Positions 1 to 64,000 of a DNA stretch of 64,000 bases are shown piece after piece. The position numbers were made by a program, and so were the translations under genes. Source of the DNA: an uncultured Lacinutrix sp. (GTDB lineage: Bacteria > Bacteroidota > Bacteroidia > Flavobacteriales > Flavobacteriaceae); the NCBI RefSeq assembly GCF_947500605.1, contig NZ_CANMSJ010000001.1, positions 310,001 through 374,000 of the forward strand. The letters run 5' to 3'. The notes beneath the pieces were generated by a model. That model ran no database searches. It saw nothing but the letters and a program-made list of their open reading frames with translations, and was not told where the DNA came from. Numbering within the stretch: position 1 is the first letter of the stretch; every line of letters starts with the position of its first letter.

Positions 1-1
1 T

Positions 2-2317
2 AATAGCACTCAGCTTAATCGTGTGAATGAAGTAGATATAATGAAAAGGAAAGAATCTTGTATTATTGAAGGTGATACCGGTTCAGGAAAGAGTACTTTG
101 TTAAAAGAAATTGGACGTCTACAAATAGAAGAACAGAAAGATTTAAAAACACTTCCTATTTTTATATCTCCCACCTTACTTTTTAATTCAAATTTCAGTA
201 TTGAAACAGTATCTAAAATTTTACTTAAAAAGGGTAAGGTTCTTGGTGAGTGGACTCAAATTATTGAATCATATAATATATTATTTCTAATTGATAATAT
301 TGATGAGTTTGAAGAAAGAGAACAGAAGAATGTTATAGAACAACTAAATGAATTATCTAAATCGGATAAAATTCGTTTTATATTGACTACTAGATCAGTT
401 AAAACAGGGAGTCTAACTTCTTATTGTAACAATCCTAGCCTATTTCAAATAAGAAAATTTAACGATTTACAGATAAAAGAATTTGCATCTAGATTTTTTA
501 ATAATGAAGGAATTGCTAGTAATTTATTAGATGCGCTAGAGGATTATAGAATATTAGAGAGATTACCTTTAACTCCTCTTTCTTTATCTCTTATTGCCTT
601 AGTTTATGAAAAGGAGAATTATGAAATACCTGCAACAATTTCTGATATTTATGACAATTTCAACCAACTTATTTTAGGGAAAATTACTGCTACTAAGAAA
701 TTTGAAATTATAAATTTTAATTTTAGAGAACGTATATTATCTGTTTATGCACTTGAAATATTACAGAACAATAATAGTCGTCCATATACAAAAAATGATT
801 TTATTAAGTATTTTAAGGAATATTTTAGAGCTAAGTCAAGTGGAGTAGATACTGAAGTCATAGAAGAATTTTTAGTGTTTTTTATTGATAATTCGGGAAT
901 ATTAAAAATTGAAGAAGATAAGTTTATAAATTTTTCGCATAAATCATTTTTAGAATATTATGCATCATTAGAAATTTTTAAACATAAGAGAACTTTAGAA
1001 AATAAGTTAGTAGATAACTTTCTTGATTTAAACTGGCAAAATGTAGCAATATTTTTTGCCGGTCAGTCAAAAGATATGCCTGATTTTCTTCAAAATATTA
1101 TGAAGAAAATAAGAGGAGCTGAAAAACTAGACGATCATTACAATGCAATTCTTGGTTTGGGATACTTATTGCAAGCACTATATCAAACTGATAACAAACT
1201 TCGTAAAGAAGCTGTATTATTATCATTAAATCAAAGTTTAAATCTGCATGAATGGTATAAAAAAATTATATCGGATGGTGATATTTTGTTTTTTAAAAAA
1301 ATGAAGTTACCTGCATTATCAGTTTTTAACATGTATTTCTTTTACTTAAATTTTTTATCATCTACACTGAGTGAACCTTTAAAAATGGCTTTTGCCCAAT
1401 TATTAGAGGAATATAAAAAAGAAGGAGAGACAAACATCGGTTACCAACTTTTAACAATATCTGCAATCTTTCATTCAAAGAGGATGGGAGATTCTTCTTA
1501 CCTTCAAAAACTATTAGACGAAACAGCAATACTTAAAGACCCGTATCTTGTTACAGTAGCTGAGTTTGCTTTATATTTTAGTAGTAGTAATGATCATAAA
1601 GAAATGAAACAACAGTTACATAAAGCTTATAATAAAATGAGTAATGTAACTAAAGATTTAATAAATTTACCAGCGACTAGATTAAGGTTTTCTAATCTTG
1701 ATTTAATAGAGTCAAATAAAAGAGTCACTTTAATTACTGAGGGACCAACAGATGCAGAAATATTAGAACACGCTTTTACAATACTTACAAATGGAAAAAT
1801 ACCATATTGGAAAGTGAAACCAGCGGGAAATAAGGGCGGTGGAGCAAAAGAAGTTAAATTTATATTGGATAAATCAAAACCTTTAAATGGGGATAATGAT
1901 ACAATCATTGGATTATTCGACCATGATGCTGAAGGTATTAACCAATATGATGGATTACAGTTTGACAGCTATAAAGATTACGCAAGAGTTAAAAAAATGA
2001 AAGACTCAAATATATTTGGCATAAAGTTACCAGTGCCAAAATTTCGTGAAGAATATATAAAACAAGAAAGAGAACATTTTTATTTAGCTATAGAACATTA
2101 TTTTGATGATAAAGTACTTGAAGACTTTAGTTTAGTTAGACCATCTGGAATACCTGGCCTTTTAAAAATTAAAGATGCAAACGGAATAAAAATTAAATTT
2201 TCAAAACATATTAAATCACTTAAAAAAGCGGAGGAATTTAGACATTTCATACCATTATTTGAGACTATAGATGATATTTGCGGTGTGGAAGAAATTGATT
2301 ACCAAGAATTCATATAA
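2..2317 (+). CDS. NACHT-family STAND NTPase with C-terminal TOPRIM domain (5' partial)
   Basis: The reading frame is open to the window edge: codons before the GTG at 23 have no stop, so the true start probably lies upstream. Numbering from that GTG, a Walker A loop GDTGSGKST is at about residues 17-25, a Walker B-like strand (ILFLIDNIDEF) near 86-96 and a sensor-like ILTTRS near 118, as in NACHT/STAND ATPases. A long helical middle follows. From about residue 568 a TOPRIM-like domain appears, with EGPTDAEIL (Glu motif) and DHDAEG (Asp motif), the pattern found in OLD-type nucleases and primases. NTPase plus nuclease-type domain suggests an antiviral STAND protein with a C-terminal effector; that role is inferred. 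An N-terminal domain may be missing from view. The gene looks more AT-rich than its right-hand neighbours. Confidence 0.8.
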   Translation, partial: NSTQLNRVNEVDIMKRKESCIIEGDTGSGKSTLLKEIGRLQIEEQKDLKTLPIFISPTLLFNSNFSIETVSKILLKKGKVLGEWTQIIESYNILFLIDNIDEFEEREQKNVIEQLNELSKSDKIRFILTTRSVKTGSLTSYCNNPSLFQIRKFNDLQIKEFASRFFNNEGIASNLLDALEDYRILERLPLTPLSLSLIALVYEKENYEIPATISDIYDNFNQLILGKITATKKFEIINFNFRERILSVYALEILQNNNSRPYTKNDFIKYFKEYFRAKSSGVDTEVIEEFLVFFIDNSGILKIEEDKFINFSHKSFLEYYASLEIFKHKRTLENKLVDNFLDLNWQNVAIFFAGQSKDMPDFLQNIMKKIRGAEKLDDHYNAILGLGYLLQALYQTDNKLRKEAVLLSLNQSLNLHEWYKKIISDGDILFFKKMKLPALSVFNMYFFYLNFLSSTLSEPLKMAFAQLLEEYKKEGETNIGYQLLTISAIFHSKRMGDSSYLQKLLDETAILKDPYLVTVAEFALYFSSSNDHKEMKQQLHKAYNKMSNVTKDLINLPATRLRFSNLDLIESNKRVTLITEGPTDAEILEHAFTILTNGKIPYWKVKPAGNKGGGAKEVKFILDKSKPLNGDNDTIIGLFDHDAEGINQYDGLQFDSYKDYARVKKMKDSNIFGIKLPVPKFREEYIKQEREHFYLAIEHYFDDKVLEDFSLVRPSGIPGLLKIKDANGIKIKFSKHIKSLKKAEEFRHFIPLFETIDDICGVEEIDYQEFI

Positions 2318-2555
2318 ATGTATTTTAACTCGTGGTTCGAGAAGGTTTAATTGAATTTTGAATAAAGAGCAAGTCATTAGAGTTTAGGTATTTAATAATA
2401 AAGTTGCTTAAAAATTATTAATACACAATAATTTACATCAAACACAATACTAAAAATTATATCAATATACAAACCAACACACATTCCAAAACATCCCTAA
2501 TGTTAAAACTATTCTTAAAAAAGTCGAAAATCTAAAAAAGAATAAAGGCGTAATG

Positions 2556-2563
2556 TAAATTTG
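2556..2563 (+). promoter_or_regulatory. Bacteroidota -7 box (TAAATTTG) for the OYE gene
   Basis: The sequence matches TAnnTTTG, the -7 element read by the primary sigma factor of Bacteroidota, 28 bases before the ATG at 2592. No clear -33 TTG lies at the expected distance. Confidence 0.45.
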
Positions 2564-2591
2564 TACTCATTAACTATTAATAAAATATAAG

Positions 2592-3686
2592 ATGAGTAAA
2601 CAACCCTTATTAACTCCATATAATAAAAATATAAATTTAAAAAACAGAGTCGTTATGGCACCTATGACGCGTAGTCGTGCAGATAACGAAGGTAAAGTAG
2701 CAACCGACGAATTACAAGGCTTGTATTATGAGCAACGTGCTTCGGCTGGTTTAATTATTACTGAAGGCTCTCAAGTCTCTAAACAAGCTGTTGGATATAT
2801 AAATACACCAGGAATCCATACCGAAGCGCAAGTAGAAGGTTGGAAAAAAGTAACGAAACGTGTACACGATAAAGGCGGAAAAATCTTTATTCAGTTATGG
2901 CACGTTGGACGTATGTCTCATCCAGATTTTCATAATGGCGAATTACCAGTTTCGGCTTCAGCCTTAAATCCTAATTCAAAATCGTTTACTCCAGGAGGTT
3001 TCAAGGATACGGTGACTCCAAAGGAAATGACTATTGCAGATATTAAGCAAACGGTTGAAGATTTTAAAAACGCAGCAGCAAATGCAGTAAAAGCTGGTTT
3101 TGATGGCGTAGAAATTCATTCTTCAAATGGTTATTTATTTCATCAATTCTTCAACGGAACATCTAACAAAAGAACAGACGAATATGGCGGAAGTATTGAA
3201 AATAGAACCCGTTTTTTCTTCGAAGTTTTAGATACTATGAAAGAGGTGATTCCGCAGGAAAAAATTGGTGTACGTTTTAATCCGTCTTTAGATGGTTTAT
3301 TTGGTATTACAATGGATAAGGATACTATTCCAACGTTCGAATACATTATTAAAAAACTAAACGATTACAATTTAGCTTACGTACATTTATCTGAACCGTT
3401 TACAGATGTCTCTGAAGTACCTTTTGCAGTAACCGAAATCGCTAAACACTTTAGACCGTTATACAATGGTACTTTAATGATTAACACTGCGTTTGATCAA
3501 GAGAAAGGAAACAAAGTATTGGAAGCTGGTGATGCCGATTTAATAGCTTACGGAAAGCCATTTGTCTCTAATCCAGATTTAGTGGAGCGTTTTGAAAACA
3601 ATTTGGAATTAGCAGAATGGGATCAAGATACGTTTTACACAACAGGAGCAAAGGGTTTCACAGATTACCCAAATGCTTCTAAATAA
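2592..3686 (+). CDS. Old Yellow Enzyme-family alkene reductase (NemA-like)
   Basis: This is an FMN-dependent NAD(P)H oxidoreductase that reduces activated C=C bonds or nitro and maleimide compounds in the cytosol. The 364-residue length is normal for the family. Visible hallmarks are PMTRSRA near the N-terminus, the QLWHVGRMSHP segment, the TIM-barrel stretch GVEIHSSNGYLFHQFF followed by RTDEYGGSIENRTRF, and ADLIAYGKPFVSNPDL near the C-terminus, which contributes to FMN phosphate binding. A zinc alcohol dehydrogenase follows 81 bases downstream on the same strand, so the pair may act together on reactive aldehydes and enones. The physiological substrate cannot be read from sequence. Confidence 0.92.
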   Translation: MSKQPLLTPYNKNINLKNRVVMAPMTRSRADNEGKVATDELQGLYYEQRASAGLIITEGSQVSKQAVGYINTPGIHTEAQVEGWKKVTKRVHDKGGKIFIQLWHVGRMSHPDFHNGELPVSASALNPNSKSFTPGGFKDTVTPKEMTIADIKQTVEDFKNAAANAVKAGFDGVEIHSSNGYLFHQFFNGTSNKRTDEYGGSIENRTRFFFEVLDTMKEVIPQEKIGVRFNPSLDGLFGITMDKDTIPTFEYIIKKLNDYNLAYVHLSEPFTDVSEVPFAVTEIAKHFRPLYNGTLMINTAFDQEKGNKVLEAGDADLIAYGKPFVSNPDLVERFENNLELAEWDQDTFYTTGAKGFTDYPNASK

Positions 3687-3767
3687 TTAGCTTACCTTAT
3701 AACAGTTCTATTTCAAGAGTATTAAATATAGAAATCGAATTAAAATTAACATTAAGAAACCATAATA

Positions 3768-4826
3768 ATGACAACGACAACAGTAAAAGCATATGGTGCA
3801 ACGGCATCAACCGAAGAATTAAAACCATTAGACATTGAGCGTAGAGCAGTTGGAAGAGACGATGTAAAAATAGATATTACGTTTTGTGGTGTTTGCCATA
3901 GTGATATTCATACCGTTAGAAACGATTGGAAAGGCTCTACTTATCCAGTAGTACCAGGACACGAGATTATTGGTCGTGTTATGGAAATTGGTGCAGATGT
4001 TACTAAATATAAAGTAGGAGATAAAGTAGGTGTAGGATGTTTAGTAGATTCTTGCCAAACCTGTTCTTCTTGCGAACAAGATTTAGAGCAATTTTGCGAA
4101 AAAGGAACAACATGGACTTACAACAGTCCTGATAAGCATATTGAAGGTAAACAAATGTACGGTGGATATTCTACATCTGTAGTTGTTGATGAGAAGTTTG
4201 TATTACGTATTCCTGAGAATTTAGACGATGCAGGAACTGCACCATTATTATGTGCAGGAATTACAACTTGGTCACCTTTAAGTCATTGGAAAGTAAAAAA
4301 AGGAGATAAAGTGGGTGTCATTGGTTTAGGAGGATTAGGACATATGGGAGTAAAGTTTGCACACGCATTAGGTGCTCACGTAGTAATGATTACAACCTCT
4401 CCAGAAAAAGGTAAAGATGCTAAAAGATTAGGAGCACATGAAGTATTGGTGTCTAAAGATGCTGACGATATGAAGAAGCATCAAGGAAGTTTTGATTTTA
4501 TCTTAAACACCATTCCTGTAGGACATGAAATGGATCCTTATTTAACGTTGCTTAAAATTGATGCTACAATGGTGTTAGTTGGTGCAATTGAAGCTTTAAA
4601 ACCTTTTCATGGAGGTAGTCTTATTGGAGGACGCAAGCGTATTGCAGGATCTTTAATTGGAGGAATTAAAGAAACTCAAGAAATGTTAGACTTTTGTGGA
4701 GAACACAATATTACTAGTGATATTGAGCTTATTGATATGCAGGATATCAATAAAGCCTACGATCGTGTAACTAGTAACGATGTTAAATATCGTTTTGTAA
4801 TTGATATGAAGTCGCTTAAAAGTTAA
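3768..4826 (+). CDS. Zinc-dependent alcohol dehydrogenase / aldehyde reductase (CAD/YahK type)
   Basis: This is a medium-chain dehydrogenase of the cinnamyl-alcohol-dehydrogenase branch, usually an NADP(H)-dependent aldehyde reductase. Catalytic zinc ligands lie in GVCHSDIH and the PGHE motif; the structural-zinc cysteines form the cluster CQTCSSCEQDLEQFC. The Rossmann nucleotide loop reads GLGGLGHMG. The length of 352 residues is typical. The gene sits directly after the OYE gene and ends before a strong hairpin terminator, so the two probably form one unit. YahK is the nearest characterised type recalled; exact orthology is not claimed. Confidence 0.92.
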   Translation: MTTTTVKAYGATASTEELKPLDIERRAVGRDDVKIDITFCGVCHSDIHTVRNDWKGSTYPVVPGHEIIGRVMEIGADVTKYKVGDKVGVGCLVDSCQTCSSCEQDLEQFCEKGTTWTYNSPDKHIEGKQMYGGYSTSVVVDEKFVLRIPENLDDAGTAPLLCAGITTWSPLSHWKVKKGDKVGVIGLGGLGHMGVKFAHALGAHVVMITTSPEKGKDAKRLGAHEVLVSKDADDMKKHQGSFDFILNTIPVGHEMDPYLTLLKIDATMVLVGAIEALKPFHGGSLIGGRKRIAGSLIGGIKETQEMLDFCGEHNITSDIELIDMQDINKAYDRVTSNDVKYRFVIDMKSLKS

Positions 4827-4848
4827 AACCATTTTTAAAGTAAATATT

Positions 4849-4885
4849 AAAACAGCATCTCAATTATTGAGATGCTGTTTTTTTT
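4849..4885. terminator. Rho-independent terminator between convergent genes
   Basis: There is a perfect 15-bp stem (arms 4849-4863 and 4867-4881) around a TTA loop, with an uninterrupted T run on the plus strand. It ends the OYE/ADH unit and lies at the 3' end of the convergent transporter gene, which may share it. Confidence 0.9.
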
Positions 4886-4889
4886 GTTT

Positions 4890-6197
4890 TTAATTAGAAC
4901 GTAATCGTAGTGGTTTAAAACTGATAAATAATAAGGTATATATAAACAATAATGCCAAATACCAAGTGTTAGAAACTAAATCTAAGTAATCTATTTTTCC
5001 GTTAGAGAAACTTAAAATCATTAAAACCTGTGCGCCATAAGGTAAAAGGCCTTGTGTAATACAAGCAAATATATCTAATATAGATGCTGTTTTTTTATTG
5101 TCTAAATCGTATTCATCATTAATCGTTTTTGCAATAGGACCAGCAATTATTATAGAAACCGTATTGTTGGCAATCGCCATATTAATGGTGCTTACTAAAG
5201 TTGCAATACCAAATTGTGCAGACTTTTTGTTTTTTATGAGTGTCTTAATTTTTAGAAGTATAAAATCGATACCTCCATTTTTTTTAACCAAAGCGGCTAA
5301 TCCGCCTGTAAGTAAGGACAGTAAGAAAATTTCCGTCATACTTGTAAAACCAGTATAGGCTATTTTGGTAGATTCAATAAGCGTAAAATCGCCATAAATT
5401 AGGCCTAAAAAGATACCAGAAATAACACCTAATAATAAGGTTACAAATACATTAACACCAAGTATAGATAGCGTAATAACCAATAAGTAAGGTGCTATTT
5501 TTATTACAGAATAACTATAGGCTACAGTTTCGGTTTCTACATCTTTTAAACCTAAACCTTGAATAATTAATATAGCAATGGTAAATAGGGCAGCAGGAAC
5601 GGCAATTTTAATATTCTGTTTAAATTTATCACTCATTCTACAGCCTAAAGACTGCGTGGCTGCAATGGTAGTATCGGAAATTACAGATAGATTATCACCA
5701 AACATACTACCGCCTAATAATGCGCCACAAAGTATCGCTAAATCTACACTACTTTTATCTGCAATACCAATAACAATTGGCGCTAAAGCAACGATGGCAC
5801 CAACCGATGTACCTGTAGACACCGATAAAAAACCAGCAATTATAAAAATACCAAAGTAAATGTATTGTATGTTAATATAATCTAACCCAAGGTTTACAAT
5901 AGCATCCACACTACCTGTTGCTTTTGTAATGGTCGCGAATGCACCTGCTAATAAATAGATTAAACACATGGTTAAAATCTTATCGTCACCACAACCTTTT
6001 AACAGCGTTTTAATTTTAGAATTTATAGATTGTCTAAACATTAAAAAAGCCACAATAATACCTGCTATAACTGCAATAGGAGCAGGTAATGCATAAAAAT
6101 CGTTTTGATAGATACCAACACCTAAAAACGTAAATACAAATACGAATAAGGGTATTAGTGCGCTAAATTTTGGAGTAATTGTTTTTGAATTTGCCAT
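4890..6197 (-). CDS. NhaC-family membrane transporter, possible methionine carrier (MetT-like)
   Basis: This is a 435-residue integral membrane protein with about ten or more hydrophobic segments. The conserved central stretch includes GTSVGAIVALAP and GGSMFGDNLSVISDTT, typical of the NhaC-type Na+/H+ antiporter superfamily. The family contains sodium/proton antiporters but also carriers proposed to import methionine (MetT). The leader holds a SAM-I-like RNA fold just downstream of a -7 box, which favours sulphur-amino-acid transport over sodium export. That is an inference from the leader, not from the protein. The gene is transcribed alone, convergent with the alcohol dehydrogenase. Confidence 0.85.
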   Translation of the reverse strand: MANSKTITPKFSALIPLFVFVFTFLGVGIYQNDFYALPAPIAVIAGIIVAFLMFRQSINSKIKTLLKGCGDDKILTMCLIYLLAGAFATITKATGSVDAIVNLGLDYINIQYIYFGIFIIAGFLSVSTGTSVGAIVALAPIVIGIADKSSVDLAILCGALLGGSMFGDNLSVISDTTIAATQSLGCRMSDKFKQNIKIAVPAALFTIAILIIQGLGLKDVETETVAYSYSVIKIAPYLLVITLSILGVNVFVTLLLGVISGIFLGLIYGDFTLIESTKIAYTGFTSMTEIFLLSLLTGGLAALVKKNGGIDFILLKIKTLIKNKKSAQFGIATLVSTINMAIANNTVSIIIAGPIAKTINDEYDLDNKKTASILDIFACITQGLLPYGAQVLMILSFSNGKIDYLDLVSNTWYLALLFIYTLLFISFKPLRLRSN

Positions 6198-6262
6198 TTT
6201 TCTTTTTTCATTTTAAAAAGGATATAGCAGCTTATAAGTAGAAATATGAGTTAACATTTGTT

Positions 6263-6340
6263 CCAATTAATTGGCTTATCTATTTAGCACCTTGCTCGTT
6301 ATTGCAGGTTGCTATCTCCTTTTTTGAGATTCTTGATAAT
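6263..6340 (-). promoter_or_regulatory. Compact SAM-I-like riboswitch candidate with expression platform
   Basis: Read on the minus strand, TTATCAAGA (ending the 5' side at 6339) pairs with GATAA at 6280-6276 to close a P1-like helix. Inside are a short hairpin ATCTC/GAGAT and a second hairpin carrying AGCAACCT and AGGTGCTAAAT, the P3 signature of SAM-I-type riboswitches, including the A-G mismatch position. Canonical P2 is much longer, and P4 is absent here. A palindrome CCAATTAATTGG follows immediately at 6274-6263, and a second AATTAATT lies at the 5' side of P1, so alternative pairing is possible. The element begins a few bases after the predicted transcription start. Confidence 0.65.
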
Positions 6341-6353
6341 TAATTTAAGAGCG

Positions 6354-6361
6354 CAAAATTA
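6354..6361 (-). promoter_or_regulatory. Bacteroidota -7 box (TAATTTTG) for the NhaC-family gene
   Basis: The minus strand reads TAATTTTG, matching TAnnTTTG. Transcription would start near 6347, which places the whole SAM-I-like fold inside the 5' leader. No clear -33 TTG was found. Confidence 0.5.
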
Positions 6362-6609
6362 GTGCATAAAAGGATAGACATATCTTAAAAAATGTTAATT
6401 TTTAATACTATTCTAAAACTTAAGGTTTAAAGAGTTAGCACTTATTGTAGCCGATTAAAGCTCGAATTTTAAATTTTACGTTATCAGGAAAAAATCTCAT
6501 CGATAAATAACGGGCTTTTGTATATTCAATTGCCGTAAACGTCTATCGCTTTATAATAAGATTATATATAGTTACACCTTTGAAGTGTTAAATCAAAACA
6601 CTCAAAAAA

Positions 6610-7941
6610 ATGAAATTATATCTAATCCTAGCAAGTCTATTCTTCGTGCAGTTTTCTTTTGCACAAGACGCTTCAACTAACACAGCACCTAAGGTGTGGT
6701 CTTTAGAAGATTGTATCACGTACGCCATAGAAAATAACATTACTGTAAAAGATGCAGCTTTAAATAAAAGCATTGCCGAAATAGATTACAGTAAAGCAAA
6801 GTCATCTAGATTGCCGAACCTGTTTGGTAGTGCGTCTCAAAATTTTTCTAGCGGAAATACTATTGATCCTATTACTAGTAGTTATGTTACAGATCAAATA
6901 AACAGTACTAATGTTGGTATAAACAGTTCTATGACCTTGTTTCAAGGCAATCAGATTAGCAATCAAATTAAACAAAATAAACTACTGTTAGAGCAAAGTG
7001 TGTATTTGGAAGAAGTAGAAAAGAATAACATTGAGTTAAATATTTTAGAAGTCTATTTACAAACGCTTTTTAGTAAAGAAAGTATCGCTATAGCGGAAAA
7101 CAATTTAGCAGCTTCAGAAAAAGAAGTACTCAGAGCAAAAGCACGCTTAGATGTTGGTACTATTGCATTAAGCGATTATACAGAAGCACAAAGTCAAGCA
7201 GCTACAAACAAGTACAACGTTATTGCTTCTAAAAACGATTACCAACAATACATCATTCAGCTAAAGCAGTTATTAGAATTATCGCCTTTAGAAGATTTAG
7301 AGATTGAAACCATTGATGAAAACATGGATTTAATTAATCTAGAAATCGATAAAAACCAGTTATACAATAACGCTATTGGTTTTTTACCAGAGATACAAGC
7401 AAGTAAACTAAACATAGCTGCAAACGAAAAAGAATTAGACATCGCAAAAGGTGGCTTTTTACCAACGTTGTCTTTAAACGGAAGCATTGGTTCTGGTTAC
7501 ACAAGTATTAATGATAATACGTTTTCAGACCAGTTTGATGTTAATTTTAATCAGAAAATAGGACTGTCTTTAAGTATTCCAATTTTTAATAGAAATCAAA
7601 CTAAAGCAGCAGTTAAAACGGCATCAATAAATATTGAAAAAGCTGAGATTCAAAAACAGAATACAGAAAAAGAAGTTTACAAAAAAGTAGAAACAGCGTA
7701 TCAAAACGCAGTGTCTGCGCAGGAACAAGTCATTGCGGCGGAAGCCTCTAAAACTGCAGCAGAGCAATCGTATAAACTAGCACAGAAAAAGTATGAATTA
7801 GGAGGTTTAAGTACAACGGATTTAGTGATTAGTCAAAACACCTTTACTAATGCACAGCAAAACTATTTACAATCTAAATACTTAAATATTTTATACCACC
7901 AATTATTACAATTTTATCAAGGAAACGACATCAAACTTTAA
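6610..7941 (+). CDS. TolC-family outer membrane efflux protein
   Basis: This outer membrane channel subunit has a cleavable signal peptide (about residues 1-18, ending FSFAQ) and then a typical OEP repeat layout of long alpha-helical hairpins with two beta segments, 443 residues in all. The signature N-terminal WSLEDCITYAIENN and the C-terminal KKYELGGLSTTDLV stretch are characteristic of TolC-type proteins. It heads a run with a MacA-type adaptor, an ABC ATPase and a MacB-type permease, so it is probably the exit duct of that tripartite pump. The exported substrate is unknown. Confidence 0.93.
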   Translation: MKLYLILASLFFVQFSFAQDASTNTAPKVWSLEDCITYAIENNITVKDAALNKSIAEIDYSKAKSSRLPNLFGSASQNFSSGNTIDPITSSYVTDQINSTNVGINSSMTLFQGNQISNQIKQNKLLLEQSVYLEEVEKNNIELNILEVYLQTLFSKESIAIAENNLAASEKEVLRAKARLDVGTIALSDYTEAQSQAATNKYNVIASKNDYQQYIIQLKQLLELSPLEDLEIETIDENMDLINLEIDKNQLYNNAIGFLPEIQASKLNIAANEKELDIAKGGFLPTLSLNGSIGSGYTSINDNTFSDQFDVNFNQKIGLSLSIPIFNRNQTKAAVKTASINIEKAEIQKQNTEKEVYKKVETAYQNAVSAQEQVIAAEASKTAAEQSYKLAQKKYELGGLSTTDLVISQNTFTNAQQNYLQSKYLNILYHQLLQFYQGNDIKL

Positions 7942-8042
7942 ACCATAATACCATGAACCTTCCATAATTTAAATTCGATATCTACGGAAATGATAATATG
8001 GAAGCACCATGTGACCGAACAAAAAACAAAATATATAAACTC

Positions 8043-9248
8043 ATGAAAAATAAAAAAAATATAATAATAGTAAGCATTGTACTTGTAGTACTCGCTATTG
8101 TAGGATACGCATTATTAAAAGGAGACAATGCTATTGTAATTGAAGCTAAAACAATAGCAGTAAAAAAAGCAAACGTAACTACAATGGTTACTGCAACAGG
8201 TACAATGGAACCAATAACACAAGTTGAAGTTGGTACACAAGTCTCTGGTGTAGTAGAAAAAATATATGTGGATTATAACAGTGTGGTTACGGAAGGGCAG
8301 CTAATAGCAGAATTGGATAAAACCAATTTAAACGCAGCAAAAACACAAGCACAAGCAGCGTATGATAACGCGGTTAGCCAAAGAAACTACACACAAACGA
8401 TTTACGACAGACAGAAAACGTTATTTGATAATCAAGTGATAAGCAAATCAGATTTTGATGATGCGACTTTCAACTATCAAACAGCAAAAGGAACGGTGAC
8501 ACAACGTTATTCAGATTTACAACAAGCCAGAACCAATTTAGGTTATGCTAATATTTATTCGCCTATCGATGGTGTGGTTTTATCTAGAGCTATTGACGAA
8601 GGGCAAACGGTGGCAGCAAGTTTAAGTACACCAACGCTATTTACTATTGCTCAAGATTTAAAAGAAATGCAAGTAGAGGCAGATGTAGATGAGGCAGATA
8701 TAGGACAAGTAAAAGAAGGACAACGCGTCACATTTACAGTCGATGCTTACTTAGGTGAAACCTTTGAAGGTGAAGTAACACAAGTAAGACTGGATCCAAC
8801 TGTTACTTCAAATGTAGTAACGTATACCGTTGTAATTAAAGCAGATAACCCAGATTTGAAACTGAAGCCAGGATTAACAGCAACTATTTCAATTTATACA
8901 TTAGAATTAAATGAGGTATTAACTGCGGAAGCTAAAGCGATCAACTTTAAACCAGAAACTGAAACCTTAGCAACGTACAATTTACAACATCAATTATCTG
9001 AAAATAGTAGTACATCATCTAAAACAGAAACGACGCTTTGGGTATTAGAATCTAATGGAGCAATAACACCAAAAACGGTAACACTTGGCGCAAGTGATGG
9101 TGTAAATGTACAAGTATTAAGCGGCGTTTTAAAAGGTGAAAAACTTGTGTATAGTTTAAAAGGCGTTTCAAAATCGGAGGCTAGTGTTTCCGCTAAAAGC
9201 GAAAGTCCGTTTATGCCACAAAAACCAGGAGGTAACAGGAAAAAATAA
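8043..9248 (+). CDS. MacA/HlyD-type periplasmic adaptor protein
   Basis: This membrane-fusion subunit links an inner-membrane ABC pump to TolC. The ORF track starts at 7998, but the ATG at 8043 begins a normal signal-anchor protein (MKNKKNIIIVSIVLVV), so the first 15 codons are probably not translated. A barrel-sandwich segment (VEVGTQVSGVVEKIYV), a coiled-coil hairpin rich in Ala/Gln/Asn, and the returning lipoyl half (YANIYSPIDGVVLSRAIDEG) are visible in order. It lies between TolC and the ATPase gene, 6 bases before the latter. The C-terminus ends in a Pro/Lys/Arg-rich tail. Confidence 0.93.
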   Translation: MKNKKNIIIVSIVLVVLAIVGYALLKGDNAIVIEAKTIAVKKANVTTMVTATGTMEPITQVEVGTQVSGVVEKIYVDYNSVVTEGQLIAELDKTNLNAAKTQAQAAYDNAVSQRNYTQTIYDRQKTLFDNQVISKSDFDDATFNYQTAKGTVTQRYSDLQQARTNLGYANIYSPIDGVVLSRAIDEGQTVAASLSTPTLFTIAQDLKEMQVEADVDEADIGQVKEGQRVTFTVDAYLGETFEGEVTQVRLDPTVTSNVVTYTVVIKADNPDLKLKPGLTATISIYTLELNEVLTAEAKAINFKPETETLATYNLQHQLSENSSTSSKTETTLWVLESNGAITPKTVTLGASDGVNVQVLSGVLKGEKLVYSLKGVSKSEASVSAKSESPFMPQKPGGNRKK

Positions 9249-9254
9249 ATAATC

Positions 9255-9998
9255 ATGAGTAAAGCAATCATAAAAATAGAAGATTTAAAACGAGAGTTTA
9301 CCATGGGAACCGAGACGGTTCATGCATTAAGAGGTATTTCGTTTGATATTAAAGAAGGTGAATTTGTCACTATAATGGGATCAAGTGGTTCAGGAAAAAG
9401 TACCATGCTTAACATTTTAGGATGTTTAGATCAACCAACGTCTGGAACCTATGAAATTGATGGTGTAAGAGTGAAAGATTTATCTAGAAATGAATTGGCA
9501 ACTATTCGAAACGAGAAAATTGGATTCATTTTCCAATCTTATAATTTATTAGCCAGAACATCGGCTATTGAAAACGTAGAGTTGCCCTTATTATATAACA
9601 GTAAAGTAAATTCCGAAGAGCGAAGGGAACGTGCAATCAAAGCTTTAGAGATGGTTGGTTTGGGCGAGCGATTGCATCATACACCTTCGCAGCTTTCGGG
9701 AGGACAACAACAACGTGTGGCTATTGCCAGATCGTTGGTTAATAATCCAGTAATGATTTTAGCTGATGAAGCCACAGGGAATTTAGATACAAGAACGTCG
9801 TATGAGATAATGGCGTTATTTCAGGAGTTAAACAAACAAGGGATTACAATCACATTTGTTACGCACGAGCCAGATATAGCGACGTTTAGCAGTAGAACTA
9901 TTGTGTTAAAAGATGGTGAAGTGATGCAGGATTATGAGAATCATAACATTCAATCTGCAGCAAATGAATTGGCCAAATTACCTAAACAAGACGATTAA
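9255..9998 (+). CDS. ABC transporter ATP-binding protein (MacB/LolD type)
   Basis: This 247-residue nucleotide-binding subunit energises the MacB-type pump. All motifs are intact: Walker [11 protein letters not shown]-loop region FIFQSYNLL, signature [15 protein letters not shown], Walker [14 protein letters not shown] and the H-loop FVTHEPD. Unlike E. coli MacB, the ATPase and permease are separate genes here, which is common in Bacteroidota. It is preceded by the adaptor and followed 89 bases later by the permease. Confidence 0.95.
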
Positions 9999-10087
9999 TT
10001 ATGAAATGCCATATCAAAATTCTAATATGAATTTATATGTAATTGTGACATTCCATTTGACCTTAAAAAAACAATAAATATAAACAG

Positions 10088-11308
10088 ATGAGACTATTAA
10101 ATTTATTTAAAATAGCAACAAAAGCAATCATTCTTAATAAAACAAGAACTTTATTAACGATGCTTGGGATTATTATAGGTGTGGCTTCTGTTATTGCAAT
10201 GTTAGCTATTGGAGAAGGCTCAAAAGAGAGCATTCGGACTACCATATCAAGTATGGGATCTAATATGATAACTATAAAAGCAGGCGCAGACACTCGAGGC
10301 GGTGTAAGACAAGAGGCAAGTGTTATGGAATCGCTGACTTTAAGTGATTATAAAGCCATTAAAGCGCAGTCGACTTTATTAAGTTATAGCACGCCAGTGG
10401 TAGAAGGTAAAGGACAAGTTATTAATGGATCTAGCAATTGGCCATCCTCGATTTACGGTGTTAACCCTGAGTATTTAAACATTAAAGTGGTCGATTTACA
10501 AAGTGGGAGCATGTTTACAGATGCTGAGGTTCAAACAGCGTCTAAAGTGGCTGTAATAGGTCAAACTGTGGTAGATAATATATTTCCTGATGGGCAAGAG
10601 CCTGTAGGGCAAATGATTCGTTTTAATAATATTCCGTTTAAAGTCATAGGTGTTTTAGAAAAAAAAGGAGAAAACACCTTTGGTCAAGATCAAGACGATG
10701 TAGTCATTGCACCTTATACAACGGTGCAAAAACGTATTTTAGCTATTGATCATTTAAATCAGATTATGTCATCTGCTATCAGTGAGGAAGAGGCGCCAAA
10801 TGCTGTTTTAGAGGTCTCTAAAATTTTAAGAGAACAACACAAATTAACCGATAGCGATACAGACGATTTTACTGTACGTTCTATGGAAGAGTTAATTTCA
10901 ACCTTCAGTTCAACTAGTGAAATGCTAACAATACTGCTAGTTGCGGTAGCTAGTATCTCTTTATTAATTGGGGGAATTGGGATTATGAATATTATGTATG
11001 TTTCCGTAAAAGAACGTACCAAAGAGATTGGGTTACGTATGGCTGTAGGAGGAAAGGGCTCCGATATTTTAATGCAATTTTTAATAGAAGCCATTTTAAT
11101 AAGCATAACTGGAGGAGTTCTAGGTGTATTATTAGGGCTTGGAGCGACGGTATTCATAGAAAAATTCTTAAATTGGCCTACAAGCGTGGCTATGTATTCT
11201 ATTGTTATTTCTTTTGCAGTATGTGCTGTAACAGGTATCTTTTTTGGATGGTATCCAGCTAGAAAAGCATCGGCTTTAGATCCTATTACCGCGCTGCGTT
11301 ACGAGTAA
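10088..11308 (+). CDS. MacB-type ABC transporter permease (FtsX superfamily)
   Basis: This is a 406-residue inner membrane permease with one N-terminal membrane segment (around TLLTMLGIIIGVASVIAML), a large periplasmic MacB_PCD domain, and three C-terminal membrane segments forming the FtsX domain (LLIGGIGIMNIMYVSVKERTKEIG onward). The terminal WYPARKASALDPITALRYE motif is diagnostic. With the three upstream genes it makes a complete MacA-MacB-TolC-type mechanotransmission exporter. Such pumps export peptides, lipids, siderophores or macrolides; the substrate is not inferable here. Confidence 0.95.
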   Translation: MRLLNLFKIATKAIILNKTRTLLTMLGIIIGVASVIAMLAIGEGSKESIRTTISSMGSNMITIKAGADTRGGVRQEASVMESLTLSDYKAIKAQSTLLSYSTPVVEGKGQVINGSSNWPSSIYGVNPEYLNIKVVDLQSGSMFTDAEVQTASKVAVIGQTVVDNIFPDGQEPVGQMIRFNNIPFKVIGVLEKKGENTFGQDQDDVVIAPYTTVQKRILAIDHLNQIMSSAISEEEAPNAVLEVSKILREQHKLTDSDTDDFTVRSMEELISTFSSTSEMLTILLVAVASISLLIGGIGIMNIMYVSVKERTKEIGLRMAVGGKGSDILMQFLIEAILISITGGVLGVLLGLGATVFIEKFLNWPTSVAMYSIVISFAVCAVTGIFFGWYPARKASALDPITALRYE

Positions 11309-11346
11309 AGACTCGTGATTCTAACTTATTAATAAAACAGATAAAC

Positions 11347-12297
11347 ATGAAAACCAGCAAACATTTAAAACCATTTTTACTTTTAGTAATCACCATTGTA
11401 TTGGCGTCCTGTAGATCAGATAAAAATACTGAGTTAGTTAAAGTTATTTCAGTAAATCCAGATTATTTTATTGCAGATAATATTATTGGTAAAATAACTC
11501 AGGAAACCGTGGAACTAGACGGAACACCAACATTATGCTATGTGTTTAAAACCAACTCAAGACCATCGGAACATCAAATGGGACCTTGGTGCCCAAGGCA
11601 TATTGATGATGCTAAAGAAAAAGGAGGTATTTGGTTTGAAGACGGAAAAGTCTATGATGTAGATGGTCATTTCATTGCAGAATTAGCCGAGTTTTATAAA
11701 GATGATGAATGGAAAGTGTTTAGAGAAGATGGTAGCGTAAAGTATACCGCTACACAAGAAGAATGCGAAGGAGCAGCAAAGCCAGATGTGGACGAAGCTT
11801 ATCAAAATTATTGTGTAGAATGTTTACCTAAATATTATAAAGACCAAGTAACAACGTATACTATTCCGGTTACACCTGTGTATACAAATAATGAAAAACG
11901 CTTTAGAGTAGGTGCGATTGGTGTCGCTTTTAATGGTGTTAATTTTGATCCACCAGCACCAACAGAAGCTATATTGGCTGCACATACTATTGCGCCTTTA
12001 GATGATCATGGTGGACATGTGAATCCGCATGGTGGTTACCATTATCATGCAGCTACAGGATTTACTAAAGAAGTAAATCAAGCAGATGTGCACGCACCAA
12101 TGTTAGGCTATGCTATTGATGGTTTTGGTATTTACGCACTTTTAGATGCTAATGAAAATCAACCAACAGATTTAGATGATTGTGGTGGTCATGAAGACGA
12201 AACTAGAGGTTACCATTATCATGCTGGAGAACCAGGAGGTAATCAAGTAATAAAATGTTTAAATGGTGTTGCAGGAAATGCACGTGTACAGGAGTAA
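11347..12297 (+). CDS. YHYH-domain lipoprotein
   Basis: This is a 316-residue predicted lipoprotein (lipobox LASC near residues 18-21). The C-terminal half carries the YHYH-domain signature: HGGYHYHAATG, then MLGYAIDGFGIYALLD, then RGYHYHAGEPGG. The domain's function is unknown; the dense His/Asp/Gly clusters suggest metal binding, which is an inference. The N-terminal part has paired cysteines and no domain I recognise. It follows the MacB-type permease by 38 bases and precedes the histidine kinase, so it may be surface-exposed and linked to both. Confidence 0.85.
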   Translation: MKTSKHLKPFLLLVITIVLASCRSDKNTELVKVISVNPDYFIADNIIGKITQETVELDGTPTLCYVFKTNSRPSEHQMGPWCPRHIDDAKEKGGIWFEDGKVYDVDGHFIAELAEFYKDDEWKVFREDGSVKYTATQEECEGAAKPDVDEAYQNYCVECLPKYYKDQVTTYTIPVTPVYTNNEKRFRVGAIGVAFNGVNFDPPAPTEAILAAHTIAPLDDHGGHVNPHGGYHYHAATGFTKEVNQADVHAPMLGYAIDGFGIYALLDANENQPTDLDDCGGHEDETRGYHYHAGEPGGNQVIKCLNGVAGNARVQE

Positions 12298-12343
12298 ATA
12301 GACCTTTTTGTAACAAAAGAATATTAAAATTAAATTAAAGTTA

Positions 12344-13381
12344 ATGTACAAGAATAAAAACATAACCATCTTTTTACATCTACTAGTTTGGCTAACATTA
12401 TTTAGTTTACCTTACTTGTTATCTTATAGTCAAGATCAAGAATTAGATAGAGTTAAAGCACATTTTTGGATTCCTTTGTTCTTTTCTGCAATTATCTTTT
12501 ACTTCAACTACTTTGTGTTGATAGATCGTTTTTTGTTTCCTAAAAAAACGTTATTGTTTATAGCGGTTAATATTGCATTGATAGGATTGTTCTTGTTTTT
12601 AAAAGAATATATTGAAGATAACTATTTTCAAGATATTTTAAAGAAACGTCTAGCAAATACCGAGAGAACAGAGCCTCCATTTAAAATGGCGATGTATATA
12701 CAATTGTTATCATATTTAGCACCTTTATTCTTTTCAGTAGCATTAAAATCAACAAAACGTTGGGCTAAAACAGAAGCAGAACGTAAGGAAGCAGCTAATT
12801 TTAAATTGAAGTCGGAGTTACAGCATTTGCATTATCAATTGCAGCCACATTTCTTTTTTAATTCGTTAAATAACATTTATTCTTTAGTTGATATTTCGCC
12901 AGATCAAGCAAAATCTTCGATTCACAGTTTAAGTAAGTTAATGCGTTATATGTTGTATGAGACTAATTTAGAAGTGGTTCCGCTTAGTAAAGAAATCGAT
13001 TTTCTTAAAAAGTATATCGATTTAATGAAGTTAAGAGTATCGGATAAAACAAGCGTTAGCTATAGCTTTCCTGTTAAAGAAACAGGTATACAAATAGCAC
13101 CTTTATTATTTATTTCGTTAATCGAAAATGCTTTTAAGCACGGTGTTTCGGCTACTAAACCAAGTACTATTGATATTAATATGACTTGTGATGATAATAC
13201 CGTTTTGTTTTCAGTTGAAAACCATAATTTCCCAAAGAAAACAGACGATAAAAGTGGTTCTGGTATAGGACTTCAGAATTTAGAAAAGCGTTTAGAGTTG
13301 TTGTATTCAGATAAATTCAGCTTTAAAACCATTTTAAAAGATGATCGCTTTTTAGTCACTTTAAAAATTGAAACCAATTAA
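12344..13381 (+). CDS. LytS/YehU-family sensor histidine kinase
   Basis: This 345-residue sensor has four predicted membrane segments in the first about 135 residues and almost no extracellular domain. The kinase core is of the His_kinase (PF06580) type, with the phospho-accepting His in QLQPHFFFNSLNNIYSLV (near residue 168) and a C-terminal ATPase with LLFISLIENAFKHG and GSGIGLQNLEKRLELLY. Its natural partner is the LytTR regulator at 16382, four genes downstream on the same strand. The missing sensor domain suggests that it reads the membrane or another cluster protein. Confidence 0.93.
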   Translation: MYKNKNITIFLHLLVWLTLFSLPYLLSYSQDQELDRVKAHFWIPLFFSAIIFYFNYFVLIDRFLFPKKTLLFIAVNIALIGLFLFLKEYIEDNYFQDILKKRLANTERTEPPFKMAMYIQLLSYLAPLFFSVALKSTKRWAKTEAERKEAANFKLKSELQHLHYQLQPHFFFNSLNNIYSLVDISPDQAKSSIHSLSKLMRYMLYETNLEVVPLSKEIDFLKKYIDLMKLRVSDKTSVSYSFPVKETGIQIAPLLFISLIENAFKHGVSATKPSTIDINMTCDDNTVLFSVENHNFPKKTDDKSGSGIGLQNLEKRLELLYSDKFSFKTILKDDRFLVTLKIETN

Positions 13382-13397
13382 TTTAAACACTAATTTC

Positions 13398-14723
13398 ATG
13401 AAAAACACGTCTATATTTTTCTTTTTTTTAATACTGTGCAGTTCTCTTTATGCGCATGAGCATGGACATGCAACTCCCTTAAAACAATGGGAATTAACAA
13501 GTACTAATAAAACAATTAATGCTGATTTTATAAAATATGAAAATGATCAAGTTTGGCTTATGGGTGGTACCCATACTATTCAAACTTTTAAAATTTCAGA
13601 CTTTTCTGAAGCTAATCAAAAATACATTAAAACTAAAAGTGAATTAATTGCTTCTGTAAATAGCAGTGTTGCTGTTAAAACGGATTCTAAATCAACATCT
13701 AGTTTCAATATAGGGCTTATTACTTTAGGTGTCTTTCTTTTACTCTTTTCTGTTTTTAAACTGATAAAACAAAAAAAGGCGGTGTACTTAACTCATGGCG
13801 TACTTGGTGTTGTTTTGCTTTTGGTAGTGTCGTGTAAAAATACGGGTACAACTAAAGCAAGTACAGCGCAAGTACCGGCAAATAATGTGACATTGATGCA
13901 ATCCTTTTTCGAAAAATTTGACGGAGTTACAACACATACAGACGACAACTATCTGTATATTTCATCAAATGGGTTACCAGATCATGACATGATGGTTGGT
14001 ATTACAAATTGGCAACAACAAGTGCCTATTAATCAAAATTACACGGGTTCTAATAGTTGGGCAATTCCTACGCATCCTAAAATGGCAGAAAATCCGCTAT
14101 CTACAAAAACCAATTTACTAAAAGGCGCTATTGCTGTTGCGGTAAATGGAATTCCTATTTTTAATCCTTTAAACAATAGAGGTGAAGATGCCAATTCTAT
14201 TGGAGAGTTAGATAATTGGGGCGGACATTGTGGTCGTGCAGACGATTATCATTATCATTTATCACCGTTACATCTGCAGGATCAAGTAGGTGCTGGCAAT
14301 CCAGTTGCTTATGCTGTAGATGGTTTTCCAGTTTATGGAGAAACAACAGATGTTTTAGATGAATATTTAGGAAAAACAAACACAGATGGCTCTTATCAAT
14401 ATCACACCATTAAAGAATATCCTTATTTAATTGCAGGCATGAGAGGTGAAGTAATATTAGACCCAAAAACAAAAGCGCCAGAAAATCAAGTTTATCCGCA
14501 GCCAAGAACACAAGAATTAAGACCGGCTTTAAGACCACTACGAGGTGCTGAGATTATTGGTTTTAAAACTTTAGGAGAAAATTCATATGCGTTAACGTAC
14601 AGTTTAGATTCAGAAGAATATATAATAAATTACAAATGGGACAATGAAGATAATTACAGCTATCAATTTATAAATCCTGAGGGTACAGCAACTGTTGAAA
14701 CCTATAAACCAAGAGAAAAATGA
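13398..14723 (+). CDS. Membrane-spanning YHYH-domain protein with SHD1-like N-terminus
   Basis: The track start at 13368 overlaps the kinase gene. The ATG at 13398 gives a clean signal peptide (MKNTSIFFFFLILCSSLYA) and is preferred. The mature N-terminus is His-rich (HEHGHA) and then resembles an SHD1-type small beta domain (NADFIKYENDQVWLM with a later DFSEANQKYI); that match is tentative. Two hydrophobic segments follow, the second ending in VVSCKN. The C-terminal half is a YHYH domain with GGHCGRADDYHYHLSPL and YAVDGFPVYGE. It therefore places the same domain as the upstream lipoprotein behind a membrane anchor. Function is unknown; metal handling is a guess from the histidines. Confidence 0.8.
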   Translation: MKNTSIFFFFLILCSSLYAHEHGHATPLKQWELTSTNKTINADFIKYENDQVWLMGGTHTIQTFKISDFSEANQKYIKTKSELIASVNSSVAVKTDSKSTSSFNIGLITLGVFLLLFSVFKLIKQKKAVYLTHGVLGVVLLLVVSCKNTGTTKASTAQVPANNVTLMQSFFEKFDGVTTHTDDNYLYISSNGLPDHDMMVGITNWQQQVPINQNYTGSNSWAIPTHPKMAENPLSTKTNLLKGAIAVAVNGIPIFNPLNNRGEDANSIGELDNWGGHCGRADDYHYHLSPLHLQDQVGAGNPVAYAVDGFPVYGETTDVLDEYLGKTNTDGSYQYHTIKEYPYLIAGMRGEVILDPKTKAPENQVYPQPRTQELRPALRPLRGAEIIGFKTLGENSYALTYSLDSEEYIINYKWDNEDNYSYQFINPEGTATVETYKPREK

Positions 14724-15319
14724 AATATTCAAAATTAATAATACCCATTTTTTTTATTGGTTTAATGTCATGCAATAACAATAAAAAATCAACTACAGAC
14801 GTAAATCATGATGATTTTAAAACTATCCATTCCAATTTTAAACTAAAGAGTATTGCTATAGAGAATGGTGTTTTATTAGATGCTTACAAATGTGAAAAAA
14901 AGGTAAACGATGTTGAAAACTCTATTCCTTTGTCGTGGGAAAATGTGCCAGAAGGCACTAAATCGTTGGCAGTTGTCATGTATCATTATCCTAAAAAAGA
15001 TAATAAAACAGAAATTAATTCCTATCTATTGTTGTGGGATATAGATCCTGAAACAACTGAACTACCATACAAAATGGCGTCTAAAGGCAATTGGTTTATG
15101 GGATCTAATAAGGATGGAACAGCAATATCATACACATCGCCTTGTTCTCACGGTAAAGGAAAGCACGAATACACTATTGCACTTTATGCCTTATCCAAAA
15201 CACCTGCTGCTTTACCTAAAGAACACAGTTTAAATGTAGACTATAATGTGTTTATGGATGCATTGGCTACTGTGGATATTGTAGATAGAGCGACTTTAAC
15301 ATTTATAGACTCTAATTAA
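14720..15319 (+). CDS. YbhB/YbcL-type PEBP-family lipoprotein
   Basis: This is a 199-residue lipoprotein (lipobox GLMSC, residues 14-18) with a phosphatidylethanolamine-binding-protein fold of the bacterial YbhB/YbcL class. Supporting motifs are IPLSWENVPEGTKSLAVVM (substrate-pocket strand), YLLLWDIDP and the YTSPCSHGKGKHEY segment, equivalent to the family's P-P-G/H-x-Y-x-F region. The start codon overlaps the stop of the YHYH gene by four bases, so the two are translationally coupled. Ligand and role are unknown. Confidence 0.85.
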   Translation: MKYSKLIIPIFFIGLMSCNNNKKSTTDVNHDDFKTIHSNFKLKSIAIENGVLLDAYKCEKKVNDVENSIPLSWENVPEGTKSLAVVMYHYPKKDNKTEINSYLLLWDIDPETTELPYKMASKGNWFMGSNKDGTAISYTSPCSHGKGKHEYTIALYALSKTPAALPKEHSLNVDYNVFMDALATVDIVDRATLTFIDSN

Positions 15320-15332
15320 AAACAATCATAAA

Positions 15333-16349
15333 ATGATACACTTAAAAAATACGACACTACTGCTTGTTTTAGCCTGTTTTACAATTATAGCTTGTAAAAA
15401 TGGTGAAAACGGAAAAAAAACATCACCAGAAAATTTAGAAATATATAAAGGTACAGCATCTGTATCTCAAGGACCAGCTACAGTGTTAATTGAAAATATA
15501 TTTGAATGTGATAGAGGTAGAGAAGCACCAATGGGAACTTCTACTGCAACAGATGGTAGTAAATGGACAGTTCCTGCAGAAGTAAATTTTACTGATGATA
15601 GTTTTCCTTTTGCATCCGATTTGTTTAATCCGTGTACAAAAGTAGAATATAGATTGGCAGACGAAGCTTTAGCAGCATTAGACGGAACAGATATTATTGA
15701 GGTTGATGCCGATGGTGAAATAGTTACAGCCTATGTCTTTGCCGACAACTATTTTGAAATATATATTAACGGAATACCTGTTGGTAAGGATAATGTGCCT
15801 TTTACGCAGTTTAACTCTAACATTGTTCGTTTTAAGGTAAATAGGCCTTTTACAATAGCAATGAAATTGGTAGATTGGGAAGAAAATAGTGGCTTAGGAT
15901 CTGAAGCTAATAGAGATCAAGCGTTTCATCCAGGAGATGGCGGTATGGTCGCTGTTTTTAAAGATGCTAGTGGAGCTATAATTGCAACAACAAATGCTGA
16001 TTGGAAAGCGCAAACATTTTATACAGCACCTTTAAGAGATTTATCTTGTGCTAGTGAAGAAGGGACTTTAAGATTAAGTGAAACATGCAGTACAGAAGAT
16101 TCTAATGATGGAACATCATATTACGCCTTACATTGGAAAACACCTTCAAATTGGCAATCTGCAGATTTTGATGATACCAAATGGCCTAATGCTACCGAGT
16201 TTACAAACAATACTATAGGTGTAGATAATAAGCCTTCTTACACTAATTTTACGAATATTTTTGATGATAGTACAGTAGACGCTCAATTTATATGGTCAAC
16301 AAATGTTATTTTAGATAATGAAGTTATTGTTCGATACACTGTAAAATAA
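15333..16349 (+). CDS. Predicted beta-rich lipoprotein of the YHYH cluster, unknown function
   Basis: This is a 338-residue lipoprotein with a lipobox (FTIIAC). I do not recognise a named family. The middle (VFADNYFEIYINGIPVGKDN) and the C-terminus (WQSADFDDTKWPNATEF) resemble galactose-binding-like jelly-roll modules, in which such strands line a ligand face; the likeness is weak. Two cysteine-bearing segments (LFNPCTK and RDLSCASEE) could form disulphides. It lies 13 bases after the PEBP-like gene and 32 before the LytTR regulator, so it belongs to the same transcript. Confidence 0.7.
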   Translation: MIHLKNTTLLLVLACFTIIACKNGENGKKTSPENLEIYKGTASVSQGPATVLIENIFECDRGREAPMGTSTATDGSKWTVPAEVNFTDDSFPFASDLFNPCTKVEYRLADEALAALDGTDIIEVDADGEIVTAYVFADNYFEIYINGIPVGKDNVPFTQFNSNIVRFKVNRPFTIAMKLVDWEENSGLGSEANRDQAFHPGDGGMVAVFKDASGAIIATTNADWKAQTFYTAPLRDLSCASEEGTLRLSETCSTEDSNDGTSYYALHWKTPSNWQSADFDDTKWPNATEFTNNTIGVDNKPSYTNFTNIFDDSTVDAQFIWSTNVILDNEVIVRYTVK

Positions 16350-16381
16350 GTTAGGACTACTTTTAATATATAAACAAACGT

Positions 16382-17110
16382 ATGAGCAATATAAAAATAT
16401 CTTGTGTTATTGTAGATGATGAGCCTATGGCGCTTAATTTAGTAGAAAGTTATGTAAATAAAACTCCGTTTTTAGAACTAAAACAAAAATGTAGCAGTGC
16501 TATTGAAGCAATGGAGTTTATAAAAGAACAGCCTGTTGATTTGTTGTTTTTAGATATACAAATGCCAGATTTAACAGGCATAGAGTTTTCTAAAATGCTT
16601 CCAAAAGAAACACGTGTGGTTTTTACAACTGCTTTTGATCAATATGCGTTGGAGGGCTTTAAAGTCGAAGCTTTGGACTATTTATTAAAACCTTTTGATT
16701 ATGCCGAGTTTTTAGCAGCAGCCAATAAAGCAAATCATTATTTCTCTTTGTTAAAAGGAAAACCACAAAACGAAGTTTCCGAAGCAAAAGAGTTTCTTTT
16801 TGTAAAATCGGAATACAAACAATTACGAATTAAGCTTTCTGATGTCTTGTATTTTGAAGGTTTAAAGGATTATATTAAAATTTGGTTAAAGGATAATCCG
16901 AAGCCTATTTTAACCTTAATGAGCTTAAAGTCTTTACAAGAGGAATTACCCGAAACTCAATTTTTACGTGTACATCGCTCTTTTATTGTATCATTAAAAA
17001 ACATTGAAGTTATTGAGCGTAGTCAGATTATTATCAATAACCAACGCATCACAGTTTCTGAGCAATACAAACCTGCTTTTCTAGAATTTGTAAATAACAA
17101 CTCTCTATAA
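16382..17110 (+). CDS. LytTR-family response regulator
   Basis: This is a 242-residue regulator. The receiver domain (about 1-120) has the acidic pair in VIVDDEP, the phosphorylation site LLFLDIQMPD and the Lys in LLKPFDY. The C-terminal LytTR DNA-binding domain runs from about residue 140, with FLFVKSEYKQLRI, DVLYFEGLKDYIKI and FLRVHRSFIVSLKNIE. It is almost certainly the partner of the LytS-type kinase at 12344. Placing sensor and regulator at opposite ends of the YHYH/PEBP genes suggests that the pair controls this cluster. Confidence 0.95.
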   Translation: MSNIKISCVIVDDEPMALNLVESYVNKTPFLELKQKCSSAIEAMEFIKEQPVDLLFLDIQMPDLTGIEFSKMLPKETRVVFTTAFDQYALEGFKVEALDYLLKPFDYAEFLAAANKANHYFSLLKGKPQNEVSEAKEFLFVKSEYKQLRIKLSDVLYFEGLKDYIKIWLKDNPKPILTLMSLKSLQEELPETQFLRVHRSFIVSLKNIEVIERSQIIINNQRITVSEQYKPAFLEFVNNNSL

Positions 17111-17207
17111 ACACATACTATTTATTGTTTCGTCTATAAAATCATGTATTTAATAGATTACTAAGTAGCACACGTCTATTCTTTAGTAGAATATTTAGAG
17201 GTGTGAT

Positions 17208-17215
17208 TACCTTTG
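17208..17215 (+). promoter_or_regulatory. Bacteroidota -7 box (TACCTTTG)
   Basis: A perfect TAnnTTTG match lies 32 bases before the ATG of the EF-hand lipoprotein gene. It indicates that this gene has its own promoter, separate from the YHYH cluster. Confidence 0.6.
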
Positions 17216-17246
17216 CTGCAACATAAAAATAAGATAAATTAAAATC

Positions 17247-17546
17247 ATGAAAAAAATAGCATTAACATTAGCAATTACAGTAAGTTTATTTAGTTGTAAT
17301 GGCGTTAAAAACGTAAACACATCAAATATTGCAAATGCAGCAACATTATTAAGTTCATTAAGTTCTAACTCTACAGTACAGCAAATTTCTAGTCTTTTTA
17401 GCTTATTAGATGCTAACAAAGATGAAGCTATTAGTTCTACAGAAGCTATTGGCGCTGTAGCAGAAAACTTTAATGTTTTAGATACAGATAGTAACTCAAG
17501 TTTAAACCTAACTGAATTAACAGGTTTATTGGGTTTATTAAAATAA
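17247..17546 (+). CDS. Small EF-hand lipoprotein
   Basis: This is a 99-residue protein with a lipoprotein signal (SLFSC near residue 16). The C-terminal half has two EF-hand-like calcium loops: DANKDEAISSTE and DTDSNSSLNLTE, each with Asp at positions 1 and 3 and an acidic residue at position 12. It is likely a surface or periplasmic calcium-binding lipoprotein of unknown partner. It has its own promoter and is followed by a hairpin terminator. Confidence 0.75.
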   Translation: MKKIALTLAITVSLFSCNGVKNVNTSNIANAATLLSSLSSNSTVQQISSLFSLLDANKDEAISSTEAIGAVAENFNVLDTDSNSSLNLTELTGLLGLLK

Positions 17547-17571
17547 TATTTTTTTGAATAGTCTATAAAAT

Positions 17572-17602
17572 AAGGTGTACTTAATTGTATACCTTTTTTT
17601 TT
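17572..17602 (+). terminator. Terminator after the EF-hand lipoprotein gene
   Basis: A 9-bp stem (AAGGTGTAC with GTATACCTT, one G-T pair) and a six-base loop are followed by a long T tract on the plus strand. Confidence 0.8.
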
Positions 17603-17792
17603 TGTTCGCAATAGTAATGGATTTCTATAAAGTAGGAGAGGAGTTATCGCAAAAAGAATCTAGTTGGTAGATACAATCTAGGTGTTGGTCTATTTCTATT
17701 TTTTTGAAAGTTTATTGCATGTACCTTTAAACTATTAATACAAAGTAAAGTCAAAGTATTAAATATAAGTAGAACCTAAAACTTTATAGATT

Positions 17793-18395
17793 ATGAAAAC
17801 ATTAATTAAAGCATACGTATTACCTGCAATACTTTTAGTTGCTTTTACAGCACAAGTTTCGGCACAAACAAGACGTAATACTAAAGAAAAAACAGTTGTA
17901 ACAACTACAACAAAAAGAACTACAGCGAAAAGAGCAGTAGCACAAAGAATACCTAGTAATAAGGTAACATATAAAACACCAAAAAAGAAAGTAGTATCAG
18001 TAAGAACAGTGCCAAATAGAACTGTTGTTGCGCACAAAGGACAAAACTATTATTACGCTAATAATAAGTACTATACGCAGTCTAGAGGTCGTTATATTGT
18101 TATTGCACCAAAGGTTGGTTTTAGAATAAAAGTGTTACCTACAAATTACAAACGTGTACGTTTTAACAGTCATAACTATTATAATGTGCATGGAATATTT
18201 TACACACAAGTAAATAATGAATACGAAGTTGTAGATCCAGAAGTTGGAACCATAGTATATGAGCTTCCAGAGGATTACGAAAAAGTAGTAATAAACGACG
18301 AAACGTTTTACGAATATGCTAATATTCTATACGAGAAAGTACAGGTAGACGGTACTAGAGCTTACGAAGTAGTTGGTATTATAGAAATGAATTAA
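17793..18395 (+). CDS. DUF6515-like secreted protein with repeated YY/YN motifs
   Basis: This is a 200-residue exported protein (signal peptide to about residue 24, ending QVSAQ). A basic Thr/Lys/Arg-rich stretch follows, then three similar beta units containing YYYANNKYYTQSRGRYIVI, YYNVHGIFYTQVNNEYEVV and FYEYANILYEKVQ. The repeat style matches the DUF6515 family as I recall it. These proteins are small, secreted and uncharacterised; a cell-surface role is plausible. The gene stands alone between two terminators. Confidence 0.7.
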   Translation: MKTLIKAYVLPAILLVAFTAQVSAQTRRNTKEKTVVTTTTKRTTAKRAVAQRIPSNKVTYKTPKKKVVSVRTVPNRTVVAHKGQNYYYANNKYYTQSRGRYIVIAPKVGFRIKVLPTNYKRVRFNSHNYYNVHGIFYTQVNNEYEVVDPEVGTIVYELPEDYEKVVINDETFYEYANILYEKVQVDGTRAYEVVGIIEMN

Positions 18396-18416
18396 AATTT
18401 GGTTGGTTAGTAGTGG

Positions 18417-18457
18417 AAAAGGAGGATAGTTTTTATAATTATCCTCTTTTCTTTTTT
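18417..18457 (+). terminator. Terminator after the DUF6515-like gene
   Basis: The GAGGATA/TATCCTC stem is flanked by A-rich and T-rich sides, which extends the helix, and it ends in a T tract. Confidence 0.7.
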
Positions 18458-18652
18458 ATAACTTTTTAAGTAGAATAGCCTTAATTTTTATAAACCATTA
18501 TTTCTTAGCTACTTACGTTTTATAGTGCAATTTCGGTTTCCCAAAATAAAAAAGGAAAAAATTGTTAAAATATGTGAAGTGCTGATTATGTCCGATAACC
18601 TGCAGTCTTAATGAGTTAATTTCGCAAGAAATTTAAGTAAAAACCGCTATTA

Positions 18653-20977
18653 ATGAAAACATTAACCATTCTATTATTTTTTTGTATACTTAATTCTTTT
18701 GCTCAAGTAGGAATTAATACCGTTACACCAAACTCATCTGCTATGTTAGATGTTTCAAGTACAAATAAAGGTGTACTAATACCAAGAATAGAACTGTCTT
18801 CATCTACAGATACTAGTACAATTGCATCTCCTGAAGAAAGTTTATTAATTTATAATATAGTTACTGTTGGAGATTTAACACCTGGTTATTTTTATTGGAG
18901 TGGAACAGAGTGGTTAAAAATTGCAACTTCAAAAGCGATTAGTAATAATTGGAGTCTTTTAGGTAATATTGGAACAGATGATACAGTAAATTTTATTGGT
19001 ACAACAGACAATGAAAATGTTGTTTTTAAACGTAATAATAACGTGGCTGGTATTTTAGAAAGTAATAATGTTGCATTTGGTGTAAATGCTTTTTCTTCTA
19101 ATACTACAGGTTCTAATAACGCAAGTGTTGGAGTTAATGCATTGAGATATAATACTAGCGGAAGTAATAATGTGGCTCTAGGTCACGATGCATTATTGTC
19201 AAACTCAACAGGTAGTGCTAACACTGCAAATGGTACGGGTGCTTTAGCAGGTAATACCACAGGAGGTAGTAATACTGCTATTGGTACATTTTCATTAGCA
19301 AATAATACATCAGGAACAAATAATACAGGTGTTGGAGGTTTATCTCTTAATAAAAATAGTACAGGAACTAATAATACTGCATTAGGGACACAATCTTTAA
19401 CGGAAAACACAACAGGAACTAATAATACGGCAAGTGGAATGTTTTCACTTTTTGCTAATAAAACAGGTACGCATAATACAGCAAATGGTTCAGAGTCTTT
19501 AACTTATAATACTTCTGGAGATTACAATACTGCTATTGGTACAAATGCTCTATATTCTAATACTTCGGCTAATAATAATACAGCCGTAGGAGCAAATGCA
19601 TTATATGCAAATACTACAGGTACTCATAATACTGCAATGGGAGCAAATGCACTTAACGCAAATGTAAGCGCTAGTAATAACACAGCATTTGGGGAAAATG
19701 CTTTACTTGTTAATACCGCTGGGAAAAGTAATACAGCTGTTGGTGTGTTATCACTTTCATCTAATAATGGACATTACAATACTGCAACAGGAGTAAGTGC
19801 TTTGGGAGCTAATACTACAGCTAGTTATAATACAGCTAATGGTTTTAATGCGCTTAAATCTAATACTACAGCAAGTAGCGTTACAGCTATAGGTTCACAT
19901 GCTCTTTATTCTAATGTTACAGGAGGAGGAAATACAGGTGTGGGTACGCGTTCTCTTTATAGTAATGTTTCTGGAGGAAGTAATACAGCAGTAGGCCACA
20001 AAGCTCTTGAGTTAAATACAGTTGGAGCAAATAATACAGCAATAGGAGTTAATGCTTTAATTCAGAATGAATCTGGATCGAACAATACCACAAGTGGCGT
20101 TAATTCGCTTAAAAATAATGTAACTGGAGAAGGAAATACAGTAGTAGGTTCTAATGCGATGTTTAGTAATACATCAGGTTATGAAAACACTGCTATTGGG
20201 AAAGGATCTATGAGAGGTAATGTAGAAGGATTTCGTAATGTAGGAATTGGTGTAAATGCAGTATTTTCTAATACTACTGGTGACTATAATACAGGATTAG
20301 GTGGAACTTCTCTAAATGATAATACAGAAGGAATTGGGAATACTGCATCTGGATATAGTTCTTTGTCTAAAAACATTTCGGGAGACTATAATAGTGCAAT
20401 GGGTTATCAATCTGCTAGATTTTTAATAACAGGTAATAATAATATCGCAATAGGTTATAGGTCTTTAGATAATGTAACAACTGGAAATAATAATATAGGA
20501 ATAGGTTTTTCGTCTGTAGTACCAGACCCATCAGCCGATAATCAGATAAGAATAGGTGGAACTGCAATAACATATGCAGGAGTGCAAGTAGCATGGACAA
20601 TCACTTCTGATAAAAGATGGAAAAACACCATTGAAGACTCAGATTTAGGATTAAATTTCATTAATAAACTACGTCCAGTATCGTATTTAAGAAATAACGA
20701 TGAGAGTAGTAAATTAGAATATGGTTTTATAGCACAAGAATTAAAAGAAACATTAAAAAATAGCAGTTCTAAAACTAACGGAATTATTACTGAAGATACT
20801 GAAGGCATGCTAAGTGTTAGATATAACGATTTAATGGCTCCAATGGTAAAAGCTATTCAAGAACAAGATGAAGAGATTCAGTTACTAAAGTCAGAAAATG
20901 AAGCTTTAAAAGCAAAACATCAAGCAATAGAAAACGAGATAAAAGAAATTAAAAACTTATTATTAAATAAAAAATAA
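18653..20977 (+). CDS. Large fibre/adhesin-like protein with left-handed head repeats and C-terminal S74 chaperone domain
   Basis: This 774-residue exported protein has a signal peptide ending SFAQ, then the Bacteroidota tail-fibre start VGINTVTPNSSAMLDVSS. Residues about 130-620 are some two dozen or more degenerate repeats of about 14-16 residues with the core GSNNTAVGxNAL, like the left-handed beta-roll of YadA-type trimeric heads. The C-terminus is an intramolecular chaperone (peptidase S74) domain, TSDKRWKNTIEDS then YGFIAQELKE, ending in a coiled coil. In phage fibres this domain trimerises and cuts itself off. A trimeric surface fibre is the likely product. No phage structural genes are nearby. 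Confidence 0.88.
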   Translation: MKTLTILLFFCILNSFAQVGINTVTPNSSAMLDVSSTNKGVLIPRIELSSSTDTSTIASPEESLLIYNIVTVGDLTPGYFYWSGTEWLKIATSKAISNNWSLLGNIGTDDTVNFIGTTDNENVVFKRNNNVAGILESNNVAFGVNAFSSNTTGSNNASVGVNALRYNTSGSNNVALGHDALLSNSTGSANTANGTGALAGNTTGGSNTAIGTFSLANNTSGTNNTGVGGLSLNKNSTGTNNTALGTQSLTENTTGTNNTASGMFSLFANKTGTHNTANGSESLTYNTSGDYNTAIGTNALYSNTSANNNTAVGANALYANTTGTHNTAMGANALNANVSASNNTAFGENALLVNTAGKSNTAVGVLSLSSNNGHYNTATGVSALGANTTASYNTANGFNALKSNTTASSVTAIGSHALYSNVTGGGNTGVGTRSLYSNVSGGSNTAVGHKALELNTVGANNTAIGVNALIQNESGSNNTTSGVNSLKNNVTGEGNTVVGSNAMFSNTSGYENTAIGKGSMRGNVEGFRNVGIGVNAVFSNTTGDYNTGLGGTSLNDNTEGIGNTASGYSSLSKNISGDYNSAMGYQSARFLITGNNNIAIGYRSLDNVTTGNNNIGIGFSSVVPDPSADNQIRIGGTAITYAGVQVAWTITSDKRWKNTIEDSDLGLNFINKLRPVSYLRNNDESSKLEYGFIAQELKETLKNSSSKTNGIITEDTEGMLSVRYNDLMAPMVKAIQEQDEEIQLLKSENEALKAKHQAIENEIKEIKNLLLNKK

Positions 20978-21083
20978 TAAACTTTATTTCTTCACTTTAT
21001 GTAAGATGGTATTTCAATCTCAAAATTGTCTCAAGTCTCGATCTGTTTTATCTAAAATCACTAAAAAAACAAAAGATATATAG

Positions 21084-21091
21084 TAATTTTG
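21084..21091 (+). promoter_or_regulatory. Bacteroidota -7 box (TAATTTTG) for the DUF6642-like gene
   Basis: A perfect TAnnTTTG lies 31 bases before the TTG at 21123. Transcription from about 21098 supports that TTG as start, because the in-frame stretch above it begins with a stop codon inside this box. Confidence 0.55.
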
Positions 21092-21122
21092 TGCTTTATA
21101 TACTATCCATAAATCCATAAAT

Positions 21123-21722
21123 TTGTTAGATAAAAGACAACAACTACCACAAGAACAATTAATAGATACAGATTATTTTATATACTGTTTAGAGGCTGTT
21201 GAAGATATAGAAATAGATACAGTTACCGAAGCACAGAAAAAACTAAAACAATTAACTACGCAATATGGTGTAACCAGTATTTATAATACATGCGACACTA
21301 TTGAAGGATTAGAAACTAGTATAAACACATTGGTATTAGATGATCATAATTTTAAAGATTATGAAATAATATACTTCGTTATACCAGGCGAAGCAAATAA
21401 CATTTGTTTAAACGATTACTATTATAGTCTACAAGAAATTGCCGAAATTTTCGAAGGACGATTAGAAGGCAAGATTTTACATTTCTCAAATGCTAAAGTT
21501 CTAGATTTAGACCAAGAAGAAGCACAATATTTTTTAGATGTCACAGGTGCAAAAGGGATTTCAGGATACGGTAATGAAAGTATTGGAATAACTAGCTCAA
21601 ATCTTGATATAGCATTCTTTAACTTATTTAAAGAAGATGATAATATGTTAGATGTTGTAGAAGAATTACATCAAAAACATTATAAAATGTGCAAACTACT
21701 AGATTTTAGATTGTATTATTAA
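21123..21722 (+). CDS. DUF6642-like protein, putative degenerate caspase-like fold
   Basis: This is a 199-residue cytosolic protein starting at TTG; no ATG exists before the last quarter of the frame. The sequence follows the DUF6642 pattern as I recall it: YFIYCLEA near the start, then IIYFVIPGE, EIAEIFEGRLEGKILHFSNA, and YFLDVTGAKGISGYG. In relatives I recall a His in an AFHG-like strand end and a Cys in an HFGSC-like one, resembling a caspase/CHAT dyad. Here those positions read VIPG and FSNA, so activity may be lost. The next gene, 505 bases on, is a STAND NTPase, but the two have separate promoters. Confidence 0.65.
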   Translation: MLDKRQQLPQEQLIDTDYFIYCLEAVEDIEIDTVTEAQKKLKQLTTQYGVTSIYNTCDTIEGLETSINTLVLDDHNFKDYEIIYFVIPGEANNICLNDYYYSLQEIAEIFEGRLEGKILHFSNAKVLDLDQEEAQYFLDVTGAKGISGYGNESIGITSSNLDIAFFNLFKEDDNMLDVVEELHQKHYKMCKLLDFRLYY

Positions 21723-21848
21723 ATTAAGGATTTTATAATTTGACTTAATAACTAATTGTAGTTCTGAAGCTTTTTAAGAACTCCCGTATTTGAAAAAACT
21801 TGAACCATTGTACAGAATATTTAATTTATAGGAGAAGTAAAACATTAA

Positions 21849-22036
21849 AGTTTAATTACCAAAGTACAAACGTTTGTTATGAAAACAACACATTGTGGGA
21901 TATTTTACATAATATTGAATTATATCTCTTACACAGTAACAAAGATCATACTTATTACTTAATGTTGTTTTAATATTGAATCATCCACAGGATTATCCAA
22001 TATTAAAAGTGTACTATAATGTTCTGCGTTATGTAA
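21849..22036 (+). repeat. Diverged direct repeat, upstream copy flanking the STAND gene
   Basis: This stretch aligns with 26322-26464. The block from 21877 (TTATGAAAAC) matches 39 of 51 positions without gaps, the 28 bases before it also align without gaps, and GTACTATAAT followed by TTATGTAA recurs after an indel. Position 21901-21916 is the exact reverse complement of part of the repeat at the STAND gene stop codon. Confidence 0.7.
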
Positions 22037-22041
22037 CTTTG
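22034..22041 (+). promoter_or_regulatory. Possible -7 box (TAACTTTG) for the STAND gene
   Basis: It matches TAnnTTTG but lies 187 bases before the ATG and overlaps the edge of the diverged repeat. It is the only clear match in the spacer. Confidence 0.4.
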
Positions 22042-22227
22042 CTTTGGTTAAAAGCGAAAATTGTTACTACAGTTTATTGAAAAAATTTATTCTAAAAAGT
22101 TTCTTTTACAATGTTAATGGAACACTCTTTTTACGAAGCGACGATAGGAGAGAAGTGAAATGTGTGTGGAATGAAAATCTTAATGTAATAAATTAAATAA
22201 TTTAACAATCTTTCCTACATTAGTGAA

Positions 22228-25200
22228 ATGATTAATATTGAGTTTCTAAACCAACTTTTGCCATATTTGAAGTTCCTATTTAGAAGAAATAGTTATAGAT
22301 TATCTATAGGTGTTCTTATGTTTCGAGCAATTTCAGAATTTAGTCTATATTTTGCAATAGATGATGTTGCAGTTTTATATAGTTATATAAATGATTTCCT
22401 TGGCGACTATTTTGGTGGTTTTATTATAGTTATTTTAAAGATTTTTGTTTTTACGGATAGTTTGTGGGTATTTGGACTATTATGCGCGTTTATTTTACTA
22501 TTACTCTATGCTAATTACAAAGAAAATCAAATTCGCAATAGCATTTATAAAGAAAAAGGACATGAGCCAATAATCTCAAAATCATATTTAAACCGGAATA
22601 TTGATAAAACTTTATATAAAAAAATAAAAAATGATAAAATTTTATTATTAGCTGGTGAATCTTTCTGTGGTAAATCCGAAATTTCTAAACAAATAGCATA
22701 TAAACTAAATAATGAAGGATATCTATTTAAAAGAGTAGATGATACAAAAGAAGCAATTTCATTTTTAACCGTTAAAGATAATATTAAAAGAATATGTGTT
22801 CTGGAAGATCCATTTGGTCATACATTTTCTAATGAGAAGGAGAATGAATTACGAAACTTGAATAATCTTATTGATAATTTAAGTTCTAAAAGTTTACTTA
22901 TTGTCACAACAAGGACTGAAGTTCTATTGAATGTTTCTGGTGCTAAATCAATAGATGAATTACAAATCAATAAATTCAAATGGATAGACTTATCAAATAG
23001 AAATAGTAACTTCTTAATTAAATTATGGAAATCAGTTACTAAAGAACAGGATTTATCTGAAACTAATATAGAACTTGTTACTGACTATCTTAAAAATGAA
23101 AATATTTTACAAATTGGACAATTAATCCATTTATCACGAATAGAAGAGTTAAAGGAAAAAAATTATTCAATCGAAGAATTAATTCATTTTGCACAAGTAG
23201 ACGCAAAAGAATTGAGCGCATCTATTTTTAAGTTAGAAAATCAAACATGGTACTTAATGGCTATTTTTGCTTTTACGTTAGATACTTTTAATGGTGTTTC
23301 TTTTTCTGATTTACAGTATATTTTGAATAAATCAAAGGGGAATTTGAGTCTTGAAGAATATTCAATTTTTACAAGTATTGAAATAACTGGAGAAGAAAAA
23401 GAATTCATTTTTCCTTCATATCAAATATCAGAAAATACTATTGATGATTTTACTAGTGAGCTTTCTTTTTTAGAAAGAAGAGGATATATTAAGCTTGTAA
23501 ATTCAAAATATATATTTACTCATCCACAATATAAGGAAATTGCAAAATATGTGTTTAAAGGATTAAGTGGTTCACAACAAAAGAAAATCATAATCAATAT
23601 TTTCAATTCTCTAACTTGTTTAAATATTGAGGTAGCACATAACACAGCAAAATCTTTAGATTTTATTTTTGAAAACTTAAATAAATCTTTCCATGAAGAC
23701 TTGTTTAAATCAATTTATAAAGTATATGACAGCAGTCTATTTCCGAAAGTAATTGATAGATGTTTTATCCTATTATTAAATAAATTAGAAACTATAGAAT
23801 CAAAAGAATTAACAAGAGATATTCTATTTAAACTTGAAACTTCTAGAGAAGAGGCTGATATTATTTATTATATGAATGAGCCAATAAAATGGAGGAAGTC
23901 AGACCATTTTAATGAATATTTTAATTTAAGTAATGAAGAAGAATACAACGATATTTCCTCAAAAAATCTTCAAAATAAGGAGGTATCAACCAAGGAAGTC
24001 TTTCAAGCGTTGAAATATCAAAAAATCAATAGGCCAAATATAAATATTGAATTAATAGTACTGGGATTGAAAAGTGATGAAGTATTTGTAAGGAATTTGT
24101 CTGCTTATAATTATATGACACGTTTAACAACAATTAACGACAATTCTATCTTTGAGACCATTATTAACGATAGTCATCCTTCAGTTATTTTTAATGGATT
24201 AAAAGCTTTTTTTGAAAATTTATTCAATTATGACAAGGCCACTTTAGATTTTTGCTTAGATAAATTCAAAACATTATTTAGTGATGACAAGATATTTTGT
24301 ATTAGGTCGAGTAGTTTAATGACAACATTTTCTACTGACTATGCTCATGAAAGCGTAAACTGGAGAGAAATAGAAGAAGCAAACGGAAATAAAATTTGGT
24401 ACTCATGGGGAGAATTATTTCCAATATTTCTGAACAGTTTCCCCAGTAATGTTAGGTTTCCACATACACCACGGTTTTCTGGTACGATTAGAGATTCTGT
24501 TACTAAACTTACTCCAAGTCAAGGATTAATAATTGCAGAACACCTTTTTAAATATATTTACCATAATATAAACAAAAGATTATTTGACACTCACGAGCTA
24601 ATTCTTACCGATTTCTTAATTAAAGTAACGGAGAATGAGCCTGAAATAAGATATGACTTGTTTAAAAAAATATTTAGCGTAAGTGATACGGGTTTTTTTA
24701 TATATTCTTATAGTTGGATAGTCAGTAAATGGGACAAACTTACTGCTCATGAAATACAATTTATTCTTGATGTTTTATCCTCAGATAGAGCAGATTTAAC
24801 ATGGCTTAGGGCAGGTGCAGTTTCTGTAAATTATGAGCCACCTAAGGAGATTCAAAAATTAATTTTTAATGATGAATTGTATTTTAGTCATAATATACCA
24901 GATTTCGTAAGTAAAATGGATTCGAATTTATTTTTGAATTCATTAAAAATTTACACAGGAGATGCACACATTATTGATTGGTATGGTTTAGGTCATGGAA
25001 GCGAAGTCTGGAAAAAAGTTTGTGTCTATATTCTCGAAAACAACCATAAAAATGGTTTTGAAATGGCATTACTGCATTTCTTGAATGATTTTATTAATGG
25101 AGCATGGGATGAAGGCTGGGGAAGCATGAAAGATTTATGGAAAAAATTATTTAATAATCATGATGATCAAGAGTATTTAGTAAATCTGCTAATTGAAGAA

Positions 25201-25737
25201 ATATCTGAATGTACTTGCAATCTAGAAAACATAAAGTATGCGTTTAAAATAATTATTAAATGGTATAAGAAAAACAATAGAATTGATGATTTAGTCAAAA
25301 TAGTATGTGATAAAATTGAGATTCTTACAATAACATCACCTAAGGAAGACATAATTACCTTCTTGGGTTATAAGAAATTTCTATTTAAAAAAATCATTCC
25401 TTCTCTTGAAGGGCATAATGAGGTTATAACATTAGTTCACGAGTTAAAAACAAAGCAATTTGATGAAGAAACAACTGATAAAAAAGTTAATAGAGTTGTT
25501 GAATTATCGAATTTGAATCAAATTAGACTTTATTTTGTTTTCGACTTTATTAAAGAAATTGCTGAAGAAAATAGGATAGGGGAAGAGAACATTAAAAAAT
25601 TAAAAAACATCCCAAATTTGATTGAATACACTCAAAATAAACATAAAGAAAAAAAACCCACGCATGATGATTATTATGGACTTGACGAATGGGTTAGTTT
25701 ATTAGGTGTGCCAGATTTAGAATATGAAGCACTTTAA
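22228..25737 (+). CDS. Membrane-anchored nSTAND3-type NTPase
   Basis: This is a 1169-residue protein. The first about 95 residues contain hydrophobic segments (FGGFIIVILKIFVF and LWVFGLLCAFILLLLYA), predicted to anchor it in the inner membrane. A P-loop GESFCGKS sits at 143-150, a Walker B-like VLEDPFG near 192-198 and a sensor strand LLIVTTRTE near 221-229; the DPFG ending is typical of the nSTAND3 group. The remaining about 700 residues are helical and look like a HEAT/TPR-type recognition region. STAND proteins of this shape often act in phage defence; here the membrane segments would be the effector or localiser. That role is inferred. The gene is AT-rich and flanked by repeats. Confidence 0.82.
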   Translation: MINIEFLNQLLPYLKFLFRRNSYRLSIGVLMFRAISEFSLYFAIDDVAVLYSYINDFLGDYFGGFIIVILKIFVFTDSLWVFGLLCAFILLLLYANYKENQIRNSIYKEKGHEPIISKSYLNRNIDKTLYKKIKNDKILLLAGESFCGKSEISKQIAYKLNNEGYLFKRVDDTKEAISFLTVKDNIKRICVLEDPFGHTFSNEKENELRNLNNLIDNLSSKSLLIVTTRTEVLLNVSGAKSIDELQINKFKWIDLSNRNSNFLIKLWKSVTKEQDLSETNIELVTDYLKNENILQIGQLIHLSRIEELKEKNYSIEELIHFAQVDAKELSASIFKLENQTWYLMAIFAFTLDTFNGVSFSDLQYILNKSKGNLSLEEYSIFTSIEITGEEKEFIFPSYQISENTIDDFTSELSFLERRGYIKLVNSKYIFTHPQYKEIAKYVFKGLSGSQQKKIIINIFNSLTCLNIEVAHNTAKSLDFIFENLNKSFHEDLFKSIYKVYDSSLFPKVIDRCFILLLNKLETIESKELTRDILFKLETSREEADIIYYMNEPIKWRKSDHFNEYFNLSNEEEYNDISSKNLQNKEVSTKEVFQALKYQKINRPNINIELIVLGLKSDEVFVRNLSAYNYMTRLTTINDNSIFETIINDSHPSVIFNGLKAFFENLFNYDKATLDFCLDKFKTLFSDDKIFCIRSSSLMTTFSTDYAHESVNWREIEEANGNKIWYSWGELFPIFLNSFPSNVRFPHTPRFSGTIRDSVTKLTPSQGLIIAEHLFKYIYHNINKRLFDTHELILTDFLIKVTENEPEIRYDLFKKIFSVSDTGFFIYSYSWIVSKWDKLTAHEIQFILDVLSSDRADLTWLRAGAVSVNYEPPKEIQKLIFNDELYFSHNIPDFVSKMDSNLFLNSLKIYTGDAHIIDWYGLGHGSEVWKKVCVYILENNHKNGFEMALLHFLNDFINGAWDEGWGSMKDLWKKLFNNHDDQEYLVNLLIEEISECTCNLENIKYAFKIIIKWYKKNNRIDDLVKIVCDKIEILTITSPKEDIITFLGYKKFLFKKIIPSLEGHNEVITLVHELKTKQFDEETTDKKVNRVVELSNLNQIRLYFVFDFIKEIAEENRIGEENIKKLKNIPNLIEYTQNKHKEKKPTHDDYYGLDEWVSLLGVPDLEYEAL

Positions 25738-25755
25738 TATTATGTAAAATAGAAT
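25734..25755 (+). repeat. 22-bp exact direct repeat spanning the STAND stop codon (copy 1)
   Basis: The sequence beginning TTAATATTATGTAAAATA includes the TAA stop of the STAND gene and is repeated exactly at 26452-26473. A 16-base core also occurs inverted at 21901-21916. Confidence 0.85.
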
Positions 25756-26189
25756 CTCAATATTTAACTTGGCCTCATAGAATTTTGGTCAAAACAATAG
25801 GAGAAATGAGCGTCCATATTTTAGGGGTTTAGTAATACTGTTTCTTAAAAGTTTCAATTTTACAAGGGATTTCAAAACAATGTTAACCAGTTTCAATGTT
25901 TCCTAAAATATAGTGAATGAGCCGTAAATTGTTTCCAAAATTATATGCAGCCTTGAATTTTTGTTTCTTTTGTTTCAAGACAAAAGATAATGAAAGAATA
26001 AAAAAAAGATTAATTGAAGTTCTAAATATAACAAGTGCATAGAATTTTATTTTTCTTAAAATTTATGCTCTTGTGGCAAGATTACGAGAATCGTCTAAAA
26101 TTTTTTATTACGTACATTTTGTCGAATACGCGATTTTTAATACAGCGCAAAAAGGCTAGCTTTTATTTTGGCGTTGGCAAGCGTTGGAT

Positions 26190-26270
26190 AATTGTGTGTA
26201 AAATAAATTGCCAGAGCAATTTGATTTTATAAAACAATCGAGCGCTTGGTAGCGGCTATTTTACATAACG
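26190..26270 (+). repeat. Structured intergenic element with terminal inverted motif
   Basis: TGTAAAATA near the left end pairs perfectly with TATTTTACA near the right end (before TAACGGC), enclosing about 60 bases with the cores GCCAGAGC and GAGCGCTTGGTAGCGGC. The same TATTTTACATAA end motif recurs at 21901 and, inverted, at 25740 and 26458. Confidence 0.45.
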
Positions 26271-26321
26271 GCTAATTATAGATACAAATGTTTTTAAACG
26301 CTGCGAAGCAAACCGCTTATT

Positions 26322-26464
26322 AGTTTAATGACCCAAGTTCTAATTATTCTTATGAAAACGAATGTTCCTGGGATATTTAACATAATACTACATTATAGCT
26401 ATCAAATGGATAAACCACTCTTATTAACTAAACAATACATTTGTACTATAATTAATATTATGTA
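26322..26464 (+). repeat. Diverged direct repeat, downstream copy flanking the STAND gene
   Basis: This is the partner of 21849-22036. Shared landmarks in the same order are AGTTTAAT, TTATGAAAAC, GGGATATTT, ACATAATA, CTTATTA, GTACTATAAT and TTATGTAA. The copies enclose about 4.3 kb including the STAND gene. Confidence 0.7.
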
Positions 26465-26473
26465 AAATAGAAT
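26452..26473 (+). repeat. 22-bp exact direct repeat (copy 2)
   Basis: It is identical over 22 bases to 25734-25755, and 696 bases of non-coding DNA lie between the two copies. Confidence 0.85.
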
Positions 26474-26683
26474 TTTTTAAACCAAACAATAAAACTTTAC
26501 GTCCATACAAAAATCAAATTATAGATAAAACATAAATTTAAGAGTAAATAAATTGAGTTACCAAACGAATATTAACAAAAACACTTATCATTAAATTAAG
26601 CGTATTTTTATTATATAATTGTAATAAATTAAAAAACAGAATCTACTTTAGATTATATTATTAATAATAATTTCATTTTAATA

Positions 26684-28504
26684 TTATACTATTAAATCTT
26701 CTTCTTGTTGAGCCAAATATCCTTTACTAAAATACTTACGTAAAAAAGCATCAGTATTATTATAAAACACTTTGTCTATTGCTTCTACAAATGGTTGTCC
26801 AACCATTAAATCGTCCAATTCGCTTAACGAGTATTGTGTTTCTGTTGGTAAATTTATCACATTAAAACCACTGTATTCTGGTGTAACATAATAGGTTAAC
26901 GCTTCAGTGATTTTATCTCTAAAAGCAGGTAAATCTGCCGATGTATTATAATGGTCGAAAGGATCAACAATGCCATCATTATCAGTACCTAAACAAATGG
27001 TCTTCCACGCCTCTATTTCATCAATTTTAGAGGTAGTTCGTGTTTCATTTTCTTTTCTAATATATTTTAGATTCACTTTTACTATATGAAACACATTGGT
27101 TAAAAACATTTGTACATGTAGTTTTTTAGTAGTTTCAGCATCAGCTTTTTTAAGTAATTTTCTAAACTTATTTCCAGGCATTCTACCATCGTGCATGCAA
27201 ACACCAATTAATCCATCAGATTTAAAAATAGCAACAATATCTTCATCTGTTAAATTAATATCCCAAAGACTTACATACGAGTCTTTATCGAGGTTAAAAC
27301 TATCTTTATTGGCTAATGCTTTTGCAAATGTTTCAATTCCACTTACTGCTGTATGGCTGCTTATAACCGGAACATTATCTTGTAAAGCATCACTATCTTG
27401 TCGCATATTTTCAAGTAATTCATAATAGCTTTCTCTAGATTTAATAGACATGTGTTTTACGTCTATTAATATACGTTGACCATTATCTCGTGAAAGCAAA
27501 TGGTTTATTATTAACTGCATTCCAAAATTCGAAATCCCTAAATCCTGACCTAAACTTTGGTCGAAAATATCGGCGAATCCAGGATCAAAAGTTCCTTTTG
27601 CGTCCATAAAGCTTTTTGCATGACCAACTAATAAATTATTAAAATGATGTGCGTAGGTTATAAAAAACGGAGGAAATTCTTCTTTCTTTATCGCTTCTAT
27701 ATTTTTAATAAATGAAAGCTTTAGCTTGTTTTGTCTGTCTAATGGTAAGTTTTCAATTTTAGCAGTTTCAAATAAATCTTTTTTATTATAAACACCCAAG
27801 GCATGCATACCTTCTATAGTCATAATGCCACAAACAGTAGCATCAGACTGCATCTCAAGAAAATGCTCGTAGTTTTTTACAAGATTAAATTGAGGCTGTT
27901 TGCCATGTATGGTTTTATTAGATGTACTTCCACTTGCGTTTAATAAATACTGATATTCAAAAATATAATCATTAAAATAATCTATGGTATCAATAGAGTC
28001 GTCATGAATAGGATCGATTAACCTACTTGCTGTTTTTATAGAAATTCCAGAAAGTAAGGACACAATTTTTTTGTCTATAGATATGGCATTAGCGTTAGTT
28101 TTCTTTTTAAAAATGATACCTAATATAAAACGATGGAGTCCACTACTCTTTTTAAACGGTCTGGTAGGCTTTAAAAACGGTTTCTCTATTGGGTAAACAG
28201 AACAAAACACTAAACGATTATGGCCCTCAAAACAACTATCTAAATTAGACTGCGAATAGGTTGCCATTTTTTTTAAAACAATATTAATAATCCATTTCCT
28301 AACGCTAATAGCTTTAAAATAATCTTTAGGCTCCTTGTTTTTAAAGCTATCCCAAATGGTTTTTATGTCTGTAGCATTGCCGTAAGGCTTTAAACTGGGA
28401 TGGTTATGTAAATCGGAAATTGGTTTATTATCCATTGATATTAAATTATTTATAGCATTTAAGATTAAAAATACAAAAAAATATAACAAGTGAATCATTC
28501 TCAA
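26684..28504 (-). CDS. M19-like dipeptidase / amidohydrolase-fold protein
   Basis: This is a 606-residue protein of the membrane-dipeptidase (M19)/metallo-hydrolase type. Metal-site motifs appear in barrel order: SDLHNHP, a Glu in IMTIEGMHAL, RILIDVKHMS, PVISSHTAVSG and CLGTDNDG. It is longer than classic M19 enzymes (about 350-400), with insertions in the N-terminal half. The start is uncertain: the first 23 residues are hydrophobic without a clear cleavage site, and an ATG at 28435 would put SDLHNHP close to the N-terminus as in cytosolic relatives. It is divergent from the hibernation-factor gene. The substrate is unknown. Confidence 0.75.
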   Translation of the reverse strand: MRMIHLLYFFVFLILNAINNLISMDNKPISDLHNHPSLKPYGNATDIKTIWDSFKNKEPKDYFKAISVRKWIINIVLKKMATYSQSNLDSCFEGHNRLVFCSVYPIEKPFLKPTRPFKKSSGLHRFILGIIFKKKTNANAISIDKKIVSLLSGISIKTASRLIDPIHDDSIDTIDYFNDYIFEYQYLLNASGSTSNKTIHGKQPQFNLVKNYEHFLEMQSDATVCGIMTIEGMHALGVYNKKDLFETAKIENLPLDRQNKLKLSFIKNIEAIKKEEFPPFFITYAHHFNNLLVGHAKSFMDAKGTFDPGFADIFDQSLGQDLGISNFGMQLIINHLLSRDNGQRILIDVKHMSIKSRESYYELLENMRQDSDALQDNVPVISSHTAVSGIETFAKALANKDSFNLDKDSYVSLWDINLTDEDIVAIFKSDGLIGVCMHDGRMPGNKFRKLLKKADAETTKKLHVQMFLTNVFHIVKVNLKYIRKENETRTTSKIDEIEAWKTICLGTDNDGIVDPFDHYNTSADLPAFRDKITEALTYYVTPEYSGFNVINLPTETQYSLSELDDLMVGQPFVEAIDKVFYNNTDAFLRKYFSKGYLAQQEEDLIV

Positions 28505-28594
28505 TGCCTTAGATTAAATTCACAATTTTTGGTTAAAAAGTCAATCTATATTTAAGTTTTTTGTATATTTAAGTACAACTTAAAACAATAATAT

Positions 28595-28897
28595 ATGACA
28601 GTGAACTATGAATACGATGGCGTGACTGCTAGCCCAGAATTGGAAACTTACGTAAAAGGAAAACTAGAAAAACTATTTAATAAATATGAATTTATAGTAC
28701 GAGCAGATATTTTTTTTAAAACAGAGAACACTTCAACTAGAAACTCTAAGATGAAGACCTCAATTAGACTTAGTGCTCCAGGACCAAGGTTGTTTGCTGA
28801 AACAACAAGCGATTCTTTCCATAAAAGCGCATCGGAAGCTATTACAGCGATTGAGAGGCAATTAGAAAAACGAAAAGGTGCTATGCAAACGCATTAA
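28595..28897 (+). CDS. hpf: Ribosome hibernation promoting factor (HPF/RaiA family)
   Basis: This is a 100-residue short-form HPF/RaiA protein that binds the decoding centre of idle ribosomes. The beta-alpha-beta-beta-beta-alpha pattern is visible: an N-terminal strand, helix TYVKGKLEKLFNKYEF, and the C-terminal helix FHKSASEAITAIERQLEKRKG with its basic end. The long-form dimerisation tail is absent. It is monocistronic, with a strong terminator directly after it. Confidence 0.9.
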   Translation: MTVNYEYDGVTASPELETYVKGKLEKLFNKYEFIVRADIFFKTENTSTRNSKMKTSIRLSAPGPRLFAETTSDSFHKSASEAITAIERQLEKRKGAMQTH

Positions 28898-28922
28898 TAC
28901 AGAAAGTTATAAAAATTGATTT

Positions 28923-28949
28923 AAGCCACTCGTTAGAGTGGCTTTTTTA
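28923..28949 (+). terminator. Terminator after hpf
   Basis: The stem AGCCACTC/GAGTGGCT with loop GTTA is followed by six or more T. Confidence 0.9.
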
Positions 28950-28989
28950 TGCTTATTAATTTATATATTTTTAATTTAATGGGATAGTA

Positions 28990-29216
28990 ATATTAACTCC
29001 TCTTTCTTCAGATTTTTTTTCAGGAAAATCAGAATTCATTTTCCTCTTAAAATAAGAAGAGAGCCGAAACACAAGTACCTTGTAATATCTGTATTAGAAA
29101 GGATTAATTAATATAGCAAAACAAATAACTTTTATAGCTTGTTCATTGTTAAGATCCTTGCTTTAGTTAAAGGAAGGTGGATTTTAATACAGTAAAATTA
29201 GGAAGGTTTGAAGCAA
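28990..29216. repeat. Decayed intergenic repeat family, copy A
   Basis: It shares with 52374-52602, in order: TATTAACTCCTCTTTCTT, an ATTCATT plus CCTCTTAAAATAAG block with GAGAGCC, TCTGTATTA, a CTTTAGT-AAAG block ending GGTGG or GGTAGG, and a TTTGAAG end. Both copies lie between the 3' ends of convergent genes. I read it as a REP- or MITE-like element that has decayed. Confidence 0.65.
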
Positions 29217-29286
29217 AGCGCAAAGCAGCTTTATAACAGCAAGAGTAAAAGCTTAATATCTAATTTTAGAGATTAAAAAGTAACAA

Positions 29287-30519
29287 CTAACCTTCAAAAC
29301 GATAATAACCACACTTTAAATAAGCACCTTCTGGAAAGCCAATAGGATGATCGCTGTCATGATGTGTTTTTAATATACATTCAGACGTTCTACTACTTTC
29401 GTTTAAAACCTGAGTATTAATATCGAAAAAAGAATCTGCTAACACTCGCGAAGAACACGAAGCTAATACCAATAAGCCTTTTTTAGCAGTAAGCTTCACT
29501 CCTAATTGTGCTAATTGTGCATATTTCTTTTTGGCTAATTCTATTTCACTCTGTTGTTTTGCAAAACTTGGCGGATCTATAACAACAACATCAAAGGTTT
29601 GTTTGTCTTTAATCATTTGCTTCATAGCTGCAAAGGCATCGTCTGCAATGGTTTTATGTGTTCCAGAATACGGATTTAATTTACCATTTAAAACGGCAAT
29701 TTCTAAAGCTTGCTTACTAATATCTAAACTAGTAACCTCTTTTGCACCGTTAGCTAATGCATGAACCGAAAAACCACCTGCATAACTAAATACATCTAAA
29801 ACTGATTTTCCTTTACTCCACTCGCCTACTTGCTTTCTATTGGCTCTATGATCTAAAAAATAACCTGTTTTATGACCTTTAATAACATTTGCCGAGAAAT
29901 TGACATCATGCTCTACAAATTCAACAACTTCATTCTCTAAAACACCATAAACAACCTCGCCATTTTGAAGTTTGTGTAATTTAGATTGTTCCATGCTTCT
30001 ACTAAGTCTAATCACTATTGTTTTAGCTTTAGAAACAGCTTGTAAGCTTTCTAAAATAGATTCTAAATACGGAAGCCATATTTCAGAATATATCTTAACC
30101 ACTAATACATGTGCATAAACATCTGCAATTAGTCCTGGAAATCCATCGTTTTCACCAAATAATAATCGGTAACTGTTAGTATTTGTTTGTAATAAAGATT
30201 GGCGTTTAGCAAAAGCTTCTTCAATTTTAGTATTGAAAAACGCAGCATTTATAGTTGCACCAGTATTACCACTATGTAACATTTTTATACGAATAGGTGA
30301 ATTCCCATCATACAAACCAAGGCCAATAACTTTATTTTTATTTTTTCCGAAGATAATAGCCAAATCGCCACTTTTAGCATCGTCGTTAATTTTAGTAATA
30401 TTATCACTAAACAGCCAAGGATGGCCTTGTAAAACAAATCGTTCTCCATTGGCGTTTAGCTTGGTTGCTAATCGTTTAGGCGTGTAACTTGAAGTAATAC
30501 TTTTAGTAAACTGCGACAT
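29287..30519 (-). CDS. rlmI: RlmI-like 23S rRNA (cytosine-C5) methyltransferase
   Basis: This is a 410-residue class I SAM-dependent rRNA methyltransferase. An N-terminal PUA domain (RLATKLNANGERFVLQGHPWLF) is followed by a linker domain and the Rossmann methyltransferase with VLDVFSYAGGFSVHALANGA (SAM loop), VTSLDIS and the catalytic VVIDPPSFAK. RlmI methylates C1962 of 23S rRNA in E. coli; orthology is likely but the position is not proven here. It starts five bases after the stop of the DEAD-box helicase, so the two form an operon with an RNA-maturation theme. Confidence 0.88.
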   Translation of the reverse strand: MSQFTKSITSSYTPKRLATKLNANGERFVLQGHPWLFSDNITKINDDAKSGDLAIIFGKNKNKVIGLGLYDGNSPIRIKMLHSGNTGATINAAFFNTKIEEAFAKRQSLLQTNTNSYRLLFGENDGFPGLIADVYAHVLVVKIYSEIWLPYLESILESLQAVSKAKTIVIRLSRSMEQSKLHKLQNGEVVYGVLENEVVEFVEHDVNFSANVIKGHKTGYFLDHRANRKQVGEWSKGKSVLDVFSYAGGFSVHALANGAKEVTSLDISKQALEIAVLNGKLNPYSGTHKTIADDAFAAMKQMIKDKQTFDVVVIDPPSFAKQQSEIELAKKKYAQLAQLGVKLTAKKGLLVLASCSSRVLADSFFDINTQVLNESSRTSECILKTHHDSDHPIGFPEGAYLKCGYYRFEG

Positions 30520-30524
30520 AATAA

Positions 30525-31646
30525 TTATAGCGTAAGTTCCTTAATTTTAATACCTAAAGTCTTTTCTACGTCTGCTATTTTATTAAGCTCGCTTGGTAAT
30601 ATTAATGCAATAGATTGTCCTTTTTTTCCTGCTCTTGCAGTACGTCCACTTCTATGTGTGTAGTATTCTATATGTTCTGGTAATTGGTGGTGGATAATAA
30701 AAGCTAAGTTGTTAACGTCTATTCCACGTGCAGAAACATCTGTAGATATTAATATTTGTAAATTAGTATTCTTAAACGCACGCATTACTTTATCACGTTC
30801 TTTCTGCGTCATATCACCTTCTAGAGCATCGACATTAAAACCTTCCTTTTGCAATTGTTGTTTTAAAGACTGTGTACCTGCTTTTGTTCTACAAAATATA
30901 ATACCACGCTCCTCTTCTCTATCTTCTAATAAGCGCATGACTGTATGTGCTTTGTCTACAATAGACGATTTTACATAATGATGAGAAATGTTAGCATTTA
31001 CAATGCTTTCACGATCAATTTCCACACGAGCAGCATCTTTAGCGATGTAACGAGAAACAATATTTTTTAATTCGGCAGGCATTGTTGCAGAAAACAACCA
31101 TGTGTTACGAGCACTTTTGGTAGTAGCATCTAAAATGGTATTTAAATCCTTTTTAAAGCCCATACTTAGCATCTCGTCTGCTTCGTCTAAAATAAGCGTA
31201 TTAATATGAGTTAAATCTATAATATTTCTATCTAATAAATCTACCAAACGACCTGGAGTTGCAACAATAATATGCGTTGGACGTTGTAAGTTGCTAATCT
31301 GAATATCTATTTTTTCACCACCATAAACACCTTCAACAAAAATCTTTTTACTGTTATATTTTGTAAATTTAAACAGTTGCTTTTTTATTTGTTGAACCAA
31401 TTCGCGTGTTGGCGCAATAATTAATGCTTGAACAGCTCTTTTACTTGGATCTACTTTATGTAAAGCAGGTAAGCCATAGGCAGCAGTTTTACCTGTCCCT
31501 GTTTGGGCTAAACCAATAAAATCTACTTTAGATTTTATTAATACTGGTATTGCTTGCTCTTGAATGGCTGTAGGTGTTTTAATTCCTAATTCCTTAAGTG
31601 ATTTTATATAGTCGTTATGTAATCCTAAATCTTTAAAAGTACTCAT
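30525..31646 (-). CDS. DEAD-box RNA helicase (RhlE-like)
   Basis: This is a compact 373-residue ATP-dependent RNA helicase lacking the long basic tail of many relatives. Motifs are in order: Q-motif TPTAIQEQAIPVL, Walker A AQTGTGKT, PTREL, TPGR, DEAD, SAT, GIIFCRTKAG, ISTDVSARGIDV and HRSGRTARAG. It probably acts in ribosome assembly or RNA turnover, often in the cold. It is co-transcribed with the downstream rRNA methyltransferase. Confidence 0.95.
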   Translation of the reverse strand: MSTFKDLGLHNDYIKSLKELGIKTPTAIQEQAIPVLIKSKVDFIGLAQTGTGKTAAYGLPALHKVDPSKRAVQALIIAPTRELVQQIKKQLFKFTKYNSKKIFVEGVYGGEKIDIQISNLQRPTHIIVATPGRLVDLLDRNIIDLTHINTLILDEADEMLSMGFKKDLNTILDATTKSARNTWLFSATMPAELKNIVSRYIAKDAARVEIDRESIVNANISHHYVKSSIVDKAHTVMRLLEDREEERGIIFCRTKAGTQSLKQQLQKEGFNVDALEGDMTQKERDKVMRAFKNTNLQILISTDVSARGIDVNNLAFIIHHQLPEHIEYYTHRSGRTARAGKKGQSIALILPSELNKIADVEKTLGIKIKELTL

Positions 31647-31756
31647 TGGTGTTTGGTGTTATTTTGTTTGTTATTGCGTTGCAAAAACTTATGTTTAATA
31701 ATAAAAGTAATTACATACGAGAAGTACTGCCAACCTAAGATTGCTTACTATAATTG

Positions 31757-33310
31757 TTATTCCTCAGGAGGAAAACCATGAATTTCTTCGTAAACTTCAT
31801 CAAAATTAGAACGTATGTACGCATTTAATTTCTTTTTGTAATCATCTTTTAACCATTCTACAAAGTTAAAAGTACTTTTACTAATACACTTTGTATAACG
31901 CTGTATGCGGTAATCTATATCGTCTTTTAGCATTTTTGCTAAACCTAAAGCATCCCAAACATCTTCACTATTCTCAATACATATTTTTGCATGATGAGCA
32001 ATAGAGCGCTCTAAAATTACTTTAGATGAATCTCCTTCTCTAACAGATTGGATGTACATGGCTTTAATGTTGAAATAAACATCCTCAGACTTTGCAAATT
32101 CTGCACGAAGCGCTTCTGGCATTTCATATCTAAAGTTTTCTTCTAAATCTTCATCACTTAAAATACCATCAAGATAAAAGTTTGGAGATCTAAATATTTT
32201 ATGCCAATCTAAGTCACTTCCCCAAGGTCCAAAACGGTGAAGGTTGTTTCCTAAATCTATAACGGTAAATTTATTTTTATTCTTTAAAATACGAGAACCA
32301 CGACCAATCATTTGGTAGTATAAAGTTAACGATTTTGTTGCTCTGTTTAATATAATACAATCTACTGTTGGCTCATCGAAACCAGTAGTTAAAATACTTA
32401 CCGATGTTAATATGGCATCTGGCGTTTCTTTAAACCATTTTAAAATGGCTTTACGCTCTTTTTTAGTATTGTTATTATCTAAGTGAGCTACTGGATATCC
32501 AGATCTTCTAAAAGTATCATAAACGTGTAAAGACGTGTTTATACCGTTATTAAATATTAATGTTTTCTTGCCTTTACAACGCTCTTCGTAAGATTGCACA
32601 AGCTTGGTAAGCATGTCTGTATTTGTATATAAATCTTCAGAAGATTTTACAGTATAATCACCATTAGCACCTACAATTAAAGAGGTTAAACCTACATTGT
32701 AAGAATAGACTTCGGCACGTGCTAAAAATTCATTTTCAATTAAAGAGTGAATTGTTTCACCAACAATTAGTTCGTTATAATTATCCTTCATTGGAAGGTT
32801 AATATTACTACTTAAAGGTGTTGCCGTTACTCCTAATATAAAAGATTTCTCAAAAAACTTAAATAGTTTTGTAAACGAGTTGTAGTGTGCTTCATCAATA
32901 ATAACTAACCCAATATCACTAATGTCTAGCTTATTATCGGTTAAACGATTATTAAGCGTTTCTACCATGGCAACAAAGCAATTAAAATCACCTTGATCAC
33001 TTAAATCGGCTTTAGAGTCTACAATTTTATTGCTTACACCAAATTCAGACAGCATATTAGAAGTTTGCTTACAAAGCTCAATTCTATGCGTCATTACTAA
33101 TACTTGTTTTTTATGATGCTTTAAATACTGACGAACAATCTCAGAGAAAATAACCGTTTTACCACCACCAGTTGGTAGTTGGTAAAGTAAATGGTAATCT
33201 TCTGGAGCATCTTCAAAACATGCGAAAATTTTATCAATTGCACCTTTTTGGTAACTATATAAACTCTTGCCTTCTTGTCTTTCTTCTAATTCTAAAGCTG
33301 TAACCTTCAT
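31757..33310 (-). CDS. Superfamily 2 DEAD/DEAH helicase (COG1061-like)
   Basis: This SF2 helicase resembles the helicase core of type III restriction and XPB-type proteins, with no nuclease domain seen. Motifs are LPTGGGKTVIFSEIV, MTHRIELCKQ, IIDEAHYN, GVTATP, FNNGI, TTGFDEPTVDC and YYQMIGRGSR. The track start at 33340 overlaps a perfect -7 box on the same strand (33338-33345), so that ATG would lie upstream of the transcript. The ATG at 33310 gives 517 residues and is preferred. The function is probably DNA or RNA repair, but it is not defined. Confidence 0.85.
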   Translation of the reverse strand: MKVTALELEERQEGKSLYSYQKGAIDKIFACFEDAPEDYHLLYQLPTGGGKTVIFSEIVRQYLKHHKKQVLVMTHRIELCKQTSNMLSEFGVSNKIVDSKADLSDQGDFNCFVAMVETLNNRLTDNKLDISDIGLVIIDEAHYNSFTKLFKFFEKSFILGVTATPLSSNINLPMKDNYNELIVGETIHSLIENEFLARAEVYSYNVGLTSLIVGANGDYTVKSSEDLYTNTDMLTKLVQSYEERCKGKKTLIFNNGINTSLHVYDTFRRSGYPVAHLDNNNTKKERKAILKWFKETPDAILTSVSILTTGFDEPTVDCIILNRATKSLTLYYQMIGRGSRILKNKNKFTVIDLGNNLHRFGPWGSDLDWHKIFRSPNFYLDGILSDEDLEENFRYEMPEALRAEFAKSEDVYFNIKAMYIQSVREGDSSKVILERSIAHHAKICIENSEDVWDALGLAKMLKDDIDYRIQRYTKCISKSTFNFVEWLKDDYKKKLNAYIRSNFDEVYEEIHGFPPEE

Positions 33311-33337
33311 TAATGTTTTTTGAAATTTTGAGATGCG

Positions 33338-33345
33338 CAAAAATA
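33338..33345 (-). promoter_or_regulatory. Bacteroidota -7 box (TATTTTTG) for the SF2 helicase
   Basis: It is a perfect match on the minus strand. Its position upstream of 33310 decides the start codon of the helicase gene. Confidence 0.55.
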
Positions 33346-33413
33346 CAACGATTTAAAGGCTTAGAACGAATAATATTTAAAAAATTTTTAAATGATTACT
33401 TTCGTTAATATAT

Positions 33414-34223
33414 ATGAAAAACATCTCAGACAATTTACAAGCTCAATTTAGCGGATTCTATAACACACCACACCTGTTTTTAGAGCCTGTTTTAGGTATG
33501 CAGACATTAGTAACGCAAATAGAAAACACACCTGTTTTTGAAGGTTTAGGACTGGAAAGAATAAGATTAGGGCAACGTGTGGAACGCTTTGTAGGTACAG
33601 AGTTGCGCTTGAATAAAAGTTTAAAAATTTTATCTGAAAATCCACAAATACAAACCAATACCAATATAACTATTGGTGAATTAGACTGTTTGTATTTAGA
33701 TGGTGAGCAGCCTGTACATTTAGAAATACAATTTAAGTTTTATTTATATGATCAATCTTTAGGTGAAACTGAAATAGACCATTGTATTGGTCCCATGCGA
33801 AGAGATAGTTTAATAGAAAAATTAACCAAGCTAAAAGAAAAGCAATTACCACTACTCTATGCCGATGAAACGAAGCCATTGCTGGGTACTATAGATTTTT
33901 TAGCTGAAGATTTTATTCAAAAAATATACTTTAAAGCTCAAATTTTTGTGCCTTACGGAAAAACGATTCAGCTTAAAACACTAAATCCGGAGTGTATTTA
34001 TGGCTTCTATTTTAAGTATACTGAATTGCCACAGTTTAAAAACTATAAATTTTATAAACCAAAGAAAACCGATTGGTTACTTGATGTAACACCAAATGTA
34101 GATTGGAAAACGTATAATGCTATTTTGCCAGAATTAAATGTATTTAAAGATGAAGGTTATTCGCCCATGTTATGGATAAAGCATAAAAATGGTGAGATTG
34201 AGAAGTGTTTTGTAGTTGTTTAA
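33414..34223 (+). CDS. DUF1853 family protein
   Basis: This is a 269-residue protein matching DUF1853, with a typical core LGQRVERFVGTELRLNKS, then TIGELDCLYLD and VHLEIQFKFYLYD. The conserved acidic residues plus a Glu-x-Gln-x-Lys-like strand resemble a PD-(D/E)XK nuclease fold, as has been suggested for this family; activity is unproven. It is divergent from the SF2 helicase (103 bases apart), a pairing that might reflect a nucleic-acid role. A near-consensus box TACTTTCG at 33397 may be its promoter. Confidence 0.82.
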   Translation: MKNISDNLQAQFSGFYNTPHLFLEPVLGMQTLVTQIENTPVFEGLGLERIRLGQRVERFVGTELRLNKSLKILSENPQIQTNTNITIGELDCLYLDGEQPVHLEIQFKFYLYDQSLGETEIDHCIGPMRRDSLIEKLTKLKEKQLPLLYADETKPLLGTIDFLAEDFIQKIYFKAQIFVPYGKTIQLKTLNPECIYGFYFKYTELPQFKNYKFYKPKKTDWLLDVTPNVDWKTYNAILPELNVFKDEGYSPMLWIKHKNGEIEKCFVVV

Positions 34224-34238
34224 ATTACTATTGTTTCT

Positions 34239-34511
34239 ATGAATAAAGGAATCTTACATACTTTACAATATTATATTGTAATTTTAATAATCTATTTATT
34301 TTTAAACGTCTTTTTAAATAATAATAGTACTGAAGCTCTTAAACTAAAATTAATTTTTGTCTTTGTAATGCTTGGCATAGCTGCAGTAATGATATTTATT
34401 AATTCTTTATCTATGCTATTAATTAAATACAGAATGTGGCATAAAGGTTCATTATTCGTTCATTTTATAGTGTTACTTTTTTGTCTCGTACTTTTTATAA
34501 ATATTCGTTAA
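34239..34511 (+). CDS. Small integral membrane protein, unknown
   Basis: This is a 90-residue protein with three hydrophobic segments (about 8-26, 38-60 and 70-87) and few charged residues between them. I recognise no family. It follows DUF1853 by 15 bases and may be co-transcribed with it. It could also be translated as part of a longer transcript into the topoisomerase gene, 73 bases on. Confidence 0.6.
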   Translation: MNKGILHTLQYYIVILIIYLFLNVFLNNNSTEALKLKLIFVFVMLGIAAVMIFINSLSMLLIKYRMWHKGSLFVHFIVLLFCLVLFINIR

Positions 34512-34584
34512 TAACTCTCAACCGTTTCATATTAAATTGAAGTTTGAATTTCCTATTTTGCAAGCCTAAATCAAAGTAATAATA

Positions 34585-36882
34585 GTGAAAGTCTGTATCG
34601 CCGAAAAACCATCTGTAGCAAGAGAAATTGCTTCTGTTCTTGGAGCAACCACAAAACATGATGGTTACTACGAAGGCAACGGTTATGCTGTAACCTATAC
34701 TTTTGGACACCTATGCACTCTTAAAGAACCAAACGATTACAAACCTTATTGGAAAAGTTGGGATTTAAATAATTTACCAATGCTGCCAGAGCGTTTTGAA
34801 ACTAAAGTTTCTAAAGATGCTGGTATAAAAAAGCAGTTTAAAATTGTAAAAAGTTTATTTGATAGAGCGGATGTTGTAATAAACTGTGGTGATGCAGGAC
34901 AAGAAGGAGAATTAATACAGCGTTGGGTTTTAAACCAAGCTGGTTATAAAGGAAAGGTAGAAAGACTTTGGATTTCGTCTTTAACAACCGAGGCTATAAA
35001 AGAAGGTTTTAATAACTTGAAACCATCTGAAGATTACGACAATTTATATTATGCAGGTTTCTCGCGTGCAATTGGAGATTGGCTTTTAGGTATGAATGCC
35101 ACGCGGTTATATACTGTAAAACATGGAGGTTACAAACAAGTGCTTTCTGTTGGTCGTGTGCAAACGCCTACTCTAGCAATGTTGGTAAATAGATTTAAAG
35201 AAATAGAAAACTTTAAACCACAACCGTATTGGGAGTTACAAACCATGTATCGCGATACTTTATTTAGTTATGAAGAAGGTCGTTTTCTTAAAGTTGAAGA
35301 TGGAGAAAAACTTGCTGCGATTGTAAAAGCGCACGATTTCGAAATTGTATCTACAACAAAAAAAGCAGGAAATGAATATGCACCAAAACTGTTCGATTTA
35401 ACAGGTTTACAAGTATATTGTAACACTAAATTTGGATTTAGTGCAGACGAAACTTTAAAGATTGTCCAAAAATTATACGAACAAAAAGTGGTAACCTACC
35501 CGAGAGTAGATACTACGTTTTTGCCAAACGATGTGTATCCAAAAGTACCTGGAATACTTAAAAATTTAACTAATTATGCTGCTTTAACAGCTCCACTTCA
35601 TGGTAAGAAGCTAAAGAAAACTAAAAAGGTTTTCGATGATAGTAAGGTAACAGATCACCACGCAATTATTCCGACCGGACAGCAAATGAATTTGCAATAC
35701 AACCAGCAACAGGTTTACAATATTATTGTACGTCGTTTTATTGCTGTGTTTTATCCAGATTGTAAAGTCTCTAACACCACCGTTATTGGTAAAGCAGAAA
35801 AAGTAAAGTTTAAAACAACAGGTAAAGAAATTTTAGAAAAAGGATGGCGTATTGTATTCGAAAATCCAAATAGCACTTCTAAAGAAGCTGGTATGTTACC
35901 AACTTTCGAGAAAGGCGAAAAAGGGCCGCATGAACCGTCATTTTTAGAAAAACAAACCAAACCGCCAAATCAATATACAGAAGCCTCACTCCTACGTGCT
36001 ATGGAAACAGCAGGAAAACAGGTGGATGATGATGAGCTTCGTGAGATTATGAAAGAAAATGGTATTGGTCGTCCTTCTACACGTGCCAATATTATTGAAA
36101 CGTTATTCCGAAGAAAATATATAAAACGAAATAAAAAGCAAGTTATACCAACAGTTACAGGTATTCAGTTAATAGATACTATTACTAACGAATTGCTAAA
36201 ATCTGCAGAACTTACTGGTAAGTGGGAAAAGCAGTTAAAAGATATTGAAAAAGGAACTTTTAGTGCAGGAAGTTTTATTAAACAGATGAAACAAATGGTA
36301 GATCGTTTGGTTTATGAAGTGCGAAGCGAAACTAAGAAAGCTAATATCTCTTCAGTTAATAATAAAACGGCAACAACGACTAAGAAAAAAACGACTAAAA
36401 AAGCTTCTGGGATTACCTCAGAGAAATGTCCGAAATGTAAAAACGGATCTATATTAAAAGGGAAATCTGCTTATGGTTGTTCGGAATATAAAAAGACTTG
36501 CGACTTCGTTATCCCTTTTAAATTTGAAGGAAAAACTATCTCAGAAAAACAATTTGTTAGGTTGTTTCAAAAAGGTTCTACGGTTAATTTAAAAGGTTTT
36601 AAGGTTGATAATGTTTCAACTGAAGGATTAGTGAGATTTGATGAAAATTTTAAGTTAAAATTAGAACCTAAAAAAGTTAAAACTGAAACGAAGAGTACTT
36701 CCGAAGAAAATATTTGTCCGAAATGTAATAGAGGAGCCATTATAAAAGGTAAAACAGCTTATGGATGTAGTGCTTATAAAGAAGGTTGCGACTTTAGGTT
36801 TAGTTACGATGCTATTCGTGAAAAAGCTAATGGACAGCAATTAACCAAGGATTTGGTTTTTAAAATATTAAGAGGAAACTAA
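34585..36882 (+). CDS. topB: DNA topoisomerase III (type IA)
   Basis: This is a 765-residue type IA topoisomerase that decatenates DNA through single-strand passage. It starts with GTG directly at the TOPRIM strand MKVCIAEKPSVAREIA; no upstream ATG fits. The DxD of TOPRIM appears in NCGDAGQEGELIQRW; the catalytic Tyr is in VVTYPRVDTTFLP. The C-terminus carries two similar zinc-ribbon-like modules, each with CPKC, YGCS and a late Cys, separated by a linker. This architecture is usual for Bacteroidota TopB. Confidence 0.95.
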   Translation: MKVCIAEKPSVAREIASVLGATTKHDGYYEGNGYAVTYTFGHLCTLKEPNDYKPYWKSWDLNNLPMLPERFETKVSKDAGIKKQFKIVKSLFDRADVVINCGDAGQEGELIQRWVLNQAGYKGKVERLWISSLTTEAIKEGFNNLKPSEDYDNLYYAGFSRAIGDWLLGMNATRLYTVKHGGYKQVLSVGRVQTPTLAMLVNRFKEIENFKPQPYWELQTMYRDTLFSYEEGRFLKVEDGEKLAAIVKAHDFEIVSTTKKAGNEYAPKLFDLTGLQVYCNTKFGFSADETLKIVQKLYEQKVVTYPRVDTTFLPNDVYPKVPGILKNLTNYAALTAPLHGKKLKKTKKVFDDSKVTDHHAIIPTGQQMNLQYNQQQVYNIIVRRFIAVFYPDCKVSNTTVIGKAEKVKFKTTGKEILEKGWRIVFENPNSTSKEAGMLPTFEKGEKGPHEPSFLEKQTKPPNQYTEASLLRAMETAGKQVDDDELREIMKENGIGRPSTRANIIETLFRRKYIKRNKKQVIPTVTGIQLIDTITNELLKSAELTGKWEKQLKDIEKGTFSAGSFIKQMKQMVDRLVYEVRSETKKANISSVNNKTATTTKKKTTKKASGITSEKCPKCKNGSILKGKSAYGCSEYKKTCDFVIPFKFEGKTISEKQFVRLFQKGSTVNLKGFKVDNVSTEGLVRFDENFKLKLEPKKVKTETKSTSEENICPKCNRGAIIKGKTAYGCSAYKEGCDFRFSYDAIREKANGQQLTKDLVFKILRGN

Positions 36883-36892
36883 AAATATTTTT

Positions 36893-36923
36893 ATCATTAC
36901 TGCGAAGGCAGGAATCTAAATTG
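36893..36923. repeat. Short palindromic intergenic element (GCGAAGGCAGGAAT type)
   Basis: The hairpin CTGC-GAAG-GCAG lies in ATTACTGCGAAGGCAGGAAT, a sequence type I have seen scattered between flavobacterial genes. It sits between topB and the pseudouridine synthase gene. Confidence 0.5.
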
Positions 36924-36941
36924 TAACTATAAAGTATTCAT

Positions 36942-37529
36942 TTGGAAATTAAAACTCATAAACACTTCAAAATATACAAACCATACGGCATGCTTTCGCA
37001 ATTTGCGAGCAACTCTAGTAAGCAACAGCGTAAGCGTTTTCTTGGTGAACTAGGTGATTTTCCTACAGGTATAATGCCAATTGGCAGACTCGACGAAAAA
37101 AGTGAAGGGCTACTATTGCTAACTACAGACGGAAAATTAAGTAATTTTATAAATTCTAGTGGTATTGAGAAAGAATACTATGCTTTAGTAGATGGAGCTA
37201 TTACTCAAGAAAAAATTGAAGAATTACAAAAAGGTGTAGAGATTGGTTTCGATGGTAAAAAGTACCAAACAAAACCGTGTAAAGTTTTTAAATTAGAATC
37301 TGAACCAGATTTTCCAGAACGTTCAAAAAAGATTCGCGACGCTAGACATGGTCCTGTTTCATGGGTGTCTTTAATAATTACGGAAGGGAAATTTAGGCAA
37401 GTTCGAAAAATGACAAGCGCAGTAGGTTTTCCAACCTTAAGATTAGTGCGTGTTCGTGTTGGTAATATAGCACTTAATAATATGCAAAATGAGGAAGTTA
37501 GGTCTATAGATATACCAAGTACGCTTTAA
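36942..37529 (+). CDS. 23S rRNA pseudouridine synthase (RluE-like)
   Basis: This is a 195-residue RsuA/RluE-type pseudouridine synthase without an S4 domain. Motif I reads GRLDEKSEGLLLLTTDG with the catalytic Asp, and the C-terminal RQVRKMTSAVGFPTLRLVRVRVG is typical. TTG is the only usable start: the fold begins at HFKIYKPYGML, and the first internal ATG would delete it. RluE modifies U2457 in E. coli; the target here is inferred. Confidence 0.9.
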   Translation: MEIKTHKHFKIYKPYGMLSQFASNSSKQQRKRFLGELGDFPTGIMPIGRLDEKSEGLLLLTTDGKLSNFINSSGIEKEYYALVDGAITQEKIEELQKGVEIGFDGKKYQTKPCKVFKLESEPDFPERSKKIRDARHGPVSWVSLIITEGKFRQVRKMTSAVGFPTLRLVRVRVGNIALNNMQNEEVRSIDIPSTL

Positions 37530-37573
37530 CTATTATTTATAGTTTTTAATAGTTTATACTGAATAAATCTGAT

Positions 37574-37581
37574 TAATTTTG
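37574..37581 (+). promoter_or_regulatory. Bacteroidota -7 box (TAATTTTG) for the MscS-type gene
   Basis: It matches TAnnTTTG exactly, 19 bases before the ATG at 37601, which implies a very short leader. Confidence 0.5.
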
Positions 37582-37600
37582 TTTTAAATTTAAACTAAAA

Positions 37601-38848
37601 ATGAAGGAGCAAATCGCCTATTTCTTTTATAATTATTACGAAGCTTTTGGATTATCTCCAAAGTTAGCCAAGTATGCTAATATGCTTACATTGTTACTAA
37701 TAGCGCTTATTGTAACTTACGTTATAGATAGAGTTGTTAGAGCAATTTTACGAGCAATATCTGTTCGTGTTGCAAAGCATACTAAATCTCCTTTTGATGA
37801 TTTATTATTGGCTAACAAAGTTCCAAGAAATGTAGCGCATATTGTTCCGTTATTAACAGCGTTAAAAATACTGCATATTGTTTTTATAGATTTTAATTAT
37901 ATAGAAACTCCTATTCGTAAACTACTTCAAGTTCTTTTTATCGTTTTAACTTTATGGATTGTTAGAAGTATTCTGTTTACACTCGAAGATTATTTTAAAA
38001 CTTTACCGCGTTTAAGAGATAAACCAATTGATAGTTATATACAAGTATTCATGATTTTTGCTTGGGTTGCTGGAATTTTTGCAGCAATAGCAGTGTTTAG
38101 CGATGTATCAATTTTAAAGTTTATCACTGGTTTTGGTGCAGCTTCTGCTATTATCTTACTTATATTTAAAGATACTATTCTTGGTTTTGTAGCTAGTATA
38201 CAGGTGTCTATTAACGATATGGTTAGGATTGGAGATTGGATAACTTTCGAAAAATACGGAGCAGATGGTGATGTTACAGAAATAAACCTTGCTACTGTAA
38301 AGGTTCAAAATTTCGATAATACTATTACTACCATTCCGACTTATGCTATGATTTCAGATTCGTTTAAGAATTGGCGTGGTATGAAAAATTCTGACGGTCG
38401 TAGAATTAAAAGGCATTTAATGATAAAGCAAGATTCTATTAAATTTCTAACTCCAGAAGATATAGAACGTTTAAAAGGTGTTGAGATCATTAGTGCGTAC
38501 TTAGAGCAAATGGTTGAGAAAGTAGATAAATACAATGAGGACAATAATATTGATAAAACACTTAGGCTTAATGGTAGAAACCTTACCAATATTGGTGTGT
38601 TTAGAAAATATATTCAAACGTATTTAGAAAATCACTCAGCGATTAACAAAGACATGCTTTTAATGGCAAGACAGTTACAGCCTACTACACAAGGTATTCC
38701 TTTAGAGATTTATGCATTTAGTAAAGACAAACGTTGGGAAAATTACGAATATGTAATGTCTGACTTGTTTGATCATTTTTTAGCTGCAATTCCATTCTTC
38801 GAATTAGAAATATTTGAGCTTCCAAATTCGACTACTTTTAAAGCATAA
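37601..38848 (+). CDS. MscS-family mechanosensitive channel (YbdG-like)
   Basis: This is a 415-residue inner membrane channel that opens under membrane tension during hypo-osmotic shock. It has about five membrane segments in the N-terminal half; the pore-lining region is FITGFGAASAIILLIFKDTILGFVASIQVSIN. The beta domain follows with VRIGDWITFEKYGADGDVTEINLATVKVQNFDNTI and a long C-terminal alpha/beta region like that of YbdG. The gene is monocistronic with its own promoter. Confidence 0.93.
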   Translation: MKEQIAYFFYNYYEAFGLSPKLAKYANMLTLLLIALIVTYVIDRVVRAILRAISVRVAKHTKSPFDDLLLANKVPRNVAHIVPLLTALKILHIVFIDFNYIETPIRKLLQVLFIVLTLWIVRSILFTLEDYFKTLPRLRDKPIDSYIQVFMIFAWVAGIFAAIAVFSDVSILKFITGFGAASAIILLIFKDTILGFVASIQVSINDMVRIGDWITFEKYGADGDVTEINLATVKVQNFDNTITTIPTYAMISDSFKNWRGMKNSDGRRIKRHLMIKQDSIKFLTPEDIERLKGVEIISAYLEQMVEKVDKYNEDNNIDKTLRLNGRNLTNIGVFRKYIQTYLENHSAINKDMLLMARQLQPTTQGIPLEIYAFSKDKRWENYEYVMSDLFDHFLAAIPFFELEIFELPNSTTFKA

Positions 38849-38910
38849 TAACGCTTCAACTTTTTTTTAAATTTGTAATTGTTAATTAATAGTTAACTTG
38901 ATTTCTTTTT

Positions 38911-38927
38911 TAATAGTATTACTATTA
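38911..38927 (+). promoter_or_regulatory. 17-bp palindrome, candidate TetR operator
   Basis: TAATAGTATTACTATTA is a perfect palindrome around one central T and overlaps the first bases of the -7 box at 38926. Bound protein would block the promoter, as expected for autorepression by the TetR gene that follows. Confidence 0.55.
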
Positions 38928-38933
38928 TATTTG
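38926..38933 (+). promoter_or_regulatory. Bacteroidota -7 box (TATATTTG) for the TetR-ABC-HlyD-TolC operon
   Basis: It is a perfect TAnnTTTG, 19 bases before the ATG. A TTG at 38898-38900 could be the -33 element, with a slightly long 25-base spacer. Confidence 0.6.
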
Positions 38934-38951
38934 CAATCAAATTAATTTATT

Positions 38952-39629
38952 ATGAAATATTTACTTTCGAATATCAAGATTAACATTAATGAAAAAATCT
39001 ATCTTAAAGATCCAGAATCTTCAAGCCTTGGTAAACGCATTATTGAAAATAGTATCTTACTAATTGATGAAATAGGATTTGATGTCTTCACTTTTAAAAA
39101 GTTAGGCTTAAAAATAGGGTCAAACGAGAGCTCTATTTATAGATACTTCGAAAGCAAGCACATGCTACTACTCTACTTAACCTCTTGGTATTGGACTTGG
39201 CTGGAATATCAATTAGTATTCTCCACAAATAGTATAGAGAATAAAAAAGATAAGTTAGATAAGGCTATAACAGTGCTCTGCCAAACAACTATAATAGACT
39301 CTGCTTTTAGCCATATTGACGAGGTTATATTAAAACGAATAGTTATTAATGAGTATTCTAAATCTTACCTAACAAAGGAAGTTGATAGTGAAAATAAAGA
39401 AGGTTATTTTTCGGTATATAAAAGATTAGTAAATAGGTTAAATGACATTATTGTCGCTATAGATAGTGACTATAAATACCCACTTACTTTAGCTAGTACG
39501 GTAATAGATGGTGCAATGCATCAACATTTTTTAAAGGATCATTTTCAATCCATTACAGAGTGTAATACTATTGTACAGCCTACAGATTTCTTTAAAGATT
39601 TAGTGTTTAATACTTTAAAAATTAAATAA
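38952..39629 (+). CDS. TetR/AcrR-family transcriptional regulator
   Basis: This is a 225-residue regulator. The N-terminal helix-turn-helix reads IDEIGFDVFTFKKLGLKIGSNESSIYRYFESKHMLL, the classic TetR DNA-binding domain. The ligand domain is helical and not specific. The next gene begins immediately after its stop, so it heads and probably represses the exporter operon through the palindrome at 38911. Confidence 0.9.
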   Translation: MKYLLSNIKININEKIYLKDPESSSLGKRIIENSILLIDEIGFDVFTFKKLGLKIGSNESSIYRYFESKHMLLLYLTSWYWTWLEYQLVFSTNSIENKKDKLDKAITVLCQTTIIDSAFSHIDEVILKRIVINEYSKSYLTKEVDSENKEGYFSVYKRLVNRLNDIIVAIDSDYKYPLTLASTVIDGAMHQHFLKDHFQSITECNTIVQPTDFFKDLVFNTLKIK

Positions 39630-41297
39630 ATGCCAAAAAATGTTGTTGTAGCGTGGAAACGCTTTGTTGGCTTACTTAAGCTAGATAAAAAAGATGTAAG
39701 ACAAATATTTTTCTATGCTATTTTTGCAGGATTAGTTAGTTTATCACTTCCTCTTGGAATACAGGCTATTATTAACCTGCTCCAAAGTGCACAAATTAGT
39801 ACATCGTGGATGGTTTTAGTTGGTTTGGTGACTTTAGGAGTTGTATTTGTAGGTATTTTACAATTAATGCAAATTAGAATTATTGAAAACGTTCAGCAAA
39901 AAATATTTACTAGAGCATCGTTTGAATTTGCTTATCGTTTTCCAAAAATGACCATGAGCGGTTTAAATGGCTATTATCCTCCAGAATTGGTAAATAGATT
40001 TTTCGATACGCTTACGGTTCAAAAAGGATTATCGAAGATATTAATCGATTTTCCTGCTGCATTATTGCAAATTATTCTTGGACTAATACTCTTGTCATTT
40101 TATCATCCATTCTTTATAATTTACGGTATACTCCTATTAATACTTATGTACATTGTGTTTAAATTTACAGCACAAAAGGGACTTGCAACTAGTTTAGAAG
40201 AATCGGATAATAAGTATAAAGTAGCTCATTGGTTACAGGAAGTGGCGCGTTCTATTTTAAGTTTTAAACTTTCAGGACGTACAAGCTTAGCGATGGAAAA
40301 AAATGACAAACTAGTTACTAAGTACTTAGAGGCGAGAGAAAATCATTTTAGAATTCTAATTCTTCAGTTTATTCAGCTTATTGGTTTTAAAGTATTAGTA
40401 ACTGCAGGATTATTAATTATTGGAGGTTTGTTGGTGTTAAATCAGCAAATGAATATTGGGCAATTTGTTGCAGCAGAAATTATTATTTTATTAGTTATTG
40501 CTTCCGTAGAAAAATTAATTCTTGGATTAGAAACTATTTACGATGTCCTTACTTCTATAGAGAAATTAGGGAAAATTGTAGATAAGCCTCTAGAGTCGCA
40601 AGACGGTGAGATTTTAGATTTAGATGAAGATCAATTAATTGTAGAATTAGACGAAGTAAATTACTCTGTAGCAGATCGAGATACACCAATATTAAATAAT
40701 GTTTCACTAAAAATAGAACCTAAACAAGTTATATTAATTAATGGTAAAAGCGGTTCTGGTAAGTCCAGTTTATTAAAATTAATTGCCGGTTTAATTTCTC
40801 CAACAAGAGGAAAAATATATGCTAATAACAAATCGTTAATTGGGTTAAATATTAACTCTTACCGTTCGCATATTGGACAAGCCTTAACTGAAGAAACACC
40901 TTTTGAAGGCACCTTGTTAGAAAACATAACTTTTGGAGATAAAAATATTACTACAGATCAAGTAAACGAAGCTATTAAAAATGTTGGTTTAAAAGATTTT
41001 GTAAAAGCATTACCATTAGGTTTAAAAACGGTTTTATATCCTGAAGGTAAAGGTGTTTCGTTTACTATTTCTAAAAAAATAATGTTGGCTAGAAGTATTG
41101 TTAAACAACCTAAATTATTATTACTAAAAGAACCGTTAGATCAATTTGAAACTAACGAAGCAAAACAAATAATAGATTACTTAACTAATCCATCTCACAA
41201 TTGGACACTTGTAGTTGTTAGTCAAAACAGACTATGGAATAATAAAGCTACTAAAACAATAACCTTAAATAAGGGAGAAATAACTAACACATTATAA
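39630..41297 (+). CDS. HlyB/PrtD-like ABC exporter protein with degenerate ATPase motifs
   Basis: This 555-residue protein has an N-terminal six-helix membrane domain (about 20-300) and a C-terminal nucleotide-binding domain. Walker A is intact (NGKSGSGKSS). The signature motif is not: where LSGGQ is expected the protein reads SFTISKKIMLARS, and Walker B reads LLLLKEPLDQFE with Lys in place of the usual Asp, keeping the Glu. The H-loop position reads VVVSQNRLW instead of a His. It may hydrolyse ATP poorly or act as a regulated half-transporter. Gene order with HlyD and TolC points to type I secretion or lipid/peptide export. Confidence 0.85.
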   Translation: MPKNVVVAWKRFVGLLKLDKKDVRQIFFYAIFAGLVSLSLPLGIQAIINLLQSAQISTSWMVLVGLVTLGVVFVGILQLMQIRIIENVQQKIFTRASFEFAYRFPKMTMSGLNGYYPPELVNRFFDTLTVQKGLSKILIDFPAALLQIILGLILLSFYHPFFIIYGILLLILMYIVFKFTAQKGLATSLEESDNKYKVAHWLQEVARSILSFKLSGRTSLAMEKNDKLVTKYLEARENHFRILILQFIQLIGFKVLVTAGLLIIGGLLVLNQQMNIGQFVAAEIIILLVIASVEKLILGLETIYDVLTSIEKLGKIVDKPLESQDGEILDLDEDQLIVELDEVNYSVADRDTPILNNVSLKIEPKQVILINGKSGSGKSSLLKLIAGLISPTRGKIYANNKSLIGLNINSYRSHIGQALTEETPFEGTLLENITFGDKNITTDQVNEAIKNVGLKDFVKALPLGLKTVLYPEGKGVSFTISKKIMLARSIVKQPKLLLLKEPLDQFETNEAKQIIDYLTNPSHNWTLVVVSQNRLWNNKATKTITLNKGEITNTL

Positions 41298-41298
41298 T

Positions 41299-42651
41299 AT
41301 GTTAAACATCTCAGAAAACAAACTAAATACTAAAGTTGATATTTCTAAGTACACTTCTTCTAAAAAGGTATTTGGTAAAAAACACTTTAAGCAATTTAAT
41401 AGATTATTAATTGCATCAGCAATCGTTTGTATTATCATTTTGTTTTTGCCTTGGACTCAAAACATAAATGCAACAGGAACTGTAACTACATTAACGCCGG
41501 ACCAAAGACCACAGAGTATACAGTCTCCTATTCCTGGCAGAATAGAAAAATGGTATGTTAAAGAAGGTGACTTTGTTAAAAAAGGAGATACAATTCTCTT
41601 TATTTCTGAAGTAAAAAATGATTATTTCGATCCTAATTTAATACAAAGAACAGGACAGCAAATAGAATCTAAAAGTGCTTCTGTAAAAAGTTATGGTTCT
41701 AAAGTAAATGCACTTAATAATCAAATTTCAGCTTTAAGTAATGAACGTGGCTTAAAATTAAAACAAGCCGAAAACAAATTATTGCAAGCTAAGCTGAAAG
41801 TAAAAAGTGATAGTATAGATTTTGAAGCATCAAAAATTAATTTAGAAATTGCTGAAAAACAATTTAAACGTACAGAATCCCTACAGGCTGAAGGTTTAAA
41901 ATCTTTAACAGATGTTGAACAAAAACGCTTAAAGCTTCAAGAAACACAAGCAAAGCTGATTTCTCAAGAGAATAAATTTTTAGCTGCTAAAAATGAGATT
42001 TTAAATGCTCAAGTTGAAATTACAAGAACTAAGGCAGAATATGTAGATAAAATATCTAAAGCTCAAAGCGATAAGTTTTCGGCAGAATCAAATCAGTTTG
42101 ATGCAGAAGCTCAAGTTTCTAAATTAGAAAACAACCGTTCTAATTACGAAATTAGAAACACTATGTATTATATAAAAGCGCCATTTAATGGCTATATAAA
42201 TAAAGCCATAAAAACAGGAATTGGTGAGAGTTTTAAAGAAGGTGAACGTTTGGTTGGGATTATGCCAGCAAACTACGATGTTGCAGTAGAAACTTATATA
42301 AATCCTATAGATTTACCTTTGGTTCATATTGGAGAAACTTTTAGAGTTCAGTTTGATGGTTGGCCTGCAATTGTATTTAGTGGTTGGCCTAATGTGTCTT
42401 ATGGAACTTATGGCGCAAAAGTAGTAGCTATGGAAAGTTTTATTAGCGAAAATGGAAAATTTAGAATTCTATTAGCACCAGATAATGAAGATGAATACGC
42501 TTGGCCAGAAGCTATTAGAGTCGGTTCTGGTGTTAGAGCTATTGGTTTGTTAAATGATGTGCCAATTTGGTTCGAAATATGGAGACAGCTTAATGGTTTT
42601 CCTCCAGATTATTATGTTCCAATAATTAGTGATAATAAAGCAAAAAAGTAA
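41299..42651 (+). CDS. HlyD-family membrane fusion protein
   Basis: This is a 450-residue adaptor with a single N-terminal membrane anchor (about 36-54, LLIASAIVCIIILFLPW), then lipoyl half TPDQRPQSIQSPIPGRIEKWYVKEGDFV, a long coiled coil (about 120-275), and the second lipoyl half YYIKAPFNGYINKAI. It follows the ABC gene by one base and overlaps the usual order of type I secretion operons. Pro/Trp-rich segments near the C-terminus (GWPAIVFSGWPN) are unusual but seem intact. Confidence 0.92.
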   Translation: MLNISENKLNTKVDISKYTSSKKVFGKKHFKQFNRLLIASAIVCIIILFLPWTQNINATGTVTTLTPDQRPQSIQSPIPGRIEKWYVKEGDFVKKGDTILFISEVKNDYFDPNLIQRTGQQIESKSASVKSYGSKVNALNNQISALSNERGLKLKQAENKLLQAKLKVKSDSIDFEASKINLEIAEKQFKRTESLQAEGLKSLTDVEQKRLKLQETQAKLISQENKFLAAKNEILNAQVEITRTKAEYVDKISKAQSDKFSAESNQFDAEAQVSKLENNRSNYEIRNTMYYIKAPFNGYINKAIKTGIGESFKEGERLVGIMPANYDVAVETYINPIDLPLVHIGETFRVQFDGWPAIVFSGWPNVSYGTYGAKVVAMESFISENGKFRILLAPDNEDEYAWPEAIRVGSGVRAIGLLNDVPIWFEIWRQLNGFPPDYYVPIISDNKAKK

Positions 42652-42655
42652 TATT

Positions 42656-44047
42656 ATGAAACATTACATATTAATTTTCAGCTTCTTGGTGTCTACAATT
42701 GCTTTATCACAGACCGAAAATAATTTACAGTTATCGTTTAGTGAGTATTTGGGTTATGTAAAGCAATTCCATCCTATTGCTAAGCAGGCAAATTTAAAGC
42801 TAGAAGAAGGTCAAGCATATTTAATTAAAGCACGTGGTGGTTTCGATCCTAAAGTTGAAGTAGATTACAATAGAAAAGATTTTAAGGATAAGGAATATTA
42901 TAATCTATTTAACGCAACATTTAAAGTTCCTACTTGGTACGGAATTGAAGCTAAAGCTAATTTTGAAGATAATAGTGGTGTATTTTTAAATCCTCAAAAT
43001 AGTGTCCCAAACAATGGTTTGTTTACAGCAGGAATTTCTGCATCTTTAGGGCAAGGTTTATTTATAAATGAACGCATGGCTACCTTAAAAAAAGCAAAGT
43101 TTTATAAAGAGCAAACCAAAGCAGAACGAGATTTACAAATTAATGATATTGTTTATCAGGCATCTCTAGCCTATTTTAATTGGTTGCAGGCGTTTAACGA
43201 AATAGAAATGTACAAACGATTTCTTTCTAACGCAAAAACAAGATATAAAGGAGTTCGAGCAAGTGTTCTAGCTGGAGATAAAGCAGGAATAGACAGTCTT
43301 GAAGCTAATATTAACATCAATAATCGTGCTCTAGCTTTAGAGCAATCTAAAGTTGGTTTAATGAAAAACACATTAATAGTTTCAAATTTTTTATGGTTAG
43401 ATAACCAAATACCTTTAGAGATTAATCCTGATGTAAAACCAAAACAATTAGATGTTAATGAGGTCGATACTGTTTTGAAATTAGAACAGTTACTAAATTT
43501 TAATGTAGAATCTCATCCAAAGCTAAAAGCGTTAAATAGTAAAATTAGTGGTTTAGAAGTAGAGAAAAGACTTAAAGCAAATAAGCTACTGCCTAAAATA
43601 GATATACAGTATAATTTTATAACTCAAGATCCAGATATAAGTAATACATATAACACCTCTAATTATAAAGCAGGTTTAAATGTTGCTTTTCCATTATTTT
43701 TAAGAAAAGAACGTGGTGATTTAAAATTATCTAAACTAAAAATTGAAGCCTCTAAATTTGAGCGTACAAATACATCATTAAGCTTAAGCAATAAGGTCGA
43801 GTCTTTAAAACGAGAATTAGAGTCTTATGTATATCAAAATGAAATAATAGAAAAAGTTGTTGAAGATTACCAGACCCTACTCTCTGCCGAAGAGCGAAAA
43901 TTTAGTTTTGGAGAAAGCTCTGTATTTTTAATTAACTATAGAGAATCTAGTTTAATAGATGCTCAAATAAAACAACTTAAGCTCCAAAATAAATTTTATG
44001 AAACTAAAGCTAAGTTGTTTCAAAGTTTGGCTATTGTGTTAAATTAA
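42656..44047 (+). CDS. TolC-family outer membrane protein
   Basis: The track start at 42629 overlaps the HlyD gene; the ATG at 42656 begins a good signal peptide (MKHYILIFSFLVSTIALS) and is preferred, giving 463 residues. OEP-type helical hairpins follow. It is the last gene of the TetR-ABC-HlyD-TolC operon. The family repeat is recognisable from LPKIDIQYNF and FPLFLRKERGDLK. It is a second, distinct TolC, only moderately similar in style to that at 6610. Confidence 0.9.
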   Translation: MKHYILIFSFLVSTIALSQTENNLQLSFSEYLGYVKQFHPIAKQANLKLEEGQAYLIKARGGFDPKVEVDYNRKDFKDKEYYNLFNATFKVPTWYGIEAKANFEDNSGVFLNPQNSVPNNGLFTAGISASLGQGLFINERMATLKKAKFYKEQTKAERDLQINDIVYQASLAYFNWLQAFNEIEMYKRFLSNAKTRYKGVRASVLAGDKAGIDSLEANININNRALALEQSKVGLMKNTLIVSNFLWLDNQIPLEINPDVKPKQLDVNEVDTVLKLEQLLNFNVESHPKLKALNSKISGLEVEKRLKANKLLPKIDIQYNFITQDPDISNTYNTSNYKAGLNVAFPLFLRKERGDLKLSKLKIEASKFERTNTSLSLSNKVESLKRELESYVYQNEIIEKVVEDYQTLLSAEERKFSFGESSVFLINYRESSLIDAQIKQLKLQNKFYETKAKLFQSLAIVLN

Positions 44048-44051
44048 AACA

Positions 44052-44084
44052 TAAAAAAAGCCTTGATTATTTCTAATCAAGGCT
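44052..44084 (-). terminator. Terminator of the cold-shock-domain gene
   Basis: The perfect 11-bp stem AGCCTTGATTA/TAATCAAGGCT has a T tract only when read on the minus strand, so it ends the minus-strand gene at 44117. It is also the stop region of the exporter operon. Confidence 0.85.
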
Positions 44085-44116
44085 AACTGTGATTTATCAC
44101 ACGTTAATAGCAAGTG

Positions 44117-44569
44117 TTATATTTTCTTTACACGTACAGCGTTTAAGCCTTTCATGCCTTTTTCTAGTTCAAATTGTACTTTGTCATTTTCTGTGATTTC
44201 ATCAATTAAACCACTTACATGACAGAAATATTTTTCTGAGTCTTCTGCGTCGATAATAAAACCGAAACCTTTAGAAGAATCGTAAAAAGACACTTTACCT
44301 TTTCTAATAGGATCTACTTCTGGTAAATCTTCTTTTTTAGGTACGCCTAATACAATATTATCTGCTTTAATTTTTACTTTGTCTTCTGGATCTGGTGGAG
44401 TGTCTACCAAATTTCCATTGAAATCTACGTAAGCAAACTGAATGCCTTGTGTACCATTCTCTGCTGCTTCAGCCTTTCTGGCCTCCATTTTCTTTCTCTT
44501 GTCTTCACGCTTTTTAAGGCGCTTTTTCTCTTTTTCTAATTTGTTAAATGTCTGTTGCGACTTTGCCAT
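44117..44569 (-). CDS. Cold-shock-domain protein with basic N-terminal extension
   Basis: This is a 150-residue protein. The C-terminal about 62 residues are a cold-shock OB-fold, with GKVSFYDSSKGFGFI (RNP1-like) and YFCHVSGL (RNP2-like). The first about 50 residues are a Lys/Arg/Glu-rich helix (KKREDKRKKMEARKAEAAE) that may bind RNA or ribosomes. The leader holds an inverted repeat ATTAGC/GCTAAT (44593-44610) that could form a small hairpin, as in thermoregulated cold-shock leaders. RNA chaperone function is likely. Confidence 0.9.
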   Translation of the reverse strand: MAKSQQTFNKLEKEKKRLKKREDKRKKMEARKAEAAENGTQGIQFAYVDFNGNLVDTPPDPEDKVKIKADNIVLGVPKKEDLPEVDPIRKGKVSFYDSSKGFGFIIDAEDSEKYFCHVSGLIDEITENDKVQFELEKGMKGLNAVRVKKI

Positions 44570-44672
44570 TCTTCTTCTGTGTAATGTTAATTATTAGCTG
44601 AAATGCTAATTTTGGTTGTAAAAATACGATTTTCAATTGATTAATTAAAGAAAATAATGAAGTTTACTATTC

Positions 44673-45368
44673 TTAGTCCTTAGCTTGAACCACTGTTATG
44701 GTTGCTTTTACTCCTGTTGCTAAATTCCATTGATTAGTTATAAATGGAACACCAACGTCGTCTAATACTTGGAATTCTGCAGTGTTTGGGCCACTTGTTC
44801 CTTGATTTAAAGCTTCGAATTCTATAATATTATCTCCTGGAGATAGTGTTAAAAAGAAACCTTTACTATGGTTCTGTAATAACACACGAGATTGTGCAAC
44901 ATTACCATTTACATAAACACGAATTAAATCACCATCTTCTGCTTGATGGTCTCTATATATAATGTTTACACGTTTTGCTTTTGTGCTATATTCTCCCAAA
45001 AACTGTGTAACTTCACTCCCATTGTGTTTACGTTCGTCGTCGTTTCTTAGTTTTAAAGCATTTTTTAATTGCTTTTGGTATAACTCTGCAGGATTTCTAA
45101 ACTTATTCTCCTTAATCATCGAGAACTCTTTACGTTCTGCAACTGGTAGTGCTTCAGTTTTAGGTAAAACTATTTCGTTTTCCTCCTCTTTGTCTGGCTC
45201 TGCACTGTTACTTTCTTCAGGCATTATTATAAGCTCATTATCTTGTTTAGAGTCTTCAACTTCTTGAGCAGGAATTATTATGGACTTATTTTCACTATCA
45301 ATTTGAGCACTTGCAGAAAGTGCTATAAATAAGGTTAAAAGGAAAAATAAGTTAAACTTCATGGTCAT
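44673..45368 (-). CDS. Secreted protein of unknown function with acidic linker
   Basis: This is a 231-residue exported protein with a signal peptide ending SASAQ (an alternative ATG is two codons in). After it comes an acidic, low-complexity linker with repeated Glu/Ser/Pro, then a C-terminal beta-rich domain (about 120-228) with VNIIYRDHQAEDGDLIRVYV and LTLSPGDNIIEFEALNQG. This looks like an Ig- or CBM-like sandwich with a carbohydrate-binding flavour; I do not recognise a family. It is monocistronic. Confidence 0.65.
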   Translation of the reverse strand: MTMKFNLFFLLTLFIALSASAQIDSENKSIIIPAQEVEDSKQDNELIIMPEESNSAEPDKEEENEIVLPKTEALPVAERKEFSMIKENKFRNPAELYQKQLKNALKLRNDDERKHNGSEVTQFLGEYSTKAKRVNIIYRDHQAEDGDLIRVYVNGNVAQSRVLLQNHSKGFFLTLSPGDNIIEFEALNQGTSGPNTAEFQVLDDVGVPFITNQWNLATGVKATITVVQAKD

Positions 45369-45621
45369 AATAAATCTATTTGTCTAAAATAAAACAAAAA
45401 CTGTACCTAAGTATTAAAGTTTTATTAATCTCTTTAGAAAAACATTTAAAATTTTCATAAAACAGATCTTTTTGCTCCTTTTACTGCGTTAGTAGCTATT
45501 CTAATATGTTAAAAACTGTTAAGAAATTACTTTGTTATACATAGTACTGTAACAAAACTGTTTTTGTGTCGTCTTTCTAATATAACAAACAAATTATCAA
45601 TCAAATTAAAACCATAATACT

Positions 45622-45708
45622 ATGAGAACTTTAAACAACAATCAATTAACAGCAACATTAGAAGGTACTAAAAGTAACACTTGGAATTTAAGAAGACGTT
45701 ACAGATAG
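45622..45708 (+). CDS. Small ORF, 28 residues, basic C-terminus
   Basis: It runs ATG to TAG, too short for the ORF track. The peptide starts MRTLNNNQLTATLEG and ends WNLRRRYR. I recognise no family. Its ATG-A context is similar to its neighbours', and it lies in the same transcription unit as the next short ORF. It may be a leader peptide, a toxin-like peptide or a chance ORF. Confidence 0.4.
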   Translation: MRTLNNNQLTATLEGTKSNTWNLRRRYR

Positions 45709-45721
45709 ACTTATACAGATC

Positions 45722-45757
<36 letters not shown>

Positions 45758-45780
45758 AGTAATCATTAAAACCACAGATT

Positions 45781-45915
45781 ATGAAATCAATTATTAATAC
45801 CTTAAGAAAAACAAATTGTATTACTGAAGAACGTTTACATGTTAGTAGGGAGATTTACAAATTCAGTAACATAACAAATGGATTATGGAATGGCGTAAAC
45901 CGCTATGCTTATTAA
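45781..45915 (+). CDS. Small ORF, 44 residues
   Basis: It runs ATG to TAA, again below the ORF track limit. The peptide begins MKSIINTLRKTNCITEERL and ends NGVNRYAY. There is no recognised family and no signal peptide. It is followed 25 bases later by a terminator oriented for this strand, which argues that the region is really transcribed. Confidence 0.45.
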   Translation: MKSIINTLRKTNCITEERLHVSREIYKFSNITNGLWNGVNRYAY

Positions 45916-45940
45916 TAGTTAGATAGATTAGTCTAAAAAT

Positions 45941-45976
45941 AAAAAGCCGGTGAATTAGGGTTCACTGGCTTTTTTA
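45941..45976. terminator. Bidirectional terminator between the small ORFs and the E1 gene
   Basis: The stem GCCGGTGAA/TTCACTGGC (one G-T pair) with a six-base loop has a T tract on the right and an A tract on the left, so it can end both the plus-strand unit and the minus-strand E1 gene. Confidence 0.85.
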
Positions 45977-45996
45977 TGTTTTAAAATATTGTAAGT

Positions 45997-47985
45997 TTAA
46001 TATGCCATTAAAGTTAATAGCTCATCTTCAAACTTATCGCGCGATAAATATTGATCTTCTAATTGGTTAATAAAAGGAATAGGTGTTTCTAAACTCGCTA
46101 CGCGTTTAACAGGAGCATCTAAATGTTCGAAACAGTTTTCCATAATTAATGCCGAAACATCACTAGCAATACCACCAAATAAAGAATCTTCTTGTAAAAT
46201 AATTACTTTACCTGTTTTTTTAGCTGAAGCATAAATGGTTTCAGTATCCAAAGGTTGAAGCGAACGTAAATCTATTAAATCAGCATCAATTTCAGGATGC
46301 TTATCTAGTGTATTCATTGCCCAATGCACTGCTTGACCATAAGCAATAACAGTAATTTGTTCTCCAATTCTTAAAGTTGCTGCTTTTCCTAAAGGAATCG
46401 TGTAATACTCTGTTGGTACTTCTTGACGAATACTTCTATATAATGCTTTGTGTTCGAAGAATAACACAGGATTAGGATCGTTAATTGCAGTTGCTAATAA
46501 ACCTTTAGCATCTTTTGGAAATGCTGGATATACAACTTTTAAACCTGGTGTTTTTGTGAACCAAGCTTCGTTTGTTTGACTGTGAAAAGGTCCTGCAGCA
46601 ACTCCTGCTCCACAAGGCATACGTAATACAACGTCTGCATTCTGGTTCCAACGGTAATGCGATTTTGCAAGATAATTAACAACTGGATTAAAACCAGAAG
46701 TCACAAAATCACTAAACTGTAACTCTACAACACTTTTAATACCGGCAATACTTAAGCCCATAGCGGCTTCTATAATTGCAGATTCGCATATAGGTGTATT
46801 TCTAACGCGGTCTTTACCAAAAGCTTCTACAAAACCATCTGTAATTTTAAAAACACCACCATACTCGGCAACATCTTGTCCCATAATTACGAGGTCTTCA
46901 TGTTTTTCCATAGACTGTTTTAAGCCTTCGGAAATGGCATCAATTAAACGCAGTTCTTCTATTTTTGAATTTTCTTCAACTTCTTGGTATTCAAAACCTT
47001 GAAAAACATCATTTAATTCATTACTTATAGAGGATGTTATTTTTTCTTCAGCATCAGCTTGATCTAAATGTGTATTTAATTCAGCTTTAATTTCAGCTTT
47101 AAAAACAGCATCTTGCTCTTCTGTAAGAATTTTTTCAGAAATTAAATAAGAACGATAATTATCTATAGGGTCTTTCTTTTCCCATGTGTCCATTAAATCT
47201 TGAGGCACATATTTTGTCCCACTCGCCTCTTCATGACCACGCATTCTAAAAGTTTTAAATTCTATTAAAACAGGACGTGGATTTTTTCTTATGCTTTCGG
47301 TAATTTCAGAAATCTTAGTGTAGACTTCTAAAATGTTATTTCCGTCTATTATATGAGATTCCATGCCGTAACCTAAGGCACGATCGGCTAAATCTTTACA
47401 ATTATATTGTTCTGTAGTTGGTGTTGACAGTCCGTAACCATTATTTTCAATACAAAATAACACAGGCAATTGCCAAACCGAAGCAACGTTTAAAGCCTCG
47501 TGTATATCGCCTTCACTTGTTCCGCCTTCTCCTGTAAACACAGCTGTTACTTGGTTTTTGTTTTTAAGTTTACTTGCTAAAGCAATACCATCTGCAACTC
47601 CAAATTGAGGTCCTAAATGCGATATCATTCCAACAATGTTATACTCTTGAGTACCAAAATGAAACGAACGGTCACGACCTTTTGTAAAGCCATTGGCTTT
47701 CCCTTGCCATTGACTAAAAAGACGGTATAAAGGAATTTCTCTAGTTGTAAAAACACCTAAGTTTCTGTGCATTGGTAAAATATATTCTTCGCGTAGCATA
47801 GACATAGTTACGCCAACAGATATGGCTTCTTGTCCAATACCAGAAAACCATTTGCTAATTCTACCTTGACGTAGTAAAATAAGCATCTTTTCCTCTATTA
47901 AACGTGGTTTTAACATTGCTTTGTATAGAGAAATCTTAGTCTCTGCAGTAAGCTTTGTTTTTTTGTACTTTATATTAGATTTCAT
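45997..47985 (-). CDS. Branched-chain keto-acid dehydrogenase-type E1, alpha and beta subunits fused
   Basis: This is a 662-residue TPP-dependent decarboxylase with the alpha subunit (about 1-320) fused to beta (about 340-662). The alpha part has the TPP/Mg motif GEGGTSEGDIHEALNVASVWQLP followed by ENNGYGLS; the beta part has IMGQDVAEYGGVF, PCGAGVAAGPFHSQ and the C-terminal LQEDSLFGGIASDVSALI. It probably supplies acyl-CoA from branched-chain keto-acids for iso fatty acids; pyruvate or oxoglutarate E1 is less likely. The E2 and E3 genes are not in this window. Confidence 0.9.
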   Translation of the reverse strand: MKSNIKYKKTKLTAETKISLYKAMLKPRLIEEKMLILLRQGRISKWFSGIGQEAISVGVTMSMLREEYILPMHRNLGVFTTREIPLYRLFSQWQGKANGFTKGRDRSFHFGTQEYNIVGMISHLGPQFGVADGIALASKLKNKNQVTAVFTGEGGTSEGDIHEALNVASVWQLPVLFCIENNGYGLSTPTTEQYNCKDLADRALGYGMESHIIDGNNILEVYTKISEITESIRKNPRPVLIEFKTFRMRGHEEASGTKYVPQDLMDTWEKKDPIDNYRSYLISEKILTEEQDAVFKAEIKAELNTHLDQADAEEKITSSISNELNDVFQGFEYQEVEENSKIEELRLIDAISEGLKQSMEKHEDLVIMGQDVAEYGGVFKITDGFVEAFGKDRVRNTPICESAIIEAAMGLSIAGIKSVVELQFSDFVTSGFNPVVNYLAKSHYRWNQNADVVLRMPCGAGVAAGPFHSQTNEAWFTKTPGLKVVYPAFPKDAKGLLATAINDPNPVLFFEHKALYRSIRQEVPTEYYTIPLGKAATLRIGEQITVIAYGQAVHWAMNTLDKHPEIDADLIDLRSLQPLDTETIYASAKKTGKVIILQEDSLFGGIASDVSALIMENCFEHLDAPVKRVASLETPIPFINQLEDQYLSRDKFEDELLTLMAY

Positions 47986-48169
47986 TTGTATTCACTTTAG
48001 TGTTTCAATCTTTAGCTATTGTATTTTGGTGCAAAATTTATAACTTAAGATTGAGCGTTGCTTGCTTATTTGGGCAACACAAATAACGTTTGTCAAATAT
48101 AACATTATTGCATAATAATTAATTATTGAGGCTAAAAATTATTGATTATTAATTCTGCTATCTTTTCTT

Positions 48170-48177
48170 TACATTTG
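48170..48177 (+). promoter_or_regulatory. Bacteroidota -7 box (TACATTTG) for the dioxygenase gene
   Basis: It is a perfect TAnnTTTG, 31 bases before the ATG at 48208. A TTG at 48142-48144 is a possible but distant -33 element. Confidence 0.55.
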
Positions 48178-48207
48178 TATATAGATGATTAATAAATTAT
48201 AGTAGAA

Positions 48208-49155
48208 ATGACGAGTATACCAAGTGTTAATTTACAAGATTTTCTTTCTGATGATCCAAAGAGAAAACAAAAATTTATAGATGAAATAGGAAAAGCCTAT
48301 CAAGAGATTGGGTTTGTTGCCTTAAAAGGACATTTTTTAGACGATAAGCTAGTTGATGGTTTATATTCTGAAATTAAAAACTTTTTCGATTTACCAGTAG
48401 AAACGAAACAAGGTTATGAAATACCTGGTATTGGTGGTCAGCGTGGTTATATTTCTTTTGGAAAAGAAAGCGCAAAAGGTAAAAAAGAAGGAGATTTAAA
48501 AGAGTTTTGGCATTTTGGACAGTATGTAGAAGACGATGCAGAACGTGCTAAAGAATATCCAGAAAATGTAGATGTAAAAGAGTTACCTGCATTTAACGAA
48601 GCAGGAAAAGAAACTTACCAAATGCTTGAAAAAACAGCAAAATATGTATTAAGAGCATTAGCGCTTCATTTAGATTTAGATGAAACGTATTTTGATAATT
48701 ACATACATAATGGTAATTCTATATTAAGACCAATACATTACCCACCAATTACTGAAGAGCCTAAAGCAGCAGAACGTGCAGCGGCACATGGAGATATTAA
48801 TTTAATCACCTTATTAATGGGTGCTCAAGGTCGTGGTTTGCAAGTGCAAAACCATGAAGGCGAATGGATTGATGCTATTGCAGAGCCAGACGAGTTAATG
48901 ATTAATGTTGGCGATATGTTATCAAGACATACTAATAACAAGTTAAAATCGACAATACACCGTGTAATCAATCCGCCAAAAGAACTTTGGGGAACTAGCC
49001 GCTACTCTATTCCGTTTTTTATGCATCCAATAAGCGAAATGAAATTAGATGTTTTAGAAAGTTGTATAGATGAAGAAAACCCAAAACAATTTGATGATAT
49101 TACTGCTGGAGAGTTTTTAAATCAGCGCTTAATAGAATTAGGATTAAAAAAATAA
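48208..49155 (+). CDS. Isopenicillin-N-synthase-like Fe(II)/2-oxoglutarate dioxygenase
   Basis: This is a 315-residue non-haem iron dioxygenase. The N-terminal DIOX_N part starts IPSVNLQDFLSDD; the iron ligands are in HGDINLITLLMG (His, Asp) and STIHRVINPP (His), with RYSIPFFMHP supplying the oxoglutarate-binding Arg-x-Ser. The length matches the family. The substrate is unknown; such enzymes hydroxylate small molecules. It is monocistronic with its own promoter. Confidence 0.88.
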   Translation: MTSIPSVNLQDFLSDDPKRKQKFIDEIGKAYQEIGFVALKGHFLDDKLVDGLYSEIKNFFDLPVETKQGYEIPGIGGQRGYISFGKESAKGKKEGDLKEFWHFGQYVEDDAERAKEYPENVDVKELPAFNEAGKETYQMLEKTAKYVLRALALHLDLDETYFDNYIHNGNSILRPIHYPPITEEPKAAERAAAHGDINLITLLMGAQGRGLQVQNHEGEWIDAIAEPDELMINVGDMLSRHTNNKLKSTIHRVINPPKELWGTSRYSIPFFMHPISEMKLDVLESCIDEENPKQFDDITAGEFLNQRLIELGLKK

Positions 49156-49164
49156 GTAGTTAGT

Positions 49165-49217
49165 AAACAGTCTTCAGCTTTCAGTCGTAATCTATGCGAA
49201 TTGACTGAAGACTGTTT
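49165..49217. repeat. Perfect 13-bp inverted repeat
   Basis: AAACAGTCTTCAG pairs with CTGAAGACTGTTT across a 27-base loop. It looks like a decayed palindromic repeat and has no T tract, so it is not called a terminator. Confidence 0.6.
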
Positions 49218-49240
49218 GCTTAACGCTGAATACTAAAAAG

Positions 49241-49567
49241 ATGGATTTAAAAGATCAGCTAAAAAACCTTTTTCCAGAACACGAAGAAAAGGAAGTAGAA
49301 ATAACTAAGGAGGACAAAGGGCTTTGGTTACAAGACGATCCTATTATTTGTAAATACGAAAAACGAAAAGGTAAGCCTATTACTATTTTAGAAGGTTATA
49401 CTGGAGCTACTGAAGATTTTAAAGCTTTAGCTAAAGAATTGAAGCAAAAATTAAGTGTTGGCGGAAGCTTTAAAGATGATAAGATTATTATTCAGGGCGA
49501 CTATCGCGATAAAATTATGGCGATGTTAAAAGAAAAAGGTTTTAATGTAAAACGTGTTGGAGGTTAA
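49241..49567 (+). CDS. SUI1/YciH-type translation initiation factor
   Basis: This is a 108-residue SUI1-domain protein, the bacterial YciH kind, related to eukaryotic eIF1. Motifs are CKYEKRKGKPITILEGYTG and SFKDDKIIIQGDYRDKIMAMLKEKGF. In E. coli YciH affects start-codon fidelity and stress translation. It overlaps or abuts DUF1835 (next start 49572, four bases after the stop), suggesting a shared transcript. Confidence 0.9.
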   Translation: MDLKDQLKNLFPEHEEKEVEITKEDKGLWLQDDPIICKYEKRKGKPITILEGYTGATEDFKALAKELKQKLSVGGSFKDDKIIIQGDYRDKIMAMLKEKGFNVKRVGG

Positions 49568-49571
49568 TTTT

Positions 49572-50516
49572 ATGTCTAAAAAAACATTACATGTTACTAA
49601 CGGTGGTAGTTTAACAGATTTTCTTAAAAAGGAAAACTACGAAGGAGAATTGGTTACATGGCACGAAATGCTATGCGAAGGCCCTACCGAAAAAGAAATT
49701 AATACAGAATCCTTTTTTAAAGTAAGAAAAGCTTTTTTAGAATCTGTTTATGAAATAGAATACGATACCGTTAAAATAAAGACAGAAATAGATAAGCTAG
49801 ACGCTGTTAACGATTATGAAGAAGTAGTCCTTTGGTTTGAATACGATTTGTTTTGCCACATTAACTTAATTGCAGTCATTAGTTTATTAAAACAAAAACA
49901 AGTAAGAGTACCAATATACTTAGTTTGTAGCGGTCGTGTTGAAAACGAAAAAGGTCTTAAAGGCTTAGCGGAATTAACTGCTAAACAGTTAAAAGAACAC
50001 TATCAAAATAAAGTAGAACTTACTATCGACGATATTGCTTTGGCTCAAAAAGCTTGGCGTATTTATTGCGAAAACGATCATAACTTATTAAAACCTTTAA
50101 TAACCAGACCGTCTAATTTTAAATACCTAAGTAATTGTTTAAAAGCACACTTAAAACGTTTCCCAGATACAAGAAGTGGTTTGAGTACTTTAGAATATCA
50201 TATTTTAACACTAATAAAAGAACATAATATAAAATCACGTCATCATTTAGAAGGTTACGTGTTGCATTATCAAGGCTTTTATGGCTTTGGAGACATGCAA
50301 ATTGTTAGGATAATAGATGGCTTAGCACTATTTTATAATGAAGAAGAAGTAGATGTTTTATCATTGAACAGAGATGGACATCTTGCGTTAGAACACCAAA
50401 AGAATTTCAGAAAAGCACTCGATTGTAATTTTGTGTTTGGAGGCGTTAATAAACGAGAATTTCAGTTTGATAAAAAAGCAAATAAATTGATTAAAAACAC
50501 AGTGAATGCCAATTAA
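49572..50516 (+). CDS. DUF1835 domain protein
   Basis: The track start (49554) overlaps the SUI1 gene; the ATG at 49572 begins right at the family start KTLHVTNGGSLTDFL, so it is preferred (314 residues). The DUF1835 core includes GELVTWHEMLCEGPT and VVLWFEYDLFCHINL. The function is unknown. Its end overlaps the next ATG by 11 bases, so translation is likely coupled to the phosphorylase. Confidence 0.85.
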   Translation: MSKKTLHVTNGGSLTDFLKKENYEGELVTWHEMLCEGPTEKEINTESFFKVRKAFLESVYEIEYDTVKIKTEIDKLDAVNDYEEVVLWFEYDLFCHINLIAVISLLKQKQVRVPIYLVCSGRVENEKGLKGLAELTAKQLKEHYQNKVELTIDDIALAQKAWRIYCENDHNLLKPLITRPSNFKYLSNCLKAHLKRFPDTRSGLSTLEYHILTLIKEHNIKSRHHLEGYVLHYQGFYGFGDMQIVRIIDGLALFYNEEEVDVLSLNRDGHLALEHQKNFRKALDCNFVFGGVNKREFQFDKKANKLIKNTVNAN

Positions 50517-51375
50517 AGATTCAGAATTAATATTAAATCCAGATGGAAGTGTTTATCACTTAAATCTAAGACCAGAACATTTAGCGAATACTATTATTAC
50601 TGTTGGTGATCCCGACCGTGTAGCTAATGTTACTAAACATTTTGATACTATAGAATTCGAAACAAGAAAACGAGAATTTCATACACAAACAGGAACTTAT
50701 AAAGGAAAACGTATCACAGTAATTTCTACTGGTATTGGTACAGATAATATAGATATTGTTTTTAACGAGTTAGATGCTTTAGTAAACATCGATTTAGAAA
50801 CAAGAGAAATTAAAAAAGAATTGACAGCACTTACTATTGTTCGTGTTGGGACTTCTGGTTCTATTCAAAAAGAGATTCCTGTTGATTCTATTGTAATTAG
50901 CGAAATGGCTGCTGGTTTCGATAGTTTACTTCATTTTTATGATAGCGAAGCGTTTCAGAATAAAGATATTTCTAATGCTTTAATGGAACATACAAATTGG
51001 TATAAAGCAAAGTCCGATCCTTATGTTGTTCAATGCGATGCAGGTTTATTAAAACAATTAAGCTCAAGTAAAACAGTTACAGGATTTACTGCTACTAACG
51101 TTGGTTTTTACGGCCCTCAAGGTAGAGTTTTACGTTTAGCACTTCAGGATAACGATTTAAACGATAAATTAGCTAACTTTAATTTTAACGGTAAAACCAT
51201 TACTAATCTAGAAATGGAAACGGCCGGAATTTACGGTATTTCTAAACTTTTAGGACACAAAGCGTTATCTATGAATGCAATCATAGCTAATCGTGCTTCA
51301 GGAAAATTTAGCGAGAATCCAAATAAAATAGTTGAAGAACTAATCACTTATACCTTAAATAAATTAGTTGAGTAG
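50506..51375 (+). CDS. Nucleoside phosphorylase (uridine phosphorylase-like)
   Basis: This is a 289-residue PNP/UDP-family phosphorylase that cleaves nucleosides with phosphate. Family motifs are TVGDPDRVANVTKHF, the substrate-site ISTGIGTDNIDIV, VGTSGSIQ, and LEMETAGIYGISKLLGH near the end. The acidic Glu-Met-Glu is the ribose-binding motif. Bases preferred are not resolvable, although the length fits uridine phosphorylases. It belongs to the SUI1-DUF1835 transcript. Confidence 0.88.
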   Translation: MPIKDSELILNPDGSVYHLNLRPEHLANTIITVGDPDRVANVTKHFDTIEFETRKREFHTQTGTYKGKRITVISTGIGTDNIDIVFNELDALVNIDLETREIKKELTALTIVRVGTSGSIQKEIPVDSIVISEMAAGFDSLLHFYDSEAFQNKDISNALMEHTNWYKAKSDPYVVQCDAGLLKQLSSSKTVTGFTATNVGFYGPQGRVLRLALQDNDLNDKLANFNFNGKTITNLEMETAGIYGISKLLGHKALSMNAIIANRASGKFSENPNKIVEELITYTLNKLVE

Positions 51376-51434
51376 TTTCTTAAATTACTAACATTATATT
51401 TAAGTAAAATGATAACGTTGCGACTAAGCATTTT

Positions 51435-51442
51435 TACATTTG
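51435..51442 (+). promoter_or_regulatory. Bacteroidota -7 box (TACATTTG)
   Basis: A perfect TAnnTTTG lies 71 bases before the ATG at 51513. The TTG at 51418-51420 is too close for a usual -33. Confidence 0.5.
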
Positions 51443-51470
51443 CAAAATCGTAACAAACAAATAAGATTAC

Positions 51471-51490
51471 CGCTAAAGTTTATTTTAGCG
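51471..51490 (+). promoter_or_regulatory. Leader hairpin before the binding-protein-like gene
   Basis: The perfect 7-bp stem CGCTAAA/TTTAGCG with a six-base loop lies in the predicted 5' leader, 22 bases before the ATG. There is no T tract, so it is not a terminator; it may be structural or regulatory. Confidence 0.4.
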
Positions 51491-51512
51491 CAGTTGAAAG
51501 ACGGAATTTACT

Positions 51513-52367
51513 ATGAAAACAATAAACATTGGTGGTGTACCAGAGCATTTTAATTTAGCTTGGTATTTAGGACTTAAAAATGCCGAGTATAAAGATGCAG
51601 ATATAAACCTACGTTGGAAAGATTACTTTGGCGGTACAGGTGCTATGTGTAAAGGGCTTAGAGATGGGACTATTGATATGGCGGTTATTTTAACTGAAGG
51701 TATTGTTAAAGACATTATAGACGGAAACAAATCTAAAATTGTTCAAGTTTTTGTAGAAACGCCTCTAATTTGGGGAATTCATGTAGCAGAAAAATCAGAA
51801 TACAAGACAATAGAAGATGTAAAAGGAACCAAAGCAGCAATTAGTCGTTATGGTTCTGGATCTCATTTAATGGCCTATATAAATGCTCAAAACAACGGTT
51901 GGGATATTGAAAAGGATCTGGATTTCGAGGTTATAAAAAACCTAGATGGTGCTGTAGAAGGTTTAACCGAAGGCAAAGCCGATTACTTCATGTGGGAGAA
52001 ATTCACCACTAAACCATTAGTAGATAATGGTACGTTTAGACGTATCGATAATTGCCCAAGTCCGTGGCCATGTTTCGTTATCGCTGTTAGAGAAGACTTT
52101 TTAAAAACTAACAAAGAAGATGTTAAAACTATTTTAGATATAGTAAATAATACTACAGCAGAGTTTAAAGACATTCCAAGTATCGATAGAATGATTGCAA
52201 ACCGTTACGAACAAGAAATTGAAGATGTACAAGAATGGTTGAGTCTTACGGAATGGTCTCAAGAAAACATTTCTAAAGAAACTATTAATAAAGTTCAAGA
52301 CGAATTATTAGCCTTAAATATTATTCCTGAGAAATGGGATTATAAAGATTTAGTTGAGACTTTATAA
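51513..52367 (+). CDS. NMT1/THI5-like substrate-binding-fold protein without signal peptide
   Basis: This is a 284-residue periplasmic-binding-protein fold. Motifs resemble the NMT1/THI5-ABC family: IGGVPEHFNLAWYLGL, GDGTIDMAV-type DGTIDMAVILTEG, and EGKADYFMWEKF. There is no export signal, so it probably acts in the cytosol as an enzyme-like or sensor-like protein rather than a transport component; no ABC genes are adjacent. The ligand is unknown. Confidence 0.75.
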   Translation: MKTINIGGVPEHFNLAWYLGLKNAEYKDADINLRWKDYFGGTGAMCKGLRDGTIDMAVILTEGIVKDIIDGNKSKIVQVFVETPLIWGIHVAEKSEYKTIEDVKGTKAAISRYGSGSHLMAYINAQNNGWDIEKDLDFEVIKNLDGAVEGLTEGKADYFMWEKFTTKPLVDNGTFRRIDNCPSPWPCFVIAVREDFLKTNKEDVKTILDIVNNTTAEFKDIPSIDRMIANRYEQEIEDVQEWLSLTEWSQENISKETINKVQDELLALNIIPEKWDYKDLVETL

Positions 52368-52373
52368 ATATTA

Positions 52374-52602
52374 TTAACTCCTCTTTCTTTCCATTTCTAA
52401 GGAAATGAAAATTCATTGCTCCTCTTAAAATAAGAGGAGAGCCAGTAAAATTCAACTTCAATACAAAGTATAGAAAACCAGAACTTCTGTATTAACAAAA
52501 GTCAATAAATAAAAAAGAAGAATAATCTAGCACAGTTCCTCTCTTTAGTCAAAGAGAGGTAGGTTTTCAAAGGAAAAACGGAGAGTTTGAAGAAAAAAAG
52601 CA
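52374..52602. repeat. Decayed intergenic repeat family, copy B
   Basis: It aligns with 28990-29216 as described there. This copy keeps better palindromes: CTCCTCTTAAAATAAGAGGAG, and CCTCTCTTTAGTCAAAGAGAGG, both perfect or nearly so. It fills the gap between two convergent gene ends. Confidence 0.7.
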
Positions 52603-52616
52603 AAGTGATTTTCAAC

Positions 52617-53282
52617 CTACCACTCCACTCCAACCAAACCAAGTTTCTCCAACAAAACATTAGTCTCACTAAAATGTTTGTTACCAAACCAATACCCACG
52701 ATTAGCACTCAAAGGAGAAGGATGACCAGACTCTAAAATATGATGCTTCTTTTTATCAATCAGCTTTGCTTTTTTCTTAGCAAAACCTCCCCAAAGTAAA
52801 AATACAACATTCTCTTTTTTATCACTTATAGTTTTAATAACAGCATCAGTAAACGTTTCCCAGCCTTGTTTTTGGTGACTTCCAGCTTCATGCGCACGAA
52901 CCGTTAAAGTCGCATTCAGCAAAAACACACCTTGTTCTGCCCAACGTTCTAGATTTCCACTTATAGGATAAGCAATACCTAAATCGGTTTCAATTTCCTT
53001 AAAAATATTGATTAACGAAGGTGGATGTTTCACACCATCATTAACACTAAAACACAAACCATTGGCTTGATTGTAATTATGATAAGGATCTTGACCAATA
53101 ATAACAACCTTTAAATCGTTGAAATGGCATTTTTCAAAAGCATTAAAAATTAGGTTTTCAGGTGGGAAACATTGTGTTTCGGCATATTGACTCGTTACAA
53201 AAGTCATTAAATCCTTAAAATACGGACTATCAAATTCTGTTTGCAATTGCAATTTCCAACTTTCGTGAATACTTGGCTTCAT
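52617..53282 (-). CDS. ung: Uracil-DNA glycosylase, family 1
   Basis: This is a 221-residue enzyme that removes uracil from DNA as the first step of base-excision repair. The catalytic motif is VVIIGQDPYHNYNQANGLCFSV, with the water-activating Asp, and the second motif is HPSPLSANRGYWFGNKHFSETN, with the intercalating loop. Length and order match E. coli Ung. It has no partner genes nearby. Confidence 0.97.
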   Translation of the reverse strand: MKPSIHESWKLQLQTEFDSPYFKDLMTFVTSQYAETQCFPPENLIFNAFEKCHFNDLKVVIIGQDPYHNYNQANGLCFSVNDGVKHPPSLINIFKEIETDLGIAYPISGNLERWAEQGVFLLNATLTVRAHEAGSHQKQGWETFTDAVIKTISDKKENVVFLLWGGFAKKKAKLIDKKKHHILESGHPSPLSANRGYWFGNKHFSETNVLLEKLGLVGVEW

Positions 53283-53358
53283 AACTTTTAAATATCAACT
53301 ATTAAATTCAGCACAAAATAATACTATCTTTAAGATCTATACCAATCTAAACTATTAA

Positions 53359-53874
53359 ATGACGATTAAAAACGCAACAATCCATGACATTGAAGCCATA
53401 TTTAAACTCTATAAAATAGCTTCAAACTACCAAAAGGCAAAGAAAACCGTTGTAGTTTGGCCAGATTTCGAGCGTGAATTAGTAGAAAATGAAATCACCC
53501 AAAACAGACAATTCAAACTCATTATAGACGGCGAAATTGCTTGTGTTTGGGCAGTTGCGTTTAAAGACGATCAAATTTGGGAAAACAGTAAAAACGATAA
53601 AGCCATTTATATTCATCGTATTGCAACAAATCCGGAGTTTAGAGGACAAGAATTTGTTACTAAAATTGTAAATTGGGCCAAAATTTACGCTGTAAAAAAT
53701 GAAATAGATTTTATAAGATTAGATACTTTGGGACACAACACCAAGCTCATTTCATATTACGGAAAAGCAGGTTTCAATTTCTTAGGAATGTTTACCTTAA
53801 ATAATACAAAGGGATTACCAGATCATTATCACAATCAGCCAGCAGCGCTATTTCAAATAGAAGTTAATAAATAA
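53359..53874 (+). CDS. GNAT-family N-acetyltransferase
   Basis: This is a 171-residue acetyl-CoA-dependent transferase. The acetyl-CoA loop reads IHRIATNPEFRGQEFVTKIV, and the late LDTLGHNTKLISYYGKAGFNFLG is typical of the family. The target amine is not predictable. It is divergent from ung with a short spacer. Confidence 0.88.
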   Translation: MTIKNATIHDIEAIFKLYKIASNYQKAKKTVVVWPDFERELVENEITQNRQFKLIIDGEIACVWAVAFKDDQIWENSKNDKAIYIHRIATNPEFRGQEFVTKIVNWAKIYAVKNEIDFIRLDTLGHNTKLISYYGKAGFNFLGMFTLNNTKGLPDHYHNQPAALFQIEVNK

Positions 53875-53877
53875 GAT

Positions 53878-53925
53878 TTTCCGTCTACGCGGAAATAAAA
53901 TTACAAGCGTCCCGCTTTCTCGGGA
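53878..53925. repeat. Pair of short palindromes (TTTCCG..CGGAAA and TCCCG..CGGGA)
   Basis: Two small hairpins lie between the GNAT and YfcC genes. This GC-rich paired type recurs between flavobacterial genes in my experience and reads as a decayed repeat, not as a terminator. Confidence 0.45.
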
Positions 53926-53932
53926 AATCGAT

Positions 53933-55426
53933 ATGAAGAACATTAAATTTCCAACAGCACAAACCATTTTACTTATTATTGCTGCACTTGTAACATTGCT
54001 AACTTGGCTTGTTCCTGCAGGAAAATACGATACTTTGGTTTACAATACAGACACTAATAACTTTACACAAGCAAGCACAGAGAAATCTATAAATCTGCCA
54101 GCAACACAAGAAACATTAGATGCATTAGCTATAAAAATACCATTAGAGAAATTTACTGGAGGCGATATTTATAAAGCAATTAATATTCCAAACACATATA
54201 AAAAACTAGAAGCTAGACCACAAGGTGTTTTTGAGTTTATTAAATCGCCTGTAAAAGGAATAATAGAATCTGCCGAAATCATTTTTTTAGTCTTAATTAT
54301 TGGAGGTCTAATTGGTATTATAAACAGCACAGGCGCTTTTGATGCTGGTATTTCGTGGTTAACCGATAAATTAAAAGGTTACGAATTTATACTAATCATT
54401 TTAGTAACACTTTTAATATCTATTGGAGGCACAACGTTTGGTTTAGCAGAAGAAACCATGGCCTTCTTCCCTATTTTAATACCCGTCTTTTTAGCCGCAA
54501 AATATGATGCTTTGGTTGGTGTTGCTTGTATTTTTATTGGCTCTTCCATTGGTACCATGTGCTCGACCGTAAATCCGTTTAGTACAATGATAGCAAGTGA
54601 TGCTGCTGGAATAAATTGGACTACAGGATTAGCAGGTAGAATACTAATGCTTTCGGCGTGTTTACTAATTTCCATTGGATACATTTTAAGATATGCAAAA
54701 CGTGTAAAAAATGATCCTTCAAAATCTATTATTTACGATGAAAGAGACGAAATAATGGCACTTTTTGGTAAAGGAGAAGCAGAAAGTGTTCAATTTACAA
54801 CGCGCCTTCGTATTTCATTATTTGTTTTTGCAGCTTGTTTTATAATCATGATTGCCGGAGTATCAATGTACGGTTGGTATTTACAAGAAATGTCTGCAAC
54901 CTTTTTAGTAGGTGCTATTTTAATAGGTATTGTTTCAAAAATTAAAGAATCTACGTTTGTCGATACTTTTGTAAAAGGCGCAGGAGATTTATTAGGTGTG
55001 GCATTAATTATAGGTATTGCAAGAGGAATAACGGTAATTATGGACGATGGAATGATTAGCGACACCATGTTATATTACGCCAGTGATGTTACCAACGGCA
55101 TGAATAAAGGTGTATTTGCAAGTGCCATGACAGGTATTTACGCTGTACTCTCTTTCTTTATTCCAAGTTCATCTGGAATGGCAGTTTTAACCATGCCAAT
55201 TATGTCGCCTTTAGCAGATGGCGTTGGTGTAGGAAGAGAAATTGTAGTAAACGCATACCAATACGGAATGGGTTTATTTTACTTAATAAACCCAACAGGA
55301 TTAATATTAGCTTCTTTAGCAATAGTAAAAGTAGGATACGATAAATGGCTTAAATTTATCATGCCGTTGTTTATTACTTTGGTTGTATTTACTTTATTAG
55401 TCATGACGGTTTCCGTATATTTATAG
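53933..55426 (+). CDS. YfcC-family membrane carrier (C4-dicarboxylate anaerobic carrier type)
   Basis: This is a 497-residue polytopic transporter with about 12 membrane segments. It starts with FPTAQTILLIIAALVTLLTWLVPAGKYD, characteristic of YfcC, and has FGLAEETMAFFPILIPVFLAAKYD and STVNPFSTMIASDAAGI. A large loop between the first and second segments matches the family. Proposed substrates include amino acids or dicarboxylates; it is not resolved here. Confidence 0.85.
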   Translation: MKNIKFPTAQTILLIIAALVTLLTWLVPAGKYDTLVYNTDTNNFTQASTEKSINLPATQETLDALAIKIPLEKFTGGDIYKAINIPNTYKKLEARPQGVFEFIKSPVKGIIESAEIIFLVLIIGGLIGIINSTGAFDAGISWLTDKLKGYEFILIILVTLLISIGGTTFGLAEETMAFFPILIPVFLAAKYDALVGVACIFIGSSIGTMCSTVNPFSTMIASDAAGINWTTGLAGRILMLSACLLISIGYILRYAKRVKNDPSKSIIYDERDEIMALFGKGEAESVQFTTRLRISLFVFAACFIIMIAGVSMYGWYLQEMSATFLVGAILIGIVSKIKESTFVDTFVKGAGDLLGVALIIGIARGITVIMDDGMISDTMLYYASDVTNGMNKGVFASAMTGIYAVLSFFIPSSSGMAVLTMPIMSPLADGVGVGREIVVNAYQYGMGLFYLINPTGLILASLAIVKVGYDKWLKFIMPLFITLVVFTLLVMTVSVYL

Positions 55427-55530
55427 TAACAAAAACAACGTGCTGCTGGTTTAGGTAAAATCAGCTATTGTAATTAAAAAGCGAACAGATCAGTTTTAAT
55501 AAAATCTGCAATGTTATTTAGTATAATGTT

Positions 55531-55580
55531 GTTACTTCGAGTGGTTTTCGAAGCATAAGAAAATTGTATCGAGAAGTCTT
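55531..55580. repeat. TTCGAGTGGTTTTCGAA-type intergenic repeat
   Basis: The sequence TTCGA-loop-TCGAA followed by TTGTATCGAGAAGT is a pattern I recall as a scattered flavobacterial intergenic repeat. It sits in the 199-base gap before the FAD monooxygenase. Confidence 0.5.
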
Positions 55581-55625
55581 TTAAAAACAGTAGCACTATA
55601 ACCAACAACACACTAAAAAAGTAGA

Positions 55626-56756
55626 ATGTACACAATTATAGGTGCTGGAATTGGTGGTTTAACCACTGCTGTAGTCTTCGAGAAACTAAACATCGACTAT
55701 CAATTATTCGAAAAAGCCAAAGGACCAAACGCACTAGGTGCAGGAATTTGGTTGGCACCAAACGCATTGCAAGTCTTAGAATTTGCAGGTGTTATAGATA
55801 AAATTTTTAAAGTGAGTAATGTTGTCGATCGCATTACATTATCTAATCAAAAACTAAAACCACTAGCCGATAGCAGCCAATTACCTGCAAAAGAAAAATA
55901 CGGTTTCTCTACAGTTGCCATTCATCGTGCAAAACTACAATTGGCTTTAATAGAAGCCATTCCAAAAGAGAAAATACATTGGAACAAAGCCTTTGCATCT
56001 TACAAGCAAGAAGATAATACGGTAACTGTAGCATTTCAAGATGGTACAACAAAACAAATCCAGTATCTTATTGGTGCGGATGGTATCGACTCGAAAGTAC
56101 GCGCACAACTATTCCCAAATTCGCAAATACGTTATTCTGGGCAAACCTGCTGGAGAGGTGTCATGAAAAGCGCTTTACCTTTAGAATATAAAGACAGAGG
56201 TATCGAAATGTGGGGAAAAGGTATCAGGTTTGGCTTGTCTCAACTGTCTGAAAATGAAACTTCATGGTTTGCAGTAAAAAATAGCGAAGCGTTTCAAAAA
56301 GACGATAGAGCTGTTTTAAAAAAGAAGCTACTCTCCTACTTTAAAGAATTTCATCCTTTGGTAAATGAACTCATTAGTAATACCGAAATCAACGACATAT
56401 TAAGAAACGATATCACCGATTTAAAACCTATAAAACACTGGCAAAAAGATAACGTTTGCCTTATTGGAGATGCAGCACATGCTACAACACCAAATATGGG
56501 ACAAGGTGGTGCTCAAGCCATAGAAGATGCTTATTATTTAGGAAAACTGATTGCTAAAAATCCAACCGAAAACAATTTTAAAGCCTTCGAAAACAAACGT
56601 TTTAAACGAGTAAATAACATCGTGAAGCAATCTTGGTTTACAGGAAAAATAGCCAACTTAAATACAGGTTATTCCGTGAGGAATACATTATTTAGTGCAC
56701 TTCCTAAAAAGCTAATAGACAAAAATATGTACTCTGTTTACGATTTAAAAGACTAA
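55626..56756 (+). CDS. FAD-dependent monooxygenase (PHBH-like group A)
   Basis: This is a 376-residue flavoprotein hydroxylase. The N-terminal dinucleotide-binding loop is GAGIGGLTTAVVF, the mid DG motif is YLIGADGIDSKVR, and the second FAD motif is LIGDAAHATTPNMGQGGAQAIEDA. The family includes aromatic hydroxylases and tetracycline-modifying enzymes (TetX-like); no substrate is assigned here. A tiny lipoprotein ORF and an AraC regulator follow on the same strand. Confidence 0.9.
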   Translation: MYTIIGAGIGGLTTAVVFEKLNIDYQLFEKAKGPNALGAGIWLAPNALQVLEFAGVIDKIFKVSNVVDRITLSNQKLKPLADSSQLPAKEKYGFSTVAIHRAKLQLALIEAIPKEKIHWNKAFASYKQEDNTVTVAFQDGTTKQIQYLIGADGIDSKVRAQLFPNSQIRYSGQTCWRGVMKSALPLEYKDRGIEMWGKGIRFGLSQLSENETSWFAVKNSEAFQKDDRAVLKKKLLSYFKEFHPLVNELISNTEINDILRNDITDLKPIKHWQKDNVCLIGDAAHATTPNMGQGGAQAIEDAYYLGKLIAKNPTENNFKAFENKRFKRVNNIVKQSWFTGKIANLNTGYSVRNTLFSALPKKLIDKNMYSVYDLKD

Positions 56757-56765
56757 TTTTTTTAT

Positions 56766-56837
56766 ATGAAATACACACTAGTCCTATTCGTCTCATTTAT
56801 TAGTTTTAGCTGTAATTCAAAAGATAAAACAAAATAA
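56766..56837 (+). CDS. Tiny lipoprotein-like ORF (23 residues)
   Basis: It runs ATG to TAA, and the next gene's ATG at 56838 follows with no gap. The peptide is a complete lipoprotein signal (MKYTLVLFVSFISFSC) plus seven residues. It may be a micro-lipoprotein or the truncated start of a longer lost gene. It is too short for the ORF track. Confidence 0.4.
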   Translation: MKYTLVLFVSFISFSCNSKDKTK

Positions 56838-57677
56838 ATGGCAATAGAAAACATACCCGAACTCTACATTAAGGACAAAACAGAAAGTCCTGATTTATTT
56901 GTTTACGACTTTAAAATGACCACAGATGTTGTTAAAAGTAAGGTGAATTTAGGCATGAATATGTTTAGTTTTCTTCAAGTAGGTAAAAAACAAGTGCATT
57001 TTGCAGGAACATCGGTTGCAGTAAATAAAGACCAATCATTATTACTAAAAAAAGGAAATTGGCTTTGGACAGAATTATTAGACACAGAAGCTATTTATTA
57101 CTGTAAACTCTTTTTCTTTTCTGAAGAAAAACTAACCGATTTTTTAAGCAAATACACAAACGACGTTAAACCGTATAAAGAAGATGTACCTTATTTTGTA
57201 ATTGAAAACGATGCATATATTGCTTCTTTTATTAGTTCGTTAGCGTCAAATACATTCGAAAATCACAATTTTAGTGATGCATTATTAGCTTTAAAATTTG
57301 AAGAAATTTTATTATACTTATTAAATAAATATGGTGATACCTTCGAGTATTACTTACATTCTTTAATTTCTAAAGACGTTTCACCATTTAAAAACATAGT
57401 AGAAAACAATGTGCATTCTAATTTAAAGTTAGAAGAAATTGCCTTTCTCTGCAATATGAGTTTATCTACTTTTAAACGTCATTTTACAAACGAATACAAC
57501 CAAGCACCAGGAAAATGGTTGCAAGATAAACGCCTACAAAAAGCTAAAGAATTGTTACAAGGCGGAGAATTAAAAGCATCTGATATTTACTTAGAAATTG
57601 GCTATAACAACCTGTCTAACTTTAGCGTAGCCTTTAAAAACAAGTTCGGAATTAGCCCAACAGATATTTCAAATTAG
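56838..57677 (+). CDS. AraC-family transcriptional regulator
   Basis: This is a 279-residue regulator with a C-terminal double helix-turn-helix (about 180-277): LEEIAFLCNMSLSTFKRHFTNEYNQAPGKWLQDKRLQKAKELL and DIYLEIGYNNLSNFSVAFKNKFGISP. The N-terminal ligand domain is of the sensor type without a clear family. It precedes an aldehyde dehydrogenase by 210 bases and probably controls it, with an inverted repeat at 57772 as the likely site. Confidence 0.9.
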   Translation: MAIENIPELYIKDKTESPDLFVYDFKMTTDVVKSKVNLGMNMFSFLQVGKKQVHFAGTSVAVNKDQSLLLKKGNWLWTELLDTEAIYYCKLFFFSEEKLTDFLSKYTNDVKPYKEDVPYFVIENDAYIASFISSLASNTFENHNFSDALLALKFEEILLYLLNKYGDTFEYYLHSLISKDVSPFKNIVENNVHSNLKLEEIAFLCNMSLSTFKRHFTNEYNQAPGKWLQDKRLQKAKELLQGGELKASDIYLEIGYNNLSNFSVAFKNKFGISPTDISN

Positions 57678-57771
57678 ACATAAAATATTTAATTAACTGA
57701 TTTACAGCTATATATTGTAAATTAAAGATGTTTTTTTTTCAAAACTAAAAACATTGACCTTTTTTCATAAG

Positions 57772-57791
57772 TTATTGAGCCGTTTCAATAA
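57772..57791 (+). promoter_or_regulatory. Inverted repeat upstream of the aldehyde dehydrogenase promoter
   Basis: TTATTGA and TCAATAA are perfect complements separated by six bases, at roughly the -33 side of the -7 box at 57814. This is a candidate binding site for the neighbouring AraC regulator. Confidence 0.35.
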
Positions 57792-57813
57792 ATAGAAAGG
57801 TAATAACCCAACA

Positions 57814-57821
57814 TACATTTG
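57814..57821 (+). promoter_or_regulatory. Bacteroidota -7 box (TACATTTG) for the aldehyde dehydrogenase
   Basis: It is a perfect TAnnTTTG, 67 bases before the ATG at 57888, with no good -33 element, which fits activator-dependent transcription. Confidence 0.55.
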
Positions 57822-57887
57822 TACCATAATTAAACAACGCTTGTTTTTGCAAGCACTATTTAAGAATTAAAATTAAAAATTATAATT

Positions 57888-59390
57888 ATGGCAAATGTAA
57901 CAAAACCAGTATTTAAAGAAAGATACGGTAACTTTATTGGCGGTAAATTCGTGGAACCTGTAAAAGGTCAATATTTCGATAACGTTTCTCCAGTAGATGG
58001 TAAAGTATTTACGCAAGCAGCACGCTCAACACAAGAAGATATAGATTTAGCGCTAGATGCAGCACACGAAGCGTTTCCTTCTTGGAGTACATCTTCAGCA
58101 ACAGAACGTAGTAATGCGTTATTGAAAATTGCACAAGTAATGGAAGATAACTTCGAGTACTTAGCAACTTTAGAAACTATCGATAACGGAAAACCAATTC
58201 GCGAATCTCGTGCAGCAGATATCCCTTATTGTATCGATCACTTTCGCTATTTCGCAGGTGTAATTCGTGCAGACGAAGGTAGTATTTCAGAACACGACAA
58301 AAACACTGTAAGCATTGTATTACACGAGCCTGTTGGTGTTGTTGGAGAAATTATTCCTTGGAATTTTCCAATGTTAATGTTAGCATGGAAAATTGCTCCA
58401 GCTTTAGCCGCAGGTTGTACAGCTGTTGTAAAACCAGCAGAGCAAACACCTACTAGTGTTATTGCATTAATGGAACTTATTGGTGATATTTTACCAGCAG
58501 GTGTATTAAACATTGTAACTGGTTTTGGTACGGAAGCAGGTGCAGCTTTAGCAACATCTAAGCGTATTGCAAAACTATCTTTTACAGGTTCTACAGAAAC
58601 GGGACGCAAAGTTTTACACAATGCTGCCGAAAACATTATTCCTGTAACTATGGAATTAGGAGGTAAATCTCCAAACGTATTTTTTCCATCTGTGGCAGAT
58701 CATGACGACGATTTCTTTAGTAAAGCTATTGAAGGTGCATTAATGTTCTCTTTAAATCAAGGTGAAATTTGTACTGCTCCATCACGTATTTTAGTGCATG
58801 AGGATATTGCAGATCTTTTTATCGAAAAAATGAAAGTGCGTTTAAAAGCAATTAAAACAGGAAACCCATTAGATCCAGAAACAATGATTGGTTCTCAAGT
58901 TTCTAAGCCACAATACGACAAAATTCTTGACTATATTAAAATAGGAAAAGATGAAGGTGCAGAAGTTGTTGCTGGTGGTGATGCTGGTAATTATGAAGGT
59001 GAACTTTCTGAAGGATACTACATCCAACCTACAGTTTTAAAAGGAAATAATAAGATGCGTATTTTCCAAGAAGAAATTTTTGGCCCAGTTGTAGCATTAA
59101 CAACATTTAGTTCTACCGAAGAAGCTATTGCTATTGCAAACGATACGCCTTACGGTTTAGGTGCTGGTGTTTGGTCTAGAGATGCGCACGAATTATTCCA
59201 AGTACCTCGTGCTATACAAGCTGGTAGAGTTTGGGTAAACCAATACCATACTTATCCTGCACACGCTCCTTTTGGTGGTGTTAAAGAATCTGGATTTGGT
59301 CGTGAAAACCATAAAATGGCTTTAGATCATTACCGTGTTGTAAAAAACATGTTAATTTCTTACGACAAGAAACCTATGGGATTCTTTTAA
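57888..59390 (+). CDS. NAD(P)-dependent aldehyde dehydrogenase (ExaC/AldA type)
   Basis: This is a 500-residue enzyme oxidising aldehydes to acids. The NAD-binding loop SFTGSTETGRKV, the catalytic Glu in MELGGKSPNVFF and the nucleophile Cys in NQGEICTAPSR are intact, with EEIFGPVV later. The length is typical of class 1/2-like ALDHs. The adjacent AraC regulator, a TACATTTG promoter and a strong terminator make a regulated single-gene unit. The preferred substrate is unknown. Confidence 0.95.
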   Translation: MANVTKPVFKERYGNFIGGKFVEPVKGQYFDNVSPVDGKVFTQAARSTQEDIDLALDAAHEAFPSWSTSSATERSNALLKIAQVMEDNFEYLATLETIDNGKPIRESRAADIPYCIDHFRYFAGVIRADEGSISEHDKNTVSIVLHEPVGVVGEIIPWNFPMLMLAWKIAPALAAGCTAVVKPAEQTPTSVIALMELIGDILPAGVLNIVTGFGTEAGAALATSKRIAKLSFTGSTETGRKVLHNAAENIIPVTMELGGKSPNVFFPSVADHDDDFFSKAIEGALMFSLNQGEICTAPSRILVHEDIADLFIEKMKVRLKAIKTGNPLDPETMIGSQVSKPQYDKILDYIKIGKDEGAEVVAGGDAGNYEGELSEGYYIQPTVLKGNNKMRIFQEEIFGPVVALTTFSSTEEAIAIANDTPYGLGAGVWSRDAHELFQVPRAIQAGRVWVNQYHTYPAHAPFGGVKESGFGRENHKMALDHYRVVKNMLISYDKKPMGFF

Positions 59391-59414
59391 TTAAAACACA
59401 TTAAATTAAGTAAT

Positions 59415-59450
59415 AATAAAGCCTTGGATAATCCAAGGCTTTATTTTGTT
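59415..59450. terminator. Terminator after the aldehyde dehydrogenase
   Basis: The 13-bp stem AATAAAGCCTTGG/CCAAGGCTTTATT with loop ATAAT is followed by a T-rich stretch. Confidence 0.85.
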
Positions 59451-59521
59451 TATTAAATAGCACATTAACAAAAGAAGAAAACTAGCAGCACCACTACTCC
59501 AATATAAAAAACAAAAACCAC

Positions 59522-59529
59522 TATTTTTG
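59522..59529 (+). promoter_or_regulatory. Bacteroidota -7 box (TATTTTTG) for the NUDIX gene
   Basis: It is a perfect TAnnTTTG, 28 bases before the ATG at 59550. The earlier ATG at 59541 reads into a stop after one codon. Confidence 0.55.
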
Positions 59530-59549
59530 CGCAAAATTAAATGCTCTAA

Positions 59550-60080
59550 ATGCAGAATTTAAAAACACACTATCATCCAGAGGTTATAGACCTCGAAAAC
59601 AAATCTGTCTTTACAAGGTTAGCCACAAGAAGTATTGTTGTTAATGGCGATTCTATTTTACTACTTTACACTAAAAGATATGAAGATTATAGTCTGCCTG
59701 GAGGTGGTTTAGATCTAGACGAAGATAAAATAGAAGGCATGAAAAGAGAGCTTAACGAAGAAACTGGAGCCCAAAACATTAGAAACATTAAGCCTTTTGG
59801 TATTTACGAAGAATACAGACCTTGGTACAAACCAGATTTCGATGTACAACACATGATTTCCTATTGCTACACCTGCGATATTAACACACAACTTGGCAAT
59901 ACAAGTTTAGAAGCCTACGAAACAAATAATGGCATGAAAGCAGTTTGGGTTAATATACACACAGCAATTGCTCATAATATTAAAATAATGGCTACAAGCG
60001 ATAAAAAAGGCATTTCTATAGAACGAGAAACCTTTTTATTACAACAAATAGCCAAAAGCAAGACACTCAGTATTATTTAA
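59550..60080 (+). CDS. NUDIX hydrolase
   Basis: This is a 176-residue pyrophosphohydrolase. The Nudix box GGLDLDEDKIEGMKRELNEE, followed by TGA, fits G-x5-E-x7-REUxEExGU exactly. The substrate, a nucleoside diphosphate derivative, is not determined. It is followed by a terminator hairpin and then truA. Confidence 0.92.
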   Translation: MQNLKTHYHPEVIDLENKSVFTRLATRSIVVNGDSILLLYTKRYEDYSLPGGGLDLDEDKIEGMKRELNEETGAQNIRNIKPFGIYEEYRPWYKPDFDVQHMISYCYTCDINTQLGNTSLEAYETNNGMKAVWVNIHTAIAHNIKIMATSDKKGISIERETFLLQQIAKSKTLSII

Positions 60081-60086
60081 TACACC

Positions 60087-60118
60087 AAAAGCATAAATTA
60101 AACGGTTTATGCTTTTTT
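60087..60118 (+). terminator. Terminator after the NUDIX gene
   Basis: The stem AAAAGCATAAA/TTTATGCTTTT with an eight-base loop is followed by a T tract. Confidence 0.8.
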
Positions 60119-60215
60119 TATGCCATAACCACGTTTAAAACATATAACAACTATCCTATTTATTTGGGCTGTAACCATTTTACAATACTTAGTTTTACTG
60201 TTTCTAATACAACAC

Positions 60216-61010
60216 ATGCGATATTTTATACATTTAGGCTTTAATGGTAACGATTATAGTGGATGGCAAAAACAAAAAGCCACTACAAATACGGTACAAG
60301 AAGTGATAGAAAATACACTTTCTCAAATATTTAAAAAAAATATTAGCGTTTATGGTTGTGGCAGAACAGATGCAGGCGTTCATGCAAGTCAATATGTAAT
60401 TCAAATTAATTTAGACGAAGCACCAACATTCGATTTAAAATTCCGGATGAATAAAAACCTACCCAACAGCATCGCAGTATTTGAAATTATAGAAGTTACC
60501 GTAGAGCAACATTGCCGTTACCACGCAACAGCGCGTTCTTACGACTATTTTATACATTGGCACAAAAACCCAATACTCCATAACAAAAGCTCCTTTTACC
60601 AAGATTATAAGTTAGATTTCGAGGTGATGAAACAAGCCACTGCGCTTATTCGTGAAACCAAAAACTTTAAAGCCTTTTGCAAACAACCCGATTTATACCA
60701 TAATACCTATTGTAACATTACCGACTGCCAACTCTATATTAACGAAGCACAAGGCAGAATGCGTTTTACAATAACCAGTAACCGTTTTCTTCGCGGCATG
60801 ATTAGAATTTGCGTCTTTTATCTGCTAGAAGTTGGTCGTGGTAAAATAACTTTAGACACGTTTAAACAAATTTTAAACCAGGAAAAAGAGTTAAAAATAA
60901 CCTATGCTGCACATCCAAATGGTCTTTTTTTAAGTAAGATTGAATATCCCTTTTTAAAACTAGACGATACTCATAATTTGGTAAAGATGCTTAGTTTTGG
61001 TTTGGAGTAA
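60216..61010 (+). CDS. truA: tRNA pseudouridine(38-40) synthase TruA
   Basis: This is a 264-residue enzyme modifying the anticodon arm. The catalytic motif GCGRTDAGVHASQYVIQI contains the nucleophilic Asp. The N-terminal HLGFNGNDYSGWQKQ and the C-terminal FLRGMIRICVFYLLEVGRGKI are family-typical; length is normal. The C-terminal segment HPNGLFLSKIEYP also fits. Confidence 0.95.
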   Translation: MRYFIHLGFNGNDYSGWQKQKATTNTVQEVIENTLSQIFKKNISVYGCGRTDAGVHASQYVIQINLDEAPTFDLKFRMNKNLPNSIAVFEIIEVTVEQHCRYHATARSYDYFIHWHKNPILHNKSSFYQDYKLDFEVMKQATALIRETKNFKAFCKQPDLYHNTYCNITDCQLYINEAQGRMRFTITSNRFLRGMIRICVFYLLEVGRGKITLDTFKQILNQEKELKITYAAHPNGLFLSKIEYPFLKLDDTHNLVKMLSFGLE

Positions 61011-61074
61011 TTGTTTGTGTTTAAAAGCTTTATTTATATTTGGTTTTGAAGTTAATAGTGAGTCGACAAATGCA

Positions 61075-61088
61075 TTAACATGTGTTAA
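61075..61088. repeat. 14-bp palindrome TTAACATGTGTTAA
   Basis: It is a perfect palindrome in the spacer between truA and the large PIN-domain gene. It may be a regulator site for the latter; nothing else supports this. Confidence 0.35.
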
Positions 61089-61239
61089 TAAACTGTTGAA
61101 ATGTTTGCTATCTAAAAGAAATATTCAGATTTTAAAATATTAACTTCGTTTGATGATTTTTATAAAAAAGGAATGTTGTTTATCAATGGTATATGCCGTA
61201 TTTAATAAATATAAACAGTAGGGATAATCAAGATTGAGC

Positions 61240-64000
61240 ATGAAAAACATACTAATTGATACATGTAGTTGGATAAATTTGTTGAGTGAAGATTTTAATA
61301 AATTATTACCACACTTAGAGTTTTGGAAAAACAATAATTGTATTAGAATTATAAGTCATGAAAAAATAATTGAAGAATGGAATTTTCATAAAGATAGACA
61401 CAAAAAAAGATTAGCAGACTCATTAAATACAAAATACAATCATACTAGAGCGGTTGCTAAAAAAGAAAGAATCTCTATTCTTGAAACATTAAGCCCTAAT
61501 TTAGATGAAATTGAGAATCAGATAAAATTAATAGATGATTTATTAATTGACTCAAAGATATTAAAAACTTCAGATGAGATTAAGGTGTTTTGTGCAGATT
61601 GGCAAATATCAAAAAAAGCACCATTTCATGATAAAGTAGATAGTATGAAAGACGCTTACATAATTTTTTCTGCTTTAAATCACTTCACCGATGTTAACGA
61701 AGAATTTATTTTTATATCAGATAATAAAAATGATTTTGGTTCTAAAACCAATCCAAACTCTGAAATACATCCAGAGATTCTTGAAAACTATTCAGAAGTT
61801 AACTTGCGTTATTTTAAAGATATCGGCAAAGCTATTAACACCTTAAGACAAGAATTACCAATTTCTTTATTACCTGAAGAAATAAATAGCACTAGTATAA
61901 CTAGTATAGAAAACGAAGTAGTTATCGATAAAACAAAACCTATATTAGAACAAGTCTATGATTATATATCAATAAGACACAAAGAAATCAAGTTTTATCC
62001 AATTTCACTTTTTATAAATAATTATCCTTTTAAAATAGACTCAACTAACTATTATTCTACTTTTAATTTAAGCACTGACAATGAAGAATTAATTGAATTA
62101 TTTCAATCTGTTCATATATCAGAAGATAATAAAATTAGTATTATTGATGAGAAATTTTACTATGGTGTTGAGAATTATAAAACAAAAATTAAAACTGTTT
62201 TATTGGGACTGTCTAACAATTTGATATTTAATATTTCCAGTGATGAATCAAGAGAACGAATATCAATAAGATATTCTGAGGCTAAAAACTGTGAATGTCC
62301 AAAATGTAGTTTCAAAAAGTTTAAATTTTATGAATGTTTTGAAAATTTAGATTCATATACAGATAGTATTGAGGACTTGCAAGAAAGTAGTTATTTAAAT
62401 TATAAGATTGGAAATTATTTATTAGCAATAGAAAAGCAAAAAAAAGTATTAATAGAGTATAAAAAAAAACAATTAAATACTTCCTTTTTTATTGCTCAAT
62501 TCAATTTGTCAAAACTATTAATTTTTGCCAGAAACAGTTATTTCGGAGATAATTCAAAAAATGAATTATTAGAAGAATTAAAAACAATTGATTTAGATTA
62601 TGAAGAAACAAATCTATCTTCAAAAGAAAATAAAAAAATAATTAAGTATATTAATGATAGCACTTTCTATAATGATGCTAGAAATAAAATACATGAAACC
62701 TCTCATAAATTAATTGACCAATATTACAGCTCTTTAAATGGAGGTTTAAGTTTAAATAATCATGTTTGGATATTAATAAATGAATTTGCAAAACTTGAAA
62801 TATTTTTATCTAAAAATTATATTGTTTATGATAAATTTAAAGAGTTTCAGGATGTTTTTTCAATCTTTATTGAAGGATTATTTGCTTCACATGCAGTTTC
62901 AGAAAGTCATGAAAATAGTCGCTTAGATAGTTTTGATGATTGGTTAATTATAAATTTACTTCAATATGGGAATTCCGAAATTATTAACAAGTCATATAGA
63001 AGATATAAACTAAAAAAAATTAATTATAAAAAAACCTCTTTAAATGGAGATTCGTTTGAAGAACTTATAGATAACTTCTTTAATAACAATAGTCTTAAGA
63101 AATCTCTTAATGAAAACTGTGAGAGAGATAACCGTAGATTCTGGGAACATTATAATAGAGTTTTCAAAAACATATTAGCCTTAGTATCTATTTCTAATTT
63201 TGAAAAAGAATTTATTAATTCATTTTCAAAACAACTTGTTAATTATTTAGAAAATGAACCGTTTATTCAGAGGCAGAGTATTAAGGAAATAAGTGTATTT
63301 TTATATCGTTGTGGTAAACAAATAGATAGCGAATTGATTTATAGGTTTTTTGATTTAGGAATAAATAATTCTTTCTATCATGATTCGAATTTTTATGAGT
63401 CAATATTAAGTACTTTAGATAGAGAAAATAAACATTTAAATATAACAGTAAAGCAATTTGAAACAATAAAAAGTATTTCTTTTAACGAGTGTACTTTTTG
63501 TAGCCGTAGACATGAAAACACATTAATTATTCCACTTTACAGGATAATTGATAATTTGGATTTCAAAAAAGAGATAGTTAGTATGATTCAAGCAAAACTT
63601 AAGGGAAGTTTTTCTTTTGACTTGTTTTACGAAGCTAGTATACTGGAATTAATACCTCTTAATAACGAAATGTTAATCAAAGCAATAGAAGTGTCAATAC
63701 CGAGAAGTCGCTTGGCATCATCTAATAGTCTTTTTTCTAATGTAGATGATAATCGATTTGTTAAATTAAATTCCATATTAAACTTATGCTTTAAATTTAA
63801 TATTGATACAACAACAGAACAATTTACTCCTTTACGAAAACTTGATTCTTATTATGATTGGTTGTTAGATATGGATAATTTTAATTATGATCTATTTAAA
63901 GCTAAATGGATTGGAGAATATTCTACTAGATTTTACTATGAAAAAATTTACAATAATAAGATAGTAAAGGAGAAATTAGATAGCATTATCAAATATAATT
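61240..64000 (+). CDS. Very large PIN-domain protein (3' partial, missed by ORF track)
   Basis: The frame is open from the ATG at 61240 to the window edge: 920 codons, no stop, checked line by line. The first about 180 residues form a PIN-like nuclease domain: NILIDTCSWINLL with the first Asp, an acidic helix start DAYIIFSALNHF, and FIFISDNKNDFGS with the last Asp, similar to the DUF4935/PIN_8 pattern. A long, mostly helical and charged remainder follows, with cysteine-rich spots CECPKC (about 351-356) and CTFC-SRRH (about 751-758) that could bind zinc. The gene is AT-rich and at the edge, like the NACHT-TOPRIM gene at the other end. RNase-based defence is plausible but inferred. Confidence 0.8.
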   Translation, partial: MKNILIDTCSWINLLSEDFNKLLPHLEFWKNNNCIRIISHEKIIEEWNFHKDRHKKRLADSLNTKYNHTRAVAKKERISILETLSPNLDEIENQIKLIDDLLIDSKILKTSDEIKVFCADWQISKKAPFHDKVDSMKDAYIIFSALNHFTDVNEEFIFISDNKNDFGSKTNPNSEIHPEILENYSEVNLRYFKDIGKAINTLRQELPISLLPEEINSTSITSIENEVVIDKTKPILEQVYDYISIRHKEIKFYPISLFINNYPFKIDSTNYYSTFNLSTDNEELIELFQSVHISEDNKISIIDEKFYYGVENYKTKIKTVLLGLSNNLIFNISSDESRERISIRYSEAKNCECPKCSFKKFKFYECFENLDSYTDSIEDLQESSYLNYKIGNYLLAIEKQKKVLIEYKKKQLNTSFFIAQFNLSKLLIFARNSYFGDNSKNELLEELKTIDLDYEETNLSSKENKKIIKYINDSTFYNDARNKIHETSHKLIDQYYSSLNGGLSLNNHVWILINEFAKLEIFLSKNYIVYDKFKEFQDVFSIFIEGLFASHAVSESHENSRLDSFDDWLIINLLQYGNSEIINKSYRRYKLKKINYKKTSLNGDSFEELIDNFFNNNSLKKSLNENCERDNRRFWEHYNRVFKNILALVSISNFEKEFINSFSKQLVNYLENEPFIQRQSIKEISVFLYRCGKQIDSELIYRFFDLGINNSFYHDSNFYESILSTLDRENKHLNITVKQFETIKSISFNECTFCSRRHENTLIIPLYRIIDNLDFKKEIVSMIQAKLKGSFSFDLFYEASILELIPLNNEMLIKAIEVSIPRSRLASSNSLFSNVDDNRFVKLNSILNLCFKFNIDTTTEQFTPLRKLDSYYDWLLDMDNFNYDLFKAKWIGEYSTRFYYEKIYNNKIVKEKLDSIIKYN

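Follow-up and report, generated by a model that had tools for sequence, protein, structure and literature searches.

A SAM-I/IV riboswitch ahead of an NhaC-superfamily transporter gene in Flavobacteriaceae and its putative start-codon switch

In an uncultured Lacinutrix sp., the gene for an NhaC-superfamily transporter is preceded by an RNA element of the SAM-I/IV riboswitch class. We consider it probable that, when S-adenosylmethionine (SAM) is abundant, this riboswitch represses translation of the transporter, which is most likely a methionine importer. Comparison with related sequences establishes the aptamer, which consists of the helices P1, P2, P3 and P5 together with a pseudoknot of the P3 loop. 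The expression platform, we infer from folding predictions, is an alternative pairing of the spacer with either the aptamer or the start-codon region.

The window, that is, the whole stretch of 64,000 nucleotides that was analysed, was scanned with cmscan against all 4227 Rfam families. The single Rfam hit in these 64 kb was a full-length match to RF01725 (SAM-I-IV) on the minus strand, from 6344 to 6247 (model positions 1-99 of 99), scoring 62.2 bits against a gathering cut-off of 41.1, with an E value of 7e-08, and a genome search identified this element as the sole RF01725 match in its genome. From 5' to 3', the leader comprises a -7 box, P1, P2, P3, the return strand of P1, a palindrome, TGTTA, a U-rich spacer and the ATG at 6197 (Table 1). 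A plus-strand match to the miRNA family RF00747 (24.3 bits against a gathering cut-off of 50) is below threshold and was discarded; it reflects the complementarity between the strands designated A and B in the table.

Table 1. Features of the transporter gene and its leader in the window; strands A to C belong to the predicted expression platform
Feature	Coordinates	Strand	Evidence or partner
-7 promoter box TAATTTTG (Bacteroidetes TAnnTTTG)	6354..6361	-	conserved in orthologous leaders
SAM-I/IV riboswitch aptamer (RF01725), full length	6247..6344	-	cmscan 62.2 bits, gathering 41.1
P1 5' strand UUAUC (TTATC)	6335..6339	-	98.6% of cells paired, 74 distinct rows; 4/5 pairs invariant
P2 5' strand AUCUC (ATCTC), without internal loop or kink-turn	6326..6330	-	99.7% paired in relatives
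P2 3' strand GAGAU (GAGAT)	6314..6318	-	five pairs with 6326-6330
P3 hairpin AGCAACCUGC-AAUAACGA-GCAAGGUGCU, SAM-core nucleotides; DNA AGCAACCTGC...GCAAGGTGCT	6286..6313	-	99.8% paired
Pseudoknot strand UAACG (TAACG), P3 loop	6297..6301	-	pairs with 6252-6256
P1 3' strand GAUAA (GATAA)	6276..6280	-	pairs with 6335-6339
P5 hairpin CCAAUUAAUUGG (DNA palindrome CCAATTAATTGG), directly 3' of P1	6263..6274	-	RF01725 consensus structure; 97% paired in relatives
Pseudoknot strand UGUUA (TGTTA), 3' of P5	6252..6256	-	98.6% of cells paired; two pairs changed on both sides
Strand A, aptamer segment AAAAAGGAGAUAGCA, predicted to be open to invasion by strand B	6310..6324	-	A:B duplex
Strand B, putative anti-aptamer / start-sequestering element UGCUAUAUCCUUUUU	6215..6229	-	complementary to strand A and start region
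Strand C, start region AAAAAGAAAAAUGGCA, predicted to be sequestered by strand B	6192..6207	-	AUG pairing probability
NhaC-superfamily transporter, 435 aa, probable MetT-type methionine importer	4890..6197	-	PF03553

The association between aptamer and transporter was assessed in two samples. Of 400 family genomes, 29 yielded a gene for the transporter at E <= 1e-90. Every one of the 25 orthologs of at least 59% identity has RF01725 some 50 nt ahead of its start codon; the element is absent upstream of the four more distant homologs below 59% identity in this sample. The second sample consists of 80 loci from a protein-profile search of named Flavobacteriaceae genomes (among the genera Lacinutrix, Olleya, Algibacter, Zobellia, Maribacter, Cellulophaga, Winogradskyella, Bizionia, Gelidibacter, Gillisia, Arenibacter, Flavobacterium and others), which were searched with a covariance model derived from the sequences of the first sample. 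The element lies upstream of the transporter in 80 of 80 loci, one of them cut by a contig end, and the AUG follows the last position of the model by 38-63 nt. Some genomes are common to both samples, which are therefore not fully independent. Within the genus, all five genomes with an intact transporter carry the element. Another member, G005, retains only a C-terminal remnant of the gene (L056, G005:C39:80445-80957; query residues 263-433, one internal stop), and no RF01725 element was found in its genome, so that gene and switch appear to have been lost together. By these comparisons, the linkage of the aptamer to the transporter is strict.

The transporter matches PF03553 with 88.8 bits (gathering cut-off 23), and its score against TIGR00931, the NhaC equivalog, is 85.9 bits, far from the cut-off of 370, which makes a true NhaC Na+/H+ antiporter unlikely. 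MetT is a predicted methionine permease of the NhaC superfamily (PMC3228920, PMC4239095). Upstream of NhaC-family metT genes lie S-boxes in Firmicutes and MetJ sites in gammaproteobacteria (PMC2940859, PMC3228920), and SAM-I in particular precedes metT in clostridia and other Firmicutes (PMC2940859). The transporter studied here resembles MetT at the level of the superfamily and in the presumed logic of SAM-dependent repression, whereas control of MetT is exerted by the MetJ protein or by SAM-I RNA. Judged from regulation alone, methionine is most likely the substrate, a SAM-repressed methionine importer being the simplest reading. An earlier note on this DNA had proposed control of a possible methionine carrier, and the linkage of a SAM riboswitch to the transporter in 80 of 80 relatives speaks for that proposal. 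Alternatively, the aptamer could bind SAM while the transporter handles something else, such as Na+/H+ exchange or another sulfur-linked amino acid. The Pfam label names only a Na+/H+ antiporter family, and the superfamily takes in amino-acid exchangers such as ArcD (a weak match), but the low TIGR00931 score and the identity of the SAM-repressed NhaC-superfamily gene elsewhere, namely metT, leave this alternative with a minor, although appreciable, share of the probability.

We next turn to the manner in which a SAM-repressed methionine importer would be switched off. Bacteroidetes mRNAs lack Shine-Dalgarno sequences, and structure at the start site lowers initiation (PMC6847099), so that hiding the AUG together with its A-rich flank would be a plausible OFF mechanism. 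With SAM bound, the aptamer would hold strand A (AAAAAGGAGAUAGCA), leaving strand B (UGCUAUAUCCUUUUU) to fold onto the A-rich start region and bury AUG-GCA, which would amount to a translational OFF state. In the absence of SAM, P1 would open, B would pair with A, and the start codon would be released. Because the start region AAAAAGAAAAAUGGCA mimics the aptamer strand AAAAAGGAGAUAGCA, one spacer strand could choose between the two. Neither a Shine-Dalgarno sequence nor a terminator would be involved in the switch, and in other clades B would target a different aptamer strand with the logic unchanged.

In the window, the A:B duplex comprises 8+6 bp with one mismatch (-14.4 kcal/mol), and the aptamer-spacer duplex is marginal (z -1.56, shuffle p 0.08). 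For the spacer plus start, the probability that the AUG is paired is 0.96, against a shuffled mean of 0.48. In equilibrium folding, the AUG is unpaired with a probability of 0.32 in the free leader and 0.29 with the aptamer, so that the two states are barely separated; since the AUG is not clearly freed when the leader is folded at equilibrium in the absence of the aptamer, a switch in the window would need co-transcriptional folding. For a set of 78 leaders, the z of the aptamer-spacer duplex relative to dinucleotide-shuffled spacers averages -2.88, with 87% below -1, and the mean probability of a paired AUG in the spacer plus start is 0.77 versus 0.53 for shuffled sequences (higher in 64 of the 78 leaders). 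Enforcing the aptamer makes the AUG less accessible in 22 of 26 leaders; because the leaders are related, these z-scores and counts are non-independent tests. The pairing in the window's own leader is weaker than that across the leader set, and the mechanism is thus better supported by the family than by the single leader of the window.

The aptamer strand that is predicted to be invaded differs among clades. In relatives belonging to Lacinutrix, Zobellia and Maribacter, a spacer strand B such as UUGCUAUUUCCUUUU is complementary both to the P2/P3 aptamer strand AAAAGGAGAUAGCAA (P2 3' plus P3 5') and to the start region AAAAGAAAUGGCAA. The spacer of Bizionia, Gelidibacter and Gillisia contains GAUUCU, which is matched to AGAAUC in J1/2-P2, and several Flavobacterium leaders contain UCGUGAUA or UCGUGGUA, matched to the P1 5' strand UUAUCACGA. 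We give roughly even odds to the general proposition that the transporter leaders of Flavobacteriaceae share a start-codon-based platform appropriate to a phylum without Shine-Dalgarno sequences, in which AAAAAGAAAAAUGGCA mimics AAAAAGGAGAUAGCA and the invaded aptamer strand depends on the clade. As a separate observation, an out-of-frame upstream ATG (ATGAAAAAAG; 6209-6211, minus strand) sits 14 nt ahead of the start codon, in what is predicted to be the loop of the start hairpin; several relatives (L003, L004, L031 and L033) have a similar ATG.

A SAM-I/IV riboswitch could also act on transcription, through a terminator or Rho access, instead of on translation initiation. In Firmicutes, SAM-I works mainly by premature termination (PMC2940859, for metK and metT), but a search of the leader for an intrinsic-terminator-like structure found none, and the conserved alternative pairings extend to the start codon itself; we regard transcriptional action as improbable and retain translational repression as the preferred reading.

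The class assignment bears on how the element had been described before. The earlier note placed a reduced SAM-I-like riboswitch at 6263-6361, with P1, the P3 signature, a five-pair P2, no P4, an adjacent palindrome and a -7 box. All of these features are present, on the minus strand, and the element is indeed an aptamer of the SAM-I superfamily in the leader of an NhaC-family transporter gene. It is, however, not a newly reduced SAM-I, since RF01725 fits it over its full length, and its span is slightly shifted, to 6247-6344, because the 3' strand of the pseudoknot (6252-6256) belongs to the element and the -7 box lies outside it. The note held that a full-length SAM-I hit would make the element ordinary; the Rfam scan yielded a full-length hit, which makes it ordinary by that standard, although the hit is to SAM-I/IV rather than to SAM-I. 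The leader element of the flavobacterial transporter is, on sequence grounds, a real and conserved member of this already described class, and the short uninterrupted P2 and missing P4 fit that class.

The SAM-I/SAM-IV variants of Weinberg et al. (2010) combine features of both classes and differ from SAM-I and SAM-IV in lacking the P2 internal loop; metagenome sequences are their typical source (PMC2864571). The window element shares with them its sequence, the P1-P2-P3 core, the P2 without internal loop, the P5 hairpin, the pseudoknot between the P3 loop and the 3' flank, and the lack of a P3-P1 helix, which is absent in the Rfam model. In contrast to the published, typically metagenomic examples, the elements reported here come from named Flavobacteriaceae and precede one orthologous transporter gene, with the putative Shine-Dalgarno-independent start-codon switch as an additional feature. 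With SAM-I (S-box, RF00162), the element has the ligand-binding core motifs in common, but none of the P2 kink-turn, PK-1 (P2 loop with J3/4) and P4 that SAM-I possesses. The P5 hairpin and the P3-loop pseudoknot (PK-2) are shared with SAM-IV as seen by cryo-EM (PMC6890682). SAM-IV, however, has P2a/P2b and a second pseudoknot, PK-1, whereas P2 of the window is one uninterrupted helix with a loop of A's and one G, in which P2b has no room. The cryo-EM paper assigns SAM-I/IV a P4 relative to SAM-IV (PMC6890682). In the Rfam consensus of RF01725, no helix separates P3 from P1 and a single hairpin follows P1, a difference in naming; the window element, in which no hairpin occurs between P3 and P1, agrees with the Rfam model and not with the P4 naming.

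The same genome contains one canonical SAM-I riboswitch (RF00162; L002:1501-1622, contig C11), located before the gene for a metY-type O-acetylhomoserine sulfhydrylase. In the genus, SAM-I is present in 12 of 13 genomes, and SAM-I/IV with the transporter in only 5. A new minimal SAM-I variant, namely a canonical SAM-I minus kink-turn, PK-1 and P4, would account for the SAM-I core of the transporter leader, but this core is common to SAM-I, SAM-I/IV and SAM-IV (PMC6890682). The complete RF01725 score includes P5 and the P3-loop pseudoknot, both absent from SAM-I, and the RF00162 search of the genome lists the metY locus and no other. Such a variant is very improbable, and as a separate class it is ruled out by the end-to-end match to RF01725.

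Comparative sequence analysis further supports parts of the SAM-I/IV aptamer. In an alignment of 74 distinct rows, standard pairs occupy 98.9% of cells, against 19-42% when partners are slid by 1-3 columns. Two pairs of P2 have changed on both sides (UA to CG and CG to UA, 3 rows each), as have two of the pseudoknot (UA to CG in 9 rows; last pair AU in 34, GU in 23 and GC in 13). Covariation in the short P2 and P1 had been suggested as a check; compensatory changes are found in P2 and also in the pseudoknot, but P1 hardly varies, and since four of its five pairs never do, P1 provides no evidence either way. In an alignment of 29 sequences, UAUCAAG, AGCAACC and AAGGUGCU (the latter two in P3) and GAUAA are invariant, except for the last base of GAUAA. 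The nucleotides within these four motifs that we take to be the SAM contacts of the SAM-I structure are all present in the window, and conservation of the shared core predicts that the window aptamer binds SAM. The palindrome beside P1, formerly considered as the possible switch, is P5, a structural part of the aptamer, and the switch likely lies further downstream, at 6192-6229.

All but one of 27 transporter leaders contain TAnnTT[T/C]G at a distance of 7-16 nt upstream of UAUCAAG (the window has 15 nt), which confirms the -7 box noticed earlier just upstream of the element. TAnnTTTG is the flavobacterial sigma-A box (PMC9723704), and as this is the box of the phylum, generic sigma-70 matches in the leader were set aside. 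A chance look-alike or a decayed relic without function has a negligible probability and is ruled out by conservation, given the E value of 7e-08, the retention of the element by 80 of 80 relatives, the compensatory changes seen among them, and the conserved promoter box.

Aptamers related to that of the transporter leader were also observed in other settings. In two order-level relatives (L017:1501-1598 and L019:1501-1598), a group-A aptamer is followed by 1.5 kb that contain no NhaC gene; the first long ORF after it encodes a TonB-dependent receptor, and a spacer TCCCATCT matches the changed P2 strand AGATGGGA of these relatives. Within the family, RF01725 hits form two groups, the second of which, of the CAACCGAG...CCACGGTGG type, stands ahead of numerous small genes in Flavobacteriaceae that are unrelated to one another and have no known function (loci L195-L199 and L201-L234; for example, L196:8390-8484, L197:6876-6968, L199:7440-7536, L217:7607-7697 and L218:7956-8047). 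Ten of these downstream genes, compared with Pfam, gave no match above cut-off. In four second-group leaders (L013, L039, L102 and L105), inspection by eye revealed TCCTGATG or a similar sequence complementary to the P1 5' strand CATCAGGA; some of them also have an AUGCAU...AUGCAUUAUG hairpin that covers the start codon. This arrangement is suggestive of the same translational OFF logic.

Many second-group elements are located within mobile elements and in islands of defence or restriction-modification genes, with tyrosine integrases, VapE-like proteins, C5 DNA methyltransferases, type I restriction genes, DISARM DrmA/DrmB with Vsr, and MzaB/MzaC as neighbours. A PF00145 methyltransferase is encoded within about 7 kb of a second-group element in 6 of 30 genomes, compared with a chance expectation of 0.2, a rough estimate from genome-wide density; because methyltransferases cluster in such islands, these figures do not demonstrate a direct link, and the enrichment may reflect island clustering only. 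One could speculate that a SAM-OFF switch of the second group would activate the gene behind it once SAM declines, as might happen through a phage SAM-degrading enzyme. BLAST comparison of a second-group element with phage sequences gave chance-level matches only, one exact 25-mer had no occurrence in viral contigs, and, within the literature covered by one search, no paper linked SAM riboswitches to defence islands.

These results tie the little-studied SAM-I/IV class to a definite gene partner among cultured bacteria, namely a single transporter family that occurs in many genera of Flavobacteriaceae. The riboswitch class is known and the gene partner is well supported, and a start-codon switch that varies among lineages is plausible. 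The linkage to the riboswitch supports the assignment of the transporter to methionine uptake, and the leader makes riboswitch control in the absence of a Shine-Dalgarno sequence open to test. In the same Lacinutrix genome, a canonical SAM-I would serve a biosynthetic gene and a SAM-I/IV riboswitch would serve uptake.
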